From assembly GCF_019665785.1 (NCBI RefSeq), contig NZ_CP081149.1:2790001-2854000 (forward strand): a stretch of DNA of 64,000 bases, in the 5' to 3' direction. A program made the translations under genes and the position numbers. This document shows positions 1 through 64,000 of the stretch, one piece after another. The number at the start of each line of letters is the position of its first letter. Position 1 is the stretch's first letter. The DNA comes from Deefgea piscis. GTDB taxonomy: Bacteria > Pseudomonadota > Gammaproteobacteria > Burkholderiales > Chitinibacteraceae. The notes beneath the pieces were generated by a model. That model saw only the letters and a program-made list of their open reading frames with translations. It made no database searches and was not told the DNA's origin.

Positions 1-296
1 GACAAACGTTTGTAATGATTGTAAACCGCAACCGATAAAATCTTTTTGGCTCGCTCTTGGCCCACAACATACTGATTGAGCTCATCGCGAATTTCTGTTG
101 GTTTAGGTAAACGCTTACCCTCACCCGTCGTGATTGAATCAGCGGTTAAATCAGTCACTTCTTCTTGAATGACGTCATTACACAAATCAATACATTCATT
201 ACAAATAAAGACTTGCGGACCTGCAATCAATTTTTTTACTTCATGCTGACTTTTGCCGCAGAAGGAACAATACAATAATTTTTCTTTATCAGACAT
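1..296 (-). CDS. clpX: ClpX, ATP-dependent Clp protease ATP-binding subunit (N-terminal part)
   Basis: Unfoldase that recognises substrates and feeds them to the ClpP chamber in the cytoplasm. Only the first ~98 codons are in the window. Reading down from the ATG at 296 the protein begins [16 protein letters not shown] and shows the zinc-binding domain (CSFC, then CNECIDLC), followed by a [20 protein letters not shown] stretch typical of the start of the AAA+ domain. The AAA+ core, including Walker A, lies outside the window. It follows clpP on the same strand in the usual tig-clpP-clpX order. A terminator-like hairpin separates it from clpP, so it may have its own promoter in the 82 bp gap. 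Confidence 0.95.
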
Positions 297-326
297 GAAC
301 AGCCATTCCGAATATAACTCGCCGAG

Positions 327-357
327 GAAAGAAAAGCCGCCAGACTCGCTGGCGGCT
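327..357 (-). terminator. Rho-independent terminator after clpP
   Basis: A perfect 9 bp stem (AGCCGCCAG at 335-343 and CTGGCGGCT at 349-357) with a 5 nt loop. Read on the minus strand it is followed by TTTTCTTTCC. It sits between the clpP stop and the clpX start, so it should limit read-through into clpX. Confidence 0.75.
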
Positions 358-377
358 ACTTAGAGATCGGCTTGAGG

Positions 378-1007
378 TTAACCTGCCAAAGTCGCCCGAG
401 AAACCAAGACTTCATCTACTAAACCATATGCTTTAGCTTCATCTGCATTCATGAAATTGTCACGATCTGTATCACGCTCAACCGTTTCAATATCTTGCCC
501 GCTATGTTTGGCCAACAATTCGTTCAAAGTACGTTTGGTCTTAATTAACTCTCGCGCATGAATTTCAATATCCGAAGCTTGGCCTTGTAAACCGCCAATC
601 AAAGGTTGATGAATCATAATCCGCGAATTTGGCAAAGAAAAACGCTTGCCTTTCGCTCCGCCAGACAATAAGAATGCACCCATTGAAGCCGCCATACCTA
701 CACATAAAGTAGAGACATCGGGCTTAATAAATTGCATCGTATCGTAAATCGCCATCCCAGCAGTTACCGAACCGCCAGGAGAATTGATATAGAGCGAAAT
801 ATCCTTATCTGGATTTTCCGACTCTAAAAACAATAACTGAGCGACCACAAGATTGGCCATTTGATCATTCACTGGACCGACCAGGAAAATGACCCGTTCT
901 TTCAGCAAGCGTGAATAAATATCATACGCACGTTCACCGCGGCCGCTTTGCTCAACGACCATAGGCACTAGACCGATATTTTGCGGATCAAATTCCATTC
1001 TGGACAT
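378..1007 (-). CDS. clpP: ClpP, ATP-dependent Clp protease proteolytic subunit
   Basis: Serine peptidase of family S14 that forms the two-ring cytoplasmic chamber fed by ClpX or ClpA. The 209 aa length is normal. The catalytic triad is visible: Ser108 in GMAASMGAF, His133 in MIHQPL, and Asp183 at the end of ERDTDRD. The N-terminal [12 protein letters not shown] is probably a short propeptide region, followed by the conserved [20 protein letters not shown] block. It lies 19 nt after tig on the same strand, so the two are probably co-transcribed, with a hairpin terminator downstream. Identification is secure; ClpP2-type paralogues are less likely given this operon. Confidence 0.97.
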
Positions 1008-1026
1008 TCCAACCTCTCAGTTTAAA

Positions 1027-2337
1027 TTATTGACCTTGTTGGCCCATCAATTCATCAAAGCCAATCGCTTGTTCAGTTACTTTAGCTTTTGACAATACAA
1101 ACTCAACCACATTGTCTTCCAAAGCCATATTGGTTGGGCCAGATAAACGATCAGCGCTTTCGTAGTACCAAGCAACCACTTCGCTTGGATCTTCGTAGTT
1201 TTGTGCCAAATCTTCAATAATGGCTTTAACTTGTTCTGGCTGAGTTGACAGTTTTTCGATTTCAACCAATTCAGACAAAGCCAAACCAAGATGAACGCGG
1301 CGTTTAGCTTGTGCTTCAAACATCGCAGGTGAAAACGGTACTGTCGCAGGATCGATGCCGCGGTTTTGCAAATCGCCCTTCGCACCTTCAACCAAACGGC
1401 CAATTTCAAGCGCGATCAAGTTACGTGGTAAATCCATTGGCGTCGCTTCAATCACCGCAGTCATTGCGCTTTCTTTGATGCGTGATTTAAGGCGGAAACG
1501 CACTTCGCGTTCCAAATTACCTTTCACTTCTGCACGCATTTTTTCTACGTCGCCGTCTTCGATACCCAAGCTTTTTGCAAAGTCTGCATCAACCGCTGGC
1601 AAGTTTGCAGCAGCTACGTTTTTCACAGTAATTGCAAATACGGCAGTTTTACCGGCAACATCTTTACCATGGTAATCGGCTGGGAAAGCAACGCTAACGT
1701 CTTTGCTTTCTCCTTCTTTCATGCCAATCACGCCAGCTTCAAACTCTGGCAACATTTGGCCTTTGCCGATCAAGAAAGCGTAGTTGTCTGATGAACCACC
1801 TGCGAAAGCCACGCCATCGATCGAACCTTTAAAGTCGATGATCACGCGATCACCGGTCTCTGCAGCACGCTCAACACGTTCAAAACGAGTGCGTTGGCTA
1901 CGTAAGATATCGATGGTTTTGTTAACTTCTTCATCGCCAACGACTAACGTTGGTTTTTGAACTTCGATGCCGCTCAAGTCACCCACTTTAACTTCTGGGT
2001 AAACTTCAAACGTTGCTAAAAATTCAAAATCGCCTTCGGCACTTGAATCTTGCTTGGCTTCAAAACGTGGGTAGCCAGCAACTTGTAATTTTTGCTCAAC
2101 GACAGCTTCGCCAAAAGCGCGCTCAACCGTTTCACCTAAAACTTCTTCTTGCACACGGAAACCATGGCTTTGTGCCACGATATTCATCGGTGCTTTACCA
2201 GGACGGAAACCGTCAATTTTTGCAGTTTTTGCAACGCGCTTGAGGCGGGCATTCACTTGCTGTGCGATTTCTTCGCGTGGCACCGAAATGGACAGACGAC
2301 GCTCAAGAGCGCTCAGGGTTTCCAGTTGTGCTTGCAT
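1027..2337 (-). CDS. tig: Trigger factor, ribosome-associated chaperone and prolyl isomerase
   Basis: Binds near the peptide exit tunnel and shields nascent chains. At 436 aa it is full length. The N-terminal ribosome-binding domain carries the signature GFRPGKAP at about residues 43-50 (docking loop). An FKBP-type PPIase domain follows at about residues 155-245 (GDRVIIDFKG ... FAITVKNV), then the helical C-terminal domain. The start at 2337 fits the usual N-terminus MQAQLETLSALERRL. It is first in tig-clpP-(clpX), the standard proteobacterial order linking folding of new chains with proteolysis. Nothing unusual was seen. Confidence 0.97.
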   Translation of the reverse strand: MQAQLETLSALERRLSISVPREEIAQQVNARLKRVAKTAKIDGFRPGKAPMNIVAQSHGFRVQEEVLGETVERAFGEAVVEQKLQVAGYPRFEAKQDSSAEGDFEFLATFEVYPEVKVGDLSGIEVQKPTLVVGDEEVNKTIDILRSQRTRFERVERAAETGDRVIIDFKGSIDGVAFAGGSSDNYAFLIGKGQMLPEFEAGVIGMKEGESKDVSVAFPADYHGKDVAGKTAVFAITVKNVAAANLPAVDADFAKSLGIEDGDVEKMRAEVKGNLEREVRFRLKSRIKESAMTAVIEATPMDLPRNLIALEIGRLVEGAKGDLQNRGIDPATVPFSPAMFEAQAKRRVHLGLALSELVEIEKLSTQPEQVKAIIEDLAQNYEDPSEVVAWYYESADRLSGPTNMALEDNVVEFVLSKAKVTEQAIGFDELMGQQGQ

Positions 2338-2698
2338 TACCAGTATTCCTCAAACGTATTTCCAGATGAATTTCATCCAGAAGAAATTATTAATCAATAA
2401 AATATAAAACAAACGGATCAAAGCCGATTTGGCCACCGTATTGCCCTAATCATGCCCATAAAGCGCCATTCTGACAGCTTTACTCAGTAAAGCTCAACAT
2501 TATAGCAAAGTCTTTACAGCATGACCATCGACCACCGCACGCGCTGATCGGTATCAAGATAGCGAAAAACAGAGCAATACAGAACAAATCGGATTAAAAA
2601 GCGTAATTTCAAGATGGTGGTTTATTTTTTTCAAACGCAAAAAAGCCACTTGCATACGCTAAGTGGCTTTTCAGTTTTGATGCATTGCATCGTTGTTC
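2338..2698. other. Intergenic region upstream of tig
   Basis: No credible gene. It should carry the tig promoter (minus strand), though no clear -35/-10 pair was assigned, and it contains the tRNA-Leu terminator at 2636-2671. Short open frames here code across the tRNA and terminator and were discarded. Confidence 0.6.
2636..2671 (-). terminator. Terminator after tRNA-Leu
   Basis: Perfect 11 bp stem, AAAAGCCACTT (2641-2651) with AAGTGGCTTTT (2661-2671), 9 nt loop. On the minus strand it ends in a T run (CTTTTTTG), as expected about 28 nt after the 3' end of the tRNA. Confidence 0.75.
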
Positions 2699-2783
2699 TG
2701 GTGGGGGATAAGAGACTCGAACTCTTACACCTTGCGGCGCTGGAACCTAAATCCAGTGCGTCTACCAATTCCGCCAACCCCCC
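2699..2783 (-). tRNA. leuW-like: tRNA-Leu, anticodon UAG
   Basis: On the minus strand the 85 nt gene folds as a class II tRNA. The acceptor stem is GGGGGGT with ATCCCCC (one G-U pair). The D-arm contains GCGGAATTGGTAGACGC, typical of tRNA-Leu. The anticodon stem is CTGGA/TCCAG with loop TTTAGGT, giving anticodon TAG, which reads CUN codons. There is a long variable arm (CGCCGCAAGGTGT), a T-arm with GTTCGAGTC, and an encoded 3' CCA at 2699-2701. Promoter and terminator are both recognisable, so it is probably a single-gene transcript. Confidence 0.95.
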
Positions 2784-2797
2784 CCAACAAGACCCGC

Positions 2798-2826
2798 ATC
2801 TTACAGAACAAGCCCCGAGTGGTCTA
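2798..2826 (-). promoter_or_regulatory. Predicted sigma70 promoter of tRNA-Leu
   Basis: On the minus strand: -35 TAGACC (2821-2826), 17 bp spacer, -10 TAAGAT (2798-2803), followed by a GC-rich discriminator (GCGGG). The discriminator type is usual for stringently controlled stable-RNA promoters. The tRNA 5' end is 15 nt downstream of the -10. Inferred from spacing and sequence only. Confidence 0.55.
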
Positions 2827-2892
2827 GTCTTTTTGTACTTTTTTATTAAAAAATACTGCAATTAAAAAATATTGCTTTTATTTTCAAGCAGC

Positions 2893-3162
2893 TAGGGTCT
2901 ATTGACGTTTGGTTTCCCACCGCGCTGGAGTGCTTTTCGCGGCGAATCAAGGCGTAGTAAGCGATACATAGTCATTCTATGTGAGCTTGCTACAACACAG
3001 AGTCGCCGCGAAAAACGCCCAGACCGCAGGGTTTGGCGGCTTTTGACCTGATGCTGCGTTACAAAGCGCTGGCGTAGAATGACTACGCTGCGCGCTTCGT
3101 GCCTTGCCTCAGGCCAAACTCCGCGCAAACGCGGTTGGCAAACCAAACGTCAACAGCCCCTA
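2893..3162. mobile_element. MITE-like element, 270 bp, TA-ended
   Basis: The left end reads TAGGGTCTATTGACGTTTGG and the right end, reverse-complemented, reads TAGGGGCTGTTGACGTTTGG. The terminal inverted repeats are thus about 22 bp with few differences, and both begin with TA, as expected for TA-targeting (IS630/mariner-like) elements. Inside are two further imperfect palindromes, around 2960-2995 (loop AGTCATTCTA) and 3065-3100 (loop TAGAATGACT), which are inverted relative to each other. There is no transposase. An open frame on the minus strand (2892-3146) is judged non-coding. A solo copy of the end occurs at 61879-61903. Confidence 0.65.
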
Positions 3163-3219
3163 ACCTTTATCACCCCACAAATAAAAATCATGCCTAAGGC
3201 TTAATACTGCAAAAAGGCC

Positions 3220-3250
3220 GGTTTATTTGCATTCCAGTGTCAAATAAACC
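3220..3250. promoter_or_regulatory. 10 bp inverted repeat upstream of glnB
   Basis: GGTTTATTTG (3220-3229) and CAAATAAACC (3241-3250) form a perfect inverted repeat with an 11 nt spacer, about 75 nt upstream of the glnB start. No T run follows on either strand, so an operator is as likely as an RNA hairpin. No NtrC site was recognised. The role is unknown. Confidence 0.35.
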
Positions 3251-3311
3251 ACAGCACTTGGCGTGATTTAGCCGACCTAGTTATACTCGGGCATCACCAT
3301 TGACACTTTAA

Positions 3312-3662
<351 letters not shown>

Positions 3663-3677
3663 CAAGATCAACAATAC

Positions 3678-3704
3678 AAAATGCCAGCTGATGCTGGCAT
3701 TTTT
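3678..3704 (+). terminator. Rho-independent terminator after glnB
   Basis: Stem AAATGCCAGC (3679-3688) with GCTGGCATTT (3693-3702), TGAT loop, then TT. Begins about 16 nt after the glnB stop. Confidence 0.85.
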
Positions 3705-3775
3705 ACGTCTAATCACGCTACTTAAAATCCACTCAGGTTTAATTTAGCAAGGCCGTCCCTTCATTCGTGGCGTAA

Positions 3776-3824
3776 GGGTATACAAACACAAGCTAAATAA
3801 AACAAATGCTAGGCAGATATACCC
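3776..3824. repeat. GGTAT-armed palindrome touching the priA stop
   Basis: GGGTATA (3776-3782) and TATACCC (3818-3824) form the arms. The right arm reaches the complementary-strand stop codon of priA. It is one of several similar palindromes in this window and may act as a terminator between the convergent glnB and priA. Confidence 0.5.
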
Positions 3825-5986
3825 TAAACCTCAATTGGGTCAACATCTAAACTCCAACGCACTTTAGCTAGCTTCAACGCAGTAATCGTCGGCAAAGCCT
3901 CATCGAGCACCGCTTGCAGTTGCGCCTTGGATTGCGCGGCAATCAATAATTGCGCCCGCTCTACGCCCGCCTTTTTGAGCATCGTCGCCGCCACCGGCTG
4001 ATTGAGCAATAAATGTGGCTCAGGAGCAATACACGCCCGAATTTGCGCCAATGCCGACAAGGCTTGCTCTAATTCGGGTGCATCGGCACGAAACAAGGCC
4101 CAAGCATTGGCTGGCGGCAACAACATCATTTGCCGCTCATGCAAAGTACGCTCGGCAAATGGCGCAAAATCGCGCGCCAATAATTGATGATAAAACGGAT
4201 GATCAGAAAAAGCGGTTTGGATAAATACCTCGCCAGGCAGCTCACGCCGTCCTGCTCGCCCGGCCACTTGCGTCAATAATGCAAATAAACGCTCTTCGGC
4301 GCGAAAATCAACGCTATATAAACCCGTATCGGCATTAAGTACGACCACCGTCGTGAGCAAATCAAAATCATGCCCTTTAGCCAGCATTTGGGTGCCAATC
4401 ACAATATCAACCTCGCCAGAATGCACTTGCGCTAGCGCTGCATCCAATTCGCCTTTTTTACTGGTTGAATCGCGATCGATTCGTAAGATTTTTTTGCCCG
4501 GAAAATGCAGCGGCAAAGACTCCTCCATCCGCTGCGTGCCCTGCCCAACTGGTTTCAAATCATGATTGCCACAGTCTGGGCAAGCCGGCGTAATCGCCTG
4601 CTCATAACCGCAATGATGGCAGCGCAAACGGCGTTCTTTTAAATGCAATACCAAACGCGCCGAACAATGCGTACAGCAGGCCATCCAGCCACATTCACCA
4701 CACTGCAATACAGGGGAAAATCCACGGCGATTTAAAAAAATCAACACTTGCTCACCACGATCGAGCGCGGCATGCATCGCAGCCAGTGCCATCACATGCA
4801 AGCCATCGACGAGCCCAACATTTTTAACCGGTAGCAAAGTGATTTTTGGTAAGACGGCGCCGGGCACTGCGCGCTCAGACAAAGTGAGCATGCGATAGCG
4901 CTTCGCTTTGGCATTGGCCCAACTTTCAATACTCGGCGTGGCAGAACCGAGCGCAATCGGCACCTTGGCCTGCCGTGCACGGTACACGGCGACATCGCGC
5001 GCCGAATAACGCAGGCCTTCTTGTTGTTTGAATGAAGGATCATGCTCTTCATCGACGATAATCATGCCCAGCTGCGGCAAAGGCGTAAACACCGCCAAAC
5101 GCGTACCCAAGACAATTTTGGCTTCACCACGCAGTGCCGACAGCCAATTGACCGCACGCTCGGTATCGTTCAAGCCACTATGCAGCGCCGCCATCGGCAC
5201 ACCCGGAAAGCGCGCACGAAAGCGCCCTTCTAATTGCGGCGTCAGATTAATCTCGGGAATCAACACTAAAACTTGCAGACCTCGCGCCAACACTTGCGCA
5301 ATGGTTTGCAAATACACTTCGGTCTTGCCACTACCGGTAATGCCATACAGCAAAAACGGCACAAAACCACGCGCCGCCGTCAGCTCAGCAACGACCTGAC
5401 TTTGTTCAGCATTGAGCGCCAAATCTTCGCTGGCCTTAGCGACAACTTTGGCCTCAAGTGCTGACTGCAGCCAGCCCTGTTCATGCCATGCTTTAACCCA
5501 GCGCCAAGCGCTGTCATGCAAACGACGCAGTGCCGCTGGGGTATGCGGTACAGACAAACACGCTGCGACACGGCGCTGCGCTGGCGCTCGCAAAGAAATG
5601 CAACTCAGTAAATGCGCCGGTTCCTCGGCAAAATACACCAAACTTGGCGCAGGCTCGCGAAACACGGTTGGACTACGAAATACTTTAGGCAGCGCAGCGG
5701 CGATTACTGCGCCAATCGGATAGTGGTAATAACTCGCAACAAACTGACACAACTGCAAGGTTTCGGCAGGTAATGGCGGCAAATCATCCAAAACCGCCAA
5801 AATCGCCTTAGGCGTCCCTTTAAAGTCTGCCGCATCGTCGCGTAATTCAAGCACCACGCCCGAAATGCGGCGAGGACCAAACGGCACCAGCACCCGCGAG
5901 CCGACAGCAGGCGTAAACCCCGCCACCGCATAAGCGAACAACCTTTTAAGCGGTACGTCAAGTGCAACCAAGGCAAAAGCAGCCAC
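3824..5986 (-). CDS. priA: PriA, primosomal replication restart helicase
   Basis: 3'-5' helicase that reloads DnaB at stalled forks. The helicase Walker A motif GITGSGKTEVY lies near residue 220, and the DEAH-type Walker B is DEEHD. The cysteine-rich zinc domain specific to PriA follows (CGECGWMACCTHC ... CHHCGY ... CPDCG), then the C-terminal helicase motifs (GTQMLAKGHDFD, QVAGRAGR). The frame is open to a GTG at 6004. The GTG at 5986 is preferred because the family N-terminus aligns from VAAFALVALDVPLKR and a GAGAG sequence precedes it. The neighbour is hemE across an AT-rich gap. Confidence 0.95.
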   Translation of the reverse strand: MAAFALVALDVPLKRLFAYAVAGFTPAVGSRVLVPFGPRRISGVVLELRDDAADFKGTPKAILAVLDDLPPLPAETLQLCQFVASYYHYPIGAVIAAALPKVFRSPTVFREPAPSLVYFAEEPAHLLSCISLRAPAQRRVAACLSVPHTPAALRRLHDSAWRWVKAWHEQGWLQSALEAKVVAKASEDLALNAEQSQVVAELTAARGFVPFLLYGITGSGKTEVYLQTIAQVLARGLQVLVLIPEINLTPQLEGRFRARFPGVPMAALHSGLNDTERAVNWLSALRGEAKIVLGTRLAVFTPLPQLGMIIVDEEHDPSFKQQEGLRYSARDVAVYRARQAKVPIALGSATPSIESWANAKAKRYRMLTLSERAVPGAVLPKITLLPVKNVGLVDGLHVMALAAMHAALDRGEQVLIFLNRRGFSPVLQCGECGWMACCTHCSARLVLHLKERRLRCHHCGYEQAITPACPDCGNHDLKPVGQGTQRMEESLPLHFPGKKILRIDRDSTSKKGELDAALAQVHSGEVDIVIGTQMLAKGHDFDLLTTVVVLNADTGLYSVDFRAEERLFALLTQVAGRAGRRELPGEVFIQTAFSDHPFYHQLLARDFAPFAERTLHERQMMLLPPANAWALFRADAPELEQALSALAQIRACIAPEPHLLLNQPVAATMLKKAGVERAQLLIAAQSKAQLQAVLDEALPTITALKLAKVRWSLDVDPIEV

Positions 5987-6326
5987 TTTCTCTCTCTTTA
6001 TCACGCAAAAGCTTTCGCCAGCAGGTTATGCACAGTTTCTGTGGATAATTTTGTGGGCAAGTTGCAAAAAAGCCTAAAAACCCCAATAAAGCTGTACCTA
6101 TGCTTAGGTTGCACAAAAATTGGACACAAAAATAAATCCAATAAAATCAACAACTTGACTTTGTCAACGATTTACATCAAATTTTTAACAGGGGATTGAC
6201 AAGTTAAAAATCACCAATTTAACAAATGTGCATAACTTGATGTAACTTCACAAGAAATGACTACACAAACCCACTGCAAAGTATTGATTTTCATCGCAAT
6301 TACAACTTACCAACACCCGCCCTAAG
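5987..6326. other. AT-rich gap between priA and hemE with DnaA-box-like sites
   Basis: No gene. Three 9-mers match the DnaA-box consensus TTATNCACA: TTATGCACA at 6026-6034, TGTGGATAA (reverse of TTATCCACA) at 6040-6048, and TGTGCATAA (reverse of TTATGCACA) at 6227-6235. The first two face each other 5 nt apart. The stretch between is strongly AT-rich. This could be a DnaA-titrating or origin-associated site, or simple regulation of priA. No dnaA or dnaN gene lies in the window. Confidence 0.5.
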
Positions 6327-7379
6327 TTAATCCTTACGCGACAAGCGATGCACCGCCGCAACCAAAGCCGCAGCATGATCTGGATTGGTAAATTGCGAAA
6401 TTCCGTGTCCCAAATTAAATACATGACCGGTACCGCCGCCGTAACTAGTCAAGATGCGCTCAACTTCTGCTTCAATCGCTGCCGGCGGCGCAAACAAGGC
6501 CACGGGGTCAAAATTACCTTGCAGCGCTACTTTGTCACCCACCCGACGACGCGCTTCGCCAATATCAGTGGTCCAATCCAAACCAATCGCATCGCAACCA
6601 ATCGCGGCAATGTCTTCTAGCCACTGACCACCGCCTTTAGTAAACACAATCACCGGCACACGACGGCCATCGTTTTCACGCTTCAAACCAGCCACAATGC
6701 GCGCCATGTATTGCAAAGAGAACTCTTGATATTTGCCGTATGGCAAAGAGCCACCCCAGCTATCAAAAATCTGTACCGCTTGCGCACCGGCTTCGATTTG
6801 CGCATTCAGATAATCAATTACTGTAAGGGTATTAACCTCTAAGATACGATGCAACAGGTCTGGACGCGCATACATCATGGTTTTGATTTCACGATAATCG
6901 CTAGAGCTGCCGCCTTGCACCATATAACACGCCAAGGTGTACGGGCTGCCCGAAAAACCTATCAACGGTACGCGGTTATCTAGCGCCTTGCGAATTGAGC
7001 TCACCGCGTCAGTAACATACTTCAACTCGGTGCCGACATCTGGTACGAAGAGTTTGGCAACGTCTTCTTCAGTACGCACAGTACGTTCAAATTTCGGGCC
7101 TTCGCCTTCGGCAAAATACAAACCCAAACCCATCGCATCCGGCACGGTCAAAATATCCGAGAACAAAATCGCCGCATCAAGCGGGAAACGCTCTAACGGT
7201 TGCAAGGTGACTTCGGTCGCCAGCTCAGTGTTTTTGCACAATTGCAAAAATGAACCAGCGTTTTTGCGCGTCGCGCAGTATTCCGGCAAATAACGCCCCG
7301 CTTGGCGCATCATCCACACTGGCGTGTATTCAACAGGTTCACGCATTAAAGCGCGCAAGAAAGTATCATTTTTTAACAT
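6327..7379 (-). CDS. hemE: Uroporphyrinogen decarboxylase HemE
   Basis: Cytoplasmic enzyme of haem synthesis that decarboxylates uroporphyrinogen III to coproporphyrinogen III. The signature [10 protein letters not shown] is present near the N-terminus and the protein continues with family blocks ([38 protein letters not shown]). The frame is open further upstream to 7427, but those 16 codons translate a palindromic repeat, so the ATG at 7379 ([12 protein letters not shown]) is chosen. This gives 350 aa, about the family length. It is adjacent to priA, a neighbourhood also seen in other betaproteobacteria. Confidence 0.95.
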
Positions 7380-7399
7380 TAAAAAAATCCAACATATAC

Positions 7400-7449
7400 G
7401 TAGGGTCGGCTTTAGCCGACAAAACAAGGTCGGCTAAAGCCGACCCTAC
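7400..7449. repeat. Perfect 21 bp inverted repeat (REP-like)
   Basis: Arms at 7400-7420 and 7429-7449 are perfect reverse complements separated by AAAACAAG. Each arm is itself partly palindromic (GTCGGC-TTTA-GCCGAC). It lies between hemE and the ABC exporter gene, both on the minus strand, and could stabilise or terminate the upstream transcript. The nested symmetry suggests a REP/REPIN-type repeat, to be confirmed by counting genome copies. Confidence 0.7.
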
Positions 7450-7457
7450 AATAATAT

Positions 7458-9185
7458 CTAAGACAAAATCGCCAGCGACCACTGCCCCTGTCCATGACAA
7501 TCGAGCACTTGGCGGTGGTATTCAATCAGACCCGAGCGATGCCCTACGCTCACCATCACGCCTTTTTTCATGCACTCGGCAACGGCGGCATAGAGCTTGG
7601 CTTCGCCAGCCGCATCGAGTGCTGAACTGGACTCATCCATTAATAAAAAGTCCGGTTCCAGCAATAAAACACGCAGTAAAGCCACGCGTTGCTGCTCACC
7701 CAAGCTCAGCACGTGCGACCATGAATCCACTTCATCAAGTCGCGGCAATAGATGACTAAGCCCTGCTAATTCAAGCAAATCGGCCAGCGTTGCGTCTTCG
7801 TTCCGTGCGACTTGCGGGTAGAACAAAGCGGCGCGCAAAGTGCCCAATGGCATATACGGTTTTTGCGACAAAAACAACGCTTGCGTTGTTGTTGGCATCG
7901 CCAACTCACCCGAAGCATAAGGCCATAACCCGGCTAAGGTTCGCAATAAACTCGACTTACCGGCACCCGAAGGTCCTCGAATCAACACCGAGTCACCCGC
8001 ACGCAATTGCAAATTCAAATTATCAATCAACAATTGACCATTGGGTTTACTGACGCAAATCTGCCGCCACTCAATACCACCCTCTTTGGCTGTCACCGCC
8101 AAACGGGGCAAGGCTTGTGCCGCTTGTAAACTGGTTTCAAATGTCGACAAACGATCAATAATAGCTTTCCAATTGGCCAAGGTGCTAAAGCTGCCGATAA
8201 CAAAATCTAAAGCACCATACACCTGACCAAAAGCCGAATTAATCTGCATTAGGCCGCCAAAAGAAATTTCTTTGGCAAAAAAACGTGGTGCAGCAACAAT
8301 CAGCGGAAAGATAATCGCCAATTGTCCCCAAAACGACGTAAACCAAGTAAGTTTTTTATTTCGGCGCATCAGCGCCCAAAAATTGCCCACTACCGCATTA
8401 AATCGCTGCGATAAGCGCTGCTGCTCTTCTTGATCGCCATGATATAAAGCAATCGACTCGGCGTTTTCGCGCACGCGAATCAAGCCAAAACGAAAATCGG
8501 CTTCAAAGCGCTGTTGCAAGAAATTCAAACTCACCAAAGGCCGGCCCAATAGCACGGTAATCAACGAACCAATGACGGCATAAATAATCGCCACCCAGAC
8601 CATATAGCCATGAATGGTGATTTCTGTGCCCGCCAGCATAAAGCTAATCGGCCCCGATAGCGTCCACAAAATACCAATAAATGACACCAGCGTGACCAAT
8701 GCACGCAATAAACCCAAAGACAAAGACAGCGAAATCGCAATAAACTGCCCCACGTCTTCGGCGATACGCTGATCAGGATTATCTGTGCCTTGATCGGTCA
8801 ATTGAATCCGGTAAAAATTATTATCCGCCAACCAGCGCGCCGTAAAATGCTCCGTTGCCCAGCGTCGCCAACGGATCTCCAGCATTTGCTGAAACCACAT
8901 CGTGTACACCGCAATCACGATATAGATAAACGCCAGATAGCCAAATTTATATAAAGCCTGCTCAAAACCCTTTTTATCGAGGTTTTGCATCGTGTCGTAA
9001 AATTCTTTGTACCAGCTATTAAACTGCACACTCATAAACACCATGCCGAGCGATAGCGCAATAATCAGCGCCAATAAGCCCCAAGCTCGATATTTTTCTT
9101 CTGACACCCAATAAGGTTTGGCCAATTGCCAAAAATTGCGAAACAAATGATTCACTTTTGGCGCTTGCGCGGCGTTTGTATTCAT
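7458..9185 (-). CDS. YddA/SbmA-like ABC transporter, fused permease and ATPase
   Basis: Inner-membrane half-transporter (575 aa) of the family with an SbmA/BacA-like membrane domain (ABC_membrane_2, related to ABCD acyl-CoA carriers). Several hydrophobic segments cover residues ~35-330 (e.g. GLLALIIALSLGMVFMSV, FGYLAFIYIVIAVYTMW). The C-terminal nucleotide-binding domain has Walker A GPSGAGKSSLLR, the ABC signature LSLGEQQR and Walker B FLLMDESSSALD, with the switch His in VGHRSG. The substrate is unknown; peptides, cobalamin and lipids are reported for relatives. No binding protein lies nearby, so export or facilitated uptake is more likely than classical import. Confidence 0.88.
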   Translation of the reverse strand: MNTNAAQAPKVNHLFRNFWQLAKPYWVSEEKYRAWGLLALIIALSLGMVFMSVQFNSWYKEFYDTMQNLDKKGFEQALYKFGYLAFIYIVIAVYTMWFQQMLEIRWRRWATEHFTARWLADNNFYRIQLTDQGTDNPDQRIAEDVGQFIAISLSLSLGLLRALVTLVSFIGILWTLSGPISFMLAGTEITIHGYMVWVAIIYAVIGSLITVLLGRPLVSLNFLQQRFEADFRFGLIRVRENAESIALYHGDQEEQQRLSQRFNAVVGNFWALMRRNKKLTWFTSFWGQLAIIFPLIVAAPRFFAKEISFGGLMQINSAFGQVYGALDFVIGSFSTLANWKAIIDRLSTFETSLQAAQALPRLAVTAKEGGIEWRQICVSKPNGQLLIDNLNLQLRAGDSVLIRGPSGAGKSSLLRTLAGLWPYASGELAMPTTTQALFLSQKPYMPLGTLRAALFYPQVARNEDATLADLLELAGLSHLLPRLDEVDSWSHVLSLGEQQRVALLRVLLLEPDFLLMDESSSALDAAGEAKLYAAVAECMKKGVMVSVGHRSGLIEYHRQVLDCHGQGQWSLAILS

Positions 9186-9221
9186 TGAATTGAGCTCAAC
9201 TAGGTCAAAAACGATAGCAAT

Positions 9222-9241
9222 AAAAACGGGGGTTACCCCCC
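9222..9241 (-). terminator. Terminator after the small secreted protein gene
   Basis: On the minus strand GGGGG-TAA-CCCCC (9228-9240) is followed by G and TTTTT. It lies between the secreted protein gene and the ABC exporter gene on the same strand. Confidence 0.7.
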
Positions 9242-9287
9242 AGTTTGTCGAATTACCCCGCTACAACAACGCGGCCAACAGCGTGAT

Positions 9288-9680
9288 TTATTGGCAGGGT
9301 TTTTGCGTCCAGCCTTTATTTGCTGCACGTCGACATTGCCAATCTTGCTTTACGCTGTCGATCAACCACACATTCAATTCATCATTAAAGTGAAGCGCAA
9401 ATTGATAGCGCTGCGCTTTCACTGAGTCATCAAGCAGCCCTTGCATTTGCAAGGCCAAGCTGACTTTTTTGGTGTCTTCGGCACTGGCTGATTTTTGCTG
9501 AATCAGCAGTTCGCGATATTCGCCAATCCCATACTCATTGGCCACCCGATCTTTCAAATAATCAAAAGCCACTTGCACCGGTGCATTACCGACTTTACCG
9601 GTGTAAATCACAGGAGAGGCTGTTTCAGCCATTGCGGTGCCACTCAAAGCGGCCAGCAGCAAGACAAGCATTGATTTCAT
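9288..9680 (-). CDS. Small secreted protein of unknown function
   Basis: 130 aa from the ATG at 9680, preceded by GGGA. The start at residue 5 of a slightly longer frame is preferred because it gives a clean Sec signal peptide (MKSMLVLLLAALSGTAMA, cleavage expected after AMA). The mature part (~112 aa) is soluble and hydrophilic, with two cysteines near the C-terminus (WQCRRAANKGWTQKPCQ) that could form a disulphide in the periplasm. No family was recognised. It sits alone between terminators, downstream of glnS, so it may have its own promoter. That this is a real gene is supported by the signal peptide, the start context and the terminator. Confidence 0.7.
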   Translation of the reverse strand: MKSMLVLLLAALSGTAMAETASPVIYTGKVGNAPVQVAFDYLKDRVANEYGIGEYRELLIQQKSASAEDTKKVSLALQMQGLLDDSVKAQRYQFALHFNDELNVWLIDSVKQDWQCRRAANKGWTQKPCQ

Positions 9681-9709
9681 CTGAATTCCCAAAGTATTAG
9701 AGAGTAAAT

Positions 9710-9733
9710 CGGGTTAGACCAAGGCCTAACCCG
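9710..9733 (-). terminator. Possible terminator after glnS
   Basis: CGGGTTAG (9710-9717) pairs with CTAACCCG (9726-9733). On the minus strand only a weak ATTTAC follows, so termination efficiency is uncertain. Confidence 0.5.
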
Positions 9734-9772
9734 GCATCGCAAACAGGCCAATTCACCCGACCAACAGGATGA

Positions 9773-11479
9773 TTACTTCGCCCAGCTGTCTTTCAACGTC
9801 ACCGTGCGGTTAAACACTGGCGTGCCACCCGCTTGATGCAGATGACGATCGGTAATGAAATAACCCAAACGCTCGAACTGATAACGGGTTTCTGGTGCCG
9901 CATTCACTACGCAGCTTTCGACATACGCAGTGATAGAAGTCAGCGACTCAGGATTGATAAATTGGGTGAAATCAACATACTGGCCATCGTCACCACGCAC
10001 CGCATCAGGGCGCGCTTCGGTAAACAGGCGCTCGTACAAATTCACCGTTGCTGGCACGGCGTGCTCAGCAGAAATCCAGTGAATCACGCCTTTCACTTTG
10101 CGGCCTTCTGGGTTTTTGCCTAGCGTTTCGGTATCCAAACTGCAACGCAGCTCAATCACTTTGCCGCTCGCGTCTTTCACCACTTCATCACACTTAATCA
10201 CGTAGGAATAACGCAATCGCACTTCCGAGCCAACGGTCAGACGTTGCCAGCCTTTGGGTGGGACTTCAGCAAAGTCGTCTTGCTCAATCCAGATTTCACG
10301 CGCAATCGGGATTTCACGCTCGCCAAATTCTTCGTGATGCGGATGGAACGGCGCACTACGCGAACCGGTTACGCCCGCTTCAAAATTAGTCAACGTGACT
10401 TTAAGTGGATTTAAAACCGCCATCACGCGTGGGCTACTGCCTTCAAGCTGCTCGCGCACCGCGCCTTCAAGCGTGGTGAAATCAATGATGTTTTCGCCTT
10501 TGCTCACGCCAATGCGCTGCGCAAACAAACGGATGCCTTCAGGGCTATAACCACGGCGACGCATGCCGCTAATCGTCGTCATGCGTGGATCGTCCCAACC
10601 CGAAACAAAATTGCCGGTCACCAATTGATTGAGTTTGCGTTTCGATGTGATCGAATACAGCAACTCAAGGCGCGAGAATTCGATCTGCTGTGGATGGCAT
10701 TCCAAGCTGATATTGTCGAGTACCCAGTCGTAGAGCGGACGGTGATCTTCAAATTCCAAGGTACACAAACTATGGGTAATGCCCTCTAAGGCATCAGAGA
10801 TGCAGTGTGTGTAGTCATACATCGGATAAATGCACCAGCTATCGCCGGTTTTGATATGCGTCGCGCGTTTAATGCGATAGATCACTGGATCGCGCATATT
10901 TAAGTTTGGCGATTGCATATCGATTTTAACGCGCAGCGTTTTGCTACCGTCGGCAAATTCGCCCGCGCGCATGCGGGTGAATAAATCTAAGTTTTCTGCA
11001 GGCGTGCGATCACGGAACGGGCTGTTGCGGCCGGGCTTTTGAAAATCGCCACGGTAGTCGCGCATTTGCTCGGCGTTCAACTCACACACATACGCTTTGC
11101 CAGCGTTGATCAATTCAACGGCGTAGCCGTAAAGCTGCTCAAAATAATCTGAGGAGTGGCGCACATCGCCATTCCATGCAAAACCCAACCAGCGCACATC
11201 GTCTTCAATGGCTTTGGCGTATTCGTCGTTTTCTTTTTCTGGATTGGTGTCATCCATGCGCAAATTGCACAGACCTTTGTAATCTTGAGCGATGCCAAAA
11301 TTCAGGCAAATCGATTTAGCGTGGCCGATATGCAAGTAGCCGTTCGGCTCAGGCGGAAAGCGCGTCTGCACCGCGGTGTGCTTGCCGCTGGCTAGATCGG
11401 CATCAATGATTTGGCGGATAAAATTACTGTTTACAGGTGCGGTTTCTGCACTCGCTGCAGGGCTCATTTTTTCACTCAT
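9773..11479 (-). CDS. glnS: Glutaminyl-tRNA synthetase GlnS
   Basis: Class I aminoacyl-tRNA synthetase that charges tRNA-Gln. The 568 aa length is normal. The HIGH motif is in [15 protein letters not shown] near residue 50, and the KMSKS-equivalent loop is SITSKRKL. The GlnRS-specific sequences [16 protein letters not shown] and [17 protein letters not shown] separate it from GluRS. The C-terminal anticodon-binding beta-barrels are complete. The start at 11479 ([10 protein letters not shown]) is kept; a second ATG four codons later is possible because the N-terminal ~18 residues look disordered. Monocistronic, apparently. Confidence 0.96.
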
Positions 11480-11599
11480 TGCGGCTCAAACTCTGGAGTT
11501 GTCTTTTATAAGTAGCGATTCTACCAAATCAACGCGCTCACTGCCTTCTCTATCGCAGCGCGTGGTATAAAGTGGCCATTATTGGAATGAGCATCTGCC

Positions 11600-11929
11600 A
11601 TGCAAATCGCAAATATTCCTTTTGGCGTCACCGACTGGGCCAATATCGAAAAAACCGCACACCCCGGCATCACAGGGATGGCGTATTGGCGCACCCAGCA
11701 ATTTGATGCGATTCGAGTCAGAATGGTCGAATATAGCGCAGGCTATCTCGCCGATCATTGGTGTAGTAAAGGCCACATTTTATTGTGTTTAACGGGCGAG
11801 CTTTACACCGAACTTGAAGACGGGCGCAGTTTTACACTGAGCGCAGGCCATAGTTATCAAGTGGCAGATCACGCCGAAGCCCATCGTTCCTCAACCCGAC
11901 TCGGTGCCACGCTGTTTATTGTCGATTAA
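11600..11929 (+). CDS. DHCW-motif cupin-fold protein
   Basis: Small (109 aa) single-domain cupin. It contains the motif ADHWCSKGHILLCLTGEL, which gives the family its name, followed by a second cupin half (SAGHSYQVADHAEAHRS). Histidines in both halves could bind a metal. The biochemical role of the family is not established, so no reaction is assigned. It is transcribed away from glnS with a 120 bp gap. Nothing else in the vicinity points to a pathway. Confidence 0.8.
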   Translation: MQIANIPFGVTDWANIEKTAHPGITGMAYWRTQQFDAIRVRMVEYSAGYLADHWCSKGHILLCLTGELYTELEDGRSFTLSAGHSYQVADHAEAHRSSTRLGATLFIVD

Positions 11930-11963
11930 ACACCGCCCCACTTTGCATAAACGACAGGCACAA

Positions 11964-11997
11964 AAAAGCCGCTATCGCGACTAGCGCAATAGCGGCA
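11964..11997 (-). terminator. Terminator, mainly for the minus strand
   Basis: GCCGCTAT and ATAGCGGC flank a short inner stem. On the minus strand a T run (CTTTTTTGTG) follows, so it would stop read-through coming from uraA. It lies 35-70 nt after the convergent cupin gene and may serve both. Confidence 0.65.
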
Positions 11998-12000
11998 GGT

Positions 12001-12270
12001 AATGTTCAAATTCGGTATTGATGCTGTGCCGTGCTCGTCGAGCTGGGGCTTAAAAACCCGTTTAAGCGCACCGAGTGAGGAGAGAGACAAACAGCTATAT
12101 CGTTTGGCTCACGACGATCGAGGGCATCGGGGACCGATGCGCGCTCGGGGCGCCTTTCTTTCCCCCTCTTTCTTTGGCGAGTCAAAGAAAGAGGGTCCCC
12201 GTCGCGGACTGCGACTGTAAACCACCGTGCCGCAGGCACTTAAAATCATCAACACCTAATCTAAATATCA
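12001..12270. repeat. Interspersed repeat family A, long copy 1
   Basis: About 260 bp. It begins near GGTATTGATGCTGTGCCG, continues with GAGCTGGGGCTTAA, and includes the hairpin CTTTCTTTG...CAAAGAAAG (around 12167-12190) and the string GTCGCGGACTGCGACTGTAAA. It ends with GCAGGCACTTAAAA and CATCAACACCTAAT. The same order of blocks occurs at 60383-60650. It lies between uraA and a terminator. The frames are unusually open on both strands, but no gene is called. Confidence 0.75.
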
Positions 12271-12283
12271 GCCAGCTGATCTT

Positions 12284-12332
12284 GGGTATTTCAATCTAAG
12301 TTATTAAATATAATACATAGACAACAATACCC
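12284..12332. repeat. GGTAT-armed palindrome next to the uraA stop
   Basis: GGGTATT (12284-12290) and AATACCC (12326-12332) enclose a 35 nt AT-rich loop. The right arm abuts the minus-strand stop of uraA. Same type as the palindromes at 3776, 23854, 29993, 38890, 47424 and 51841. Confidence 0.5.
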
Positions 12333-13574
12333 TTAAATATCTTGCCCTTCAACAATTCCGTCGTGGTGCTTATCGGCTGGCAGCAATAGATTTAAAGCAA
12401 TCGCCAATACACTCACCAAGCCCACACCAGCCAAGTTGAAATTACCCACTTGCACCATCAAACCACCGATACCACAAGTGAGCACCACCGACACAATCAC
12501 TAAATTACGTGGCGCCATTAAATCGAGCTTACTGTCGATCAAGGTTTTCAAACCAATAGAAGCAATCGTACCGAATAACAGCACCATAATACCGCCCATT
12601 ACTGGCAATGGAATCGATACCAAAATCGCATTAAATTTGCCAAAGAAAGCCAAAATCACCGCTAAAATCGCTGCGTACGTCATGATCACCGGATTAAAAT
12701 TACGCGTAATCATCAGCGCGCCAGTCACTTCAGAATACGTCGTAATGGGTGGGCCACCGACCATACCAGCAAAACATACACCCAAGCCATCACCGGCTAA
12801 AGTACGGTGCAAACCCGGTTTCTCGGTGTAATCGGTACCGGTTACTTTACCTACCGCCATCACTGCACCGATATGTTCAATCGTTGGCGCAATCGCCACT
12901 GGCAACATAAACAAAGCAGCAGCCCAATTGATTTCAGGCTTCACAAAATGCGGCATCGCAAACCAAGGCGCAGCGGCAATGCTCGATAAATCAACCACGC
13001 CTAAAAAGATTGCCGCAACATAACCCACGACGACACCCGATAAAATCGGCACCAAACGCAGCATGCCGCCAGCAAATACCGATACCGCAATCGTCGTCGC
13101 CAAAGACAAGGTAGCTAGAAATAGCGATACACCGTAAGGCACGATCTGCTTACCGCCGCCTTGACCCATCGCCATGCCAGAAGCCGCGACAGCCACCGAC
13201 AAACCAATCACCATAATCACCGGACCAATCACCACGGGTGGCAGTAATTTATGGATAAAGCCCATGCCGCGCCATTTAATTAAACCGGCGATGATGAAAT
13301 ACATAAACCCAGCAAAGAATAAGCCGAACTGCGTAGCGGCCTGACCCCAAGTTTGCATGGCAAAAATAATTGGGCCGATAAATGCAAATGACGAACCTAA
13401 AAAAATCGGCACTTGCCGACGGGTAATCAACTGAAACATCAAAGTACCGACACCGGCACCGAGTAGCGCCATCGCCGGATTCAGCCCGGTCAAAAGTGGC
13501 ACCAGCACCAGCGCGCCAAAGGCAACAAATAAAATTTGTGCCCCAGATATAAATTGTTTTACTTCGGAAAACAT
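12333..13574 (-). CDS. uraA: Uracil permease UraA (NCS2 family)
   Basis: Inner-membrane proton:uracil symporter, about 14 hydrophobic segments across 413 aa. Family motifs are present, including a glutamate-rich transmembrane block (PVAIAPTIEHIGAVMAVG) and GGPPITTYSEVTGALMITRN. The frame is open to 13610, but the ATG at 13574 (MFSEVKQFISG) has a strong ribosome binding site (GGGGAG, 6 nt upstream) and is chosen. It lies 163 bp after upp on the same strand, the usual uracil salvage pair: UraA imports uracil, Upp traps it as UMP. A GGCAAAAA/TTTTTGCC hairpin (13696-13723) in the gap might attenuate expression. Confidence 0.93.
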   Translation of the reverse strand: MFSEVKQFISGAQILFVAFGALVLVPLLTGLNPAMALLGAGVGTLMFQLITRRQVPIFLGSSFAFIGPIIFAMQTWGQAATQFGLFFAGFMYFIIAGLIKWRGMGFIHKLLPPVVIGPVIMVIGLSVAVAASGMAMGQGGGKQIVPYGVSLFLATLSLATTIAVSVFAGGMLRLVPILSGVVVGYVAAIFLGVVDLSSIAAAPWFAMPHFVKPEINWAAALFMLPVAIAPTIEHIGAVMAVGKVTGTDYTEKPGLHRTLAGDGLGVCFAGMVGGPPITTYSEVTGALMITRNFNPVIMTYAAILAVILAFFGKFNAILVSIPLPVMGGIMVLLFGTIASIGLKTLIDSKLDLMAPRNLVIVSVVLTCGIGGLMVQVGNFNLAGVGLVSVLAIALNLLLPADKHHDGIVEGQDI

Positions 13575-13737
13575 GATTTCTCCCCAAGCGGTCACGCCAA
13601 CATGATTCATGTTCGCGTGCCGTCATTGATTTTATTGATATGTCTGAATTAAATACTGCAGTCGGGCCTGCAGATGGCTGTTTCGGCGCTAGCAAGGCAA
13701 AAAGCATTAAACCTGTTTTTGCCAAGCCAAGTACGAC

Positions 13738-14370
13738 TTACTTAGAAATTGTACCGAAAATCTTGTCGCCAGCGTCGCCCAAGCCCGGAATGATATAGCC
13801 TTGCTCATTTAGATGCGAATCGAGTGAGGCGGTCACAATCTGCACATCAGGGTGTTTTTCATTCACTAGCTTCACGCCCTCAGGTGCGGCAACCATCACG
13901 ATGGCGACAATTTCTTTGCAGCCATTACGTTTAAGCATATCGATCGTAGCCACCAAAGAGCCGCCTGTTGCCAGCATTGGATCAATAATCAAAGCTAAAC
14001 GATCTTCTAAATCGCCAACGAATTTTTCAAAATACGGTACTGGCTGCAAAGTTTCTTCGTCGCGCGCCAAACCCACTACGCTGATTTTGGCCGAAGGCAC
14101 TAAATCGAGCACGCCATTGAGCATGCCCAAACCAGCGCGCAAAATAGGCACGACGGTGAGCTTTTTGCCTTTAATTTTTTTAACGGCCACTTCACCGCAC
14201 CAGCCATTAATCGTCACGTCTTCGAGTGGCAAATCACGTGTGGCTTCATAAGCCAGCAAGCGCGCCAACTCTTCAGTCAGCAAGCGAAATTTATTGGTCG
14301 AAACATCAGCTTCGCGCATTAAAGCCAATTTATGTTGAACCAAAGGGTGATTAACGACAGTAATCTGCAT
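13738..14370 (-). CDS. upp: Uracil phosphoribosyltransferase Upp
   Basis: Cytoplasmic salvage enzyme converting uracil and PRPP to UMP. 210 aa, normal length. The PRPP-binding loop is [11 protein letters not shown] and the uracil-binding C-terminal block is [17 protein letters not shown]. The N-terminus [19 protein letters not shown] matches the family, which supports the ATG at 14370. It forms a unit with uraA downstream. Confidence 0.96.
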
Positions 14371-14519
14371 GATGCGCTTCTCGATATAGGAATGCCGCCA
14401 TTGTAGGCTTTTCAGCGAAAAGTGCCATCGTAGTAATTGTGCTTACATGCATAAAACCAAGCGATCTTGATCCAGCTCATTGAGCACTTCACTCGCGTGA
14501 TTTGGCGCACTTTCACCGT

Positions 14520-15428
14520 TTAATACATTCTTTGAACTGAGAGTACTACGGGCATGTCACTTTTTGAGCGATCCAATAATGCGCGGTGCTGCATTAAGAC
14601 CTTACCAAATCGCGCGCCCATCTCGGACCAGAAATATTGGCTTTTTACTGTCAGCAATTGCGCGGGTACTTGCGCTTGAACTTCCTTGGGTAAATGCCCA
14701 ATTAAATCGGCCGGGCTATTGAAGTATTGGCTTCTACGCTTTGATAGGGCTTGCTCAGCGGCCGATACCGTTAATTGAGGCACCCATGCCGCCAAGACTT
14801 CGGGCGAAGCAAAATTGACATTGAGTGCCGTTGCCACCGGCAAGGTCACAATACTGGGCTCAAGCTGACGTATAACCTCGGGCGTATATCCCGCTACATT
14901 CGCCAGTTCATGGCCATCAATCAGCGGCAGCCAGATTTTCTTTTCGCCCTGCTGCACCGCATGCAGCACGAAATATTCGCGCAAGTTGTCCGCCAAATTA
15001 CTCGGCAAACCTAAATTGGCCAATAAACGCGGATAAGCCGCCCAAGCCGCAGCAACGGGTTGGCCGTTTTGATCGATTAAATTACCTAAATTAAAGCGGC
15101 CATTGAGCTCAATTAAACGACCACTCATGGCGCCATTTTCTATTTTTATTTCCGGAATCGGCACCGCCCACGGTTTACGTAAATGATCGGGCTGGCCAGC
15201 TCGAGCATCGTCGCGCAAGGTGAGACGCACCAATTGCAGCACCGACCACGTCGCCGCACGCGCTTCGGCCGTGTCTTTACGAATCTCTAATTGCTGTAGC
15301 GCCCGTTGCTGGCGCACCATCAATAAGCCCGCGATGGATGCAACTAAAGCGGCGACCATCAAGGCTGCGATAATGGCAACGCCAGTTTGCCGAAATAGTC
15401 GACGATTTAGATTGATATTGCGCTTCAT
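14520..15428 (-). CDS. gspK: Type II secretion minor pseudopilin GspK
   Basis: Tip subunit of the T2SS pseudopilus. 302 aa, much longer than the other pseudopilins, as usual for GspK. The N-terminal prepilin leader ends at QTG, followed by VAIIAALMVAALVASIAG. Position +5 of the mature form is not glutamate, which is a known hallmark of GspK. It overlaps gspJ by 4 nt (ATGA), so translation is probably coupled. Last gene of the minus-strand gspF-G-H-I-J-K block. Surface-exposed alpha domain expected in residues ~100-200. Confidence 0.92.
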   Translation of the reverse strand: MKRNINLNRRLFRQTGVAIIAALMVAALVASIAGLLMVRQQRALQQLEIRKDTAEARAATWSVLQLVRLTLRDDARAGQPDHLRKPWAVPIPEIKIENGAMSGRLIELNGRFNLGNLIDQNGQPVAAAWAAYPRLLANLGLPSNLADNLREYFVLHAVQQGEKKIWLPLIDGHELANVAGYTPEVIRQLEPSIVTLPVATALNVNFASPEVLAAWVPQLTVSAAEQALSKRRSQYFNSPADLIGHLPKEVQAQVPAQLLTVKSQYFWSEMGARFGKVLMQHRALLDRSKSDMPVVLSVQRMY

Positions 15429-16009
15429 GGCAGTAAAAAAATCCGTTCAAAATCGCCTACGCGCTGCGTAAAGGCGAGCCGAATGCGGATCGCCCGCGGC
15501 CGGCTACTGGCCTCAGTCCATTGCAGACGCCACTGATTTTTAGCGTCGAGAAAATCAATCTCGCAACGCGTTAATTGCGTCAGCAGCTGATGCGTCACCG
15601 CCTCATCACCAGCTTGCAAATCTGCGCGTGGATATAGTTTCAGATTCAGCGCTTGATCTTGGCACTCATAAATGCCATGTAATGGCGCTCGATCGCCATC
15701 AAAGCGAATAAATTCCAAACCCACCGGCGCCTCGCTACGGCTTACGCTACGCAGCGGCGGATTGAGTCGCCCCGCCGCATCGCGCCAAGGGCGCGGCGCG
15801 ATTTGGCTTAAATCGCTTTCCATTCGTTCAAAAGCCAAGGTGAGCTCGCGCCAATACTGCGTTTCACTGACCACCGCGCTGCGCGTATCAATCACCATAC
15901 TAACGCCGCGATACGTGATCAAACTCATGATCGCAAACACTGCCAGTGCCACCAAGACCTCCAGCAAAGTAAATCCACGTGCCATCGGCTTAATCCACCC
16001 GCGCAGCAT
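15425..16009 (-). CDS. gspJ: Type II secretion minor pseudopilin GspJ
   Basis: Pseudopilin of the T2SS tip complex. Prepilin leader then ARG|FTLLEVLVALAVFAIMSL, with Glu at +5 of the mature form. The frame is open to 16033. The ATG at 16009 (MLRGWIKPMARG) has AGGTG just upstream and overlaps the end of gspI. The ATG at 15985 would give a 4-residue leader (MARG) directly after the gspI stop and is the alternative. Length 194 aa from 16009 fits GspJ. Stop overlaps the gspK start. Confidence 0.9.
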   Translation of the reverse strand: MLRGWIKPMARGFTLLEVLVALAVFAIMSLITYRGVSMVIDTRSAVVSETQYWRELTLAFERMESDLSQIAPRPWRDAAGRLNPPLRSVSRSEAPVGLEFIRFDGDRAPLHGIYECQDQALNLKLYPRADLQAGDEAVTHQLLTQLTRCEIDFLDAKNQWRLQWTEASSRPRAIRIRLAFTQRVGDFERIFLLP

Positions 16010-16361
16010 AAAACACCTGTTGCGCCAAAGCATGCTCAGGGTCGCTTGGCACCGAGACTAAAAGCTCAACCCGGCGAAAACTATAATTGGGTGTTGGGCT
16101 GACATTCATTCGATAAATAAACGCCTCCCCGCCTTGCTGCACTTGCCCTTGTGTGGAGCCGGTTTCTGGAAACACCCGCATCGCCAAATGTTGATTAACC
16201 AAATTACTCGCCACCCAGCTGGCCAATGTGCGGGTGCGATAGGTGATTAAGGTGTCGGTCGAGCCCATCACCAATTTAGCCGCCGCCGCCAAAGTAATGC
16301 CCAACACCGCCAGCGCGATCAAGACTTCCACCAAGGTAAACCCCCAAGATCGACGTGACAT
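15990..16361 (-). CDS. gspI: Type II secretion minor pseudopilin GspI
   Basis: 123 aa pseudopilin. Leader MSRRSWG followed by FTLVEVLIALAVLGITLAAAAK, with Glu at +5. The small size and the adjacent genes identify GspI, which forms the tip complex with GspJ and GspK. Its ATG overlaps the gspH stop (TAATG), indicating coupled translation. Confidence 0.92.
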   Translation of the reverse strand: MSRRSWGFTLVEVLIALAVLGITLAAAAKLVMGSTDTLITYRTRTLASWVASNLVNQHLAMRVFPETGSTQGQVQQGGEAFIYRMNVSPTPNYSFRRVELLVSVPSDPEHALAQQVFYAARVD

Positions 16362-16858
16362 TAATTAGCCTCTACCGTTTTAACTTTAAACCGCCCCATC
16401 ACATCGCCTGTAATTTGCCATAGGCTATCTCGCCCCTGTAGCTCAAGCTCAAAAGATTCAATCACCCCATCGGCGGGGAAAATAACTTTGTCGCCCAAAG
16501 GGCGATTTTGCTGATTGATTTTTTGCCAACGCACCTGCACACCGTCTGCCCACGGCAAGGCACGTAAGCCTTCACGATCTTTTAATACTTCCCACTCTTG
16601 GCGCTGATTTTTAAACCAAAACTGATACGCCGCACCATCGCTAGTCCAAGCCAAAGCATGGCCGCTGGCCAAAGCCTCATCGCGCGCAGCTTCAAATTGC
16701 AGCACCAAGCGCTCAGCCGCAGCTTGCGCGCCATCCCCCCGATTAAAATGAAACACCGTCACACTGGTGACAATCAAAATAATCGCCGTTACCACGAGGA
16801 TTTCGAGCAGCGTGAAACCCGACTGTCGATCCGATGAAATGTTTTTTTGAACGATCAA
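16361..16858 (-). CDS. gspH: Type II secretion minor pseudopilin GspH
   Basis: 165 aa pseudopilin linking the tip to the GspG shaft. Leader ends SDRQSG, then FTLLEILVVTAIILIVTSV with Glu at +5. The only plausible start for this leader is a TTG at 16858 with AGGA about 12 nt upstream; no ATG precedes the leader in frame. TTG initiation may keep expression low. It is followed directly by gspI (TAATG). Upstream, a 173 bp repeat-rich gap separates it from gspG. Confidence 0.87.
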   Translation of the reverse strand: MIVQKNISSDRQSGFTLLEILVVTAIILIVTSVTVFHFNRGDGAQAAAERLVLQFEAARDEALASGHALAWTSDGAAYQFWFKNQRQEWEVLKDREGLRALPWADGVQVRWQKINQQNRPLGDKVIFPADGVIESFELELQGRDSLWQITGDVMGRFKVKTVEAN

Positions 16859-16879
16859 TGAGAATTAATTTCCTAAAGG

Positions 16880-17031
16880 TATCGTTGCGTTCGCAGTAGC
16901 AGCGATTTTGCGTAGCGAGAATCGCAAAGACCAGCCATTGCGAGAAGAAAAACCGGAATTTACATCAAGTAAATGAGGATTTTTCCCCGCAGCAATAACG
17001 CAGGATTTGCGGTTCGCAGTAGCAAAAATCA
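16880..17031. repeat. Repeat-like insertion between gspG and gspH
   Basis: The 173 bp gap has a direct repeat GTTCGCAGTAGCA near both ends (about 16890 and 17018). In the middle is a hairpin of GAAAAACC-GG-AATTTAC and GTAAAT-GA-GGATTTTTC (about 16944-16986). The composition resembles intergenic repeat units rather than coding sequence. It splits what is normally a tight gspG-gspH junction. Confidence 0.5.
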
Positions 17032-17451
17032 TTATTGCCATGAGCCGATCAAATTCTCGGGCTTATCCGCTCCCGCTTGGCCTTCTGGGCCATAGCTCAA
17101 AACGTCAATTTCGCCGTGAACACCGGGATTTAAATACACATAATCTTGGCCCCATGGATCTTTCGGCGTTTTCTCGAGGTAACCACCGGATTTCCAATTC
17201 ATGGGAACTGGGTCTGTAGTTGGTTTTTGTACCAAGGCTTTGAGGCCTTGCTCAGTCGTCGGCAGGCGACCGTTGTCTAATTTATATAATTTAAGCGCCG
17301 CCATAATCGACGATACATCTTGCTTGGCTGCGACTATGCGCGCTTCATTCGGTCTATCCATAATTTTGGGCACAATCAACGCACCCAAAATCGCCAAAAT
17401 CGAAACCACCACTAAAATCTCAATCAAAGTAAAACCACGGCTCTTTTTCAC
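17032..17451 (-). CDS. gspG: Type II secretion major pseudopilin GspG
   Basis: Main subunit of the pseudopilus that pushes exoproteins through the GspD channel. 139 aa. Leader MKKSRG, then FTLIEILVVVSILAILGALIVPKIM, with Glu at +5. The C-terminal part carries the GspG-type block (DPWGQDYVYLNPG ... EIDVLSYGPEG), where calcium is bound in relatives. The start is a GTG at 17451 with GGAGAGG close upstream. It is separated from gspF by 129 bp that contain a fragment of repeat family A. Confidence 0.95.
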   Translation of the reverse strand: MKKSRGFTLIEILVVVSILAILGALIVPKIMDRPNEARIVAAKQDVSSIMAALKLYKLDNGRLPTTEQGLKALVQKPTTDPVPMNWKSGGYLEKTPKDPWGQDYVYLNPGVHGEIDVLSYGPEGQAGADKPENLIGSWQ

Positions 17452-17530
17452 ATCCTCTCCTTATGGGTATACGTCCCAAAATCAATCAAAACAAAGACTA
17501 AATTCATATACTTCACATGATGTAGCAATA

Positions 17531-17575
17531 TGCAAATTTGGTATTGATGTGCTGCCACCCTCGTCGAATATCACA
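17531..17575. repeat. Interspersed repeat family A, left-end fragment
   Basis: TTTGGTATTGATGTGCTGCC followed by CTCGTCGAAT matches the left end of the long copy at 12001 (GGTATTGATGCTGTGCCG ... CTCGTCGAGC). Only about 45 bp remain. It lies between gspF and gspG. Confidence 0.5.
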
Positions 17576-17580
17576 AGGCA

Positions 17581-18792
17581 CTATTTCACCAACTGATTCA
17601 TCTCAAACACCGGCAACAAGATCGCCATTACAATCACCATCACCACGGCGCCCATCACTAACACCATCACTGGGCCGAGCAAACTGGTGAAGGCGGTAAC
17701 TTTGCGGTCGAGCTCTTTGGTTTGCTCAATCGCCGCCCGATCGAGCATCAATGCCAAACGTCCCGTCGCTTCGCCGCTGGCAACCAAATGCAGCAATAAA
17801 GGCGGAAACACCGCTGCCGCTTTCATCGCTCGCGCCAAGCTGACGCCCTCTCGCACTTGGGCGGCGACCTCGACCACCGCGCTTTGCAGTTTGAGGTTAC
17901 TCATTACGCCTTCGGCGGCATCGAGTGACTTTAATAAAGGAACGCCGCTACCGGACAAAATCGCCAAAGTACTGGCAAAGCGGGCGGTATTGGCAAGGCG
18001 ATCTAAATACCCCAAGAGCGGCCATGTTAAACGCCAAACGTGAAAGCGTAATTTCAATTCAGGCTTTTTAAGCGCATAAAACGCCGCCACACTGGCCAAA
18101 ATCAAGGCGAGCAACACCCAGCCGCCGATACTTTGAATCGCAGCGCTCGTCCACAATAGTGCCCGAGTCAATAGCGGCAGTGTTTGTTTGGCCGACTCAA
18201 ACACTTGCACCATTTGCGGCACCACCCAGGTGAGCATGCCCAAAATCACCAAGGCCGATACCAGCATCACCACCGCTGGATAAATAAACGCAATCGCAAT
18301 TTTGCTATTTAAATCGCCCCGCGCCTCTAGGTAATCGGCCAAGCGCTGCATCACGCCAGCGAGCTTGCCCGATTCTTCACCGGCTTTAACTAGCGTGCGA
18401 TACAGCATTGGGAAAACGCGCGGAAATTGCGTCATGCCTTGTGACAATGGCATTCCGGCCATCACGTCTTGCCGCAACCCTGCGAGCACTTGCTGCGTTT
18501 TGCGATGCTCGGTTTGCTCGGCCAATACAATCAACAGCTCGTCAATGGTTAAGCCAGCATCAAGCAGCGCCGAAAACTGCCGCGTCAGCGTGGACAATTG
18601 CTGGCTCGATAGACTTAAACGGGCAGATTGTTGCTCGACATTTTGCGCTGGCTGCAATTGCGTGGCCAACAAGCCTTGCTCGCGCAATAGGCTGCGGGCA
18701 TGACGCGGCGAATCGGCATCAATTTGCCCACGACGTTCTTTGCCACCCGCAATCGGCAGCGCTTGATAAATAAATGCAGTCACGAGCGTCAC
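17581..18792 (-). CDS. gspF: Type II secretion inner-membrane platform protein GspF
   Basis: Polytopic platform protein that couples the GspE ATPase to pseudopilus assembly. 403 aa with two T2SSF domains (about residues 65-190 and 270-395), each followed by hydrophobic segments (AIAFIYPAVVMLVSALVILGM; VMVLVMGAVVMVIVMAILLPVF). The frame starts with GTG at 18792. A GTG three codons later (18783, TAFIYQALPIAGG) matches the family N-terminus better. No strong ribosome binding site supports either. It is first in the minus-strand block and is divergent from gspC across a 410 bp control region. Confidence 0.93.
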   Translation of the reverse strand: MTLVTAFIYQALPIAGGKERRGQIDADSPRHARSLLREQGLLATQLQPAQNVEQQSARLSLSSQQLSTLTRQFSALLDAGLTIDELLIVLAEQTEHRKTQQVLAGLRQDVMAGMPLSQGMTQFPRVFPMLYRTLVKAGEESGKLAGVMQRLADYLEARGDLNSKIAIAFIYPAVVMLVSALVILGMLTWVVPQMVQVFESAKQTLPLLTRALLWTSAAIQSIGGWVLLALILASVAAFYALKKPELKLRFHVWRLTWPLLGYLDRLANTARFASTLAILSGSGVPLLKSLDAAEGVMSNLKLQSAVVEVAAQVREGVSLARAMKAAAVFPPLLLHLVASGEATGRLALMLDRAAIEQTKELDRKVTAFTSLLGPVMVLVMGAVVMVIVMAILLPVFEMNQLVK

Positions 18793-19204
18793 ATACAGGG
18801 GCGAGTATCGCCCTAGCCAAAAATTGCTAATTAAAAGAGAATTGCCATATTACAGTCATTTAGTTGTGATTCAATGTCTGCACTCAATAAATTTTTCTAT
18901 GAAATAATGACCGAGGATGTTAAATTTTCTGTTCACAGCAATCGTTAAAATCCTAATCATCGCCAATTAATGCTTAGAAAAACCAGATTGAAGCCAGTAG
19001 TTTACCTTGCAAAAATGACAACACATCGATTTGACATTTTTGGCAGCAAATCACTTTACCCACTGCTTTGAGATTATTCTTAGCGGGCAAAGTGATGATT
19101 AAATTGCGCGAATAAAAAACAACTGCGTATCAAATCACCATAAATCGGGATTAAACGACTCAAAACAATATGAAATTCAATACCTTTACCGTCTTATCCG
19201 CTTG
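18793..19204. promoter_or_regulatory. Divergent control region between gspF and gspC
   Basis: 412 bp without a gene. It must contain promoters for both gsp blocks. A small palindrome GGGCGA-GTA-TCGCCC lies just before the gspF start (about 18799-18813). The middle is AT-rich. No -35/-10 pair could be assigned with confidence. Confidence 0.5.
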
Positions 19205-20002
19205 ATGTCTTTTTCCTTAAAACGACTCCCCTTGCTAATCCAATACCTGCTCGCTGCGGTATGCATTTGGTTGTTTGCTGGCTTAATCTGGCAATGGATT
19301 GCCCTCCGCACCAGTAGCCCTGCACTGCGTTTGGCTTATGCTGCGCCCAAAATACAGTCTTTTAACCCTGATGCCGTGGTGAAACTATTTGCCGCTGCCT
19401 CAAATAGTGTTGCCAACGAAGCATCGCAGTTGTCATTGCGCGCCTTGGTCTCTGGCCCACAAGGCATTGCGATTATTGATGGATTGGAAGCCAGCGCAGT
19501 GGCGGTTAAAGTTGGAGATCAAGTCGGTGCATACGGCCAATTGATTGCCGCACAGCATGATCACATCGTGCTCGATCTGCACGGCGTACAGAAAAAAGTC
19601 TACTTACCCGCCGCAGCCAGTACGCCCTTAGCCAACGCGGTTGCGCCACAGGTAAACCATACCGCAGCACCTGCTGCACCAAGCCGAGTCGAAGCCGCGG
19701 TAAGCTTAACGCGCGGCCAGCTTACTGGGGTTTTGCAAGGCGGCAACTTGGCTAATTGGAGTAAAGGCTTAGGCACTAGCGCAGCTGGCGGCATTGTTGT
19801 TGAACAAGCTAACCAACAACAATTAGCGCAAGTACTGCAATTACGCGATGGCGATATTCTTAAAGCCATTAATGGCCGCCCACTTAATAAGCTCGACGAT
19901 CTCTCTTTGCTCTACGGGGCATTTAGCCAACAAACTCAGCTATCTTTGCAAATTCAACGGCAAGATCAATCTCAAACTATTAGCTATACCGTGAATCCAT
20001 GA
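19205..20002 (+). CDS. gspC: Type II secretion protein GspC
   Basis: Inner-membrane protein connecting the platform to the GspD secretin. 265 aa from the ATG at 19205; an in-frame TTG directly before it is not needed. Hydrophobic anchor at about residues 10-30 (LIQYLLAAVCIWLFAGLIW), then the HR domain at about 60-135 (LVSGPQGIAIIDG ... VGDQVGAYGQ), a linker rich in Ala/Pro, and a PDZ-like C-terminus (VLQLRDGDILKAINGRPL). The stop overlaps the gspD start by 4 nt. Confidence 0.93.
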   Translation: MSFSLKRLPLLIQYLLAAVCIWLFAGLIWQWIALRTSSPALRLAYAAPKIQSFNPDAVVKLFAAASNSVANEASQLSLRALVSGPQGIAIIDGLEASAVAVKVGDQVGAYGQLIAAQHDHIVLDLHGVQKKVYLPAAASTPLANAVAPQVNHTAAPAAPSRVEAAVSLTRGQLTGVLQGGNLANWSKGLGTSAAGGIVVEQANQQQLAQVLQLRDGDILKAINGRPLNKLDDLSLLYGAFSQQTQLSLQIQRQDQSQTISYTVNP

Positions 20003-22326
20003 AAAAATTAATTATTGGCGCACTTTTATGTAGCCAATTGGCATTGGCTGCCGACGCTGACGAAAAAGTCATGCTCAATTTCATTAATTCCGATATTGAA
20101 ACCACGGTAAAAGCCATTAGCTTGATTACCGGCAAAAACTTTATTATTGATCCGCGCGTTAAAGGCACCATTAATATTGTTTCTACCCAACCGGTATCCA
20201 AAGATTTGGTCTACCCGATTTTGCAATCGGCGCTGCGGCAAGCCGGATTTAGCACGGTGCAAGCCAATGGCGCGATCAAAATTCAGCTCGAAGCCGACAG
20301 TAAAGCGCTGAGCAATAAAACACTGGTTCGTGGTGAAAATGCCAATGGCGAACAAATTATCACCCAGATTTTTGCCCTCAATAATGAAGGCGCCAATCAA
20401 ATGGCGACCATGCTGCGGCCACTGGCTTCACCGAGCAGCCTGATTAGTGCGTATCAATCGGGCACCAGCAATACTTTGGTCATCACCGACTACGCCGACA
20501 ATATTCGTCGCCTATCGCGCATTATCGACAATATCGATCAGCCCAAAAATACCGACGTTTTTACCATCAAACTCACTAACGCCTCGGCGCTGGATGTGGC
20601 GCAAAACATCGCTCGCCTCATGCCCGAAGTGAGCGTGCAAGTCGGCGGTGCGCCGATTCCGAGTAATGATGGCGTGCGGCGCTCGATTGTGGTGCCCGAC
20701 CCGCGTGGCAATCGCTTAATGGTACGTGCACTCAATGCCGCACAAACCAGCCAATTGCGACAACTGATTACCAATCTGGATGAAGCGGCCACCAGCGATA
20801 GCACCATTAATGTGGTGTATTTAAAAAATGCCGAGGCCAGTAAATTAGCCGCGACACTCAAAGGCATTTTGACTGGGCAAGAAGATTCATCCGGCATGAA
20901 TGCAAATGCCAATCAAAACACCAATAACAGCGCCAACACCAATAGCAGCAATGGCGGAACCAATAGCGGTGGCAATAATTTTAATCCGGTCAATACCAAT
21001 ACCGCGACCAATGTGCAAATTGCAGGCGCTACAGTCAGAATTCAAGCCGATAGCACCACCAATGCCTTAATCATTACAGCGCCGCAAAATATTTATAATA
21101 ATCTGCGCGCGGTGATTGAAAAACTCGACGTTCGCCGCTCGCAAATTTATGTAGAAGCGATGATTGCCGAAGTCAATTTATCCAAACTATCTGAATTTGG
21201 TTTTCAATGGCTATTGGCTGGTGGCAACGATAAAATTGGCGCGGGTGGCGTAACCAATATCAACCCCGGCAGCGGCGGCTTGGGTAATATCATTGGCAAT
21301 ATCATTAACAAAACCCCAGCTGGGATTCCTGCCGGCCTGACTTTGGGCATTTTTAATGGTGACCCACGCAATGGCAGCGCCAGCTTAGGGCTATTGGCCT
21401 CGGCCTTACAAAGCAGCGGCAACGGCAATGTGTTATCAACACCCAATTTGCTGACACTGGACAATGAAGAAGCCAAAATCACCGTCGGGCAAAACATCCC
21501 GATTATTACCGGCTCTCAATCATCGAGCACCAATAACACCAATCCATTTGTGACGGTGGAACGCAAAGACATCGGGATTAAACTGCGCGTTCGCCCCCAA
21601 GTGTCCGAAGGCGGTGTGATTACGCTCAATGTGTATCAAGAAGTCTCAAGCATTGATAACTCGGTGAATACCGCCGGTGCCGGTTTGGCGACCAAAATGC
21701 GTACGATTGAGACTAAAGTTTTGGTCGACGACGGGCAAATTGTAGTACTTGGTGGTTTAATTGAAGACCGTATTGGCAACAAAGGCAATCAAGTTCCAGG
21801 CTTGGGCGATATACCCCTTATTGGCAACTTGTTTAAATATGATAGCCGCGAATGGCAAAAAGTCAGCCTGATGGTGTTTTTACGCCCTGTGGTGATTCGC
21901 GATAGCGCTGATAACAACCGCCTAACTGGTGATCGCTATCAATATTTACAAAAGCAACAGGGCGACTTCAAAGTCGATGGCCATGTTTTCTTGCAAGACA
22001 TGCCTAAAGTGCAGTTACCCGATCGCGCGCCAGACAACAGCCCATCCGTCAACGCAGTACCCGCAGCAACACCAGCACCGGCGAAAGAGAACAATAGCGC
22101 CGTAAACATCCCAGAGCCTAAAGCGAAGGCCGAACCGCAGAACACAGTCGCAACAGCGCAGTCGCATACCGTTAAAGACGGCGATAATTTATATCAAATT
22201 TCATTGCGTTATGGGCAAAGCTTGCGGGATTTAGCGCTGTGGAATCAGCTAAATAATCACAACGACATTAAAGTCGGCCAAGTTCTGCGCCTTACCCCGC
22301 CACCTTTAGCCAATGGCAATTCCTAA
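19999..22326 (+). CDS. gspD: Type II secretion secretin GspD with C-terminal LysM domain
   Basis: Outer-membrane secretin forming the exit channel. 775 aa: signal peptide (MKKLIIGALLCSQLALA), N0-N3 domains (~20-370, with an Asn/Ser/Gly-rich insert in N3 at ~300-335), then the secretin core with VPGLGDIPLIGNLF and LMVFLRPVVI. Beyond the usual end lies a Pro/Ala-rich linker and a LysM-like domain at about residues 722-766 (SHTVKDGDNLYQISLRYGQ ... DIKVGQVLRL). LysM binds peptidoglycan, so this may anchor or time insertion of the channel. The family normally ends with an S-domain instead. It overlaps gspC (ATGA) and gspE (TAATG). Confidence 0.95.
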   Translation: MKKLIIGALLCSQLALAADADEKVMLNFINSDIETTVKAISLITGKNFIIDPRVKGTINIVSTQPVSKDLVYPILQSALRQAGFSTVQANGAIKIQLEADSKALSNKTLVRGENANGEQIITQIFALNNEGANQMATMLRPLASPSSLISAYQSGTSNTLVITDYADNIRRLSRIIDNIDQPKNTDVFTIKLTNASALDVAQNIARLMPEVSVQVGGAPIPSNDGVRRSIVVPDPRGNRLMVRALNAAQTSQLRQLITNLDEAATSDSTINVVYLKNAEASKLAATLKGILTGQEDSSGMNANANQNTNNSANTNSSNGGTNSGGNNFNPVNTNTATNVQIAGATVRIQADSTTNALIITAPQNIYNNLRAVIEKLDVRRSQIYVEAMIAEVNLSKLSEFGFQWLLAGGNDKIGAGGVTNINPGSGGLGNIIGNIINKTPAGIPAGLTLGIFNGDPRNGSASLGLLASALQSSGNGNVLSTPNLLTLDNEEAKITVGQNIPIITGSQSSSTNNTNPFVTVERKDIGIKLRVRPQVSEGGVITLNVYQEVSSIDNSVNTAGAGLATKMRTIETKVLVDDGQIVVLGGLIEDRIGNKGNQVPGLGDIPLIGNLFKYDSREWQKVSLMVFLRPVVIRDSADNNRLTGDRYQYLQKQQGDFKVDGHVFLQDMPKVQLPDRAPDNSPSVNAVPAATPAPAKENNSAVNIPEPKAKAEPQNTVATAQSHTVKDGDNLYQISLRYGQSLRDLALWNQLNNHNDIKVGQVLRLTPPPLANGNS

Positions 22327-23792
22327 TGAGCGTTGTTTCATATATGTATGCGCGTGAATTTGGCCTGTTTGACGGCCCAATTCACGATGGCATCACCCCG
22401 ATTTATTTGCGACAAGGCGCCAGCGCAGCGGCGCTTGGCGAAGTTCGCCGCCAATGTGGCCCGACACAATTGCATATTTTGCCGGCAGCCAGCTTTGATG
22501 CGCGCTTAACGCAGCACTTTGGCAACGGCAAAACCAGCGCCATCAATATGGTGGACGATATCGAAGAATCGGCCGATCTAGCCCGCTTGATTCAAGATAT
22601 GCCCGAAGTATCAGACCTGATGGAGGCCGAAGAATCCTCGCCGGTCATTCGCCTAATTAATGCGATTTTTACCGAAGCGCTACGCGAGAATGCCTCAGAC
22701 ATTCATATCGAACCTTTTGAAATGCGCTCAGTCGTGCGCTATCGAGTTGATGGCACATTGCGCGATGTGGTCGAGCCCAATCGCGCGCTGCATGCCGCCT
22801 TGGTATCGCGGATTAAAGTCATGGCGGCGCTGGACATTGCTGAAAAACGCTTACCGCAAGACGGTCGCATCAACCTGCGGATTGCCGGTCGTCCAGTCGA
22901 TATTCGCGTATCAACGCTGCCCACCGGTCACGGCGAGCGCGCCGTGCTGCGTTTACTGGATAAATCAGCCGGCCGCTTAGAGCTGGCGAAACTCGGCATG
23001 CGCGATGCCACGCTTAAACCATTAAATCAATTACTCGCCGCACCACATGGCATTGTGCTGGTGACCGGCCCAACCGGTTCGGGTAAAACCACCACGCTGT
23101 ACGCTGCGCTGGGCAGTATGGATGCCAAAAACAGCAATATCATGACGGTGGAAGACCCGATTGAATACGACTTAGACGGCATTGGCCAAACCCAAGTCAA
23201 TACCCGCATCGAGATGAGTTTTGCCCGTGCGCTGCGGGCAATTTTGCGGCAAGACCCCGACATTATTATGATTGGTGAAATTCGCGATTTAGAAACCGCA
23301 CAAATCGCCGTTCAAGCCTCGCTTACCGGTCATTTAGTGCTCGCCACCTTGCACACCAACGATGCCGCCAGCGCCATTACCCGCTTGGTGGATATGGGCA
23401 TTGAGCCATTTTTACTCGCCTCATCGACCATCGGTGTCTTGGCGCAGCGCTTGGTTCGCACCTTATGCACCGACTGCAAAGCACCGTATCTGGCTAGCCA
23501 TGACGAATTAATTGAGCTCGGGGTCAATACCCAAGAAAAAATCACTTTGTATCGCGCCGTAGGCTGCCCGCATTGCGCCCAAACCGGCTATCGTGGCCGT
23601 AGCGGGATTCATGAATTACTCGTTGTAGATGAAGCGATGCGAACGCAAATTCATAACTCGGTCAACGAGCAAGATATTCGCAACTATGCCGAAAGTCTCG
23701 GCATGACTAGTTTGCGCAGCGACGCTTCAGCGCGAGTGCTTGAAGGCGTGAGTAGCTTTGAAGAAATGCTCCGAATCACCCGCAGCAATTAA
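22326..23792 (+). CDS. gspE: Type II secretion ATPase GspE
   Basis: Cytoplasmic hexameric ATPase that powers pseudopilus growth. 488 aa, family length. Walker A GPTGSGKTTTLY near residue 248; Asp box/Walker B around DPDIIMIGEIRDLETA; His box LATLHTNDAASA; tetracysteine zinc site CTDC ... CPHC. The N1E domain (residues ~1-140) would contact GspL. Its start overlaps the gspD stop. It closes the plus-strand block gspC-D-E. Confidence 0.97.
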   Translation: MSVVSYMYAREFGLFDGPIHDGITPIYLRQGASAAALGEVRRQCGPTQLHILPAASFDARLTQHFGNGKTSAINMVDDIEESADLARLIQDMPEVSDLMEAEESSPVIRLINAIFTEALRENASDIHIEPFEMRSVVRYRVDGTLRDVVEPNRALHAALVSRIKVMAALDIAEKRLPQDGRINLRIAGRPVDIRVSTLPTGHGERAVLRLLDKSAGRLELAKLGMRDATLKPLNQLLAAPHGIVLVTGPTGSGKTTTLYAALGSMDAKNSNIMTVEDPIEYDLDGIGQTQVNTRIEMSFARALRAILRQDPDIIMIGEIRDLETAQIAVQASLTGHLVLATLHTNDAASAITRLVDMGIEPFLLASSTIGVLAQRLVRTLCTDCKAPYLASHDELIELGVNTQEKITLYRAVGCPHCAQTGYRGRSGIHELLVVDEAMRTQIHNSVNEQDIRNYAESLGMTSLRSDASARVLEGVSSFEEMLRITRSN

Positions 23793-23853
23793 CCCCGCAA
23801 CAGGTACATGATGATTGCAACATTTAGGGGCAGTTGATTTTTATCCAAAATAA

Positions 23854-23905
23854 AAGGGTATTGCCATCAGAGCTTTTTAAACAAAGCCCCAATGGCAATA
23901 CCCTT
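23854..23905. terminator. Palindrome/terminator between gspE and aqpZ
   Basis: Perfect 14 bp arms AAGGGTATTGCCAT (23854-23867) and ATGGCAATACCCTT (23892-23905) with a 24 nt loop containing a smaller GCTTT/AAAGC stem. It lies between convergent gspE and aqpZ and could terminate both. Member of the GGTAT-armed family. Confidence 0.65.
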
Positions 23906-23925
23906 AACATGAATCTAGTTCAGTT

Positions 23926-24631
23926 TTACTTCTGTTTACCGTCACCGCCTACCATTTTGTACACTACGCCCGCAATTGCGGCACCAATCAATGGGGCGAC
24001 CCAGAACAACCAAACTTGACTCAATGCGGCGGTATCAGCAAATAAAGCCACCGCCAAACTACGTGCCGGATTCACCGACGTATTGCTCACAGGAATAGAG
24101 ATCAAGTGAATCAAGGTCAAGCCCAAGCCAATGGCAATCGGTGCAAAACCCGCTGGCGAGCGCGCATCGGTTGCGCCCAAGATGATGAATAAAAACATAA
24201 ACGTCATCACCACTTCACATAAAAATACCGCAGTGATTGCGTAATGCCCTGGCGACAATAAATCATAACCATTGCTGGCAAAACCGCCCGCAACAAAACC
24301 GGGCTTACCCGTCGCAATAAAGTACAACACCGTCGCACCCAAAATCCCGCCGATCACTTGCGCAGCAACGTAGGGGAGTAAATCTTTGGCGGGGAAACGA
24401 CCGCCAACGACCAAACCAAATGACACCGCTGGGTTTAAATGGCAGCCATGAAATATGGCCAATAGCAAAAGCCATTGTTAACACCGTCAAGCCAAATGCC
24501 AAAGCCACACCGGCAAAACCAATGCCTAATTCCGGAAAAGCCGCCGCCAAAACCGCACTGCCGCAACCGCCCAAAACAAGCCAAAATGTGCCGATGAATT
24601 CAGCAGCTAAACGCTGATTTAATGTATACAT
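23926..24631 (-). pseudogene. aqpZ: Aquaporin Z, frameshifted
   Basis: Inner-membrane water channel with six membrane segments and two NPA boxes. The N-terminal part (from [20 protein letters not shown] at 24631, AAGGA upstream) and the C-terminal part (HLNPAVSFG ... SVNPARSLA, ending GGDGKQK) are in different frames. Deleting one T on the coding strand at 24448 restores [16 protein letters not shown] and a 234 aa AqpZ of normal length. A single-base insertion therefore inactivates the gene, or the base is a sequencing error. Both NPA boxes lie after the break, so neither fragment alone is functional. Confidence 0.88.
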
Positions 24632-25022
24632 GGTGATATCCTTTTTGTTTTTGCTCATATTGCTGACTAAGAAAGTAACAAATTAATTGGATTTACTATT
24701 TACTTGCTTACTATGAACCAAAAATATGAAACGGCGCACATGATAGAACATTTTTATGACCACAAAACCAAAAAAATACCGTCTCCTATGGTAAATATTC
24801 TATTTTTAAGCAGTTTATGACGTTTATTACTCATTTGCTGCGCAGACCCGAGTCGATTTCATGCCGTTTGTAAGTTACATCAACAGCCCAGCGGTAATGT
24901 TACACTCACTGTCTTTAGTAATGCTTATTCTGTCAAAATAATGGGTAATATTAGTCAGCAAGTTGCATTACCGCTTACTGATTGATTGGCAATCAACACT
25001 GACTGATGCAGGTAAACAGACT
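24632..25022. promoter_or_regulatory. Divergent region between aqpZ and mscS
   Basis: 391 bp, AT-rich, no gene. It should hold both promoters. A palindrome TTGATT-GGC-AATCAA at 24982-24996 lies 26 nt before the mscS ATG and is a possible operator. No promoter pair was assigned. Confidence 0.4.
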
Positions 25023-25889
25023 ATGAATCACTATCTCAACGTACTGAATATCAACCAAGAAGAGTCTTTATTTCATCTACTGTTTCATGATGCGATCATT
25101 TTTTGTTTTCGGCTTTTTTTGTTTGCATTGATTATTTTTGCTGGTTCTTACTTGGTAAAAAAAGTCGATAAATATTTTTCTAAGGTCTACATCCTCAATA
25201 CCGACGAAAACACCAAACAATTTAGCCGATCAATGACCAAGCTAGGTTTATATATTGCTTTTTTCTTACTTGGTTTACTTGCTTTTGGCTTTAGCGAGCG
25301 CTCTATAGCCACGATGATTAGTGCCATAGGCTTAGGAATTGGTATTTCTTTAAAGGAATTTTTATCTAATTTTGCCGGTGGAGTGGTGCTGTTTTTTTCT
25401 CGCCCTTTTGTCATTGGTGACTTTATTAAAGTCAATGGCGTGATGGGCAATGTGACTGAAATTGAAATATTCTCCACCCACATCAACAGCCTTGATGGAC
25501 GACGAATTATCATCCCGAATAATGTCATGATTAGTGGCAATATCATCAACTACGACACCAATCCAATTCGCAGAATTAAAATTACCGTTTCTGTCGCTTA
25601 TGATTCCGACATGAAAAAAGTGCTGCAAATTTTAGAAAATATTGCCGCCAGTTATCCAGGGCTAGATCAAAACCAAACGCCGTTTATTCATGTGATGAGC
25701 TATGGCGATTCCAGCATTAATATCTTATTTATGGTGTGGACCGCTAGAGACAATTACTATCAAGTTCGTGGAGAATTAATGGCATTTTTATTGGAAAAAT
25801 TAACGCAAGAAGGCGTGGATATTCCATTTAATATTTTGGATGTCAGCATCACCGACAAATCCATCAGCAATCAAACCATCCCAAATTAA
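25023..25889 (+). CDS. mscS: Small-conductance mechanosensitive channel, MscS family
   Basis: Inner-membrane channel that opens under membrane tension to release solutes on osmotic downshock. 288 aa from the ATG at 25023, close to E. coli MscS (286 aa); the frame can be extended to a TTG at 24963 but this adds no conserved sequence. Three hydrophobic segments, the third being the Gly/Ala-rich pore helix (MISAIGLGIGISLKEFLSNFAGGVVLFFSRPF). The beta domain follows with VIGDFIKVNGVMGNV and RRIIIPNNVMISGNIINY. Its position beside a water channel gene fits osmotic adaptation, but that link is inference. Confidence 0.9.
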   Translation: MNHYLNVLNINQEESLFHLLFHDAIIFCFRLFLFALIIFAGSYLVKKVDKYFSKVYILNTDENTKQFSRSMTKLGLYIAFFLLGLLAFGFSERSIATMISAIGLGIGISLKEFLSNFAGGVVLFFSRPFVIGDFIKVNGVMGNVTEIEIFSTHINSLDGRRIIIPNNVMISGNIINYDTNPIRRIKITVSVAYDSDMKKVLQILENIAASYPGLDQNQTPFIHVMSYGDSSINILFMVWTARDNYYQVRGELMAFLLEKLTQEGVDIPFNILDVSITDKSISNQTIPN

Positions 25890-25908
25890 TATTCGAGCTT
25901 GGGGCTGA

Positions 25909-26004
25909 CCGCGCAACAAACCTTGGCGCAAACAAAATCCTTGGTTTGCCAGCGAAGTCTTGCCCGAACTACGTCAACGCGTTGCCGCGCTTATCAAGAC
26001 TTAA
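25909..26004 (+). pseudogene. Possible remnant of a gene C-terminus
   Basis: After a TGA at 25906 the plus strand reads 31 codons with protein-like composition (NKPWRKQNPWFASEVLPEL, then RQRVAALIKT and stop TAA). No start codon or upstream coding sequence exists, because mscS ends just before. It may be the tail of a deleted gene, converging on gspN with 4 nt overlap. It was not assigned to any family. Low confidence. Confidence 0.25.
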
Positions 26005-26732
26005 AACTTAATTTGGTAGCCCTCGGCCGTGGCGGGCACTTGCATGAGTAAGGGCGCTAATTGCTGGCGAACTTTTTCATCGGGATTCAAATTAATCGTG
26101 CCGTGTGCCGCGCCACGCCACGCCAATTGCCCTTGACCATTGACTGCAATCGCGCTGGCCCCAGCAGGCGAAATTTGCCATGTCGCCCCATCAGCCACCA
26201 CTGCGAGCTGAGCACGCAAGGTAGTCATTGGCATTAGACTAGGTACCAACTGGCTAAAGACTGGATCGAGCAACAGCTCGGCTTGTGCGCCGACTTGTTT
26301 TGAGAGATGCGCGCTACGCAAGGTGGCGCGCCCACCTAAACCCCATTGCGCCACTTGCGGTATAGCGCGAAAAATACCTTCGAGCGGCAATGTCACGTCC
26401 ACTTGCTCGAGCGCCACGCCAGCAAAACCAATGAAAACGCGAGCCTGATTTGGTGTATCCAAAGCTTCACTTTGCATTTGCCACGCCAATTGCCCAGTCA
26501 ATAAAGCCTTAGGCAGAAAGGCCCAGCGCAGATTTTGTTGCAACACCACGCCTTCTAAACCTACAGCGCTAGCGCGCCCATACCAAATCGTGCCTTGCGG
26601 CTGCACCAAGCTCACATTATTGGGTAAAAACCAATTGATGGTACTCACCGGCATGCGCAGCACTAAAATCAGTAGCAAAAAGAGCCCCGCAACGCTGATC
26701 CACAGGCCACGCTGCTGTATTATTTTTGGCAT
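26001..26732 (-). CDS. gspN: Type II secretion protein GspN
   Basis: Accessory inner-membrane T2SS protein, 243 aa. One N-terminal hydrophobic anchor (WISVAGLFLLLILVLRMPVS) and a periplasmic beta-rich region with the family pattern MPVSTINWFLPNNVSLVQPQGTIWYG. Its precise role is not settled; many T2SS lack it. The start overlaps the gspM stop (TAATG). Last gene of the gspL-M-N unit. Confidence 0.87.
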   Translation of the reverse strand: MPKIIQQRGLWISVAGLFLLLILVLRMPVSTINWFLPNNVSLVQPQGTIWYGRASAVGLEGVVLQQNLRWAFLPKALLTGQLAWQMQSEALDTPNQARVFIGFAGVALEQVDVTLPLEGIFRAIPQVAQWGLGGRATLRSAHLSKQVGAQAELLLDPVFSQLVPSLMPMTTLRAQLAVVADGATWQISPAGASAIAVNGQGQLAWRGAAHGTINLNPDEKVRQQLAPLLMQVPATAEGYQIKF

Positions 26733-27229
26733 TATTGACGCTCCAATACCAACACCAAGCTCACGCTAGCGGCATCGGGTGTAATTTGAATCGCCGTAAT
26801 TTTGGCTTGAACGCTATGGCGTAAGGCATTGGCCAACTGTAAAGCTTCAGCAATACTTGGCAAATTACTCCGCACCTCAAGCTGTTGATTAGAAATCGAG
26901 CGCACATCGGCACTGATGCCTTTGCTGGATAACTCAGCAAATGTAGCCGAACGCAAATCCTGCGTACTGGCAGCACGCGAGGCAATCGCGATAGGCTTGC
27001 TACCACGCATAGCCATTAGTTGGTTTTCTAACTGTGGAATCTGCCTTTGCAGGCGATTAATTTGCGCGTTAAGCGGCGCGTACACCGCAAAATACAGTAG
27101 TCCACTGATGACTAAAAACGCCCAAATCAGCAGCATTTTTCTCTCGCGGGGATTGCGCGCCAGCCAATACATCCGCCAGCGCGCCCCATAGCTTTGCGCT
27201 TGGGCTAGATATTTTGTATACGCGCTCAT
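26732..27229 (-). CDS. gspM: Type II secretion protein GspM
   Basis: 165 aa bitopic inner-membrane protein that binds GspL. One membrane segment (MLLIWAFLVISGLLYFAVYAPL, residues ~33-54), then a short coiled coil (NAQINRLQRQIPQLENQL), then a ferredoxin-like periplasmic domain. The start shares 4 nt with the gspL stop (ATGA). Identity rests on size, topology and order, since GspM is poorly conserved. Confidence 0.9.
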   Translation of the reverse strand: MSAYTKYLAQAQSYGARWRMYWLARNPRERKMLLIWAFLVISGLLYFAVYAPLNAQINRLQRQIPQLENQLMAMRGSKPIAIASRAASTQDLRSATFAELSSKGISADVRSISNQQLEVRSNLPSIAEALQLANALRHSVQAKITAIQITPDAASVSLVLVLERQ

Positions 27230-28275
27230 GGCTCAACCTCAATCCGGATACGACCATCACCCATCGACTGGCTCTTCATTTTGCTACCTTGTGCCGTCAA
27301 TTTGGCGATCAACGGCGCTGATTTACCCTCACTCATCACCATTTGTAATTTGCCGTCTTTCACGCTCAAACTCTCAATTCCCACTTCTAAATCAATTTGC
27401 CCAGCCAGTTGATACAGTAAATCCAATGCATCGCCCTGCCCAATGCGCCCAGTTGATTCTCCGGCTTTTTGCTGACTTTGCCATTGCAAGATAGGGTCAA
27501 CAATCGGCACGCCGGGATAGACGCTGGCAAAGGTTTGTCGAATTTCTTGCCGCAAAGCACGCTCTTGTCCTACGCTGCTACGCCACTCTATGATGGTACT
27601 CAGCAACAGCAAGGCTACGCACGCGAGCAATAGGTATGCTGCGCTACGCCATTGCTGCCAATGCATTGCTAGCGATACCTTGGATTTATTCGCTTTTAAA
27701 AAAGACACACTCGCCGCATCTGGCGCAATTAAATCTGCCGTAGTCAGTGCCTGCCAAGTTTCATCCGGATAAAGCGCAAGTAAATCGGCCTCGTTATCGA
27801 GCCAAGCATACTCATCGTGATGAGCCATCATTACGCCATTAGCACTTGGCGCATAACATGCTGCCCCCGCCGGCAATAAAGCAAATTCAGGTACCCAGCG
27901 CGTCGCGGTCCATGATTGGCTGGCAAGCCACTGCCCTACTTGATCGCAGCGCGATTGTTCAAGTAAATACACCCAGGTTTTACCCGCCACAGGCGGACTG
28001 GCGCGCCAAATCAGTGAATCTAAAGCACCTAAAACCCGATCTTCCAAGGCTTGGCAAATCAATTTTTGCTGCTGTTTGGCAGCCACCGCCGGTAAGGTCA
28101 AGCAATGCACGGTGAGCCAGCTCGCGGCTAGCGCAATGTCATACGTTGCCGCTGCCGGCAACACCGCCGACTGCCCATGCGCCACTTGACGCCCATTGGC
28201 ATCAAAGCCCAGCCAATCTTCAATTCCCAGCGCACCCTGAGCATGAAGCCGAACAACTACACGCGCTATTGTCAT
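27226..28275 (-). CDS. gspL: Type II secretion protein GspL
   Basis: Links the GspE ATPase to the inner membrane. 349 aa: cytoplasmic actin-like domain (~1-230, ending near LIAPDAASVSFLKANK), one membrane segment (AAYLLLACVALLLLSTIIEW), and a small periplasmic domain. The frame is open 43 codons upstream, but the ATG at 28275 (MTIARVVVRLHAQG) has GAGG 5 nt away and a normal GspL N-terminus. First gene of the gspL-M-N unit, about 9 kb from gspK, where most systems keep it adjacent. Confidence 0.92.
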   Translation of the reverse strand: MTIARVVVRLHAQGALGIEDWLGFDANGRQVAHGQSAVLPAAATYDIALAASWLTVHCLTLPAVAAKQQQKLICQALEDRVLGALDSLIWRASPPVAGKTWVYLLEQSRCDQVGQWLASQSWTATRWVPEFALLPAGAACYAPSANGVMMAHHDEYAWLDNEADLLALYPDETWQALTTADLIAPDAASVSFLKANKSKVSLAMHWQQWRSAAYLLLACVALLLLSTIIEWRSSVGQERALRQEIRQTFASVYPGVPIVDPILQWQSQQKAGESTGRIGQGDALDLLYQLAGQIDLEVGIESLSVKDGKLQMVMSEGKSAPLIAKLTAQGSKMKSQSMGDGRIRIEVEP

Positions 28276-28717
28276 CAAAACCTCAAAACAAGGTGGATTA
28301 AAAATATCCACCGCAATAATCAATCTCAGCTCATACGGCTGACGTATTAAGCCATTCGCAATCGTCGCAATCGGAATACGAAATAAACCGCCAGCCAATG
28401 GCATTTATCACATGCCAATGAAATGCAATGCCGAAATAAAAATAGGAAATAGAGAATAAACGATTTTAATGAAGTTGATTTGACAATGCGGCGTGCGCCG
28501 CAAAATAAAACGCTGATTTGCTACTTTAGCGACAAGTATCGCGACAAAAAAATTAGCTTAGTCATTGAGGCAGGCAAGCAGCGACCCGATCACGCCTAGG
28601 CATAAAACGGGCTAGCACAACTCAAATAGATCTTGATCCATAGTGAATTAAGCATTAAATCGGCCGCAGATAATTCGATATTGACCCAAAAAAGAGCTAA
28701 CAGCTGAAACAGCAAAT
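28276..28717. other. Intergenic region upstream of gspL
   Basis: 442 bp with no gene. It contains a short palindrome TGCGGC-GT-GCGCCGCA-like at about 28485-28502 directly after TTGACA (plus orientation), and AT-rich stretches. It should carry the gspL promoter and the end of the MFS gene's transcript. No clear terminator was seen. Confidence 0.4.
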
Positions 28718-29923
28718 TTAAGAAATAGCTTTAATTTTGCGGGCTAAGACAATCGCCAACAAACCAGCGCCGCAACTGAGGACACCAATCCATCCATAGT
28801 TGGCTAAATGGCCATCGCTTTGCTGGGTTAAAATTAATCCGGCCAGCAAAGAGGCAGCGCCCGAAGCAAAATTTTGTACCGCCGAATTAAATGCCATTAA
28901 GCGCCCGCGTAAATGCGGCTGAGTAGCGGCTGCCACCATCGTCGACGATGGAATAAAACGGCCACTAACAAAAATAAAAAACAATACCGAAATCGCCAAA
29001 TGCCAAGGCAAACTCACAGCTAAATTTTGCGTTACTAAAACAATCGGAATAAAACTAGCGACAACCAAATACGCGACGACTTTTTTGGCAGGGTAACGAT
29101 CGGTCAAGCGGCCAATCATTGGACGGCTAAAAATAGTTGCCGCACCACCGACTAAATAAAAATACATTAAATCTGCGGGCGCCAAACCGACATTCGCAAT
29201 TAAAGTAGGGGCAATAAATGGAATCACCAAAAATCCCGAAACCATTAACATCGCGGTTAAACTCACCGCCCACCAATGATTGGGAACGCGCAATAACTCT
29301 CGGTAATTATCCAGCCAATTAGCGGCTTGATTTAAGCTCGCCAAATGACCACGTACCGATGGGATATACCGAATAATCGCTAAGGCCACCATGGCGCAAA
29401 TACCGGTTAAGACCAAAAATGGCAATCGCCAGCCACTATGCGCTGCCAACCATAAACCCAATGGCACCCCCGCCACTGCTGATAATGAAAAACCCAGCAT
29501 TACCCAGCTCATCGCGCGGCCGCGGCGTTCGGGCGGAATTAAATCGCCAACAATCGCCAGTGAAATTGAGCCCAAGACGCCACCAAATACGCCAGCCAAG
29601 ACCCGAGCTAATAATAGGGTGAAGTAGGAATTACTGAGCGCACACGCCAATGTGGCCAGCATTAATCCGCCGTAGCAAAACAATAAAGCGTGACGGCGAT
29701 CAAAGCGATCGGCTTGCGAGGACGCCAGCAAAGCTGAGCAACCCGCAGCCAAAGAATACGACGAGACTAAAAGACCAAAGTGGGCGGTATTGATCTGAAA
29801 CTCGGCCATTAAATACGAAGCCAGCGGCATCATAATCATAAAGTCAGCAATGGCAGTAAACATCACCAGCATCAAGGAGATCAGCATGGCAAATTCTTTA
29901 CGGGCGGCGTTGGGCATCATCAA
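28718..29923 (-). CDS. MFS transporter, DHA1 (drug:proton antiporter-like)
   Basis: 401 aa, twelve hydrophobic segments. The cytoplasmic loop 2-3 motif is ADRFDRRHALLF, the loop 4-5 block is ARVLAGVFGGVLGSISLAIVGDLIPPERRGRAMSWV, and the second half repeats RPMIGRLTDRYPAKKV. These place it in the AraJ/Bcr-type sugar or drug efflux group. The substrate cannot be told from sequence. Several Met codons lie at the N-terminus (MMMPNAARKEFAM), so the exact start is uncertain. No regulator is adjacent. Confidence 0.85.
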   Translation of the reverse strand: MMMPNAARKEFAMLISLMLVMFTAIADFMIMMPLASYLMAEFQINTAHFGLLVSSYSLAAGCSALLASSQADRFDRRHALLFCYGGLMLATLACALSNSYFTLLLARVLAGVFGGVLGSISLAIVGDLIPPERRGRAMSWVMLGFSLSAVAGVPLGLWLAAHSGWRLPFLVLTGICAMVALAIIRYIPSVRGHLASLNQAANWLDNYRELLRVPNHWWAVSLTAMLMVSGFLVIPFIAPTLIANVGLAPADLMYFYLVGGAATIFSRPMIGRLTDRYPAKKVVAYLVVASFIPIVLVTQNLAVSLPWHLAISVLFFIFVSGRFIPSSTMVAAATQPHLRGRLMAFNSAVQNFASGAASLLAGLILTQQSDGHLANYGWIGVLSCGAGLLAIVLARKIKAIS

Positions 29924-29991
29924 ACCAAAACAAAAGAGTGCTATGAGTCTACTCCAGCCAAGGATGATGACAATGGAGAATTACACATCAA

Positions 29992-30041
29992 AGGGTATTG
30001 CCTGCCGCCCCAGATCTAATATTGATTAGATCGCAATACCC
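29992..30041. repeat. Compound palindrome (GGTAT-armed) between two transporter genes
   Basis: Outer arms GGGTATTGC (29993-30001) and GCAATACCC (30033-30041). Inside, an 8 bp perfect stem GATCTAAT-ATTG-ATTAGATC (30013-30032) directly abuts the right arm. It lies after the TauE-family gene and before the MFS gene, both minus strand, and may terminate the former. Confidence 0.55.
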
Positions 30042-30051
30042 AATCTCTGAT

Positions 30052-31041
30052 TTAACGCAGCGCAACGTACAAGTTAAATACGCTTAATACCGAAATCAAC
30101 GTCCCAACCATCCACAATAAGGTGCGCGCATTTAATTTATGGCAAAGCCATGCGGCAAACGGCGCGGCAAATAAACCGCCTACAATTAAGCCAGCAACCA
30201 ATAACCAATGTTCCATTTCGGCCCACAGCAAAAATGCTCCTGCAGTAGAAAATGCGATAAAAAATTCTGCCGCATTCACCGTGCCAATGGTTTTGCGTGG
30301 ATCATTTCCGCGCCCGACCAAAGTCGACGTCACCACCGGCCCCCAACCGCCACCGCCAACGGCGTCAACAAAACCGCCCAATAGCGCCAAAGGACTCACA
30401 TGCTTAATTTCACTCGAATGCGGTTTAGGATGCGTCGCCAACCACGCTTTGCGCAAAATATACAAACCCATCAGCAATAAATAAGCCGCGATATAGGGCT
30501 TGATCAAATGCCCGTCAATACTGGTCAGCAAATAAGCGCCGGCCACCCCGCCGATCACCCCCGGAATCACCAACCGCCGAAATAAGGCCTTATCCACGTT
30601 GCCAAACTTTAAATGGGATAAGCCAGAAAAACCGGTAGTAAAGACTTCCGCCACATGCACCGCCGCTGATGCCGCCGCCGGACTGGCACCCACCCCAATC
30701 AAAAAAGTATTCGAGCTAATACCGTAGGCCATACCTAATGCGCCATCGATCGCTTGCGCGGCAAAGCCCACCGCCACTGCGGCCCAAAACTGCGGCGAGC
30801 TAATCACTTGCTGTGCGGCCAGCAGCAATTGATTACCCAGCACCGCCGATTGCCCTTGCATTAGATGCTGAACGATATAAACGCTAATGCCCATCGCGAT
30901 CAGCAAGGTCAAACCAGCCAAGCGTTTGCTTTGCCACAGGCGACGCTCGCTGCCGATCGCCGTATCCAGCGGGGGCAAACCGATCTCTTGATGCAATCGA
31001 TTTTCTGGACTGTCGCTTAAATCTGGATGACGAATTTTCAT
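30052..31041 (-). CDS. TauE/SafE family permease
   Basis: Predicted inner-membrane anion exporter (family linked to sulfite, sulfoacetate and related anions). 329 aa: an N-terminal hydrophilic stretch of ~40 residues, one extra hydrophobic segment (LAGLTLLIAMGISVYIV), then two TauE repeats beginning AVAVGFAAQAIDGALGMAYGISSN and LALLGGFVDAVGGGGWGPVVTSTL. The repeated GGGWG/DGALG glycine motifs are typical. The N-terminal extension is longer than in the shortest members. No sulfur gene is adjacent, so the substrate is open. Confidence 0.85.
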   Translation of the reverse strand: MKIRHPDLSDSPENRLHQEIGLPPLDTAIGSERRLWQSKRLAGLTLLIAMGISVYIVQHLMQGQSAVLGNQLLLAAQQVISSPQFWAAVAVGFAAQAIDGALGMAYGISSNTFLIGVGASPAAASAAVHVAEVFTTGFSGLSHLKFGNVDKALFRRLVIPGVIGGVAGAYLLTSIDGHLIKPYIAAYLLLMGLYILRKAWLATHPKPHSSEIKHVSPLALLGGFVDAVGGGGWGPVVTSTLVGRGNDPRKTIGTVNAAEFFIAFSTAGAFLLWAEMEHWLLVAGLIVGGLFAAPFAAWLCHKLNARTLLWMVGTLISVLSVFNLYVALR

Positions 31042-31211
31042 GGATTACGCCTCAATTGAGCAGCAAATAATTGAGCGCGAGTGTAAGGGGAATATTTAAA
31101 ATCAAAAAGACTGTTTAGCAACACCTAAAGAAGCAAATGTTCTATACCATCCGCCATTGCGCTAAGGCGCGATTAATCTGATTGCACGCGCAATCTTCAC
31201 ACCGCAAAAAG

Positions 31212-31237
31212 AAAAAACCGAGCAAGCTCGGTTTTTG
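31212..31237. terminator. Bidirectional terminator
   Basis: AAAAACCGAGC (31213-31223), AA loop, GCTCGGTTTTT (31226-31236). T runs on both strands. Follows the LEA-like gene on the minus strand. Confidence 0.8.
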
Positions 31238-31257
31238 GCGCCGCAGAAAGTCTGCAT

Positions 31258-31737
31258 TTACTCTGGCTTCACACTATCGTGGCCAATTACGTTTTTCACG
31301 CTAGGCTGTTGTAAATCTTTTTCCGCCACATCGGCGGTTTTATCCACCCATCCACTGGCCTTTTCTGCCACATGGCCAGCGGCATCGCTAACTTTCGCCC
31401 CCAGTTCACTGGCTTTTTGTTTACTGGCATCCAAAGCTTGTTCAGTGGCTTGCGCCGCTTTAGCCCCGAACTCAGCCGCTTTTGCCGAGACATCATCCGA
31501 TAACCCACCGGCCTTGTGCGCTAACTCTGTCGCGGCTTGCTTGCTACTATCCCAAGCATGATCGGCGGCGATTTTGGCCTTATCGCCGAGCTCTTCGGCG
31601 CTGTGCACGGCTTGATCGGCAAGATCGCCAGCTTTATCGGCTAATTCAGAGACTTTTAAAGCCGCCTGCTCGGCAGCGGCATTCATCGACTGCTCTGCGG
31701 TATCAAGTAGTGATTTTGCTTTATCAAAAATACTCAT
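31258..31737 (-). CDS. LEA-like, Ala/Lys-rich helical protein
   Basis: 159 aa, almost entirely Ala, Lys, Glu, Asp and Ser in helix-forming repeats (patterns such as ELADKAGDLADQA, ELGDKAKIAADHA, ELGAKVSDAAGHV, about 11 residues each). There is no signal peptide and no membrane segment. This composition resembles late-embryogenesis-abundant proteins and CsbD/YtxH-type stress proteins, which protect proteins or membranes under dehydration, but no family is claimed. The start is supported by AGGAG 7 nt upstream, and a strong terminator follows. A natively disordered cytoplasmic stress protein is the best guess. Confidence 0.7.
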   Translation of the reverse strand: MSIFDKAKSLLDTAEQSMNAAAEQAALKVSELADKAGDLADQAVHSAEELGDKAKIAADHAWDSSKQAATELAHKAGGLSDDVSAKAAEFGAKAAQATEQALDASKQKASELGAKVSDAAGHVAEKASGWVDKTADVAEKDLQQPSVKNVIGHDSVKPE

Positions 31738-31932
31738 CGGGATAACTCCTAGGGATCAATAAGAAAAACCAAGCCAGACTTAACCAACACAAGATGAAAA
31801 CATAACGAAAGCTATAAAGAAGATATAAACCGTAACACAGCTGCATCCTTCTTGCTACGGATTACAAAAATACCGCAAGCAGCCGCCCGCAGCATGCTTT
31901 AATCGTAGAACGGAAAGAAAAGGATTTACACC

Positions 31933-32850
31933 ATGCCACAACGCTTACTGATTACCGGTGGTACCGGCTTTATTGGCAGTGCTTTGGTTAAAGAGCGACT
32001 GGCCGCTGGCGACCAAATTACGCTGTATAGCCGCCACCCGCAGGCGGCAATCGCGCAGTTTGAAGGCCAAGTCAGCGCGTTTGCCGACTGGCAAACGCTC
32101 AGCCCGAACAGTGTTTTTGATGCGGTGATTAATTTGGCCGGCAGCCCCGTGGTTGGCCCACGCTGGTCTACGGCACGTAAGCAGTTACTGCTAGATAGTC
32201 GCGTGGGAACCACCGAGCATTTAATTGCCTGGCTAGCCCAAGCGCAAACCCGGCCGGCGGTCCTCATCAACGGCTCGGCAATTGGTTATTACGGTTGCCG
32301 TGGCGACGAAGCGCTCGATGAAACTGCGCCACCGCAATCTGAATTTATGTCTGAACTCTGCCAGCAATGGGAAGCGTCGGCGAACAAAGCCCAAGCACTG
32401 GGGCTGCGCGTGGTTTGCCTGCGCTTAGGTTTGGTATTTTGTTCTAAGCAAGATCCAGGCGGCGCCTTACCTAAACTGGTTTTACCTTATTACTGGGGTT
32501 TAGGCGGCAAAATGGGCCATGGTGAGCAAGTGATGAGCTGGGTGCATCGCGATGATGTACTCGCAGTGATCTCGCTGGCAATGGCGGACGCAAGTTTTAG
32601 CGGCGCTTACAACCTCACCGCGCCGAAGGCTCCCACGCAAGCGCAATTTGCCAAAGCGGTTGGCCAAGCGCTACACCGCCCAACGTGGTTCAGCACACCC
32701 GCTTGCTTAATTGATGCTGTAGCCGGAGAAATGGGCGCACTATTTACCCGCGGGCAACGCGTCATCCCTCAGCGACTCCTTGAGGCGGGGTATCGCTTTA
32801 AATATCCTGATTTAAAAAGCGCGCTCGATGCATACCTAGGCAAAAAATAA
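31933..32850 (+). CDS. TIGR01777-family NAD(P)-binding epimerase (YfcH-like)
   Basis: 305 aa extended SDR of the SDR39U1 type. N-terminal Rossmann motif LLITGGTGFIGSALV; conserved NLAGSPVVGPRW and SAIGYYG near the active site; C-terminal DUF1731-like end (RVIPQRLLEAGYRFKYPDL). The substrate is unknown for the family. The start has AAGGA upstream. It stands alone, converging on a DEDDy exonuclease gene. Confidence 0.88.
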   Translation: MPQRLLITGGTGFIGSALVKERLAAGDQITLYSRHPQAAIAQFEGQVSAFADWQTLSPNSVFDAVINLAGSPVVGPRWSTARKQLLLDSRVGTTEHLIAWLAQAQTRPAVLINGSAIGYYGCRGDEALDETAPPQSEFMSELCQQWEASANKAQALGLRVVCLRLGLVFCSKQDPGGALPKLVLPYYWGLGGKMGHGEQVMSWVHRDDVLAVISLAMADASFSGAYNLTAPKAPTQAQFAKAVGQALHRPTWFSTPACLIDAVAGEMGALFTRGQRVIPQRLLEAGYRFKYPDLKSALDAYLGKK

Positions 32851-32877
32851 TATCCATGGCAGTGCGAAAAGTGCTCT

Positions 32878-33456
32878 TTATCCTTGATCGCACTCCGCCT
32901 GCCATGCGCGATAAATTCTAAGTGCCACATGCGCATCATCGGCGGCGTATTGTTTTTGCTTATCCGTCAGTGGCAATAAAGCCCAATTGGACGTCGAGAT
33001 TTTTTTTGATTTTTGTAATTTCTGGCCAAAAAACTGCGCTACCGCCGTTTTAGCGCCGACATCACAGCGCGAATCAGTGCGTAGCGCCCGCGCCAAATCC
33101 AGCACCGGATTGATCGCAATACCCAGCTTGGCTTGCAATCGTTGCTGATCGTCGCCCAAGCCAAAACCCACTTTTAAAATCGAGGTCGATTCCAAAATAG
33201 CTTGCAATGCAGGATAAGATTCACCGCGCCGAATCGGAAATAAAAACACCCTATCTTGCGTGGCCAATTGAATTAAATGCGGTCCTTGCGAAACCTGCCC
33301 TTTCATAAAGACGGGTTTTGATTCGGAATCAAAGCCTAACACATCGGCGGCAGCCAATATGCGGCTAGCGATTAAAGCGTCAGCGGGCGAGTTCACGACA
33401 ATAATGCTGCGCGCATCAATGCCAATATAAGGAGGGATTAGGATTTCATCTGTCAT
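32878..33456 (-). CDS. 3'-5' exonuclease, DEDDy family (RNase D-like domain)
   Basis: 192 aa single-domain exonuclease. The four acidic positions are visible: FDSES (motif I, D and E), GFGLGDDQQ (motif II) and YAADD (motif III, Tyr four residues before Asp). There is no HRDC domain, so it is shorter than RNase D. The frame is open to 33522, but the ATG at 33456 (MTDEILIPPYIG) gives the family start. No strong ribosome binding site supports either. The target (RNA or DNA) is not known. Confidence 0.83.
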   Translation of the reverse strand: MTDEILIPPYIGIDARSIIVVNSPADALIASRILAAADVLGFDSESKPVFMKGQVSQGPHLIQLATQDRVFLFPIRRGESYPALQAILESTSILKVGFGLGDDQQRLQAKLGIAINPVLDLARALRTDSRCDVGAKTAVAQFFGQKLQKSKKISTSNWALLPLTDKQKQYAADDAHVALRIYRAWQAECDQG

Positions 33457-33604
33457 GTCGCCATGATAACCCAGCAACGCGCAGTCAGTTGCTCTGATCA
33501 AGCCAAGCCACACCATCATCAAAATAAAAGCGCTGGGTAATTTTCTTGTAACTTTATACCTATCATCCTAGTCTGAATCAATCAATTAGCCTAGAGGCGC
33601 GGTA

Positions 33605-34585
33605 ATGAGCTGCAAAAAAATACCGTTTAAAATATTTTTTTTAATCTGCTGCATGGTTTTTTTGACTAGCTGTGTGAGCAAAGCACCGCCCACACTTCGC
33701 GTCGGTATTAATGCATGGCCAGGTTACGAGTTTATTTACTTAGCTCAAGAACTGGGGCTGTATAAAAAAATCGGAATTGACGTTAAATTAATCGAATTTA
33801 ATTCCTTATCCGATGCGCGACGCGCTTTTGAACGCGGTCAGATTGATGCCTTAGGCACGACAGTGATTGAAGTTTTACAATCCAGAGAAAACACCGATAG
33901 ATCATTACAAATCGTCAGCGTCAGTGATTATTCCGATGGTGCCGATCTGATTATTGCCAATAAAAAAATACCGGATATCAAGAGTCTTAAAGGGAAAACC
34001 GTCGGTCTAGAGCTTTCTTCGCTTGGCGTTTATGTCTTGGCGCGGGCATTAGAAAAAAATGGCCTGACTTTGAATGACCTAAATTTACAGTCATTAAATC
34101 AACAATCACTCGCAGAAGCCCTGCAAGCGGGCGAGCTCGATGCCATTGTGACCTACCCGCCGACCAGTATTAAATTACTAGCCAATCCAGATTTTCATAC
34201 CCTGTTTGACACCAAAGCCATTTCAGGTGAAGTGCTCGATGTCATTGCCATTGATGAACAATTCATTCAACAACACCCTGCGGCCGTCAAACAATTTATT
34301 GCGGCATTTGAAGCTGCTTATCAATATAGCTTAATCCACCCCGACCAAGCCTATGCCATTATGGCGGCCCGCGAAGGAATTACTGCAGATGAATTTAAAC
34401 ATGCATTAAATGACGGAATAAAAATAATCAGCTTGGCCGAACAAGCCGCTTATTTTAAAAACAACGGCAAACTGGATGAAGTCATTCTGCGTACAGATAA
34501 AATATTAAGGCAAAACCAGCAAATTAAAGGCAGCGACCAAACCAAAAAAATCATTTCGCCATTAAGTCGACCTGAAACAAAATGA
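33605..34585 (+). CDS. Lipoprotein ABC-type substrate-binding protein (SsuA/THI5-like), partner of hybrid kinase
   Basis: 326 aa. Lipoprotein signal peptide with lipobox LTSC (residues ~20-23), then the NMT1/THI5-like or taurine/nitrate-type binding fold ([59 protein letters not shown]). No permease or ATPase gene lies nearby. The stop overlaps the start of a membrane hybrid histidine kinase by 4 nt. It therefore probably presents a ligand to the kinase rather than to a transporter. The ligand is unknown. Note that its N-terminal region is AT-rich compared with neighbours. Confidence 0.85.
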
Positions 34586-37005
34586 TTCAATTAATTAAAG
34601 AAAAATGGCTAAGATCATTAAACTTTAAACTGCTACTCCCTTTGGCACTTGCTAGTATTTTATTGGCAACGCTAGCCATCACCGTGATTTATCAAACATC
34701 AAAAAACCAATTAAAGTCAAAAATAGAAGAACGTGGTGAGCTGATGGCCAATACCATCAACTATGTTGCTGAAAGCATTACTCGACAAGGTGAGCTTGTG
34801 CGAATTATCACCGCCCTCGGTGCAGAAGAAGGCGTTGATATCATCATCATTGTTGATAATGACAGTAAAGAAATAATCGCATCGACCAAACTAAACCTAA
34901 TCGGAAAAAACATCAACGACATTGAAAACGAAAATTTAAAAAACCAGTTGCTTGAACATGCCGACTTAAAAAAATCATACAATCTATTCACCCCAGAGCA
35001 ATTTCAACACCTAATTATCAAACCACTACTACTTAGCAAATCGATCGACATAGAAAAAAACCAAGCTTTTATTTTTATTCAACTCAACACCGAGCAAGCA
35101 CAAAAAGAAATCAACCTCATTACACTTCAGTTTTCGATCGCCTGCCTTTTAGGAATTTTATTAATTAGTGGTTTAAGTTATTATTTATTCAGAAAAAACA
35201 TTCTACAACGCCTAGAAACGATTGAGCACCATGTTAAACAGTGGGATGAGCATCGCAATTTTACTTGGCACGAAGCACAACAAGAAGATGAAATCGGCCA
35301 CTTAGCCCAATCACTACAAATTGCAATGAGCACCACCGCAGCGGCTATTTCGACACTAGAGCAACAGGCAAAAGAATTAACTCAGAACGAAATCGATTTA
35401 ACTCTCGCCAAAGAAACCGCAGTACAGGCTAACGAAGCAAAAAGCGAATTTCTGGCCAATATGAGCCATGAAATTAGAACGCCATTAAATGCAATTCTTG
35501 GATTTTCTGAATTACTCGCACAGACACCATTAAATTTAGAGCAAAAAGACTTCCTCAGATCAATCGACATTGGCGGGCAATCTTTATTAATTCAAATTAA
35601 TGACATACTGGATTTTTCAAAAATTGAAGCTGGGAAGCTCATCTTAGAGAAAATAGATTTTGACTTTCGTTATTTAATTGAAGACACCATTGATTTAATG
35701 TCACAAAAAGCAAGAGAAAAATCCATTGAAATCATCGGTATTGTTGATTCATCAGTACCCAAAAAACTCAGTGGTGATCCGAGTCGATTACGGCAAATTT
35801 TGCTTAATTTACTGAATAATGCGATCAAATTTTCTAATCAAGGAGAAATCGTATTACGAATGCGCAGTACACCATTAGCGCCCCCTTTTCATCGCCTGTA
35901 TATTGAAGTGAAAGACAGCGGCATTGGCATTAGCGCAGCTGAAATCAAAACTTTATTTCAACCCTTTGTTCAAGGCGATGCATCAACCACGCGCCGCTTT
36001 GGTGGTACCGGCTTGGGTTTATCCATTTGTCGCAGGCTCGTCGAGGCAATGCAAGGGCATATTGATGTCATTAGCCAACCCAATACAGGCTCAACATTTT
36101 GGTTTGAAATCACACTCGAAGCACGCCATAGCGAAGAAAATAATAATCAAAACATCGTGCTTCACAATAAACACGCCATCATTGTCGATGATTTACCCGC
36201 TAGCCGTGAGCGACTCTGCCAGCAATTAAGCGAAATGGGCTTCATTGTTACCATGATTAGTAATAGCTTTGATACCTTAGCCGCATTAAGCAAAGCCACG
36301 CACGCTTTTGATATTGCGCTAATCAGTAAGAATTTAGACTCCCATAGTAGTCAGCAGCTCGCCACCGATATTCATGCACTCCCTTTGCAGCACAACTTGC
36401 CGCTGATTTTACTCACCAGCAACAGCATGATTGGACAAGCCGAATCGGCCAAAGCCGCTGGTTACGCGGCATTTTTAAGTAAACCCATTCGCAGCAATAC
36501 TTTATATAGCGCGATTGAATTAGTGCTCAATCAACATAACACCCCAGAGCAGGCTTTAGTCACAATGCATCAAATTGCCGAACAGCTCGCCACCAAAAAA
36601 CACTATATTTTGGTCGTAGAAGACAACCCAGTGAATCAGCAGGTGGCGGTTAAAATGCTAGAAAAACTTAACTGCCGTGTCGATATTGCCAACGATGGTG
36701 CGCTCGGTGTCGCCGCTGTCGCAGCTCAAAACTATGATCTTGTGTTGATGGATTGCCAAATGCCCAATATGGATGGCTACGCCGCCACCGAGTGCATTCG
36801 TACCTCAGAGCTGCCTGGCCAGCACCTGCCCATTGTGGCGCTCACGGCCAATGTGTTTAAAGAAGACATTGTGCGCTGCCAGCAAGCGGGAATGGATGAC
36901 TTCTTAAGCAAACCTATCACGCTCGCCGCGCTTAAAACCGCATTAGACCGGCATCTTCACCCCGGCTCACCATCAACACCACTTCAGACATCAAGCAGCG
37001 AATGA
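34582..37005 (+). CDS. Hybrid sensor histidine kinase with two receiver domains
   Basis: 807 aa inner-membrane kinase. First membrane segment ~residues 16-36, a periplasmic sensor (~37-190), second membrane segment ([20 protein letters not shown]), HAMP-like region, then HisKA with phospho-accepting His296 (SHEIRTPLN) and an ATPase domain ([16 protein letters not shown]). A first receiver (~530-650) lacks the acceptor Asp: Ser582 occupies the position, so it is degenerate. The second receiver (~675-795) is intact (Asp724 in LVLMDCQMP). No output domain and no cognate regulator are adjacent, so phosphate must pass to a distant Hpt or regulator. Coupled to the upstream lipoprotein SBP. Confidence 0.92.
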
Positions 37006-37170
37006 TTTTGCTTTAGCAGTTTCACTTCGTCGCGACCAAACAAACCAACTCTTAGGTATAACCCCATAAAGCTTTTAAATAATCAAGTCCAAACATATAC
37101 ACCAGCAAAATTTAAAAAAATCGACAATAACAAAGCCCATTTATGCTGGCTTCGCCAAAATACACAATAC

Positions 37171-37196
37171 AAAAAAGCACGCCTTCGCGTGCTTTT
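37171..37196. terminator. Bidirectional terminator between kinase and carboxypeptidase genes
   Basis: AAAAGCACGC (37173-37182), CTTC loop, GCGTGCTTTT (37187-37196). Serves the convergent hybrid kinase and M32 peptidase genes. Confidence 0.8.
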
Positions 37197-37258
37197 AAAC
37201 GTTGAATATGGCGTTAGTTTGATTTAACGGCAAACCACGTTAGCGCCTGCAAACCCGC

Positions 37259-38746
37259 TTAAGCCAAGTAACGCTGCTCCAAATGCTGACGGAAATACAG
37301 CGGATTGAGAGACTCGCCTGTTGCGCTGCGGATTAGTTCGTCAGTGTTCAGATGGCTAGCTTGCTGCCAGATATGGGTATTGAGCCAAGTGAAAATCGGC
37401 GCTAAATCGCCTTCGGCGATGCGCTGATCTAAATCCGGATAGAGGCGTCGTAGCGTGGCAAAGTACTGCGCGGCATACATTGCCCCTAAGGTGTAGCTGG
37501 GGAAATAACCAAAGCTGCCGTCGGTCCAATGAATGTCTTGCATGCAGCCATCTTTAAAATTACCCGTAGTATCAACGCCCAAATACGCCTGCATTTTTTG
37601 ATCCCACAACGCAGGCACATCATCGGGCTCGATTTCACCATTAATCAAAGCGCGCTCAATTTCATAGCGCAAAATCACATGTGCCGGATAAGTCAGCTCA
37701 TCGGCATCCACCCGAATAAAGTCGGGCTGAACTTGGGTGTAGATTTGTGCCAAATTCGCAGGGGTAAACGCCGCTTGCGGCCCCAAATGCTGCTCAATCA
37801 ACGGCGTAATCAAAGCCAAAAAGGCCGGATTTCGACCCAACTGCATTTCAAAAGCTAAGCTTTGGCTTTCATGAATCCCCATCGACCTTGCCCGCCCTAC
37901 CGGCAAATGGCGTGTATCCTGCGGTAGGTTTTGCTCGTAACGCGCATGTCCGGTTTCGTGCACAATCCCCATCAAACTTTGGCTAAAATCCGCCTCGGTA
38001 TAGCGCGTCGTAATCCGCACATCCTCGGCCACGCCACCACAAAACGGATGATGCGATACATCCAAACGTCCCGCAGCAAAGTTAAACCCCAATAGCGCCA
38101 TCACCTCCACGCCCAAAGCGCGCTGCGCCTCAATGGCAAATGGCCCCGTCGCCGTGATGCGTGTTTCAGTCGCCTGCTTGGCCATGGCTTGTTGAATCAG
38201 CGCGGGGAGCCAACTTTTAACATCGGCAAAAATCCGATCGAGCTCAGCGCAAGTCATGCCCGGCTCGTATTTGTTGAGCAAAGATTCATACGGCGACAAA
38301 CCAGTTTGATGGCTCAATAAAATGCCTTCTTCGCGCGCTAAACTCACCACCGCCCGAAAATTAGCCAAAAAGCCTTCCCAATCGTTATTCGCTCTTTGCG
38401 TGCGCCATGCATACGAGCATTTTGATCCGGCCAAGGTTTTGGCCTCAATCAAACTGGCAGGCAACAAATTGGCCAACTGCCATTGCCGCTTCATTTCTCG
38501 TAAACTCACTTGCTCAGCGTCGCTAAGTGGCTCACGGCTCGCCGCCGTCAACAACTCGGCCAAGGCCGCATCGGTTAATGTGCGATGCATTAGCACATCC
38601 AACTCGGCCATCGCTGCGCCACGCGCCTCATTGCCCTCCGGCGGCATCATCACAGCTTGATCCCACCCCACCATCGCGGCAAGATGTTCATAGCGATACA
38701 GTCGGGTAAATATCGTGACAAGCTGTTGGTAAGCTGTGGCTGGCAT
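37259..38746 (-). CDS. M32 family metallocarboxypeptidase
   Basis: 495 aa, full length for the Taq carboxypeptidase family. The zinc-binding motif HETGH is in GIVHETGHARYEQ (around residue 265), with the downstream block MGIHESQSLAFEMQLGRN. It removes C-terminal residues from peptides in the cytoplasm; no signal peptide is present. Helical N-terminal lid (residues ~1-90) with WDQAVMMPPEGNEARGAAMAELDVLMH. Upstream is a long non-coding stretch leading to the guaA island. Confidence 0.93.
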   Translation of the reverse strand: MPATAYQQLVTIFTRLYRYEHLAAMVGWDQAVMMPPEGNEARGAAMAELDVLMHRTLTDAALAELLTAASREPLSDAEQVSLREMKRQWQLANLLPASLIEAKTLAGSKCSYAWRTQRANNDWEGFLANFRAVVSLAREEGILLSHQTGLSPYESLLNKYEPGMTCAELDRIFADVKSWLPALIQQAMAKQATETRITATGPFAIEAQRALGVEVMALLGFNFAAGRLDVSHHPFCGGVAEDVRITTRYTEADFSQSLMGIVHETGHARYEQNLPQDTRHLPVGRARSMGIHESQSLAFEMQLGRNPAFLALITPLIEQHLGPQAAFTPANLAQIYTQVQPDFIRVDADELTYPAHVILRYEIERALINGEIEPDDVPALWDQKMQAYLGVDTTGNFKDGCMQDIHWTDGSFGYFPSYTLGAMYAAQYFATLRRLYPDLDQRIAEGDLAPIFTWLNTHIWQQASHLNTDELIRSATGESLNPLYFRQHLEQRYLA

Positions 38747-39384
38747 AACTCAATCTCAAAAATTTCAAAAAGTACCCCGATCATGACAGTGCCAGCGGCA
38801 AATGCAATCGGTATTTATTTTTGGTGGGACCGCAATCTGGTCCCTTAAATTAATTTGGCGAGCGTGACTGTATGCTTACAATCAAAAACTATAGGTATAG
38901 CTCTACATAACTTATAAATAATAGCCTACAGCCTTATACCTATAAAAAAAATCAACAACTAGTTACACTCAATCCAAGGGTTGAATTAAACTTACGTCAC
39001 CACTCAGCAAAATTACCAGTTTGGCTGGTTCATTAATCCGCCATCCACGCAGCAAGATTCTGAACGGCAGACACTCGCTGAAATTGAAAGTGATCACAGA
39101 TCGACTACGGTCGATTGATTGAGCTGGCCACCGCTCGCTGCGCCCGGCTCTGACTAAAGCTATGTACTTCATCTATTACAGAGTGGTCGCGCACAACTGG
39201 GTTTGATCCGCGCGCAAACAGAATATGGCACTGTTTTTTCCGCACAACCCTAGCGCAACTCAAACTACCCAACGGGCCACACACAATACAAACCAATGTC
39301 ATCTGGTCACGCCACGCCAAGCTAGGGCTCGCATGCAGCTGGCTAATCAACCATATCAGCCAAACTGAAAAAACCATTTAAAAC
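38747..39384. other. Non-coding stretch left of the guaA island
   Basis: 638 bp without a supported gene. It contains a GGGACC/GGTCCC hairpin near 38826-38846, a perfect 10 bp GGTAT-type palindrome (38890-38899 and 38935-38944), and ATCGAC-TACG-GTCGAT near 39094-39109. Two minus-strand open frames (38969-39172, 39105-39377) overlap each other in different frames, lack start signals and were rejected. This was presumably the flank directly downstream of guaA before the island arrived. Confidence 0.5.
38890..38944. repeat. GGTAT-armed palindrome upstream of M32 peptidase gene
   Basis: TATAGGTATA (38890-38899) and TATACCTATA (38935-38944) are perfect 10 bp arms around a 35 nt loop. Confidence 0.5.
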
Positions 39385-39472
39385 AAAAAGCCCGCAGGAA
39401 TGCGGGCTTGAGGGGTGTTTGCTGCTACTTAGTGCCGGACGTTGCCAGACACGGGATCATTCCCACTCAATC
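39385..39472. repeat. Left 88 bp direct repeat of the guaA island (att remnant)
   Basis: Identical over 88 bp to 41501-41588. It contains a copy of the guaA terminator hairpin (AAGCCCGCA-GGAA-TGCGGGCTT) and, at its right end, the last 16 nt of guaA including the stop (coding strand GATTGAGTGGGAATGA). Identity stops sharply at 39473. Confidence 0.9.
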
Positions 39473-39883
39473 ATCAACAATCAGCATAACCTAATGATTT
39501 ATTTAACAAATTTATCAATCAATAAACATAACACCATGAAAAATGCCATGATCAGACCATAGAGTTTTTCACACCTCTAGCTAACCAATGCGCAAGCAAA
39601 CCAACAAAGTTAACCAGCCCCAAACCCTTCCGCTATAACCATTTTGATTAAAAAACCACACTTTATAACTGTTTTTGCGGCGGAGTAATCGATTTTGTGT
39701 CGGAACCAAGTAGCTATCGACCAATAACGAACCTTTGCTACTTTGCCAGCCAACGGGCATTTCCATTTGATAAAAAATTTTACAATAGAATCATAACATT
39801 AGGCAAAAAGCCATCACCTTTGTGTTGACAACAAAAACACACTAATTTATTGTTTACACAACAAACAACAGCGGAGCATCATT
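39473..39883. other. Upstream region of the island's parA-like gene
   Basis: 411 bp, AT-rich. It holds the predicted promoter/operator at 39823-39864 and otherwise no supported gene. A 61-codon minus-strand frame (39581-39766) has no ribosome binding site and no recognised similarity and was not called. A partition-like site (parS) could lie here, but no clear iteron array was seen apart from the TTGTT/AACAA palindromes. Confidence 0.45.
39823..39864 (+). promoter_or_regulatory. Promoter with overlapping palindromic operators for the HTH-ParA gene
   Basis: -35 TTGACA (39825-39830), 17 bp, -10 TATTGT (39848-39853). TGTTG-A-CAACA (39823-39833) covers the -35, and TTGTT-TACAC-AACAA (39850-39864) covers the end of the -10 and the expected start. 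The paired sites suggest autorepression by the HTH domain of the gene product, as seen in ParA/SopA-type operons. The ATG is 20 nt further on. Confidence 0.6.
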
Positions 39884-40918
39884 ATGAAACTTTTAGGAAT
39901 CTCTGAGATTGCAACATTACTCAACGTTTCTCGTCAAGTAATTTCCAACTGGAAAAGTCGAAAAGAAGGGTTTCCACAACCGATTAGCACACTTGCTAGT
40001 GGCCCTGTATGGCTCGCTGAAGACATTGAAAGTTGGGCTGAAACTGAAGGTATCACCATTTCTGAAAAAGTAGTTGGTTCCATTGAGAACAAGGGGTCTA
40101 GTCGTTATGCTTCTATTGTTGCAATGATGAACATGAAAGGTGGGGTGGGGAAATCTACTCTTACACAGAATATAGGTTGGTATGCTGCATATAAAAAAGG
40201 AATGCGCATTTTATTTGTTGACTTGGATCCTCAGTTCAACTTGAGTCAATATGTACTTGGTGCTAACGGCTACGAAAAGCTGATAGATGCAAAATCTCCT
40301 ACGGTAGAGGTAATTTTTGAAAAGAATAGTAACTGCATTGATATTGGCAAGTTGATTCAAAAAGTCCATGAATGGGATGATGATTCTTGCATTCATATTA
40401 TCCCTGCTAATTTGGAATTGGCATTCTCAATGCGTAATATTCAAGGCCACGAGCATATGCTTCGAGACAAATTAGAAACGTTGCGTACTGAATATGATCT
40501 GATTATCATGGATTGTGCACCAACAGAATCAAGCATGTCTACAGCCTCATACTTTGCAGCAGACAGCATATTCATCCCTGTTAAACCTGAGTTCTTATCA
40601 ACCATTGGATTGCCTTTACTCGCACGTTCTATGAGTGAGTTTGCTATCGTGCACCCGACTGAAAAAGTGCCTACTGTTGGAGGGATTATATTCAACGATA
40701 TTGGCGATAAGCTTGAACACAATAGATCAGTGAGAACAGTAAAAAAAGTTGCCACTGCAAATCAATGGCCAATTTTTAATTCACAGATAAGCCATTCCGA
40801 CTCTTATCCTGCTGGCTCTCGTGCAGGGAAGCCAATTTTTTTAACAGATCATGCGCGGAACTCAAAAATCTCTGAGTTTGAGCAGGTGGGTGACGAATTT
40901 TTAAAAAGGTTGACATAA
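39884..40918 (+). CDS. HTH-ParA fusion ATPase of the guaA island
   Basis: 344 aa. Residues ~4-58 form a MerR/AlpA-like winged helix-turn-helix (ISEIATLLNVSRQVISNWKSR ... VWLAEDIESWAE). A ParA/Soj-type deviant Walker ATPase follows: Walker A KGGVGKST at 85-92, A' DLDPQ at 113-117, Walker B-like IIMDCAPTESS near 205. Plasmid ParA proteins of type Ia also have an N-terminal HTH and repress their own promoter, which fits the operators upstream. The next gene, 3 nt away, is presumably its partner. It could partition an excised island, or belong to an accessory (possibly defence) module; the sequence does not decide. Codon use is AT-rich relative to flanks. Confidence 0.85.
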   Translation: MKLLGISEIATLLNVSRQVISNWKSRKEGFPQPISTLASGPVWLAEDIESWAETEGITISEKVVGSIENKGSSRYASIVAMMNMKGGVGKSTLTQNIGWYAAYKKGMRILFVDLDPQFNLSQYVLGANGYEKLIDAKSPTVEVIFEKNSNCIDIGKLIQKVHEWDDDSCIHIIPANLELAFSMRNIQGHEHMLRDKLETLRTEYDLIIMDCAPTESSMSTASYFAADSIFIPVKPEFLSTIGLPLLARSMSEFAIVHPTEKVPTVGGIIFNDIGDKLEHNRSVRTVKKVATANQWPIFNSQISHSDSYPAGSRAGKPIFLTDHARNSKISEFEQVGDEFLKRLT

Positions 40919-40921
40919 AAA

Positions 40922-41413
40922 ATGTCTAAAGCTGAGCAGTTAATTAAAGAATTGGCGGACTTGTTGATTAAGTACGATGCCAATGATTGGCAACTTGCTG
41001 TCGCAGCACTTAAAAATGGTGCCACATATTTAAGCTCAATCGAGAATATGCAGAAGCAACCAGCAAGAAAACAAAATCAAACAAAGCGCAAAGTTGGACT
41101 ATCTAAGTTTACTCTTCCAGTAGAAACTGAACCAGAAACTGCTGAAGTGTTAATGAAAATATATAGATTGGCCTCCATAAAGAATTCCAAAATTCCACTC
41201 GGGAGGCTGAGAGAGTTATATATAGATTTAGGGGGAAAAGAGGAAACTCCAAAAGAGAGGACTCCTTTAGCCAGAATGTTGACTCTTCAAATATCAAAGC
41301 TTTCTGTTGAAAAAATAGAAAATATTAAAAAGCTAATTCAAGAGAATGGAAGTGACATTGAAGGTGATTACGAGCGTTGGTTTAATATCATTAGAACTAA
41401 TAGATTGGAATAG
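40922..41413 (+). CDS. Small partner protein of the HTH-ParA ATPase, unknown family
   Basis: 163 aa, 3 nt after the ATPase gene, so surely co-transcribed. N-terminal helical segment (SKAEQLIKELADLLIKYDANDWQ), a basic linker (residues ~42-62, QPARKQNQTKRKVGLSKF), then a helical C-terminal half ending RWFNIIRTNRLE. No HTH was recognised with certainty. Position and basic linker suggest a ParB-like DNA-binding adaptor or an ATPase stimulator. No family is recognised, and function is inferred from context only. Confidence 0.75.
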   Translation: MSKAEQLIKELADLLIKYDANDWQLAVAALKNGATYLSSIENMQKQPARKQNQTKRKVGLSKFTLPVETEPETAEVLMKIYRLASIKNSKIPLGRLRELYIDLGGKEETPKERTPLARMLTLQISKLSVEKIENIKKLIQENGSDIEGDYERWFNIIRTNRLE

Positions 41414-41500
41414 AACGATGACACGGCCAAGCACATAACGTTACCAGCTCCAATATAGGCTTAGGCTAAACATTGCCAGTCAATGCCAAGCCAAGACGTG

Positions 41501-41525
41501 AAAAAGCCCGCAGGAATGCGGGCTT
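41501..41525 (-). terminator. guaA terminator
   Basis: AAGCCCGCA (41504-41512), GGAA loop, TGCGGGCTT (41517-41525), followed on the minus strand by TTTTT. It lies within the right direct repeat; an identical copy sits at 39388-39409. Confidence 0.85.
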
Positions 41526-41588
41526 GAGGGGTGTTTGCTGCTACTTAGTGCCGGACGTTGCCAGACACGGGATCATTCCCACTCAATC
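41501..41588. repeat. Right 88 bp direct repeat of the guaA island (attachment site)
   Basis: Identical to 39385-39472. It spans the authentic guaA terminator and the last 16 nt of guaA (41573-41588). The sequences diverge at 41589, where guaA coding continues. Confidence 0.9.
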
Positions 41589-43126
41589 GTTGCTGGTGGT
41601 TTGCCAGATACATCGTAAACCACGCGATTGATGCCTTTTACTTCGTTGATGATGCGGTTAGAGACTTTACCTAACAAATCGTAAGGTAATTCAGCCCATT
41701 TGGCAGTCATAAAGTCGCTAGTAACCACGGCGCGCAGGGCCACAACGTAGTCGTAAGTGCGACCGTCGCCCATTACGCCAACTGATTTAACTGGCAAGAA
41801 CACCACAAACGCTTGGCTTGTTTTAGCGTACCAACCGGCGGCGCGAAGTTCTTCGATAAAGATCGCATCAGCGTAACGCAATAAATCAGCGAATTCTTTT
41901 TTCACTTCGCCCAAGATACGCACGCCAAGGCCTGGGCCTGGGAATGGATGACGGTAAACCAGCTCTGGCGCAAGGCCAAGCGCTACACCCAGTTCACGCA
42001 CTTCATCTTTAAACAATTCGCGCAGTGGTTCAAGAAGGCTGAGCTTCATGGTTTCTGGCAAGCCGCCCACATTGTGATGGCTCTTGATCGCATGTGCTTT
42101 ACCGGTTTTGGCGCCGGCCGATTCGATCACGTCAGGATAAATCGTGCCTTGTGCTAACCATTTAGCGCTTGGCAATTTGGCCGATTCAGCTTGGAATACT
42201 TCAACGAATTCGCGGCCAATGATTTTGCGCTTGGCTTCTGGGTCAGTAACGCCTGCCAAGTGGCCCATAAATTGTTCTGAAGCATCGACATGGATCACTT
42301 TAACGCCTAAATGCTCGGCGAAGGTTTCCATGACTTGTTTGCCTTCGTTTAAACGCAGCAAACCGTTATCCACAAACACGCAAGTCAGTTGATCGCCAAT
42401 CGCGCGGTGAATCAATGCTGCAGCAACCGATGAATCAACGCCGCCAGACAAACCCAAAATCACTTCATCAGAACCAACTTGTTCGCGGATTTTGGCCACG
42501 GCTTGGTCGATGTAGTTGGGCATAGTCCAGCTCGGTTGCGAGCCACAAATATCGAGCACGAAATGATTAATCATTTCGCGGCCCTTGAGCGTGTGCGTTA
42601 CTTCTGGATGGTATTGGACCGCGTAGAAATTGCGCGTTACATCGGCCATCGCGGCGATTGGGCAAGACGCGTTGCTGGCGATCACTTCAAAGCCGGCTGG
42701 CATTGCCGTCACTTTGTCACCGTGGCTCATCCACACTTCAAGGCAAGTTTTGTCACCGTGAACGCGGTCTGACAAACCTTTAAATAATGGGTTGGCTGCG
42801 TTGACTTCGATTTCTGCAAAGCCAAATTCGCGCACCGTGCCAGCTTCAACTTTACCGCCCAAGCTTTGCGCCATCCATTGCATGCCGTAGCAAATGCCCA
42901 TCACCGGAATGCCAAGCTCAAACAAAGCTGGGTCAGCTTGGTAATCAGACTCGTAAACCGAGTTAGGGCCGCCGGACAAAATAATGCCCTTCGGATTAAA
43001 TTCTTTAATAAAGTCGAGCGACACATCAAACGAATGCAGTTCGCAATACACATGCGCTTCGCGCACACGACGGGCAATCAGCTGCGTAACTTGTGAGCCG
43101 AAATCAAGAATGAGAATCTTATCCAT
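41573..43126 (-). CDS. guaA: GMP synthase GuaA (glutamine-hydrolysing)
   Basis: Converts XMP to GMP in de novo purine synthesis. 517 aa from the ATG at 43126 ([15 protein letters not shown]); upstream codons to 43174 are not conserved. N-terminal class I glutamine amidotransferase with the nucleophile Cys in [10 protein letters not shown] and His/Glu in QYHPEVTHT. The ATP-PPase P-loop is [13 protein letters not shown], and the C-terminal dimerisation domain ends [10 protein letters not shown]. guaB is not adjacent. The 3' end is the attachment site of the island but the coding sequence is intact. Confidence 0.97.
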
Positions 43127-43353
43127 ATCGAATTGTCCAATGGTGTGCGGGAAAACGCGGCATTTTACCAGCATTTAATACTTCCTTCCCAAGCTCTTTA
43201 TCAATTGGGCGCTGGACTGCAAAAATACCTGTATTTTTGCCGCTATTGAGGCTTAAAACCGTGCTTCAAACCTGAATAGCGGCATCGTGACGACAAAAAT
43301 AGTGGAGAAATCGGCGCCTGATGCCAAAACTGCAGGCGCACGCTGGCAGACGA

Positions 43354-44802
43354 TTAATTCAGCGCCGGCGTTTTACGCACTGATTGCAGTAATTCATCAA
43401 GAGCGGCCATGCCTGCGGGTGCGTTGGCATGGTTAATCATCGCCGCCACTGCCCATGTTTTGCCTTGTGCATCGCGGATATAGCCCGCAACCGCACGCAC
43501 GTCTTTGAGCGTGCCGGTTTTAATGTGCCCTTGCCCGGCATTGAGCTCGTCTTTGAGCCGTTTTTTCATCGTGCCATCTAGGCCAACAATCGGTAATGAG
43601 GCGATAAATTCAGCCGCCAATGGCGACTGCCATGCGTCTTTCAGCAGCTCTGCCAAATGTCGGGCGCTTATTTGCTCTTTACGCGATAAACCGGCGCCAT
43701 TTTCGAGTACCAATTCTTTGTAATTGAAACCCTTGTTTTGCAACCAGCGCGTAATCACCGCATTGGCGCGCACGGCGCTATATGCGCCGTCTTGTGGCAA
43801 GCCTTGCACTGCGCCCAGCGTTAAATACAATTGCCGCGCCATCATATTGTTACTGTATTTATTAATATCGCGAATGGTATTAGTGAGCGAGTCAGACTGG
43901 CTGCTAGCGAGTAACACGCTCGAGTTTGGCGTCGTGCCCAGCTGCATTTTGCCGCTGATTTTGCCACCCGCTTCTAGCCATAAATTACGAAACAACTGAT
44001 AGGTATAGGTCGGTGCATCAAATACCGACATATATTTGTCGCCAATACACCCAGCAGGTACTTCACCGACCAATTGCAGCATCAATTGCGGCGTAGCTTG
44101 CCCAAGCCGAAATTGCACGCGTTTTTGCCACGCATCGCAACTGCCGCCTGCCGCGATCGCCAATTGATTACTCAGGCGCACTTCTGGCCAATCGGGCTCG
44201 GCCGACACCCGAACACGTTCGCCATCACTACGAATACGTAAGCGAATAGATTTAAAGTTAGTCAGTAAAGCATCAGGTTTAACCATAAACGGTCGATCAC
44301 TGGCCTCGCCATCATCGTCAAACGCCGGTTCTTTTTCATCGATGACAAAAGCACTGCGATCGAGCACGATATCACCGCGAATGTCATCTACCCCAGCGGC
44401 TTTTAAATCGCGCACCAATAACCACATACGCTCAAGCGTTAGCTTTGGGTCTCCCGAGCCTTTTAAATACACCGAGCCTTCTAAGACGCCATTTTTATTC
44501 GGCAAAGCATTGGCACGCAACTCGGTACGCCATTGCCATGCAGGCCCTAATAATTCCAAGCCAGCGTAGGTGGTGATTAATTTCATCGTTGAGGCTGGAT
44601 TGGATGGCACATCTGCCCGATACAATTGCGCCTGCCCCGCGCCATCGAGCGGTAGCATCGCAATCGAAATCGCATCGGCTGGAATTTTGGCCGCTTTTAA
44701 AGCATTGCTCACGCCAAGCGGTAATGCCTGCATTGTTGTTTTTTCTGCTGCCCAGCTACTACCCATAACCAAGGCCAGCAAAGTGATCCATTTTTTCAAC
44801 AT
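43354..44802 (-). CDS. dacB: D-Ala-D-Ala carboxypeptidase/endopeptidase DacB (PBP4)
   Basis: Periplasmic penicillin-binding protein of peptidase family S13. 482 aa, with signal peptide (MLKKWITLLALVMGSSWA). Active-site motifs are SxxK (PASTMK, ~residue 70), SxN (KYSNNM) and KTG (GHIKTGTL). The large insert between the first two motifs, typical of PBP4, is present. It trims peptide cross-links during growth. Monocistronic, downstream of guaA on the same strand with a 550 bp separation of starts. Confidence 0.93.
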   Translation of the reverse strand: MLKKWITLLALVMGSSWAAEKTTMQALPLGVSNALKAAKIPADAISIAMLPLDGAGQAQLYRADVPSNPASTMKLITTYAGLELLGPAWQWRTELRANALPNKNGVLEGSVYLKGSGDPKLTLERMWLLVRDLKAAGVDDIRGDIVLDRSAFVIDEKEPAFDDDGEASDRPFMVKPDALLTNFKSIRLRIRSDGERVRVSAEPDWPEVRLSNQLAIAAGGSCDAWQKRVQFRLGQATPQLMLQLVGEVPAGCIGDKYMSVFDAPTYTYQLFRNLWLEAGGKISGKMQLGTTPNSSVLLASSQSDSLTNTIRDINKYSNNMMARQLYLTLGAVQGLPQDGAYSAVRANAVITRWLQNKGFNYKELVLENGAGLSRKEQISARHLAELLKDAWQSPLAAEFIASLPIVGLDGTMKKRLKDELNAGQGHIKTGTLKDVRAVAGYIRDAQGKTWAVAAMINHANAPAGMAALDELLQSVRKTPALN

Positions 44803-44888
44803 GAAATTCCTGTTAACTCATAAAAGAAACAAGGCTTGGTGCCCAAGCCATTCGGGCTGATGTCAAAACGAAGCCCAGCTTGGGATAT

Positions 44889-45098
44889 TTAAATCGACTC
44901 AGGCGCTGCAGTAGCGCCACTTTGCCGCGCTTGCCAAGCCGCTAAATCGAGCCGATATTGCTGCAGCTCTTCGGTATACACATCAAAAATGCAGGGATAG
45001 CAGCCACTAGTGCAACACGCCTCAAGTGGCGGTTCAATCGGCGCTTCAGGCTTTGGATCGTGGTTTTCTGGTAATGCTTCAGGCGGATTCATCGTCAT
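44889..45098 (-). CDS. Oxidoreductase-like domain protein
   Basis: Small cytoplasmic protein, 69 aa from the ATG at 45098. It has the cysteine motif of the oxidoreductase-like family (CCTSGCYPCIFDVYTEELQQY), preceded by a Pro-rich stretch. The cysteines could bind a metal or cluster; the function is unknown. The frame runs to an ATG at 45140 that would overlap dnaX on the other strand, so an internal start (45098, or 45092) is preferred. Divergent from dnaX with about 30 nt between starts. Confidence 0.75.
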   Translation of the reverse strand: MTMNPPEALPENHDPKPEAPIEPPLEACCTSGCYPCIFDVYTEELQQYRLDLAAWQARQSGATAAPESI

Positions 45099-45128
45099 TT
45101 CATCTATCGCATCTGTTAGAATGTCGCT

Positions 45129-46844
45129 ATGAGCTATCAAGTACTAGCCCGTAAGTGGCGACCAAAAACTTTTGCCCAATTGGTCGGGCAAGAACACGTG
45201 ATTAAAGCGCTGGCAAATGCGTTTGCCTCCGAGCGCTTGCATCATGCCTATTTGCTCACCGGCACTCGTGGTGTGGGTAAAACCACCATTGCCCGGATTA
45301 TGGCCAAAGCGCTCAATTGCGAAACCGGCATTACGTCTGAGCCTTGCGGTGTTTGCTCAGCGTGTACGCAAATTGATGCGGGGCGTTTTGTCGATCTACT
45401 TGAAATCGACGCAGCGTCCAACACCGGCATCGATAATATTCGCGAAGTTTTGGACAACGCGCAGTATGCACCGACAGCGGGCCGTTTCAAAGTTTACATT
45501 ATCGACGAAGTGCACATGCTCTCCAAGTCGGCATTCAATGCCATGCTAAAAACACTCGAAGAGCCGCCTAGCCACGTTAAATTTATTCTGGCAACGACCG
45601 ATCCGCAAAAAGTACCCATTACGGTACTGAGCCGTTGTCTGCAGTTTTCATTACGACAAATGACGCCGCAGCAAGTCACTGGCCATTTGCATCAAGTATT
45701 ACAAGCCGAGCAGATCGAATTTGAGCCACTGGCACTCAATCTTATCGGCCACGCCGCCAGCGGCTCGATGCGCGACGGTTTGTCTTTGCTCGACCAAGCC
45801 ATCGCCTACGGCGCGGGTAAAGTTGAAGAAGCCGGTGTGCGCGCCATGCTCGGTGCTGTGGATCAAAGCTATTTATTTGATTTACTCACGGCACTGGTTG
45901 CCAAAGACGGCAGCACCTTACTTAAAACCGCCGATGCCATTGCCGAGCGAGGACTCTCGTATGAGGCCGCTTTGCATGAATTAGCCTCTTTATTACAACA
46001 GATTGCGCTAGTGCAAGCCGTGCCTAATGCGCTGGCGGATGATTTACCACTACGCGAGCAAATTGTCGCCGCAGCGCAAGTGATTTCTCCCGAAGACATC
46101 CAGCTGTATTACCAAATCGCGCTGCATGGGCGACGCGATTTACCGCTAGCGCCAGATGAATACGCCGGCTTTACGATGACGATTTTGCGGATGCTGGCGT
46201 TTGCACCGAGCAGCGCAGGCCATACGGCGTTGCCAGCCAGCAGTAATCCCCCTGCTGCACCGAGTGCGCCAGCGCCAACAAGTCAAACCTCAACGAATCA
46301 AGTACCAAGTAATCCAGCGCCAAACAATCTTGCATCGAGCAAGCCTGCCCCCGGCAGCGCCCCAGCTCGCAATGAATCACCGCCTTGGCAGCAAGATGCC
46401 GCGCCAGCGGCCATGTCGATGCCAGCTCCGACGCCCGCTCGCGCCAGTGCGCCTGTTAAGCCGGCTCAATTTAATGGTGATTGGCGGGCACTGGTGGTGC
46501 ACCTCAAGTTGGGTCAGGCAGGTATGCTCGCGCAGCACTCAGAGCTACTCAGCTACAGCGATATACAGTTCAATATTAAAGTTGAAGAAGTGCATCGCAG
46601 TGTGGCAACGCGCGATTACCAAGAAAAATTACGCAGCGCGCTAAGCGAGCATTTTGGTCGCGATATCGCACTCAATGTACAAATTGGCGAAGTACAAACT
46701 GAAACGCCTGCCGATATTCATTACCGTGAAAAGCAAGAGCGCCAAGATCAAGCCGTTGCGGCGATCAATAACGATCCTTTCGTGCAAACGATGGTGAAAG
46801 AATTTGGCGCAAGTATTGCATTGGACTCAATCAAACCCATTTAA
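45129..46844 (+). CDS. dnaX: DNA polymerase III subunits tau/gamma, DnaX
   Basis: Clamp-loader ATPase and organiser of the replisome. 571 aa. Walker A GTRGVGKTTIAR near residue 45, zinc site CGVCSACTQI, Walker B IIDEVHMLS, sensor 1 LATTDPQKVP. Residues ~360-440 form a Pro/Ala/Ser-rich linker, then the tau-specific C-terminal domain (~445-571). No A-rich slippery heptamer of the E. coli kind was seen between 46200 and 46500, so a gamma form made by frameshifting is not evident. It is followed by ybaB and recR, the usual order. Confidence 0.95.
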   Translation: MSYQVLARKWRPKTFAQLVGQEHVIKALANAFASERLHHAYLLTGTRGVGKTTIARIMAKALNCETGITSEPCGVCSACTQIDAGRFVDLLEIDAASNTGIDNIREVLDNAQYAPTAGRFKVYIIDEVHMLSKSAFNAMLKTLEEPPSHVKFILATTDPQKVPITVLSRCLQFSLRQMTPQQVTGHLHQVLQAEQIEFEPLALNLIGHAASGSMRDGLSLLDQAIAYGAGKVEEAGVRAMLGAVDQSYLFDLLTALVAKDGSTLLKTADAIAERGLSYEAALHELASLLQQIALVQAVPNALADDLPLREQIVAAAQVISPEDIQLYYQIALHGRRDLPLAPDEYAGFTMTILRMLAFAPSSAGHTALPASSNPPAAPSAPAPTSQTSTNQVPSNPAPNNLASSKPAPGSAPARNESPPWQQDAAPAAMSMPAPTPARASAPVKPAQFNGDWRALVVHLKLGQAGMLAQHSELLSYSDIQFNIKVEEVHRSVATRDYQEKLRSALSEHFGRDIALNVQIGEVQTETPADIHYREKQERQDQAVAAINNDPFVQTMVKEFGASIALDSIKPI

Positions 46845-46852
46845 AAAAAATC

Positions 46853-46926
46853 AGCCAGCGAAATAAAGATAGGCCGCGAGCTAATCTTTAAGCCCCATCT
46901 TTTCGCTGGCAGCTTTTCTCTTCATG
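46853..46926 (+). terminator. Hairpin between dnaX and ybaB
   Basis: AGCCAGCGAAA (46853-46863) pairs with TTTCGCTGGC (46911-46920), with a nested AAAGAT/ATCTTT stem, then AGCTTTTCTC. It may be a partial terminator or processing site in the dnaX-ybaB-recR transcript. Confidence 0.5.
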
Positions 46927-46943
46927 ATTAAAAAGGAAATCTT

Positions 46944-47276
46944 ATGTTTGGTGGTAAAGGCGGAATGGCTGGCTTGATGAAACAAGCGCAGCAAATGCAA
47001 GAGAATATGAAAAAAGCGCAAGACGAATTGGCCAACGTCGAAGTTGAAGGTCAATCTGGCGCTGGCATGGTTAAAATCACCATGACCTGCAGCAACGTCG
47101 TTCGCCGCGTTGCCATTGACGACAGCCTATTGTCGGACGACAAAGACATGCTCGAAGACTTGATCGCTGCTGCATTTAATGATGCACTGCGCAAAGTAGA
47201 AGCCACCAGTCAAGCCAAAATGGGCGGTTTTACCGCCGGCATGCAATTGCCACCCGGCTTTAAAATGCCATTTTAA
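46944..47276 (+). CDS. ybaB: YbaB/EbfC family nucleoid-associated protein
   Basis: Small DNA-binding dimer. 110 aa, with [29 protein letters not shown] at the N-terminus and the family block [23 protein letters not shown] is upstream of the ATG. Located between dnaX and recR as in most proteobacteria, which supports a role in DNA metabolism, although its exact function is not settled. The transcript is interrupted afterwards by a 12 bp hairpin at 47354-47380. Confidence 0.93.
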
Positions 47277-47353
47277 TGGGCTCACATCGCCATATCGTCG
47301 CGCGCAAGTGGTGATCAATGGCGAGATTTAGTCGTGATACTAGGCAGCACCTC

Positions 47354-47380
47354 AGGCGTTATCTCTACGAGATAACGCCT
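47354..47380. terminator. Strong hairpin after ybaB
   Basis: AGGCGTTATCTC (47354-47365), TAC loop, GAGATAACGCCT (47369-47380): perfect 12 bp stem. There is no clear T run on the plus strand (TACTAAT), so it may be a stabilising hairpin or an REP-like element rather than a terminator. Confidence 0.5.
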
Positions 47381-47423
47381 TACTAATACCAAAACTTGTT
47401 TTCCACGCCATAACAAAACCCGT

Positions 47424-47470
47424 GGTATTGCTATTTAGGCACCGACCACAAACGCCACCAGAGCAATACC
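47424..47470. repeat. GGTAT-armed palindrome abutting the recR start
   Basis: GGTATTGC (47424-47431) and GCAATACC (47463-47470). The right arm ends one base before the recR ATG, so an RNA hairpin here would bury the recR ribosome binding region. Confidence 0.55.
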
Positions 47471-47471
47471 T

Positions 47472-48068
47472 ATGCCTATCCCTGCCTCATTACAAAATCT
47501 AATTGATGCATTGCGCGTTTTACCCGGCGTTGGCCCCAAATCGGCAGCGCGGATGGCGTTTCATTTGGTGCAGCGCGATCAAATCGGCGCGTCGGACTTA
47601 GCCCATGCGCTAGAAAACGCCTTGGGGACGCTGAAGCATTGTCGGCATTGCAATACCTTTACCGAGGCTGAAACCTGCGACATCTGCTTGGATGAGCAAC
47701 GCAATCATGCGCAATTATGCGTCATCGAAATGCCAACCGATCTCATGTCGATCGAGCAAACTCGTAGTTATGAAGGATTGTATTTTGTCTTAATGGGCCG
47801 TTTAAGCCCGCTCGATGGCATAGGCCCACACGATATTGCACTCAAACAATTACTCGAGCGCGCCAGTGATGGCCAAGTGAGCGAAGTGATTTTGGCGACC
47901 AATTTCACCACCGAAGGCGAAGCCACCGCGCATTATGTCGCTGAAATGCTGCGCGCGCGCGGTCTAAAAGTCAGCCGTATTGCCCGCGGATTACCAGTAG
48001 GTGGTGAGCTAGAACATGTTGACCCCGGCACCTTGGCGCAAGCACTGATCGAGCGCCGTGGCTTATAA
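47472..48068 (+). CDS. recR: Recombination mediator RecR
   Basis: Ring-forming partner of RecF and RecO in gap repair, loading RecA on SSB-coated DNA. 198 aa, full length. N-terminal helix-hairpin-helix ([19 protein letters not shown]), four-cysteine zinc site (CRHCNTF ... CDICLD), then the Toprim domain ([10 protein letters not shown] ... [18 protein letters not shown]). The ATG at 47472 has no good Shine-Dalgarno sequence, and a palindrome arm occupies that place. Its stop lies in a TAAGCGC-TAA-GCGCTTA hairpin shared with the convergent neighbour. Confidence 0.96.
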
Positions 48069-48082
48069 GCGCTAAGCGCTTA
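48066..48082. terminator. Small hairpin across convergent stops
   Basis: TAAGCGC (48066-48072), TAA, GCGCTTA (48076-48082). It includes the recR stop and the stop of the convergent hypothetical gene. There is no T tract, so termination is uncertain. Confidence 0.4.
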
Positions 48083-48812
48083 CCGAGAGCGATGGCGCAG
48101 TGTCCACCACTCCCTCACCCCCAGCGGTATAGCTAGTTGTCTCAGTCGATTGGGCTAAATCACCCGGTGCATCTTCTAGCGCGCCCTCAACTTCGCGAAT
48201 CGCTGCGCGGGCTTTTTTTTCGTCTTCGGCCGTTTTGGTTTCTAGGCCAATTAACACCTTAATTCGACCCAATAACGCTTTAGCTTCATGCAAAAACTGT
48301 TGATCTTCCGCGCACACCCCGCCCTTGCTGCTTGCCAAGCTCGCTTGCGCAGTCACTTGTGACAAGACTGCTTTAGCTAACTGATCGGCTTCTGCGGTAC
48401 TTTGCGCTGCGGCATCGGCGGTGGTTTTTTCAACAGAGGATTCTGCCGCTTTTTCCGCGCCCTGCCCCTCACCAGCTGTTAAGGCCAAGCCCTGACTAAC
48501 GTCCCCCACGTCACCACCGCCTCCGCCGCCATAAGCGCGAACGGCGGCAGCTAATTCTTTAGCCAAGCGAATCGCCGCAGCTGGGTTACCTTTACCCACC
48601 ACAGCAAATTTCATCATCATATCGAGCTGCATTTTTAGCTCAGCAATTCTTTGTTTGGCCGCATTTTTACGCGAACGACTCATCGACTCTGGCCATGCGG
48701 ATATTTTTGTCAGCGCTTCTTGTTGCCAAATTGGCGTGGTTTTGGCTTTGCTTTGCTCATCAACATCATTGCGAATCAAGGCTTTGAAATTAAATGAAGG
48801 ATTAATTTGCAT
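48072..48812 (-). CDS. Hypothetical protein, Ala/Gly-rich
   Basis: 246 aa, not recognised. The N-terminal third is charged and helical (WQQEALTKISAWPESMSRSRKNAAKQRIAELKMQLDMMM), with a conserved-looking KGNPAAAIRLAKELAAAVRAYG just before a run of six glycines. The rest is Ala/Glu/Ser-rich and probably disordered, then helical (CAEDQQFLHEAKALLGRIKVLIGLETK). There is no signal peptide or membrane segment. AGGAG upstream of the ATG supports a real gene. The function is unknown. Confidence 0.72.
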   Translation of the reverse strand: MQINPSFNFKALIRNDVDEQSKAKTTPIWQQEALTKISAWPESMSRSRKNAAKQRIAELKMQLDMMMKFAVVGKGNPAAAIRLAKELAAAVRAYGGGGGGDVGDVSQGLALTAGEGQGAEKAAESSVEKTTADAAAQSTAEADQLAKAVLSQVTAQASLASSKGGVCAEDQQFLHEAKALLGRIKVLIGLETKTAEDEKKARAAIREVEGALEDAPGDLAQSTETTSYTAGGEGVVDTAPSLSVSA

Positions 48813-48975
48813 CAGTAACTCCTGCGGCGACCGGCAAAATCTTGAGGCGTAATCAATACACTCGCTCAGTAATACGTTAAAAACTCAAGCTTGAGCCAGA
48901 CAAAATCCCGTCAGGCAATTCATTTTTACTTGTGGTTTATATCGGCAATTTAAGGCAGCAATTCAATTTTTAAAC

Positions 48976-49008
48976 ATAAAAAAACGCCACCCTTAGGTGA
49001 CGTTTTTA
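48976..49008 (-). terminator. Terminator after the BI-1 family gene
   Basis: AAAAACGCCACC with GGTGACGTTTTT around a short loop (48979-49006; one C-A mismatch). T run on the minus strand, 18 nt after the stop. Confidence 0.75.
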
Positions 49009-49025
49009 AGTGGATTTAGCGTAGA

Positions 49026-49715
49026 TTAATCTCGGCTGCTGCCGGTGAACGCCATAATGATATTGAGCAAGCTAACAAAAATATTGTACACATTCAGGTA
49101 CAACCTTAATGTGGCGCTGATGTAATTGGTTTCACCACCATTCACGATACGGCTCACATCGTACAAGATATACCCAGAGAAAATCATGATTACGACAGCA
49201 GAAATCGCCAATGACAAAGCAGGAATCGCAAAGAAAATATTGGCTACCGCCGCCAATAAGACAATCACCATGCCGATAAACAAGAATTTACCCATAAAGG
49301 AAAAGTCTTTTTTCGTCACCGTTGCGATGGTCGCCAAGGTAAAGAAAATCGCGCCAGTGCCAATTGCCGCCATACCAATCATTTCTGGACCATTGCTAAA
49401 CTTCATAGCCATTTGCAAAATTTGGCTGAGCCACAAACCCATAAAGCCAGTCCAGCCCAACAAAATAAACACGCCAGCACTGCTTTCTTTGGTTTTTTCG
49501 ATGGCATAAAACGCCCCGAAACTCACCAACATAAATAAGCCAAAGCCTAAAAAGCCGCTCATACGGAACTGCATAGACATACCAAGCAAGGCGCCTGCTG
49601 CGGTTGGCAACATCGTCAATGCTAATAAAAAGTAGGTATTACGCAGCACTTGGTTGCGTTCTGCCGACAAGGCGCTATTGCCATATGTCGTGGTGTTAGT
49701 ATTAAAAGATTGCAT
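49026..49715 (-). CDS. Bax inhibitor-1/YccA family membrane protein
   Basis: 229 aa inner-membrane protein with seven hydrophobic segments and the family C-terminus (ISATLRLYLNVYNIFVSLLNIIMAF). E. coli relatives are YccA, which modulates the FtsH protease, and YbhL; the family also leaks calcium and protons in some cases. The frame is open to 49754, but the ATG at 49715 (MQSFNTNTTTYG) has AGGAG 7 nt upstream. Terminator follows. Confidence 0.92.
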   Translation of the reverse strand: MQSFNTNTTTYGNSALSAERNQVLRNTYFLLALTMLPTAAGALLGMSMQFRMSGFLGFGLFMLVSFGAFYAIEKTKESSAGVFILLGWTGFMGLWLSQILQMAMKFSNGPEMIGMAAIGTGAIFFTLATIATVTKKDFSFMGKFLFIGMVIVLLAAVANIFFAIPALSLAISAVVIMIFSGYILYDVSRIVNGGETNYISATLRLYLNVYNIFVSLLNIIMAFTGSSRD

Positions 49716-49813
49716 TTTGAATCTCCTGATTGATCGGTGTCGATACTGTATCACCTGCTAAGAGGGCGGCAAAGACAAAAAGTTTCAAACTTTCACATCG
49801 ATTATACAAATAA

Positions 49814-50890
49814 TCAATTACATAACATCGGAAACGCCTGCGCTAAATTAGAGACTTCCAACTGATTGGCTTGACCTTGCTGCCAAACCGGAAAATGGCT
49901 GCGATCAAACAATGTGGCATAAATGCCAGCGGCAAAGTCACCATAGCGTAAACACGCCGCGCTCACCTCGGTTTCTAATTGCACCGTCTGCACAAACGAC
50001 AATGCTGCACAGCGTTTTTGCAAAGTCCACGCCAGCCACAAAGACGTTGGTGACGCGCGTTGCACCCGCAGTGCCGCAGCAGCAAGCCAAGCATCATCCA
50101 AAGTCGAAAAGTAACTAATGTGGTGTAAAGCATCACTCAAACTACCGTTGGCACAAGCACGTAGCAAATCTTGATGCGCGGCTAAATGTCCTTCAGGCAG
50201 CGTTAGCATGGCTTGCTGTGCTGCTTGCGTTAAGTAATCACTCAATACCGCGCGATCTAATTCTGGCTGCCCCTGCCAAGCTAAAGCGCTTAAATCCATC
50301 AAAACTTGATGCCGACTTGATTCGGGTAAGGCCCACTGAGCTGCACCACAGTACAGCGCATCACTGGCATTGATTGCCACACCAGACAGCGCTAAAAAAG
50401 GGCCAAACCCAGCTAACTCAGCCAGCCAGCGACTCGCCGCCACATCAGGAAACAAACCAATCGCCGTTTCTGGCATCGCCAATTTGCTGCGTTCAGTGAC
50501 GACTTTATGGCTGGCGGCTGCAAATAAACCCCAACCGCCGCCCATTACAATGCCATGCCCCCACGCCATCACCGGTTTGGCATAGTCACGAATCATTTGG
50601 CACAGCAAGTATTCTTCAGCAAAAAAAGCATCACCTTGCGCTAGTTCTCCCGGCAAAGTCATCGCCGCATGCAAGGCTTTTAAATCACCACCAGCGCAAA
50701 AGCCACGCTCCCCAGCACCAATCATGACCACTGCAACAATTTGCGCTTGATCACGCCAATCGTTCAACGCGGCACAGATTTGCCGAACCATGCTTAAATT
50801 TTGCGCATTAATCCGCTCTGGCGCTGATAAAGCCAAAATACCAATCTGAGAGCCATTGTGGCCGGTCATCAGTCGCACGTGAACTGTCAT
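49814..50890 (-). CDS. Enoyl-CoA hydratase/isomerase family protein (3-hydroxyisobutyryl-CoA hydrolase-like)
   Basis: 358 aa crotonase-fold protein. The oxyanion-hole segments are GFCAGGDLKAL and GIVMGGGWGLFAAASHKV, and the block MPETAIGLFPDVAASRWLAEL (with Glu before the IGLFPD motif) is typical of 3-hydroxyisobutyryl-CoA hydrolases in valine breakdown. It is longer than simple enoyl-CoA hydratases (~260 aa), which also favours the hydrolase. No valine catabolic genes are adjacent, so the call stays at the family level. AAGGA lies 10 nt upstream of the ATG. Confidence 0.83.
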   Translation of the reverse strand: MTVHVRLMTGHNGSQIGILALSAPERINAQNLSMVRQICAALNDWRDQAQIVAVVMIGAGERGFCAGGDLKALHAAMTLPGELAQGDAFFAEEYLLCQMIRDYAKPVMAWGHGIVMGGGWGLFAAASHKVVTERSKLAMPETAIGLFPDVAASRWLAELAGFGPFLALSGVAINASDALYCGAAQWALPESSRHQVLMDLSALAWQGQPELDRAVLSDYLTQAAQQAMLTLPEGHLAAHQDLLRACANGSLSDALHHISYFSTLDDAWLAAAALRVQRASPTSLWLAWTLQKRCAALSFVQTVQLETEVSAACLRYGDFAAGIYATLFDRSHFPVWQQGQANQLEVSNLAQAFPMLCN

Positions 50891-50993
50891 TCATATATCC
50901 TTTTTACTTAAAGCCTTTAATCAGACGTTATAACTCGCACAATCTGATTGAGACTATGCTGAATCCCTAACGTCAACCATTAGGAAAACCGCC

Positions 50994-51854
50994 ATGCTGA
51001 CAACAATATTCAGCATAACCTTGGCATTATCAGTGGCTTCTGGCAATGATAACGAAGCGCAATGGCAAGCCAGATTGGCAAAAGCGACACAACAAGAAAT
51101 GCATAATCCATGGGCAGCGGCAGTTACATATTGCTACGCCGCGCGTTTAGGCATTACCGAAGCACAATATCGCTTAGCCATGTTGTATGCTTTTGGCATT
51201 GGCGTACCTGAAGACCGCGTTGCTGCAGCCAGCTTATTATCTATTGCCGCCGAACAAGGCCACCAAGAAGCACAAAAAATGCTAGAAACCATTCGCATCA
51301 CCGGCCATCGTTTGCCGCGCTGTGTTGAAGCCGATGTCGAACCCGAAATGAGCAAACATACCGTCATCAGCAGCAAAATGAATGCCAATCAGCAAGTGGT
51401 CGCCAATATTATTAGCAAAATCGCCACTTGGCATGGTGTTGACCCCTCGTTTGCACTGACTATCGCTAAAGTTGAATCGGGGCTCAATAGCAGCGCAGTT
51501 TCCCCCAAATCAGCGATGGGCGTAATGCAGCTTATTCCCGAAACTGCTGCGCGGTTTAATGTTAAAGATGTCTTTAATACCAGCCAAAATGTGAAAGGCG
51601 GCGTGCGCTATTTACGCTGGCTACTTGATCGCTACCAAGGCAATATCGCCTTAGTGGCAGCCAGTTACAATGCAGGAGAAGGAAAAGTCGATCACTACCG
51701 TGGGATTCCGCCCTATCCAGAAACACAGCAATACGTGAAAAAAGTACTGCAACTCTACCCTTTTTCAGTACACCAAACCGCTGCCGATCGCGGGCGCGAC
51801 ATCAATGTGTTTCCAGAACCAGCTAAAAGCAAAAAAATAAAGGTATATCGCTAG
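50994..51854 (+). CDS. Sel1-repeat lytic transglycosylase
   Basis: 286 aa exported murein hydrolase. The N-terminus (MLTTIFSITLALSVASG) is a short signal peptide. Two Sel1-like repeats follow at ~40-100 (AARLGITEAQYRLAMLYAFGIGVPEDRVAAASLLSIAAEQGHQEAQ). The SLT domain is at ~135-260: catalytic Glu in IAKVESGLNSSAVSPKSAMGVMQLIP, then VAASYNAGEG and PPYPETQQYVKKV. It cleaves peptidoglycan glycan strands, possibly to make room for envelope machines such as the T2SS, though that is inference. The last codons (KVYR) form the left arm of a palindrome. Confidence 0.88.
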   Translation: MLTTIFSITLALSVASGNDNEAQWQARLAKATQQEMHNPWAAAVTYCYAARLGITEAQYRLAMLYAFGIGVPEDRVAAASLLSIAAEQGHQEAQKMLETIRITGHRLPRCVEADVEPEMSKHTVISSKMNANQQVVANIISKIATWHGVDPSFALTIAKVESGLNSSAVSPKSAMGVMQLIPETAARFNVKDVFNTSQNVKGGVRYLRWLLDRYQGNIALVAASYNAGEGKVDHYRGIPPYPETQQYVKKVLQLYPFSVHQTAADRGRDINVFPEPAKSKKIKVYR

Positions 51855-51889
51855 ACACTTTATTTTTAAAAGCCCAGCTGCATATACCT
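51841..51889. repeat. GGTAT-armed palindrome overlapping a stop codon
   Basis: AGGTATAT (51841-51848) and ATATACCT (51882-51889). The left arm encodes the last residues of the lytic transglycosylase and the TAG stop lies in the loop. Confidence 0.45.
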
Positions 51890-51973
51890 ATGTAGATTAA
51901 AAAAGCCATACTGCAAAACCAGCTAACGCGCTTAGCTGAATAGCAAGGCGGCCACCGAGGTGGTTTCGAAGGA

Positions 51974-52064
51974 AATGTTCAGGATTTGATGTTGATGCTA
52001 TGCCGCGCGGGTTGAACTGGGCGCGCTCGGCAGGCACTTAAAAACGAGCAGCACCTAATCTGAG
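51974..52064. repeat. Interspersed repeat family A, internally deleted copy
   Basis: Starts AATGTTCAGGATTTGATG then TTGATGCTATGCCGCGCG, as in the long copies, and jumps to the right end GGCAGGCACTTAAAAACGAG and CAGCACCTAATCTGAG. The middle ~170 bp with the CTTTCTTTG hairpin are missing. Confidence 0.6.
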
Positions 52065-52089
52065 CAACGCCGCTTAAATTGCTACCGGC

Positions 52090-52320
52090 CTAATCTTCGT
52101 CTTGATCAAACGCGTCTTCAGTGGCTGCAGCATTGGCTTTTTCAATTTCTTTGCGCTGGCGCTGAGCGTCACCCAAAGCTTGCTCATAGGCATGACGCTG
52201 CTCATCGGTCATTTCCGGTTTGAGCATTTCCAGCTCTTTGGCCGCTTGATACGCCGGCATGGGCTGCAATTGAGACACTAACTGAATCAGGGACGAGAAC
52301 TGCTCTGGGCTGACTGGCAT
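52090..52320 (-). CDS. Small hypothetical protein
   Basis: 76 aa, highly charged and helical: MPVSPEQFSSLIQLVSQL at the N-terminus, then KELEMLKPEMTDEQRHAYE, ending in an acidic tail (DAFDQDED). An excellent ribosome binding site (AAGGAG, 7 nt) supports it as a real gene. No family was recognised. It lies 21 nt after the phytanoyl-CoA dioxygenase-like gene and is probably co-transcribed with it. Confidence 0.72.
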   Translation of the reverse strand: MPVSPEQFSSLIQLVSQLQPMPAYQAAKELEMLKPEMTDEQRHAYEQALGDAQRQRKEIEKANAAATEDAFDQDED

Positions 52321-52341
52321 CTGAATCTCCTTGAAAAATAA

Positions 52342-53115
52342 CTAGCAATCTACACCAGGTTCAGCCGCAGACCGACTATTTTCTAGTGGTAAATTGTCAC
52401 TGGCATGGTAGCTCATCACTAAAGAATACTTGGTTTTTTCGGTGCTATTGCGACTTGCGGCATGAAAAGTGCGCGCATCAAATAACACCACATCGCCGGC
52501 GCTCAAGCGTGGGAACTGCGCGTTGGCAATCCACGGCGCAGCATCAGGATGATCGGCGAGCAAAAATTCGCGCTCATCAAAAGCCGCTTCAGGAAGGGTT
52601 AAATTTTGCGATCCAGGAATAAACCCCAAGCCGCCATTTTCTGGGTTTTCATCGCCTAAAGCCAACCAGCAAGACACCAATTGCGGCCGACTAAAACGCC
52701 AATAGCGTAAATCACGGTGCCATAACGTATCGCTACTAAAGCTCGGCTGCTTGGTCATCAAACTATTGTGATGCACCTGCGTTAAGGTAAGACGCTCGCC
52801 GAGCAAAGGCCGCAGCAGCGCCAACAAGCTTGGATTCGTCGCCCATTGCATAAAAATCGGCGAGCGCGCCACCATGCCGCGTAAACGTCGAATCGTCTGC
52901 CCGCCTTGCGCATCAATCGAGCTTGGCGCGCCCGGATACGCCAAGCTTGCCTCCAGTTCCAGCGGTTCTTGACGCGCTGCCAGCGCCTGCATGGCCGCAT
53001 CTCGAATCAAAGCGACTTCAGCCGGCGGTGCAAAGCCGCGTAAAATAACCAATCCTTGCTCAGCAAACGTGGCACGCAAAGCCGATATATCGATCGGATG
53101 AGAAAATTCAAGCAC
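52342..53115 (-). CDS. Phytanoyl-CoA dioxygenase family protein
   Basis: 257 aa Fe(II)/2-oxoglutarate-dependent oxygenase. The metal-binding HxD is in LWHRDLRYW (~residue 128) and the distal His in LFDARTFHAASRNST (~residue 217), followed by the 2-oxoglutarate-binding Arg/Ser region. The start is a GTG at 53115 with AAGG upstream. Members hydroxylate very different small molecules, so no substrate is proposed. Confidence 0.83.
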   Translation of the reverse strand: MLEFSHPIDISALRATFAEQGLVILRGFAPPAEVALIRDAAMQALAARQEPLELEASLAYPGAPSSIDAQGGQTIRRLRGMVARSPIFMQWATNPSLLALLRPLLGERLTLTQVHHNSLMTKQPSFSSDTLWHRDLRYWRFSRPQLVSCWLALGDENPENGGLGFIPGSQNLTLPEAAFDEREFLLADHPDAAPWIANAQFPRLSAGDVVLFDARTFHAASRNSTEKTKYSLVMSYHASDNLPLENSRSAAEPGVDC

Positions 53116-53197
53116 CGTATTGCCTTATAAAAGATTCGAAAATTTGGATTGTACTGCAACTCTCGCCGCCATGCGCCCATGGGATTTCACCCAGATT

Positions 53198-54703
53198 TCA
53201 ATCCTTAGGCAAAATAATCATCGCTTGCAAACCGCCTTGCGAATGATTGCTTAGCTCTAAAACACCACCGTGAGCCTGAATAATATTGCGCGCGATCCCC
53301 AAGCCCAAACCATGCCCTTGATGATTGTGCTGACGGCCATGATCTAGCCGAACATAGGGATCAAACAACGTCGCCAGCGCCTCATCAGGAACGCCCGGGC
53401 CATGATCGCGCACCACAATCACTACCTTGCCCACGCCTTCAAGTACCGAAATCTCAACCCGTTCACCGTAAAACAGTGCGTTGTCGATCAAATTACTTAA
53501 GGCGCGCTTGAGTGCCAAAGGCTTAACCATTACCCATAAACCGCAGCGGCTATAGGCAATTTCATGCCCTGCCATGCGCGAATCTCTGACCATGCGGCCC
53601 AATAAAGCATCTAAGCGAATTCGGGTGCGGTTTTCATGAATATCGCTGTCTTTCACGCTTTGCAAAGCGCCTTTAACCATCATGTCGAGCTCATCGAGGT
53701 CTTCATGAAACTCCAACCGCACCGCTTCATCATCGAGCATTTCGGTGCGTAATTTCAGCCGCGTGATGGGGGTGCGTAAATCATGCGAAATCGCGGCAAA
53801 GAGTTTTTCACGGTCTTCTAAATAGCGTTGAATTCGCTCGCGCATCGCACCAAACGCATTCGCCGTGCGAATAAATTCTTCGCTGCCTTCGGCTGGTAAT
53901 GGTGGCGACTCACCCTTACCAAAAGCTTCGGCCGCCTCAGACAGCGCCGCCAATGGCCGGGTAATCCAGCGCACCACCACCCAAGTCAACAGCAAGACCG
54001 TAAATAAGGTAATCAATTGCAATAGCCAACGCTCAGGCGGCATCGGATCGCTATTATCCAAAAAATAAGGATCGGGCATTAAGGTGGCCAAATACAGCCA
54101 ATGCCCTGGCTCGATTTCAGTTTGAATCACCAACACCGGCGCTGGGCGCGGCGCCATCAACAGGGTGTTTTTAATCCAGTGATCAGGCAATTGCGAAACG
54201 GTCATCCCATCGCTAGACACTGCCAATTGATTCGGCCAAGCAAACGCCAAACGCAAATCAGTCAATTGCGGTTGTTTTTGTTCAAATATTCGACGTATAA
54301 CCTGCAAAACCTGATTAGATAAAGGCTGTGCGGCAATACCCTGCACAGGGATCGGGCTGTCATTGACCGTTACAAAAAACCGCGTACCGCCCATTTCGCG
54401 CAATTGCTGAATCACCAGCGGCCGATAATTGGGCGGTAAACTTTGAAAAAAATGCACCGCACTCACAGCGCCTAGGGCAATATGATCGGCCGCCGCACTG
54501 ACCTCTTGCTCGGATTTATTTTGCAAATAATTGGCCCAAATGGCATTGCCAATTAATTGCGACGCCAACACCCCAACCGCCATCACCCACAATAACCGCG
54601 CCAATAATCGCGATGGCAAAATATGCTCTAGCCAACGTGGCATGCTCATTAACCGCGCACGCCGCGCCAATTCTCGCAGCCATTGCCACTGCCCTTTAAA
54701 CAT
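53198..54703 (-). CDS. Sensor histidine kinase of the sugar-linked two-component system
   Basis: 501 aa inner-membrane kinase. Two membrane segments (LLWVMAVGVLASQLIGNAIW at ~38-57; LLQLITLFTVLLLTWVVVRW), with a ~165-residue periplasmic sensor between. Then HAMP, HisKA with phospho-His307 (AISHDLRTPITRL) and an ATPase domain (DNALFYG, DHGPGVPDEAL, GHGLGLGIARNI). EnvZ/GtrS-like architecture. It overlaps the regulator gene by 8 nt. The context (GtsA-like SBP upstream, sugar ABC transporter divergent) suggests control of carbohydrate uptake, resembling the GltR/GtrS glucose systems of Pseudomonas. Confidence 0.92.
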   Translation of the reverse strand: MFKGQWQWLRELARRARLMSMPRWLEHILPSRLLARLLWVMAVGVLASQLIGNAIWANYLQNKSEQEVSAAADHIALGAVSAVHFFQSLPPNYRPLVIQQLREMGGTRFFVTVNDSPIPVQGIAAQPLSNQVLQVIRRIFEQKQPQLTDLRLAFAWPNQLAVSSDGMTVSQLPDHWIKNTLLMAPRPAPVLVIQTEIEPGHWLYLATLMPDPYFLDNSDPMPPERWLLQLITLFTVLLLTWVVVRWITRPLAALSEAAEAFGKGESPPLPAEGSEEFIRTANAFGAMRERIQRYLEDREKLFAAISHDLRTPITRLKLRTEMLDDEAVRLEFHEDLDELDMMVKGALQSVKDSDIHENRTRIRLDALLGRMVRDSRMAGHEIAYSRCGLWVMVKPLALKRALSNLIDNALFYGERVEISVLEGVGKVVIVVRDHGPGVPDEALATLFDPYVRLDHGRQHNHQGHGLGLGIARNIIQAHGGVLELSNHSQGGLQAMIILPKD

Positions 54704-55412
54704 GACTAATGGTCACCTCGGCCGAGAGCACATAACCCGCGCCGCGCACGGTTTTAATGAGATTGGGGTGTTTACCATCGTCTTCTAAGCGTTGCCGTAA
54801 GCGGCTCACTTGCACATCGAGCGAGCGATCAAGTGGCCCAGCATCGCGGCCACGCGTTTCTTCGGCCAATTGGCTGCGATCCAAAATCTGCCCGGGATGC
54901 TCTAAAAACATTTTTAATAACTGAAAATCTAAGCCTGTGAGCTTAACCACATCCCCATCGGGCGACATTAAATTACGCTCTACCGTATCCAGTGTAAAAC
55001 CGACAAAACGATAGTAGCGCCCCGTCCCAGAGCCCGTCTCAATACCGGTACGACGATGAATCGCTTTAATGCGCGCCAGTAATTCACGCGGGTTATACGG
55101 CTTGGCAATATAATCATCGGCGCCCAATTCAAGGCCGACAATCCGATCGGTTTCATCCGAGCTGGCGGTCAGCATAATAATGGGTACATTGCTATTTTTT
55201 CGCACCGTTTGGCATAAAGCAAAGCCATCGGTGTCGGGCAGCATCACGTCTAAAATCACCAAACTAAGCTCGTCTTTATAGCGCTCAAATTCGCTCAAAA
55301 ATGTTTCGCCATCGGGGGCAAGGCGCACATCATATTGATTGCGCTCCAAATACGCTTTGAGCAGCGTGCGGGTTTTTAAATCATCATCCACAATTAATAT
55401 CTTACGGCTCAT
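54696..55412 (-). CDS. OmpR-family response regulator (GltR-like context)
   Basis: 238 aa. Receiver with acceptor Asp55 (LVILDVMLPDTDG), acidic pocket VDDD at residues 8-11, and Lys in DDYIAKPYNP. The C-terminal winged-helix DNA-binding domain is present (LTGLDFQLLKMFLEHPGQILDRSQL ... DVQVSRLRQRLEDDGKHPNLIKTVRGAGYVL). It would bind direct repeats upstream of target operons, probably the divergent sugar transporter. It lies between the SBP gene and the kinase gene in one operon. Confidence 0.94.
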   Translation of the reverse strand: MSRKILIVDDDLKTRTLLKAYLERNQYDVRLAPDGETFLSEFERYKDELSLVILDVMLPDTDGFALCQTVRKNSNVPIIMLTASSDETDRIVGLELGADDYIAKPYNPRELLARIKAIHRRTGIETGSGTGRYYRFVGFTLDTVERNLMSPDGDVVKLTGLDFQLLKMFLEHPGQILDRSQLAEETRGRDAGPLDRSLDVQVSRLRQRLEDDGKHPNLIKTVRGAGYVLSAEVTISHV

Positions 55413-55466
55413 TCCCTGTCCTTTTCCATCGAGCGATCCTTCGCGCCGCGGTATCCGCAGCGTCGA

Positions 55467-56717
55467 TTACTCATCTTTGCGATTAAGTGCTTTGACCATC
55501 GCCGCTAAACGCTGCTGCGTTTCGGCGACTGAAATTTTGTCATCTAAATAAAAAGTCTGAATCTGCGCCACGACCACATCTTTAAACGTTTCATCTGCCG
55601 CCATTCGATGCACCAAGCTCGGTGCTTGAAACGCGCTGCCGCGCGAAAAAGCGCGCCATGAAGCCTTGCTGCAACGATCCAAACTGCTAATATCGATATC
55701 CCGTCGCACTGGAATCGAGCCTTTAATCCGGTTGTAACCGATTTGCACCGCCGGTGACACCATCAATTGTGCAAAACGTTCTTGATTGACTTGCTTGGCA
55801 TAGTCCCCAGCAAACATCACTAACGTATCAATGCTATAGAGATGAGCGTCATCGGTCTTAGGCACAACGCTACAGGCAAAATCCACGTCCAATACCAAAC
55901 CTTGCGCCACCAGCTCGCCCTTCATCCAGTCGCCCATCACCAACATCGCCGCTTGCCCGCTAGCAAATTGCTTGGCCACTTCAGTCCACGGCAAATCACC
56001 TGTGGTTTTATGCGTATAGGTTTTCCATTCGCGTAAACGATTTAAAGCTTGTGCAAAACGCGGGTCTAAATACGCCTGAGCATTTTTATGCACAAATAAA
56101 TCCCGATAAAACGCCACATCGCCCTCGGCCAGCACCAGCGTTTCAAATAAAGTGGCCACTTGCCAAGCTTCGCTGCTTTGCGCCAAAGGGGTAATCCCAG
56201 CGGCCTGCAATATTAAAGCAATCCGGCGAAAATCGTTAAAATCACGCGGCGGTTTTAATCCCAAGCGATCAAATATTTTTTTGTTGTACAGCAAGGTATT
56301 GATGCGATGAATCCCCAAAGGCACCGCCACCGTATGCTGCCGATGCTCGACCAGATTCCACACGGTTGGAAATAACTGGTTTTGCCAACGCACCGCCGCA
56401 CTATCTAATTCTAAAATCAAGCCCAGCTCAGCCCATTCATTAATCGCCGGACCGATCAACTGCGACACCGCGGGCGGCTTGCCCGATAACACGCGGCTTT
56501 TGAGCACCTTCATCGCGCCAACGCCGGCGCCGCCTGGAATCGCCGAGTCACGCCATTCAATATTTTCTTCGGCCATTTTTTGCCGCAAGAAATCCGCCGC
56601 CCGCCGCTCATTGGGCGACGTCCACCAATGCAAGACATCGAGCGGCTCAGCCGCATGTAGTGCGCAACTGAGCAGCAACAAAACCAGACTGATGGCAGGG
56701 TATTTTATGATTTTCAC
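55467..56717 (-). CDS. GtsA-like sugar-binding protein in operon with two-component genes
   Basis: 416 aa periplasmic binding protein from a GTG at 56717, which gives a clean signal peptide (KIIKYPAISLVLLLLSCALHA). The frame is open to 56822, but upstream residues are not protein-like. The mature start LHWWTSPNERRAADFL and the blocks GGAGVGAMKVLKSR and GKPPAVSQLIGPAINEW follow the pattern of glucose/mannose-binding GtsA proteins. It lies 54 nt before the response regulator on the same strand, while the transport operon has its own, unlike SBP. It may therefore present sugar to the kinase rather than to the permeases. Confidence 0.83.
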   Translation of the reverse strand: MKIIKYPAISLVLLLLSCALHAAEPLDVLHWWTSPNERRAADFLRQKMAEENIEWRDSAIPGGAGVGAMKVLKSRVLSGKPPAVSQLIGPAINEWAELGLILELDSAAVRWQNQLFPTVWNLVEHRQHTVAVPLGIHRINTLLYNKKIFDRLGLKPPRDFNDFRRIALILQAAGITPLAQSSEAWQVATLFETLVLAEGDVAFYRDLFVHKNAQAYLDPRFAQALNRLREWKTYTHKTTGDLPWTEVAKQFASGQAAMLVMGDWMKGELVAQGLVLDVDFACSVVPKTDDAHLYSIDTLVMFAGDYAKQVNQERFAQLMVSPAVQIGYNRIKGSIPVRRDIDISSLDRCSKASWRAFSRGSAFQAPSLVHRMAADETFKDVVVAQIQTFYLDDKISVAETQQRLAAMVKALNRKDE

Positions 56718-57071
56718 TATTGATTCAAACACCTGTCGCAATTCTCCATGAATTAAGTCGACTATATCGTAAGCTTCCAAGGAAAAGCGTAATAAAACAT
56801 TTCTTTTTATGCCGATATGCAATCAGCGTAAACAAGGGGATTACATAGGATAAAGCAGGCTTTGTCAGCATTTTGCTGTTTTTTGGCAATTTTCCTGTGA
56901 TTTTTTGTAACGTACAAAAAACAAGCCAATGTCATGTAGCCCAACAAATTCAACAACATCAGCATAATTTTGCGAAAAATCCCCGCCGCTAGTGTCACAA
57001 ATTACTCGATGCTAATTTAGCGCCACCGAGACAAATAGATCACGGCATACACCACACGAGGATTTAATCGC
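56718..57071. promoter_or_regulatory. Divergent control region between the two SBP genes
   Basis: 354 bp. A perfect inverted repeat TTTTTTGTA-ACG-TACAAAAAA (56901-56921) lies near the middle and is a candidate operator. AT-rich around. A minus-strand frame at 56807-56998 was rejected. Promoters for the regulator operon and the transporter operon should both lie here. Confidence 0.5.
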
Positions 57072-58316
57072 ATGCGCACTCTCAGCACACGTCATCTGGT
57101 ACTAGCGACTTTATTGGCAGCAGGAACCGCCCAAGCTGGAACGGTGAATATCGAATCTTGGCGAGTCGATGATAAAGCCCTATGGGAAGAAGTGTTAATT
57201 CCAGCGTTTCAAAAAAAGAACCCAGGCATTCAAGTTAAATTTACGCCAACAGCCCCTACTGAATACGATTCAAGTTTAACGGCTCGCCTTACTGGGGGCA
57301 CCGCTGGCGATTTAATCACTTGCCGTCCATTTGATAAATCACTCGATTTATTTAAAAAAGGTCAGCTAGAAAAACTCGACGGCAAAGCTGGCATGGAAAA
57401 CTTCCCAGCCTCAGCCAAAGTGGCATGGCAAAGCGATGATGGCAAAGCGACGTACTGTATGCCAATGGCCTCGGTCATTCATGGGTATTTTTACAATAAA
57501 AAAATCTTTAAAGACCTGAACTTGCCAGTACCAAAAACGCAAGCTGAGTTCTTTGCCGCAATGGAAAAAATCAAAGCCGCAGGCAAAACGCCAATCGCTT
57601 TAGGCACGGCCGATCAGTGGGAGTCAAACCAAACTGTCTTAACCAATGTCGGCGCCAATAGCTGGAAAGGCGAAGAAGGCCGCAAAGCCTTGATCGCTGG
57701 TAAAGCCAAATTTACCGACCCACAATTTGTTGCCGCTTGGGAGCAACTGAGCAAAATGGGCCCGTTGATGGGTAAAGGCGCATCAGCGCAAACCTATGCT
57801 GATAGCCAAAACTTGTTTGCCATGGGCAAAGCCGGTGTGTATCCAGCAGGTAGCTGGGACATCGCTTACTTTAATAAAGAAGGCTTAGATTTTGGCGCCT
57901 TCCCACCACCAGTCGCCAAAGCGGGTGACCAATGCTATATCTCGGATCACACCGACATCGGTATGGGCGTGAATCCCAAAGCCAAAAACAAAGCTGATGC
58001 GTATAAATTTTTGGCTTGGCTTGGTTCACAAGAATTTGCCGACCTCTACACCAATAAAGTCACCGGCTTTTTCTCGCTTTCAAATCACCTGATTTCGGTA
58101 CAAGACCCAGTCGCTAAGCAAATGCTCGATTGGCGCAAAAGCTGCAAATCAACGATTCGTCTCAACGCACAAATCATGAACCGTGGCACACCGGCGATGG
58201 AAAATGAATTGTGGAATGTGAGCTCACAAGTGCTCAACGGCAAAATGGCGCCAAAAGAAGCCGCTGCGCAAATCCAAACTGGCTTTGCAAAATGGTATGC
58301 CCCGCAGCAAAAATAA
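57072..58316 (+). CDS. Carbohydrate ABC transporter substrate-binding protein (CUT1 type)
   Basis: 414 aa, signal peptide MRTLSTRHLVLATLLAAGTAQA. SBP family 1 pattern: NIESWRVDDKALWEEVLIPAFQKKNPGIQVKF, a central GYFYNKKIFKDLNLPVPKTQAEF block, and PAGSWDIAYF near the hinge. Sequence differs clearly from the GtsA-like SBP encoded divergently. It precedes two permeases and an ATPase, so it is the transport receptor; the sugar is unknown (raffinose- or alpha-glucoside-type families are similar in pattern). GAGG lies 9 nt upstream. A strong terminator follows, which would raise its level over the permeases. Confidence 0.9.
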   Translation: MRTLSTRHLVLATLLAAGTAQAGTVNIESWRVDDKALWEEVLIPAFQKKNPGIQVKFTPTAPTEYDSSLTARLTGGTAGDLITCRPFDKSLDLFKKGQLEKLDGKAGMENFPASAKVAWQSDDGKATYCMPMASVIHGYFYNKKIFKDLNLPVPKTQAEFFAAMEKIKAAGKTPIALGTADQWESNQTVLTNVGANSWKGEEGRKALIAGKAKFTDPQFVAAWEQLSKMGPLMGKGASAQTYADSQNLFAMGKAGVYPAGSWDIAYFNKEGLDFGAFPPPVAKAGDQCYISDHTDIGMGVNPKAKNKADAYKFLAWLGSQEFADLYTNKVTGFFSLSNHLISVQDPVAKQMLDWRKSCKSTIRLNAQIMNRGTPAMENELWNVSSQVLNGKMAPKEAAAQIQTGFAKWYAPQQK

Positions 58317-58345
58317 TTACTCTGCCCCTCACCCCGCGTGAGTTG

Positions 58346-58374
58346 AGCCGGCGGCTTGCCGCCGGTTTTTTTCT
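58346..58374 (+). terminator. Strong intra-operon terminator after the sugar SBP gene
   Basis: CCGGCGGC (58348-58355), TT, GCCGCCGG (58358-58365), then TTTTTTT. It probably lowers expression of the permeases relative to the binding protein. Confidence 0.85.
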
Positions 58375-58392
58375 GCCTGAAGACACCGGTAG

Positions 58393-58424
58393 GGTGGGTT
58401 ACGGAGCGTAAGCGACAACCCACC
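58393..58424. repeat. GGTGGGTT palindrome
   Basis: GGTGGGTT (58393-58400) and AACCCACC (58417-58424) around ACGGAGCGTAAGCGAC. Similar GTGGGTTACG-type palindromes are common intergenic repeats in other bacteria. It lies within the transporter operon. Confidence 0.55.
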
Positions 58425-58474
58425 ACAGACATCCACCGTGATTGACCCGTCTTTTTTGATTTTTTGGAGTTGTG

Positions 58475-59380
58475 ATGAAACGCTGGCATATCGTCTTATT
58501 TCTTGCGCCCGCGGTACTGATTTATTCGGTCTTTAGCGCCCTACCTTTACTCGACACTTTGCGCCTTGGTTTTTACGCGACCAATGACGCCGGTGCCAGC
58601 CATTTTTCTGGATTGAGTAATTACCTGACCATTCTCACCGACCCTGCTTGGTCAAGTGCGTTTTGGAATGCGATGTGTAATAACTTTAAGTTTTTTTTGA
58701 TTCATTTGCTGATTCAAAACCCCATCGGCTTGATCTTAGCGACATTCTTATCGCTCAAAGGGCTCAAGTTCGCGCGGCAATATCGCACTTTTATTTTCCT
58801 CCCCACGCTGCTCTCAGTGGTGATTATTGGGTTTATCTGGCAACTCATTTTGTCGCCACTGTGGGGCGTTTCAGAATCGATGATGAATTTTGTCGGACTA
58901 GGGGCGTATTTCCAGCCATGGCTGGGTGAAGAAGGCTCAGCGCTGATTACCCTGGCTTTAATTTCGGTTTGGCAATTCGTCGGCATTCCGATGATGCTGA
59001 TTTACGCCGCACTACTGGCCGTACCTGAAGACATCGTCGAAGCGGCCTACGTCGAAGGCGCGTCAAGCTGGCGCATTTTTTGGGAAATCAAACTACCACT
59101 GATTTTACCCACGCTAGGCTTGGTAACGATTCTGACTTATGTCGGCAACTTTAATGCCTTTGATTTGATTTACTCAGTCAAAGGCGCGATTGCGGGGCCG
59201 AATTACAGTACCGATATTTTGGGGACTTTGTTTTACCGCACCTTCTTTGGTTATCAGAGCCAGATCGGCAGTCCAACCATGGGGGCAGCAGTAGCGACAT
59301 TGATGTTCCTCGTCATCCTTTGTGGCGTCGGCGCTTACTTTTACTTCGTGCAGCGCAAATTAACGCGTTATGAATTGTGA
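58475..59380 (+). CDS. Sugar ABC transporter permease, MalF-type
   Basis: 301 aa, six membrane segments, no large periplasmic loop. The EAA loop EAAYVEGASSWRIFWEIKLPLILPTLGLV contacts the ATPase. The ATG at 58475 is used: GGAG is 5 nt upstream, whereas an in-frame GTG one codon earlier is less well placed. Forms the inner-membrane channel with the next permease. The gap to the next gene (160 bp) holds an inverted repeat. Confidence 0.92.
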   Translation: MKRWHIVLFLAPAVLIYSVFSALPLLDTLRLGFYATNDAGASHFSGLSNYLTILTDPAWSSAFWNAMCNNFKFFLIHLLIQNPIGLILATFLSLKGLKFARQYRTFIFLPTLLSVVIIGFIWQLILSPLWGVSESMMNFVGLGAYFQPWLGEEGSALITLALISVWQFVGIPMMLIYAALLAVPEDIVEAAYVEGASSWRIFWEIKLPLILPTLGLVTILTYVGNFNAFDLIYSVKGAIAGPNYSTDILGTLFYRTFFGYQSQIGSPTMGAAVATLMFLVILCGVGAYFYFVQRKLTRYEL

Positions 59381-59398
59381 TTGGTTAAAAAAACGGCC

Positions 59399-59514
59399 AA
59401 CGCAGAGGCACAGAGGACGCAGAGCAAGACAGAAAAAAACATTTCATTCTAATAATTTGAGCGAAATTAAACATGATTTACTCGTTTTTCCTCTGCGTCT
59501 CTGCGCCTCTGCGT
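59399..59514. repeat. ACGCAGAG-type inverted repeat between permease genes
   Basis: Left arm 59399-59424 (ACGCAGAGGCACAGAGGACG, then CAGAG) and right arm 59491-59514, whose complement reads ACGCAGAGGCGCAGAGACG and then CAGAG. The arms are ~24 nt with few mismatches and themselves made of ACGCAGAG-like units. The loop is about 66 nt and AT-rich. A similar CTCTGCGTCTCTGCG unit is known as a widespread intergenic repeat. Confidence 0.6.
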
Positions 59515-59539
59515 CGGGTTTTATCATTTCGAGGTTTCT

Positions 59540-60379
59540 ATGAAAAAAAATATCTGTAAACCACTCTCCGCCTTCGGCGTGCATTGCATGCTGGGTGGCT
59601 ACACGCTACTGGCTTTATTTCCGATTGTTTTAATTTTAATGAATGCCTTTAAAACCAAAGCGGCGATTTTTGATAATCCGCTGGCTTTCCCCACCGCTGA
59701 AACCTTCTTTTTAGGCGGGTTCGAAAAGGTCATCGCTAAATCGCATTTCATGCTGTATTTCGGCAATAGCTTAACCGTCACATTGGCTTCACTGGCGTTG
59801 ATTTTGCTATTTGGCGCAATGGCAGCTTGGGCGCTGTCGGAATACAAATTTCGTGGCAACCGGATTTTGGCGATTTATATGATGATTGGGATTATGGTGC
59901 CGATTCGCTTGGGCACGGTGTCGATTTTAGAACTCATCGTTCAGCTCAATCTGATCAACACCCTGACTGCCTTGGTGCTGGTGTATACCGCGCAAGGCTT
60001 GCCGCTGGCGGTGATGATTTTGAGCGAATTTATCGCCCAAATTCCAAAAGAGCTCAAAGAAGCCGCACGCTGTGATGGCGTTAGTGAATTCAAAATTTTC
60101 TTCCAAGTGATTCTGCCGCTGATTCGTCCTGCCGTGGCCACCGTCGCTGTATTTACGATGATTCCAGTGTGGAACGATTTGTGGTTCCCGCTGATTTTAG
60201 CCCCCGGCGAAGAAACGCAAACCGTCACGCTTGGCGTGCAGCAATTTATTGGTCAATACGTCACCGACTGGAACTCCGTCTTGGCGGCACTCAGCCTTGC
60301 GGTGATTCCGGTGCTGATTTTATACAGCATCTTTTCACGCCAACTGATACGAGGCCTGACTTCTGGGGCGGTGAAATAA
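59540..60379 (+). CDS. Sugar ABC transporter permease, MalG-type
   Basis: 279 aa, six membrane segments. EAA loop EAARCDGVSEFKIFFQVILPLIRPAVATV. GAGG lies upstream of the ATG at 59540. C-terminus ends RQLIRGLTSGAVK, a typical MalG-type tail. Partner of the preceding permease. A long copy of repeat family A separates it from the ATPase gene. Confidence 0.93.
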   Translation: MKKNICKPLSAFGVHCMLGGYTLLALFPIVLILMNAFKTKAAIFDNPLAFPTAETFFLGGFEKVIAKSHFMLYFGNSLTVTLASLALILLFGAMAAWALSEYKFRGNRILAIYMMIGIMVPIRLGTVSILELIVQLNLINTLTALVLVYTAQGLPLAVMILSEFIAQIPKELKEAARCDGVSEFKIFFQVILPLIRPAVATVAVFTMIPVWNDLWFPLILAPGEETQTVTLGVQQFIGQYVTDWNSVLAALSLAVIPVLILYSIFSRQLIRGLTSGAVK

Positions 60380-60382
60380 GTG

Positions 60383-60655
60383 AGATCTGAGTTTGATGTT
60401 GATGCCGTGCCGCGATGGTTAAGTTGGGGCTTAACCCCCCGTCCAAGCACACCGAGCACGAAAGGAGACAAACCGTTTTATCGTTTGGCTCCTGCCACGC
60501 GAGGGAACCGCGGAGCGAGGTGTGCCTCGGGTCGCCTTTCTTTGCGGCTTTCTTTGGCGACGCAAAGAAAGAAGTCCTCGTCGCGGATTGCGACTGTAAA
60601 CAGCCGTACCAAAGGCACATAAAAACATCAACACGTCATTTAAACGAACACACTA
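60383..60655. repeat. Interspersed repeat family A, long copy 2
   Basis: Begins TTTGATGTTGATGCCGTGCC, then AAGTTGGGGCTTAA, the hairpin CTTTCTTTG-GCGACG-CAAAGAAAG (about 60548-60571), GTCGCGGATTGCGACTGTAAA, and ends AAAGGCACATAAAAACATC with AACACGTCATTTA. Block order is the same as at 12001-12270. It lies inside the transporter operon between the second permease and the ATPase gene. Several overlapping open frames on both strands are regarded as by-products. Confidence 0.75.
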
Positions 60656-60740
60656 AATCATGGGTATTTAAACCAAAACCAATAGATTAAAAGCTGGAAT
60701 CGATATACCTACTGCAATGCCAATTAACAAGGAATTCATC

Positions 60741-61880
60741 ATGGCTAATGTACGCCTCAATAATTTGTCTAAATCCTACGACGGCAAAGCCAAAGTACTG
60801 GATGGTATCAATCTAGATGTACAGCACGGCGAGTTCGTGGTGCTAGTCGGCCCTTCGGGCTGTGGTAAATCGACGCTGCTGCGGATGATTTGCGGCTTGG
60901 AATCAATTACTGGCGGTGAACTCTCAATTGGCGATACCGTGGTCAATGCGCTAACACCGGCCGAGCGTGGCATCGCGATGGTATTCCAAAGCTACGCGCT
61001 GTATCCACATATGAGCGTGTACAAAAACATGGCGTTTGGCCTCAAAATCGCGGGTGAAAACAAAGCGCAAATCGACGTGCGGATTAAAAATGCCGCCAAG
61101 ATTTTAAAAATTGATCATTTGCTCGAACGACTACCGCGCGAATTATCGGGCGGCCAGCGCCAGCGGGTGGCAATTGGTCGGGCGATTGTGCGTGAGCCCA
61201 AATTATTTTTGTTTGACGAACCGCTATCGAACTTGGACGCCGCATTGCGCGTACAAACGCGATTGGAAATCGCTAAATTACATCGCGATTTAAACGCCAC
61301 GATGATTTACGTTACCCACGATCAAATCGAAGCGATGACGCTCGGAGACAAAATCGTGGTGATGGAAGGCGGCCATATTCAGCAAGCGGGTACGCCGCTT
61401 GAGCTCTACCAGCAACCGGCAAATTTATTTGTCGCGGGCTTTATTGGTTCGCCAAAAATGAATTTACTCAAAGGCGTGGTACAAGAAATTTTGCCCGAAG
61501 GTTTATCAATTACTTTGGCGGGCGGCATCGACATTACCGCACTAGTAGCCAATGACAGCGCACAAGTGGGCGATGCAGTCACTGTAGGTATACGAGCAGA
61601 GCATTTAATTGAAGGCGCTCACAGCGGTATACCACTAGTGGGAGTCGTTAACTTGGTGGAACATTTGGGCGAAGCTAACTACTTATATCTCACGCTGGCC
61701 AATGGCGTCGATATTGTCGTTCGCGGCGATGGTGAACGCGAAGTCAAGCTCGGCACGCCAATCAGTATTAGCGCGCCAAGTAATGCGTTTCATGTCTTTA
61801 ATGCCGATGGTCAAGCACTACGCCGCTTAAAACCCGGCAATATGCAATCATCGCGCCAACAGCAAAAAATAGCCGCCTAG
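60741..61880 (+). CDS. Sugar ABC transporter ATPase, MalK/UgpC type
   Basis: 379 aa from the ATG at 60741 (MANVRLNNLSKSYDG), preceded by AAGGA 8 nt away; a start at 60717 is less likely. Walker A GPSGCGKSTLLR, signature LSGGQRQRVAIGRAI, Walker B LFLFDEPLSNLD, switch His in VTHDQIEAMTLGD. A C-terminal TOBE/regulatory domain (~240-370) is present, as in MalK, so one ATPase may serve several sugar transporters. The stop TAG coincides with the first bases of a solo MITE end (61879). Confidence 0.94.
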   Translation: MANVRLNNLSKSYDGKAKVLDGINLDVQHGEFVVLVGPSGCGKSTLLRMICGLESITGGELSIGDTVVNALTPAERGIAMVFQSYALYPHMSVYKNMAFGLKIAGENKAQIDVRIKNAAKILKIDHLLERLPRELSGGQRQRVAIGRAIVREPKLFLFDEPLSNLDAALRVQTRLEIAKLHRDLNATMIYVTHDQIEAMTLGDKIVVMEGGHIQQAGTPLELYQQPANLFVAGFIGSPKMNLLKGVVQEILPEGLSITLAGGIDITALVANDSAQVGDAVTVGIRAEHLIEGAHSGIPLVGVVNLVEHLGEANYLYLTLANGVDIVVRGDGEREVKLGTPISISAPSNAFHVFNADGQALRRLKPGNMQSSRQQQKIAA

Positions 61881-61903
61881 GGTCTGTTAAGGTTTGATTG
61901 CAA
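61879..61903. repeat. Solo end of the MITE-like element
   Basis: TAGGGTCTGTTAAGGTTTGA resembles both ends of the 2893-3162 element (TAGGGTCTATTGACGTTTGG). Its TAG supplies the stop codon of the ATPase gene. Confidence 0.5.
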
Positions 61904-61908
61904 AGCCC

Positions 61909-61936
61909 CGCCCGCGACATGGTCTTATCGCGGGCG
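61909..61936 (+). terminator. Hairpin after the ATPase gene
   Basis: CGCCCGCGA (61909-61917) and TCGCGGGCG (61928-61936), perfect 9 bp, 10 nt loop. Little T follows on the plus strand (TTATC), so a weak terminator at best. Confidence 0.5.
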
Positions 61937-61989
61937 TTATCAGCATCGAGCGCTAGCCTTCATTCAACGGCGGATTAAACTAGCAGCCA

Positions 61990-62760
61990 TTACAGCTGAG
62001 CAAATTCAATTTCGCCCACGTCGTTAAATACATAATCGGGGCGATATGGGAATTCATTGAGCATGTCGAGCTTAGTAACACCCGACAGCACCAGCGCGGT
62101 TTTCATTCCGGCTTCAAGTCCGCCAACAATATCGGTGTCCATCCGGTCGCCGACCATCAAGCATTCTTCGGGATGAACGCCCAATTTACGACTGGCAATC
62201 ATCATCATTAAAGAATTCGGCTTGCCGACGATATACGGTTTTTTGCCGGTGGCCGCCGAAATCGCCGCCAAAATCGTTCCGGCCGCTGGCTCATAGCCGC
62301 CCTCAACGGGATCAATCATATCGGGGTTGGTGCCGATAAATTTGGCGCCATGATCGATAAAGTGCACGGCTTTTTTCAGTTGCTCAAAACTAAACGTCGT
62401 CGATTTGGCAACCACCACATAATCGGGATTGGATTCCGACATCGAAAACCCAACGTTATACAGCTCATTAATCAAGCCGCCGCCGCCAATCACATACACT
62501 TTGGCGCCCTCTTTTTGGCTGCGTAAAAACATCGCGGTCGCCATCGCGCTGGTAATAAAATTGTCTTCAGTTAGGCCATGAATGCCCAAGCTTTCCACTT
62601 TGAGTTTTAAATCGAGCGGTGTTTGTGAGGCATTATTGGTCAAAAACAAAAACGGCACATTGGCCGAGAGCAGTTTTTGTACAAAGGTATCGGCCCCCGG
62701 AATCATTTGCTTGCCGCGGTAAATTACGCCATCCATATCAGAAATAATGCTTTTAATCAC
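61990..62760 (-). CDS. nagD: HAD-IIA family phosphatase, NagD-like
   Basis: 256 aa cytoplasmic phosphatase. HAD motif I SDMDGVIYRG (nucleophile Asp), motif II FLTNNAS, a class IIA cap, then VGKPNSL with Lys and the acidic motif VGDRMDTDIVGG. The start is taken as GTG at 62760 with GGAG 7 nt upstream, giving MIKSIISDMDG; the frame is open to an ATG at 62778. E. coli NagD acts on UMP and GMP and sits in the nag operon; here it stands alone, so the substrate is not assigned. Confidence 0.88.
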   Translation of the reverse strand: MIKSIISDMDGVIYRGKQMIPGADTFVQKLLSANVPFLFLTNNASQTPLDLKLKVESLGIHGLTEDNFITSAMATAMFLRSQKEGAKVYVIGGGGLINELYNVGFSMSESNPDYVVVAKSTTFSFEQLKKAVHFIDHGAKFIGTNPDMIDPVEGGYEPAAGTILAAISAATGKKPYIVGKPNSLMMMIASRKLGVHPEECLMVGDRMDTDIVGGLEAGMKTALVLSGVTKLDMLNEFPYRPDYVFNDVGEIEFAQL

Positions 62761-62987
62761 AGCGCAACTCCACACCATTAAAAAACAATAAGGCTACACC
62801 AAGGGGCCGCTAGGCGCAGCTCGATTAATACGCTTTTTTGCACTAAACACGCAATCAGTCGATTCAATATCCCAACCATTGGCGATAGATCAAACAAAAA
62901 ACGGCCAAGTTCAAGCGACATGCGCGGCAAAGCGGCAAGCCCACTTTTACTGATCGACTTATCCAGCATGGCGAGTAAAATGCCGGT

Positions 62988-63584
62988 ATGAGCACCACAC
63001 TAGCCAATGCGGTTAACGCAGAAATCATTATTAAAAAAAGTCGTTTTATCGGTCATGTCATTCCGGTGGATCATCGCGCCCACGCTTTGGCCTTGGTTGC
63101 TGACTTTAAACAACAACACCCCGAAGCGCGGCATGTTTGCTGGGCCTTACTTGCTGGCGGCGAATCGGGAATGTCAGACGATGGTGAGCCATCGGGCACC
63201 GCCGCGCGACCGATGATGCAAGTCTTGCAACATAAGCATTTAGATGGTGTTTTGGCGGTAGTGATTCGTTACTTTGGCGGGATTAAACTCGGTGCTGGTG
63301 GATTAACGCGGGCCTACACCGATGCAATTGCGCGCCCTTTATTGGCCGCTGAATATATCGAGACTGTGCCAATGGATGTATTACAAGTAGCGCTGCCGTT
63401 TGCCGAGGAAAATAAAGTTCGCCACTACTTGCAGCAACACAGCATTGACATTGGCAGCAGCGACTTTACCAATTCCGAAGTAATTTTGAGCTTAACGCTA
63501 GCTCGCCATTTACGGGAAAGCACGCTCAATCAACTGCATCAACTCTGCCGCGGGCAAACACGCTTACTTGAAAGTGACACTTAA
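62988..63584 (+). CDS. yigZ: YigZ/IMPACT family protein
   Basis: 198 aa. N-terminal IMPACT domain with the family blocks KKSRFIGHVIPV, SDDGEPSGTAARPMMQVL and VIRYFGGIKLGAGGLTRAY, then a small C-terminal ferredoxin-like domain (DUF1949 type). The role in bacteria is uncertain; the eukaryotic IMPACT relates to translation control. The ATG at 62988 gives a normal length. Confidence 0.93.
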   Translation: MSTTLANAVNAEIIIKKSRFIGHVIPVDHRAHALALVADFKQQHPEARHVCWALLAGGESGMSDDGEPSGTAARPMMQVLQHKHLDGVLAVVIRYFGGIKLGAGGLTRAYTDAIARPLLAAEYIETVPMDVLQVALPFAEENKVRHYLQQHSIDIGSSDFTNSEVILSLTLARHLRESTLNQLHQLCRGQTRLLESDT

Positions 63585-63663
63585 TCACCGTTCGCGCTAA
63601 ATATATTGATAGCCACCACCGTAACGCGTAAGCTCGAAGTCCGCATCGTGCAGGCGCAGCAAA

Positions 63664-64000
63664 ATGAATTCATCAGAAAGCCAAGTCTTAGCCTTACTTG
63701 AGCGCAGCAAACAGCTCACGTATAGCGAGCCTAACACTTCATTGGCACTCGCAACAGAAGCGGCTCAGCTGGCTAAAACGGGCTGCACCCCGCGTCTGCA
63801 GATTGCCGCCTCACATCAACAGATGAGCATGTTGTTTGCTTTTGGCCAAATCCATGAAGGCTGTCATGCCCTACTACCCGCTTTAGTCATCGCCGAAGCC
63901 CATGATTTAGAAGCCGAGCGCGGTGATCTATTACATCATTTAGGGGTCGCGCACTACACACTCGGTGAATACAGCACGGCGATTGATTATTGGTCTGATT
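63664..64000 (+). CDS. TPR-repeat protein, N-terminal part
   Basis: Starts at the ATG at 63664 and runs off the window after about 112 codons. The sequence begins MNSSESQVLALLERSKQL and shows tetratricopeptide-like helical pairs (LALATEAAQLAKTGCTPRL; DLLHHLGVAHYTLGEYSTAI). The spacing resembles N-terminal TPR arrays that precede GGDEF or helix-turn-helix output domains in other bacteria, but the output domain is outside the window. No signal peptide. Confidence 0.75.
   Translation, partial: MNSSESQVLALLERSKQLTYSEPNTSLALATEAAQLAKTGCTPRLQIAASHQQMSMLFAFGQIHEGCHALLPALVIAEAHDLEAERGDLLHHLGVAHYTLGEYSTAIDYWSD

Follow-up and report, generated by a model that had tools for sequence, protein, structure and literature searches.

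A two-gene element flanked by attachment sites and lacking an integrase at the guaA 3′ end of Deefgea piscis

The 3′ end of guaA in Deefgea piscis is occupied by a small element of two genes, which has the attachment core of a guaA-targeting integrase family at both ends and carries no integrase gene of its own. It lies in a window of 64,000 nucleotides (assembly GCF_019665785.1, contig NZ_CP081149.1, positions 2,790,001 to 2,854,000), the whole stretch of DNA analysed here, to which all positions refer. The element is probably a non-autonomous cassette, flanked by att sites and integrated at the guaA core by a tyrosine integrase that it does not encode. The evidence comes from the ends of the element, from the occupants of the same site in related genomes and from the two cargo genes, the coordinates of which are collected in Table 1.

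Table 1. Features of the cassette and its borders (positions in the window)
Feature	Position	Strand	Remarks
guaA	41573..43174	-	last 16 nt form the attachment core; present in 43/43 genomes of the family, this one included
attL core GATTGAGTGGGAATGA	41573..41588	-	agrees with the attP/attB core of vB_EcoP_ZX5 in the available text of PMC9782041
Repeat copy R1	41501-41588	-	within the left arm
Left integrase arm	41465..41588	-	core, TCTGGCA-type repeats, terminator hairpin, second TTGGCA/CTGGCA cluster; contains R1
Terminator hairpin in left arm	41504-41525	-	
Partner protein, 163 aa	40922..41413	+	all-helical prediction of moderate confidence
ParA-type ATPase with N-terminal HTH, 344 aa	39884..40918	+	PF13614 4e-31, phrog_164 4e-44
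Promoter-like site TTGACA-17-TATTGT	39825..39853	+	consensus match only; upstream of parA
Candidate ORF, 43 aa	39697..39828	+	starts where the Fic gene of sister elements starts
Right arm	39456..39699	-	upstream region of the absent Fic gene and right-end sequence; ends in the attR core
attR core GATTGAGTGGGAATGA	39457..39472	-	sequence identity
Repeat copy R2	39385..39472	-	core and 72 bp of left-arm sequence in place of the native guaA spacer/terminator
Native flank fragments	39256-39367 and 39164-39243		match parts of the gene after attR in G023, LysR-like by eye

The 88-bp repeat and the cassette that it bounds

The first-pass annotation of this DNA had reported a perfect direct repeat of 88 bp, and its two copies, R1 and R2, are indeed identical at 88 of 88 positions, with a spacing of 2,116 bp. 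A DNA search of the whole 3.575-Mb single-contig genome with the repeat (threshold E<=0.001, four candidates scored) returned these two copies, both in the window, and no third, so that a repeat dispersed through the genome, which the annotation had named as a refutation of its own reading, is not what was found. The DNA in between had been described as AT-rich with two genes, and it is: the GC content of the interior is 38.4%, compared with 48.3% for the window, and none of 310 overlapping 2-kb segments of the window is as low; the genes encode proteins of 344 and 163 aa. The reported absence of an integrase was borne out both by Pfam, PHROGs and NCBIfam scans and by tblastn with two guaA integrases.

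The cassette extends over 2,116 bp from core to core, with a left arm of 123 bp and a right arm of 244 bp; it retains both attL and attR and holds no genes for integration or transfer. It is a bounded, att-flanked element without an integrase. The annotation had spoken of a minimal or satellite form, or a remnant. Its integrase-less integrated element at the guaA 3′ end stands, and “remnant” fits less well than “bounded cassette” because both ends are complete, with decay still a possible origin.

An attachment arm of the guaA integrase family

Each copy of the repeat contains the 16 final nt of guaA, a minus-strand gene with its stop at 41573, followed by 72 bp of attachment arm that bring a replacement terminator, and the copies share the core, a TCTGGCA-type repeat and the terminator hairpin. 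The earlier description of the repeat as the guaA end plus its terminator was thus right for the 16 nt and not for the terminator, which the alignments of relatives place in the arm. The comparison set for these alignments consisted of 42 other genomes of the family (43 with this one), guaA being found in all 43. The 123 bp of the left arm, counted from the core into the cassette, are 97% identical to G029, which belongs to another genus and whose element bears an integrase, 93% to G035, 92% to G023 and 90% to G019. In these four, a gene for a tyrosine integrase of some 400 aa comes after the arm, that of G035 being truncated (309 of 404 residues matched by tblastn). Left-arm matches were obtained in 14 of the 43 genomes, ten of them (this one included) with at least 80 bp and the remaining four short and at the terminator; the match in G016 is weaker (73%). 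In G020, G034 and the second element of G027, the left-arm similarity stops at the terminator.

In G023, the integrase combines a Phage_integrase with an Arm-DNA-bind_3 domain, and a gene of the Zot family lies after it; similar genes were recognised by eye in G019 and G029. The Zot family is a marker of filamentous phage, and Zot is merely the family's name. Seventeen IMG/VR loci have integrases related to that of G023, at 53-91% identity, and in all 12 of the 17 that were examined, several of these loci being nearly identical to one another, the core precedes the integrase match by 314-325 bp, with a homologous left arm after the core; an arm pattern had no exact match in viral_contigs. Since the integrase-bearing elements of both the relatives and IMG/VR begin with the arm, the 72 bp are the attachment arm of a guaA-targeting tyrosine integrase family, which brings its own terminator, and not simply the terminator of guaA. 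The native guaA terminator was also considered as a simple source of the repeat and was set aside, as terminators vary within a genus and the arm is common across genera. In four IMG/VR prophage loci (L272, L274, L277 and L284, near 7637-7697), right-arm matches of 40-63 nt were seen directly before the core, and these may be tandem elements at guaA.

The family extends to the E. coli phage vB_EcoP_ZX5, the integrase of which is 54.5% identical to that of G023. Its published core at the guaA 3′ end is attgagtgggaatgatt in the available text of PMC9782041, and the window core together with the next base agrees with it over the 16 shared bases. The window therefore has the layout of this attachment family, a core of 15-17 bp and then an arm with repeats and a terminator.

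The right end and the far copy of the repeat

The 244 bp of the right arm are 80% identical to G019, 79% to G020, 77% to G008 and 74% to G007; G019 and G020 are of the same genus as the source and have the arm at full length. Right-arm matches occur in 12 of the 43 genomes and are (nearly) full length in these four and in this one. The match of the window to the sister elements starts at the start codon of their Fic gene, beyond which no match to Fic is present and the ParA pair stands in its place. The Fic gene is full length in G007, G008, G019, G020, G027 and G034, and reduced to fragments in G021, G022, G029, G030, G031 and G035.

From the perfection of the repeats, the annotation had concluded that the insertion was recent, which the repeats alone do not show: the far ends in G020, G019 and G023 repeat the core of about 15 bp only. 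In G023, for example, the core at the far end is followed by a different terminator and no arm, so the repeat is the core alone. The 72 extra identical bases here thus imply that the chromosomal side already had, or later got, the same arm, that is, a second event. The first position that matches native flank lies 104 bp beyond the beginning of the far core, as far as it does in G023, so the arm in R2 sits where the native spacer and terminator would be; the identity between R1 and R2 stops exactly at the terminator T-run. On the simplest account, an earlier element of the same family was lost by an exchange at the terminator and left its arm behind, the alternative being that the arm was copied from one side to the other. 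In G010, guaA is seemingly free of any element, yet it has an arm-like terminator (89% over 87 bp) and no right-arm match; this may be the scar of a lost element and agrees with an earlier occupant as the origin of R2, without being proof. Further out, at 39164-39367 of the window, only two fragments are left of the gene located after attR in G023.

Other elements at guaA

The DNA that follows guaA differs widely, even within the genus (read in 30 of the 43 genomes). Two guaA integrases were compared by tblastn with 21 sequences, namely the window, 19 stretches downstream of guaA of unequal length and the right-arm stretch of G008, and an integrase of this kind was found in five of the 21 only (G007, G019, G023, G029 and G035). 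Integrase-less elements recur. That of G020 is 3.8 kb long, with cores at both ends, a left arm of 86% identity over 87 bp and a right arm of 79%, and its genes match the PADLOC candidate defence models PDC-M38A, PDC-M38B and PDC-S24 (Fic). In G019 (L126/L255), three cores lie at 1, 16465 and 20243, oriented from guaA: a 16.5-kb integrase-bearing prophage comes first and is followed in tandem by an integrase-less element of 3.8 kb, which lies between the cores at 16465 and 20243 and carries NERD-UvrD and Fic. This second element shares the core and the right arm (80%); its left arm is different, with no match to that of the window, though the layout is alike by eye.

Nine proteins of sister elements were run through PADLOC. 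Four gave nearly full-length candidate defence matches (three from G020 and the NERD-UvrD protein of G019), one had restriction-enzyme matches over part of its length only, and four had no match (three from the ParA element of G027 and one from G029). By Pfam, an AIPR protein is present in G021. The neighbours at the guaA site are therefore not all recognised defence genes.

Several elements also stand in a row at guaA in G027 (L139/L263), where the first has a different class of left arm, which also matches in G021, G028, G029, G030 and G033, and its own ParA (279 aa) with neighbours of 177 and 241 aa. Further, less clean arrays are seen in G007 and G027. In G029 (L125/L257), two copies of the Zot-region genes lie around the contig ends, which may stem from a prophage in tandem or from the treatment of the contig as circular.

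A blastn comparison of the window with the relatives' stretches found no shared DNA outside the arms and the native flanks, and no packaging or replication signal is therefore evident. The annotation had named relatives with the same two genes but without the left repeat as an outcome that would count against it; no such relative was met in the genomes searched. Neither an empty site of this lineage nor another strain carrying the cassette came to light, and no paper on such guaA cassettes was among the literature matches listed.

The ParA-type ATPase and its partner

The first cargo protein was assigned to the ParA/AAA_31 group, with an N-terminal HTH, in the Pfam, PHROGs and NCBIfam scans. 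The partner has no match in Pfam, NCBIfam or PADLOC and one weak match in PHROGs (E 0.02), and its AF2 model, of moderate confidence (pLDDT 68), found nothing in the PDB at E<=0.001. The promoter-like site ahead of parA is one of 11 such matches on both strands, where 5.4 were expected. Motifs like TTGTGTTGACAAC / TTGTTTACACAAC are repeated, by eye, at 39820-39880 ahead of parA and are possibly a candidate operator of the HTH.

Among the 42 other genomes of the family, the partner gene was not found and ParA had one distant match, in G025 (41%, without the HTH). Wider searches reached closer relatives. Among the best 120 of 2,536 matches, full-length ParA relatives that include the HTH have 49-58% identity, the best of them 54-58%, and those with names are mostly alphaproteobacteria (22 aligned). 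In the genome_contigs scan, a full-length ParA was present in two of the best 80 loci listed, L044 (Sphingomonas) and L045 (a Rhodospirillaceae MAG), and in both a homologue of the partner (28-29% identity) comes directly after it, so that in the loci found the pair occurs outside the source in alphaproteobacteria only. The surroundings of L044, with an Abi_2-like protein (below the cut-off), a DUF4062 protein and an OLD-like TOPRIM protein, look like a defence neighbourhood; those of L045 do not clearly do so. No direct repeats surround the pair in L044, and in L045 there is one short pair alone, inside the upstream gene.

No ParA of at least 60% identity was present among at least 5000 plasmid records counted or among 105 phage records, and the partner had no match in either collection. 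The best 80 of 133 relatives in viral_contigs reach 43% at the top, with matches that start after the HTH, and none of 368 other genomes of the class and 397 of the phylum (overlapping sets, mostly with five candidates scored each) had a ParA at E<=1e-90. Searches with the partner, of limited sensitivity, returned itself alone from the single sequence and six matches, itself included, from a three-row alignment. It is unrelated to the 177-aa neighbour of the G027 ParA (hhalign probability 0.2). As for known anti-phage defence systems, neither cargo protein has a whole-protein PADLOC match, the ParA giving partial ones only (best 4e-6, residues 3-62). The cargo is most likely a host-protective system of two genes, for defence or for stabilisation, a role suggested by the company it keeps and by its domain type.

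Helper integrase and proposed origin

An integrase of guaA-type specificity elsewhere in the genome, which the annotation had entertained, was not found: the genome has eight Phage_integrase genes, the best of which are 28-29% identical to the two guaA integrases, and none was recognised as cognate. Nor was a Zot gene found in the genome, Zot being a loose marker by the controls of that search (matches in 5 of 14 genomes, three archaeal by name). The cassette is therefore probably immobile in its own genome at present, and movement now would need an incoming helper, on which it most likely depends.

In the proposed mechanism, a guaA-specific tyrosine integrase would have acted in trans on the 16-bp core at the guaA 3′ end to integrate the cassette. 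The integrase may have come from prophages like those of the sister species with the same core and arm, at least one of which, having a Zot-family gene, would be of the filamentous type. The cassette would supply what is needed in cis (the core and both arms) and nothing in trans, its left arm restoring the guaA 3′ end and giving guaA a new terminator. Recombination between the cores by an integrase in trans would release an excised circle and leave guaA intact, and a RecA-mediated crossover of the two 88-bp copies would have the same outcome. The 72-bp arm of the far copy would go back either to terminator exchange with an earlier element, after whose loss the present cassette entered at the core, or to copying of the arm across. 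If a helper stood beside the cassette in tandem, as in G019, both could leave as a single unit. The present cargo sits where sister elements have their Fic gene next to the right arm.

A bolder extension, for now speculative and rather unlikely as a whole, sees guaA as an integrase-driven loading dock at which integrase-less defence cassettes of a few kb are shuffled by the integrases of visiting filamentous prophages. After tandem accretion, such cassettes may exit in the helper virion, and the ParA pair would be a new defence or anti-helper system. Filamentous particles set no strict genome length.

Against integration in trans, it is possible, if doubtful, that the cassette is a dead remnant of a full integrase-bearing element that lost its integrase and other genes by internal deletion. 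Its left arm is of the long kind found with integrases (123 bp, 97% to G029) and differs in this from those of G020, G034 and the second G027 element, the body of the Fic gene is gone with its upstream region kept, and the truncated integrase of G035 shows that decay happens at the guaA site. What such decay leaves unexplained is that both arms and both cores are intact, that both genes are open and that the integrase-less elements of G020 and G019 have full-length candidate defence genes. A tandem array, in which R2 would be the left end of a second, almost wholly deleted element and two adjacent copies gave the 72 bp, is tentative to a like degree. Elements do stand in a row in G019 and G027, and R2 does hold arm-type sequence, but the native flank is 104 bp from the core as in G023 and the identity ends at the terminator T-run, so that a terminator swap fits better than a random deletion, the two not being mutually exclusive.

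A static hot spot seems unlikely; here guaA and the genes downstream would serve as tracts for the homologous exchange of cassettes between strains, and site-specific recombination would play no part at present. Such a hot spot would suit the lack of an integrase in the cassette and of a cognate one in the genome, and the switch of cargo at the start of Fic resembles the outcome of recombination between ends that the elements share; the guaA core at the far end, however, is a mark of past site-specific integration, and the arms are common to genera with different downstream genes. Least probable, and by some way improbable, is that the parA pair is a plasmid-type partition cassette from an integrated plasmid. 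The combination of HTH and ParA resembles type Ia ATPases (TIGR03453 7e-18, far below its cut-off), but the partner has no ParB-type domain in Pfam or NCBIfam, the cassette has no replication gene, and the plasmid and phage records described above hold neither a ParA of at least 60% identity nor a match to the partner.

Implications and comparison with known systems

The interest of the cassette lies in its very small size, its link to prophages, the recurrence of integrase-less candidate-defence elements at one site and the ParA pair. It suggests that phage integrases, besides those of conjugative elements, can sustain integrase-less defence cassettes, and, with two genes in 2.1 kb, it is a very small substrate from nature for studying movement in trans by a known integrase family. 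Elements of this kind would escape any island search that relies on an integrase. ParA and its partner form an uncharacterised unit of two genes, in a place that carries candidate defence genes in relatives.

Among known systems, a precedent at guaA is CR2-sul2, an integrase-less unit flanked by att sites that the GIsul2 integrase can mobilise in recA-deficient E. coli, according to the available text of PMC9376610. The cassette is likewise an integrase-less unit bounded by guaA-type att cores; CR2-sul2 differs in having a resistance gene as cargo and in lying inside GIsul2 with its integrase, whereas the cassette carries the ParA pair. The guaA prophages of the vB_EcoP_ZX5 type (Uetakevirus) have the same core and integrase family as the relatives of the cassette, but they are complete phages with their own integrase, which the cassette is without; it is thus not an autonomous guaA-integrase element. 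With regard to type Ia plasmid partition, a ParA with an HTH is present in the cassette and a ParB-type partner is absent.

Phage satellites (e.g., P4-like elements and PICI) typically have their own integrase and genes for replication, regulation or interference with packaging. The cassette resembles them in being small, integrated and dependent on others (in part PMC13376191, from the text available), but no integrase and no replication, regulatory or packaging-interference gene of theirs was recognised in it. In the available text of PMC5704250, CIMEs are defined as elements that keep attL and attR and have no genes for integration or transfer. The cassette is like them in keeping both att sites without such genes at the 3′ end of a gene, and tandem accretion of the CIME kind is seen in its relative G019. 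CIMEs differ in that they are described as decayed ICEs or IMEs, whereas the integrase-bearing relatives of the cassette are prophages: where its ends occur together with an integrase, the element is prophage-like (with Zot in G023) and not an ICE, and no intermediate towards ICE or IME descent was seen. The cassette is therefore best filed as a CIME-like element in the guaA hot spot that would be moved by an integrase acting in trans.
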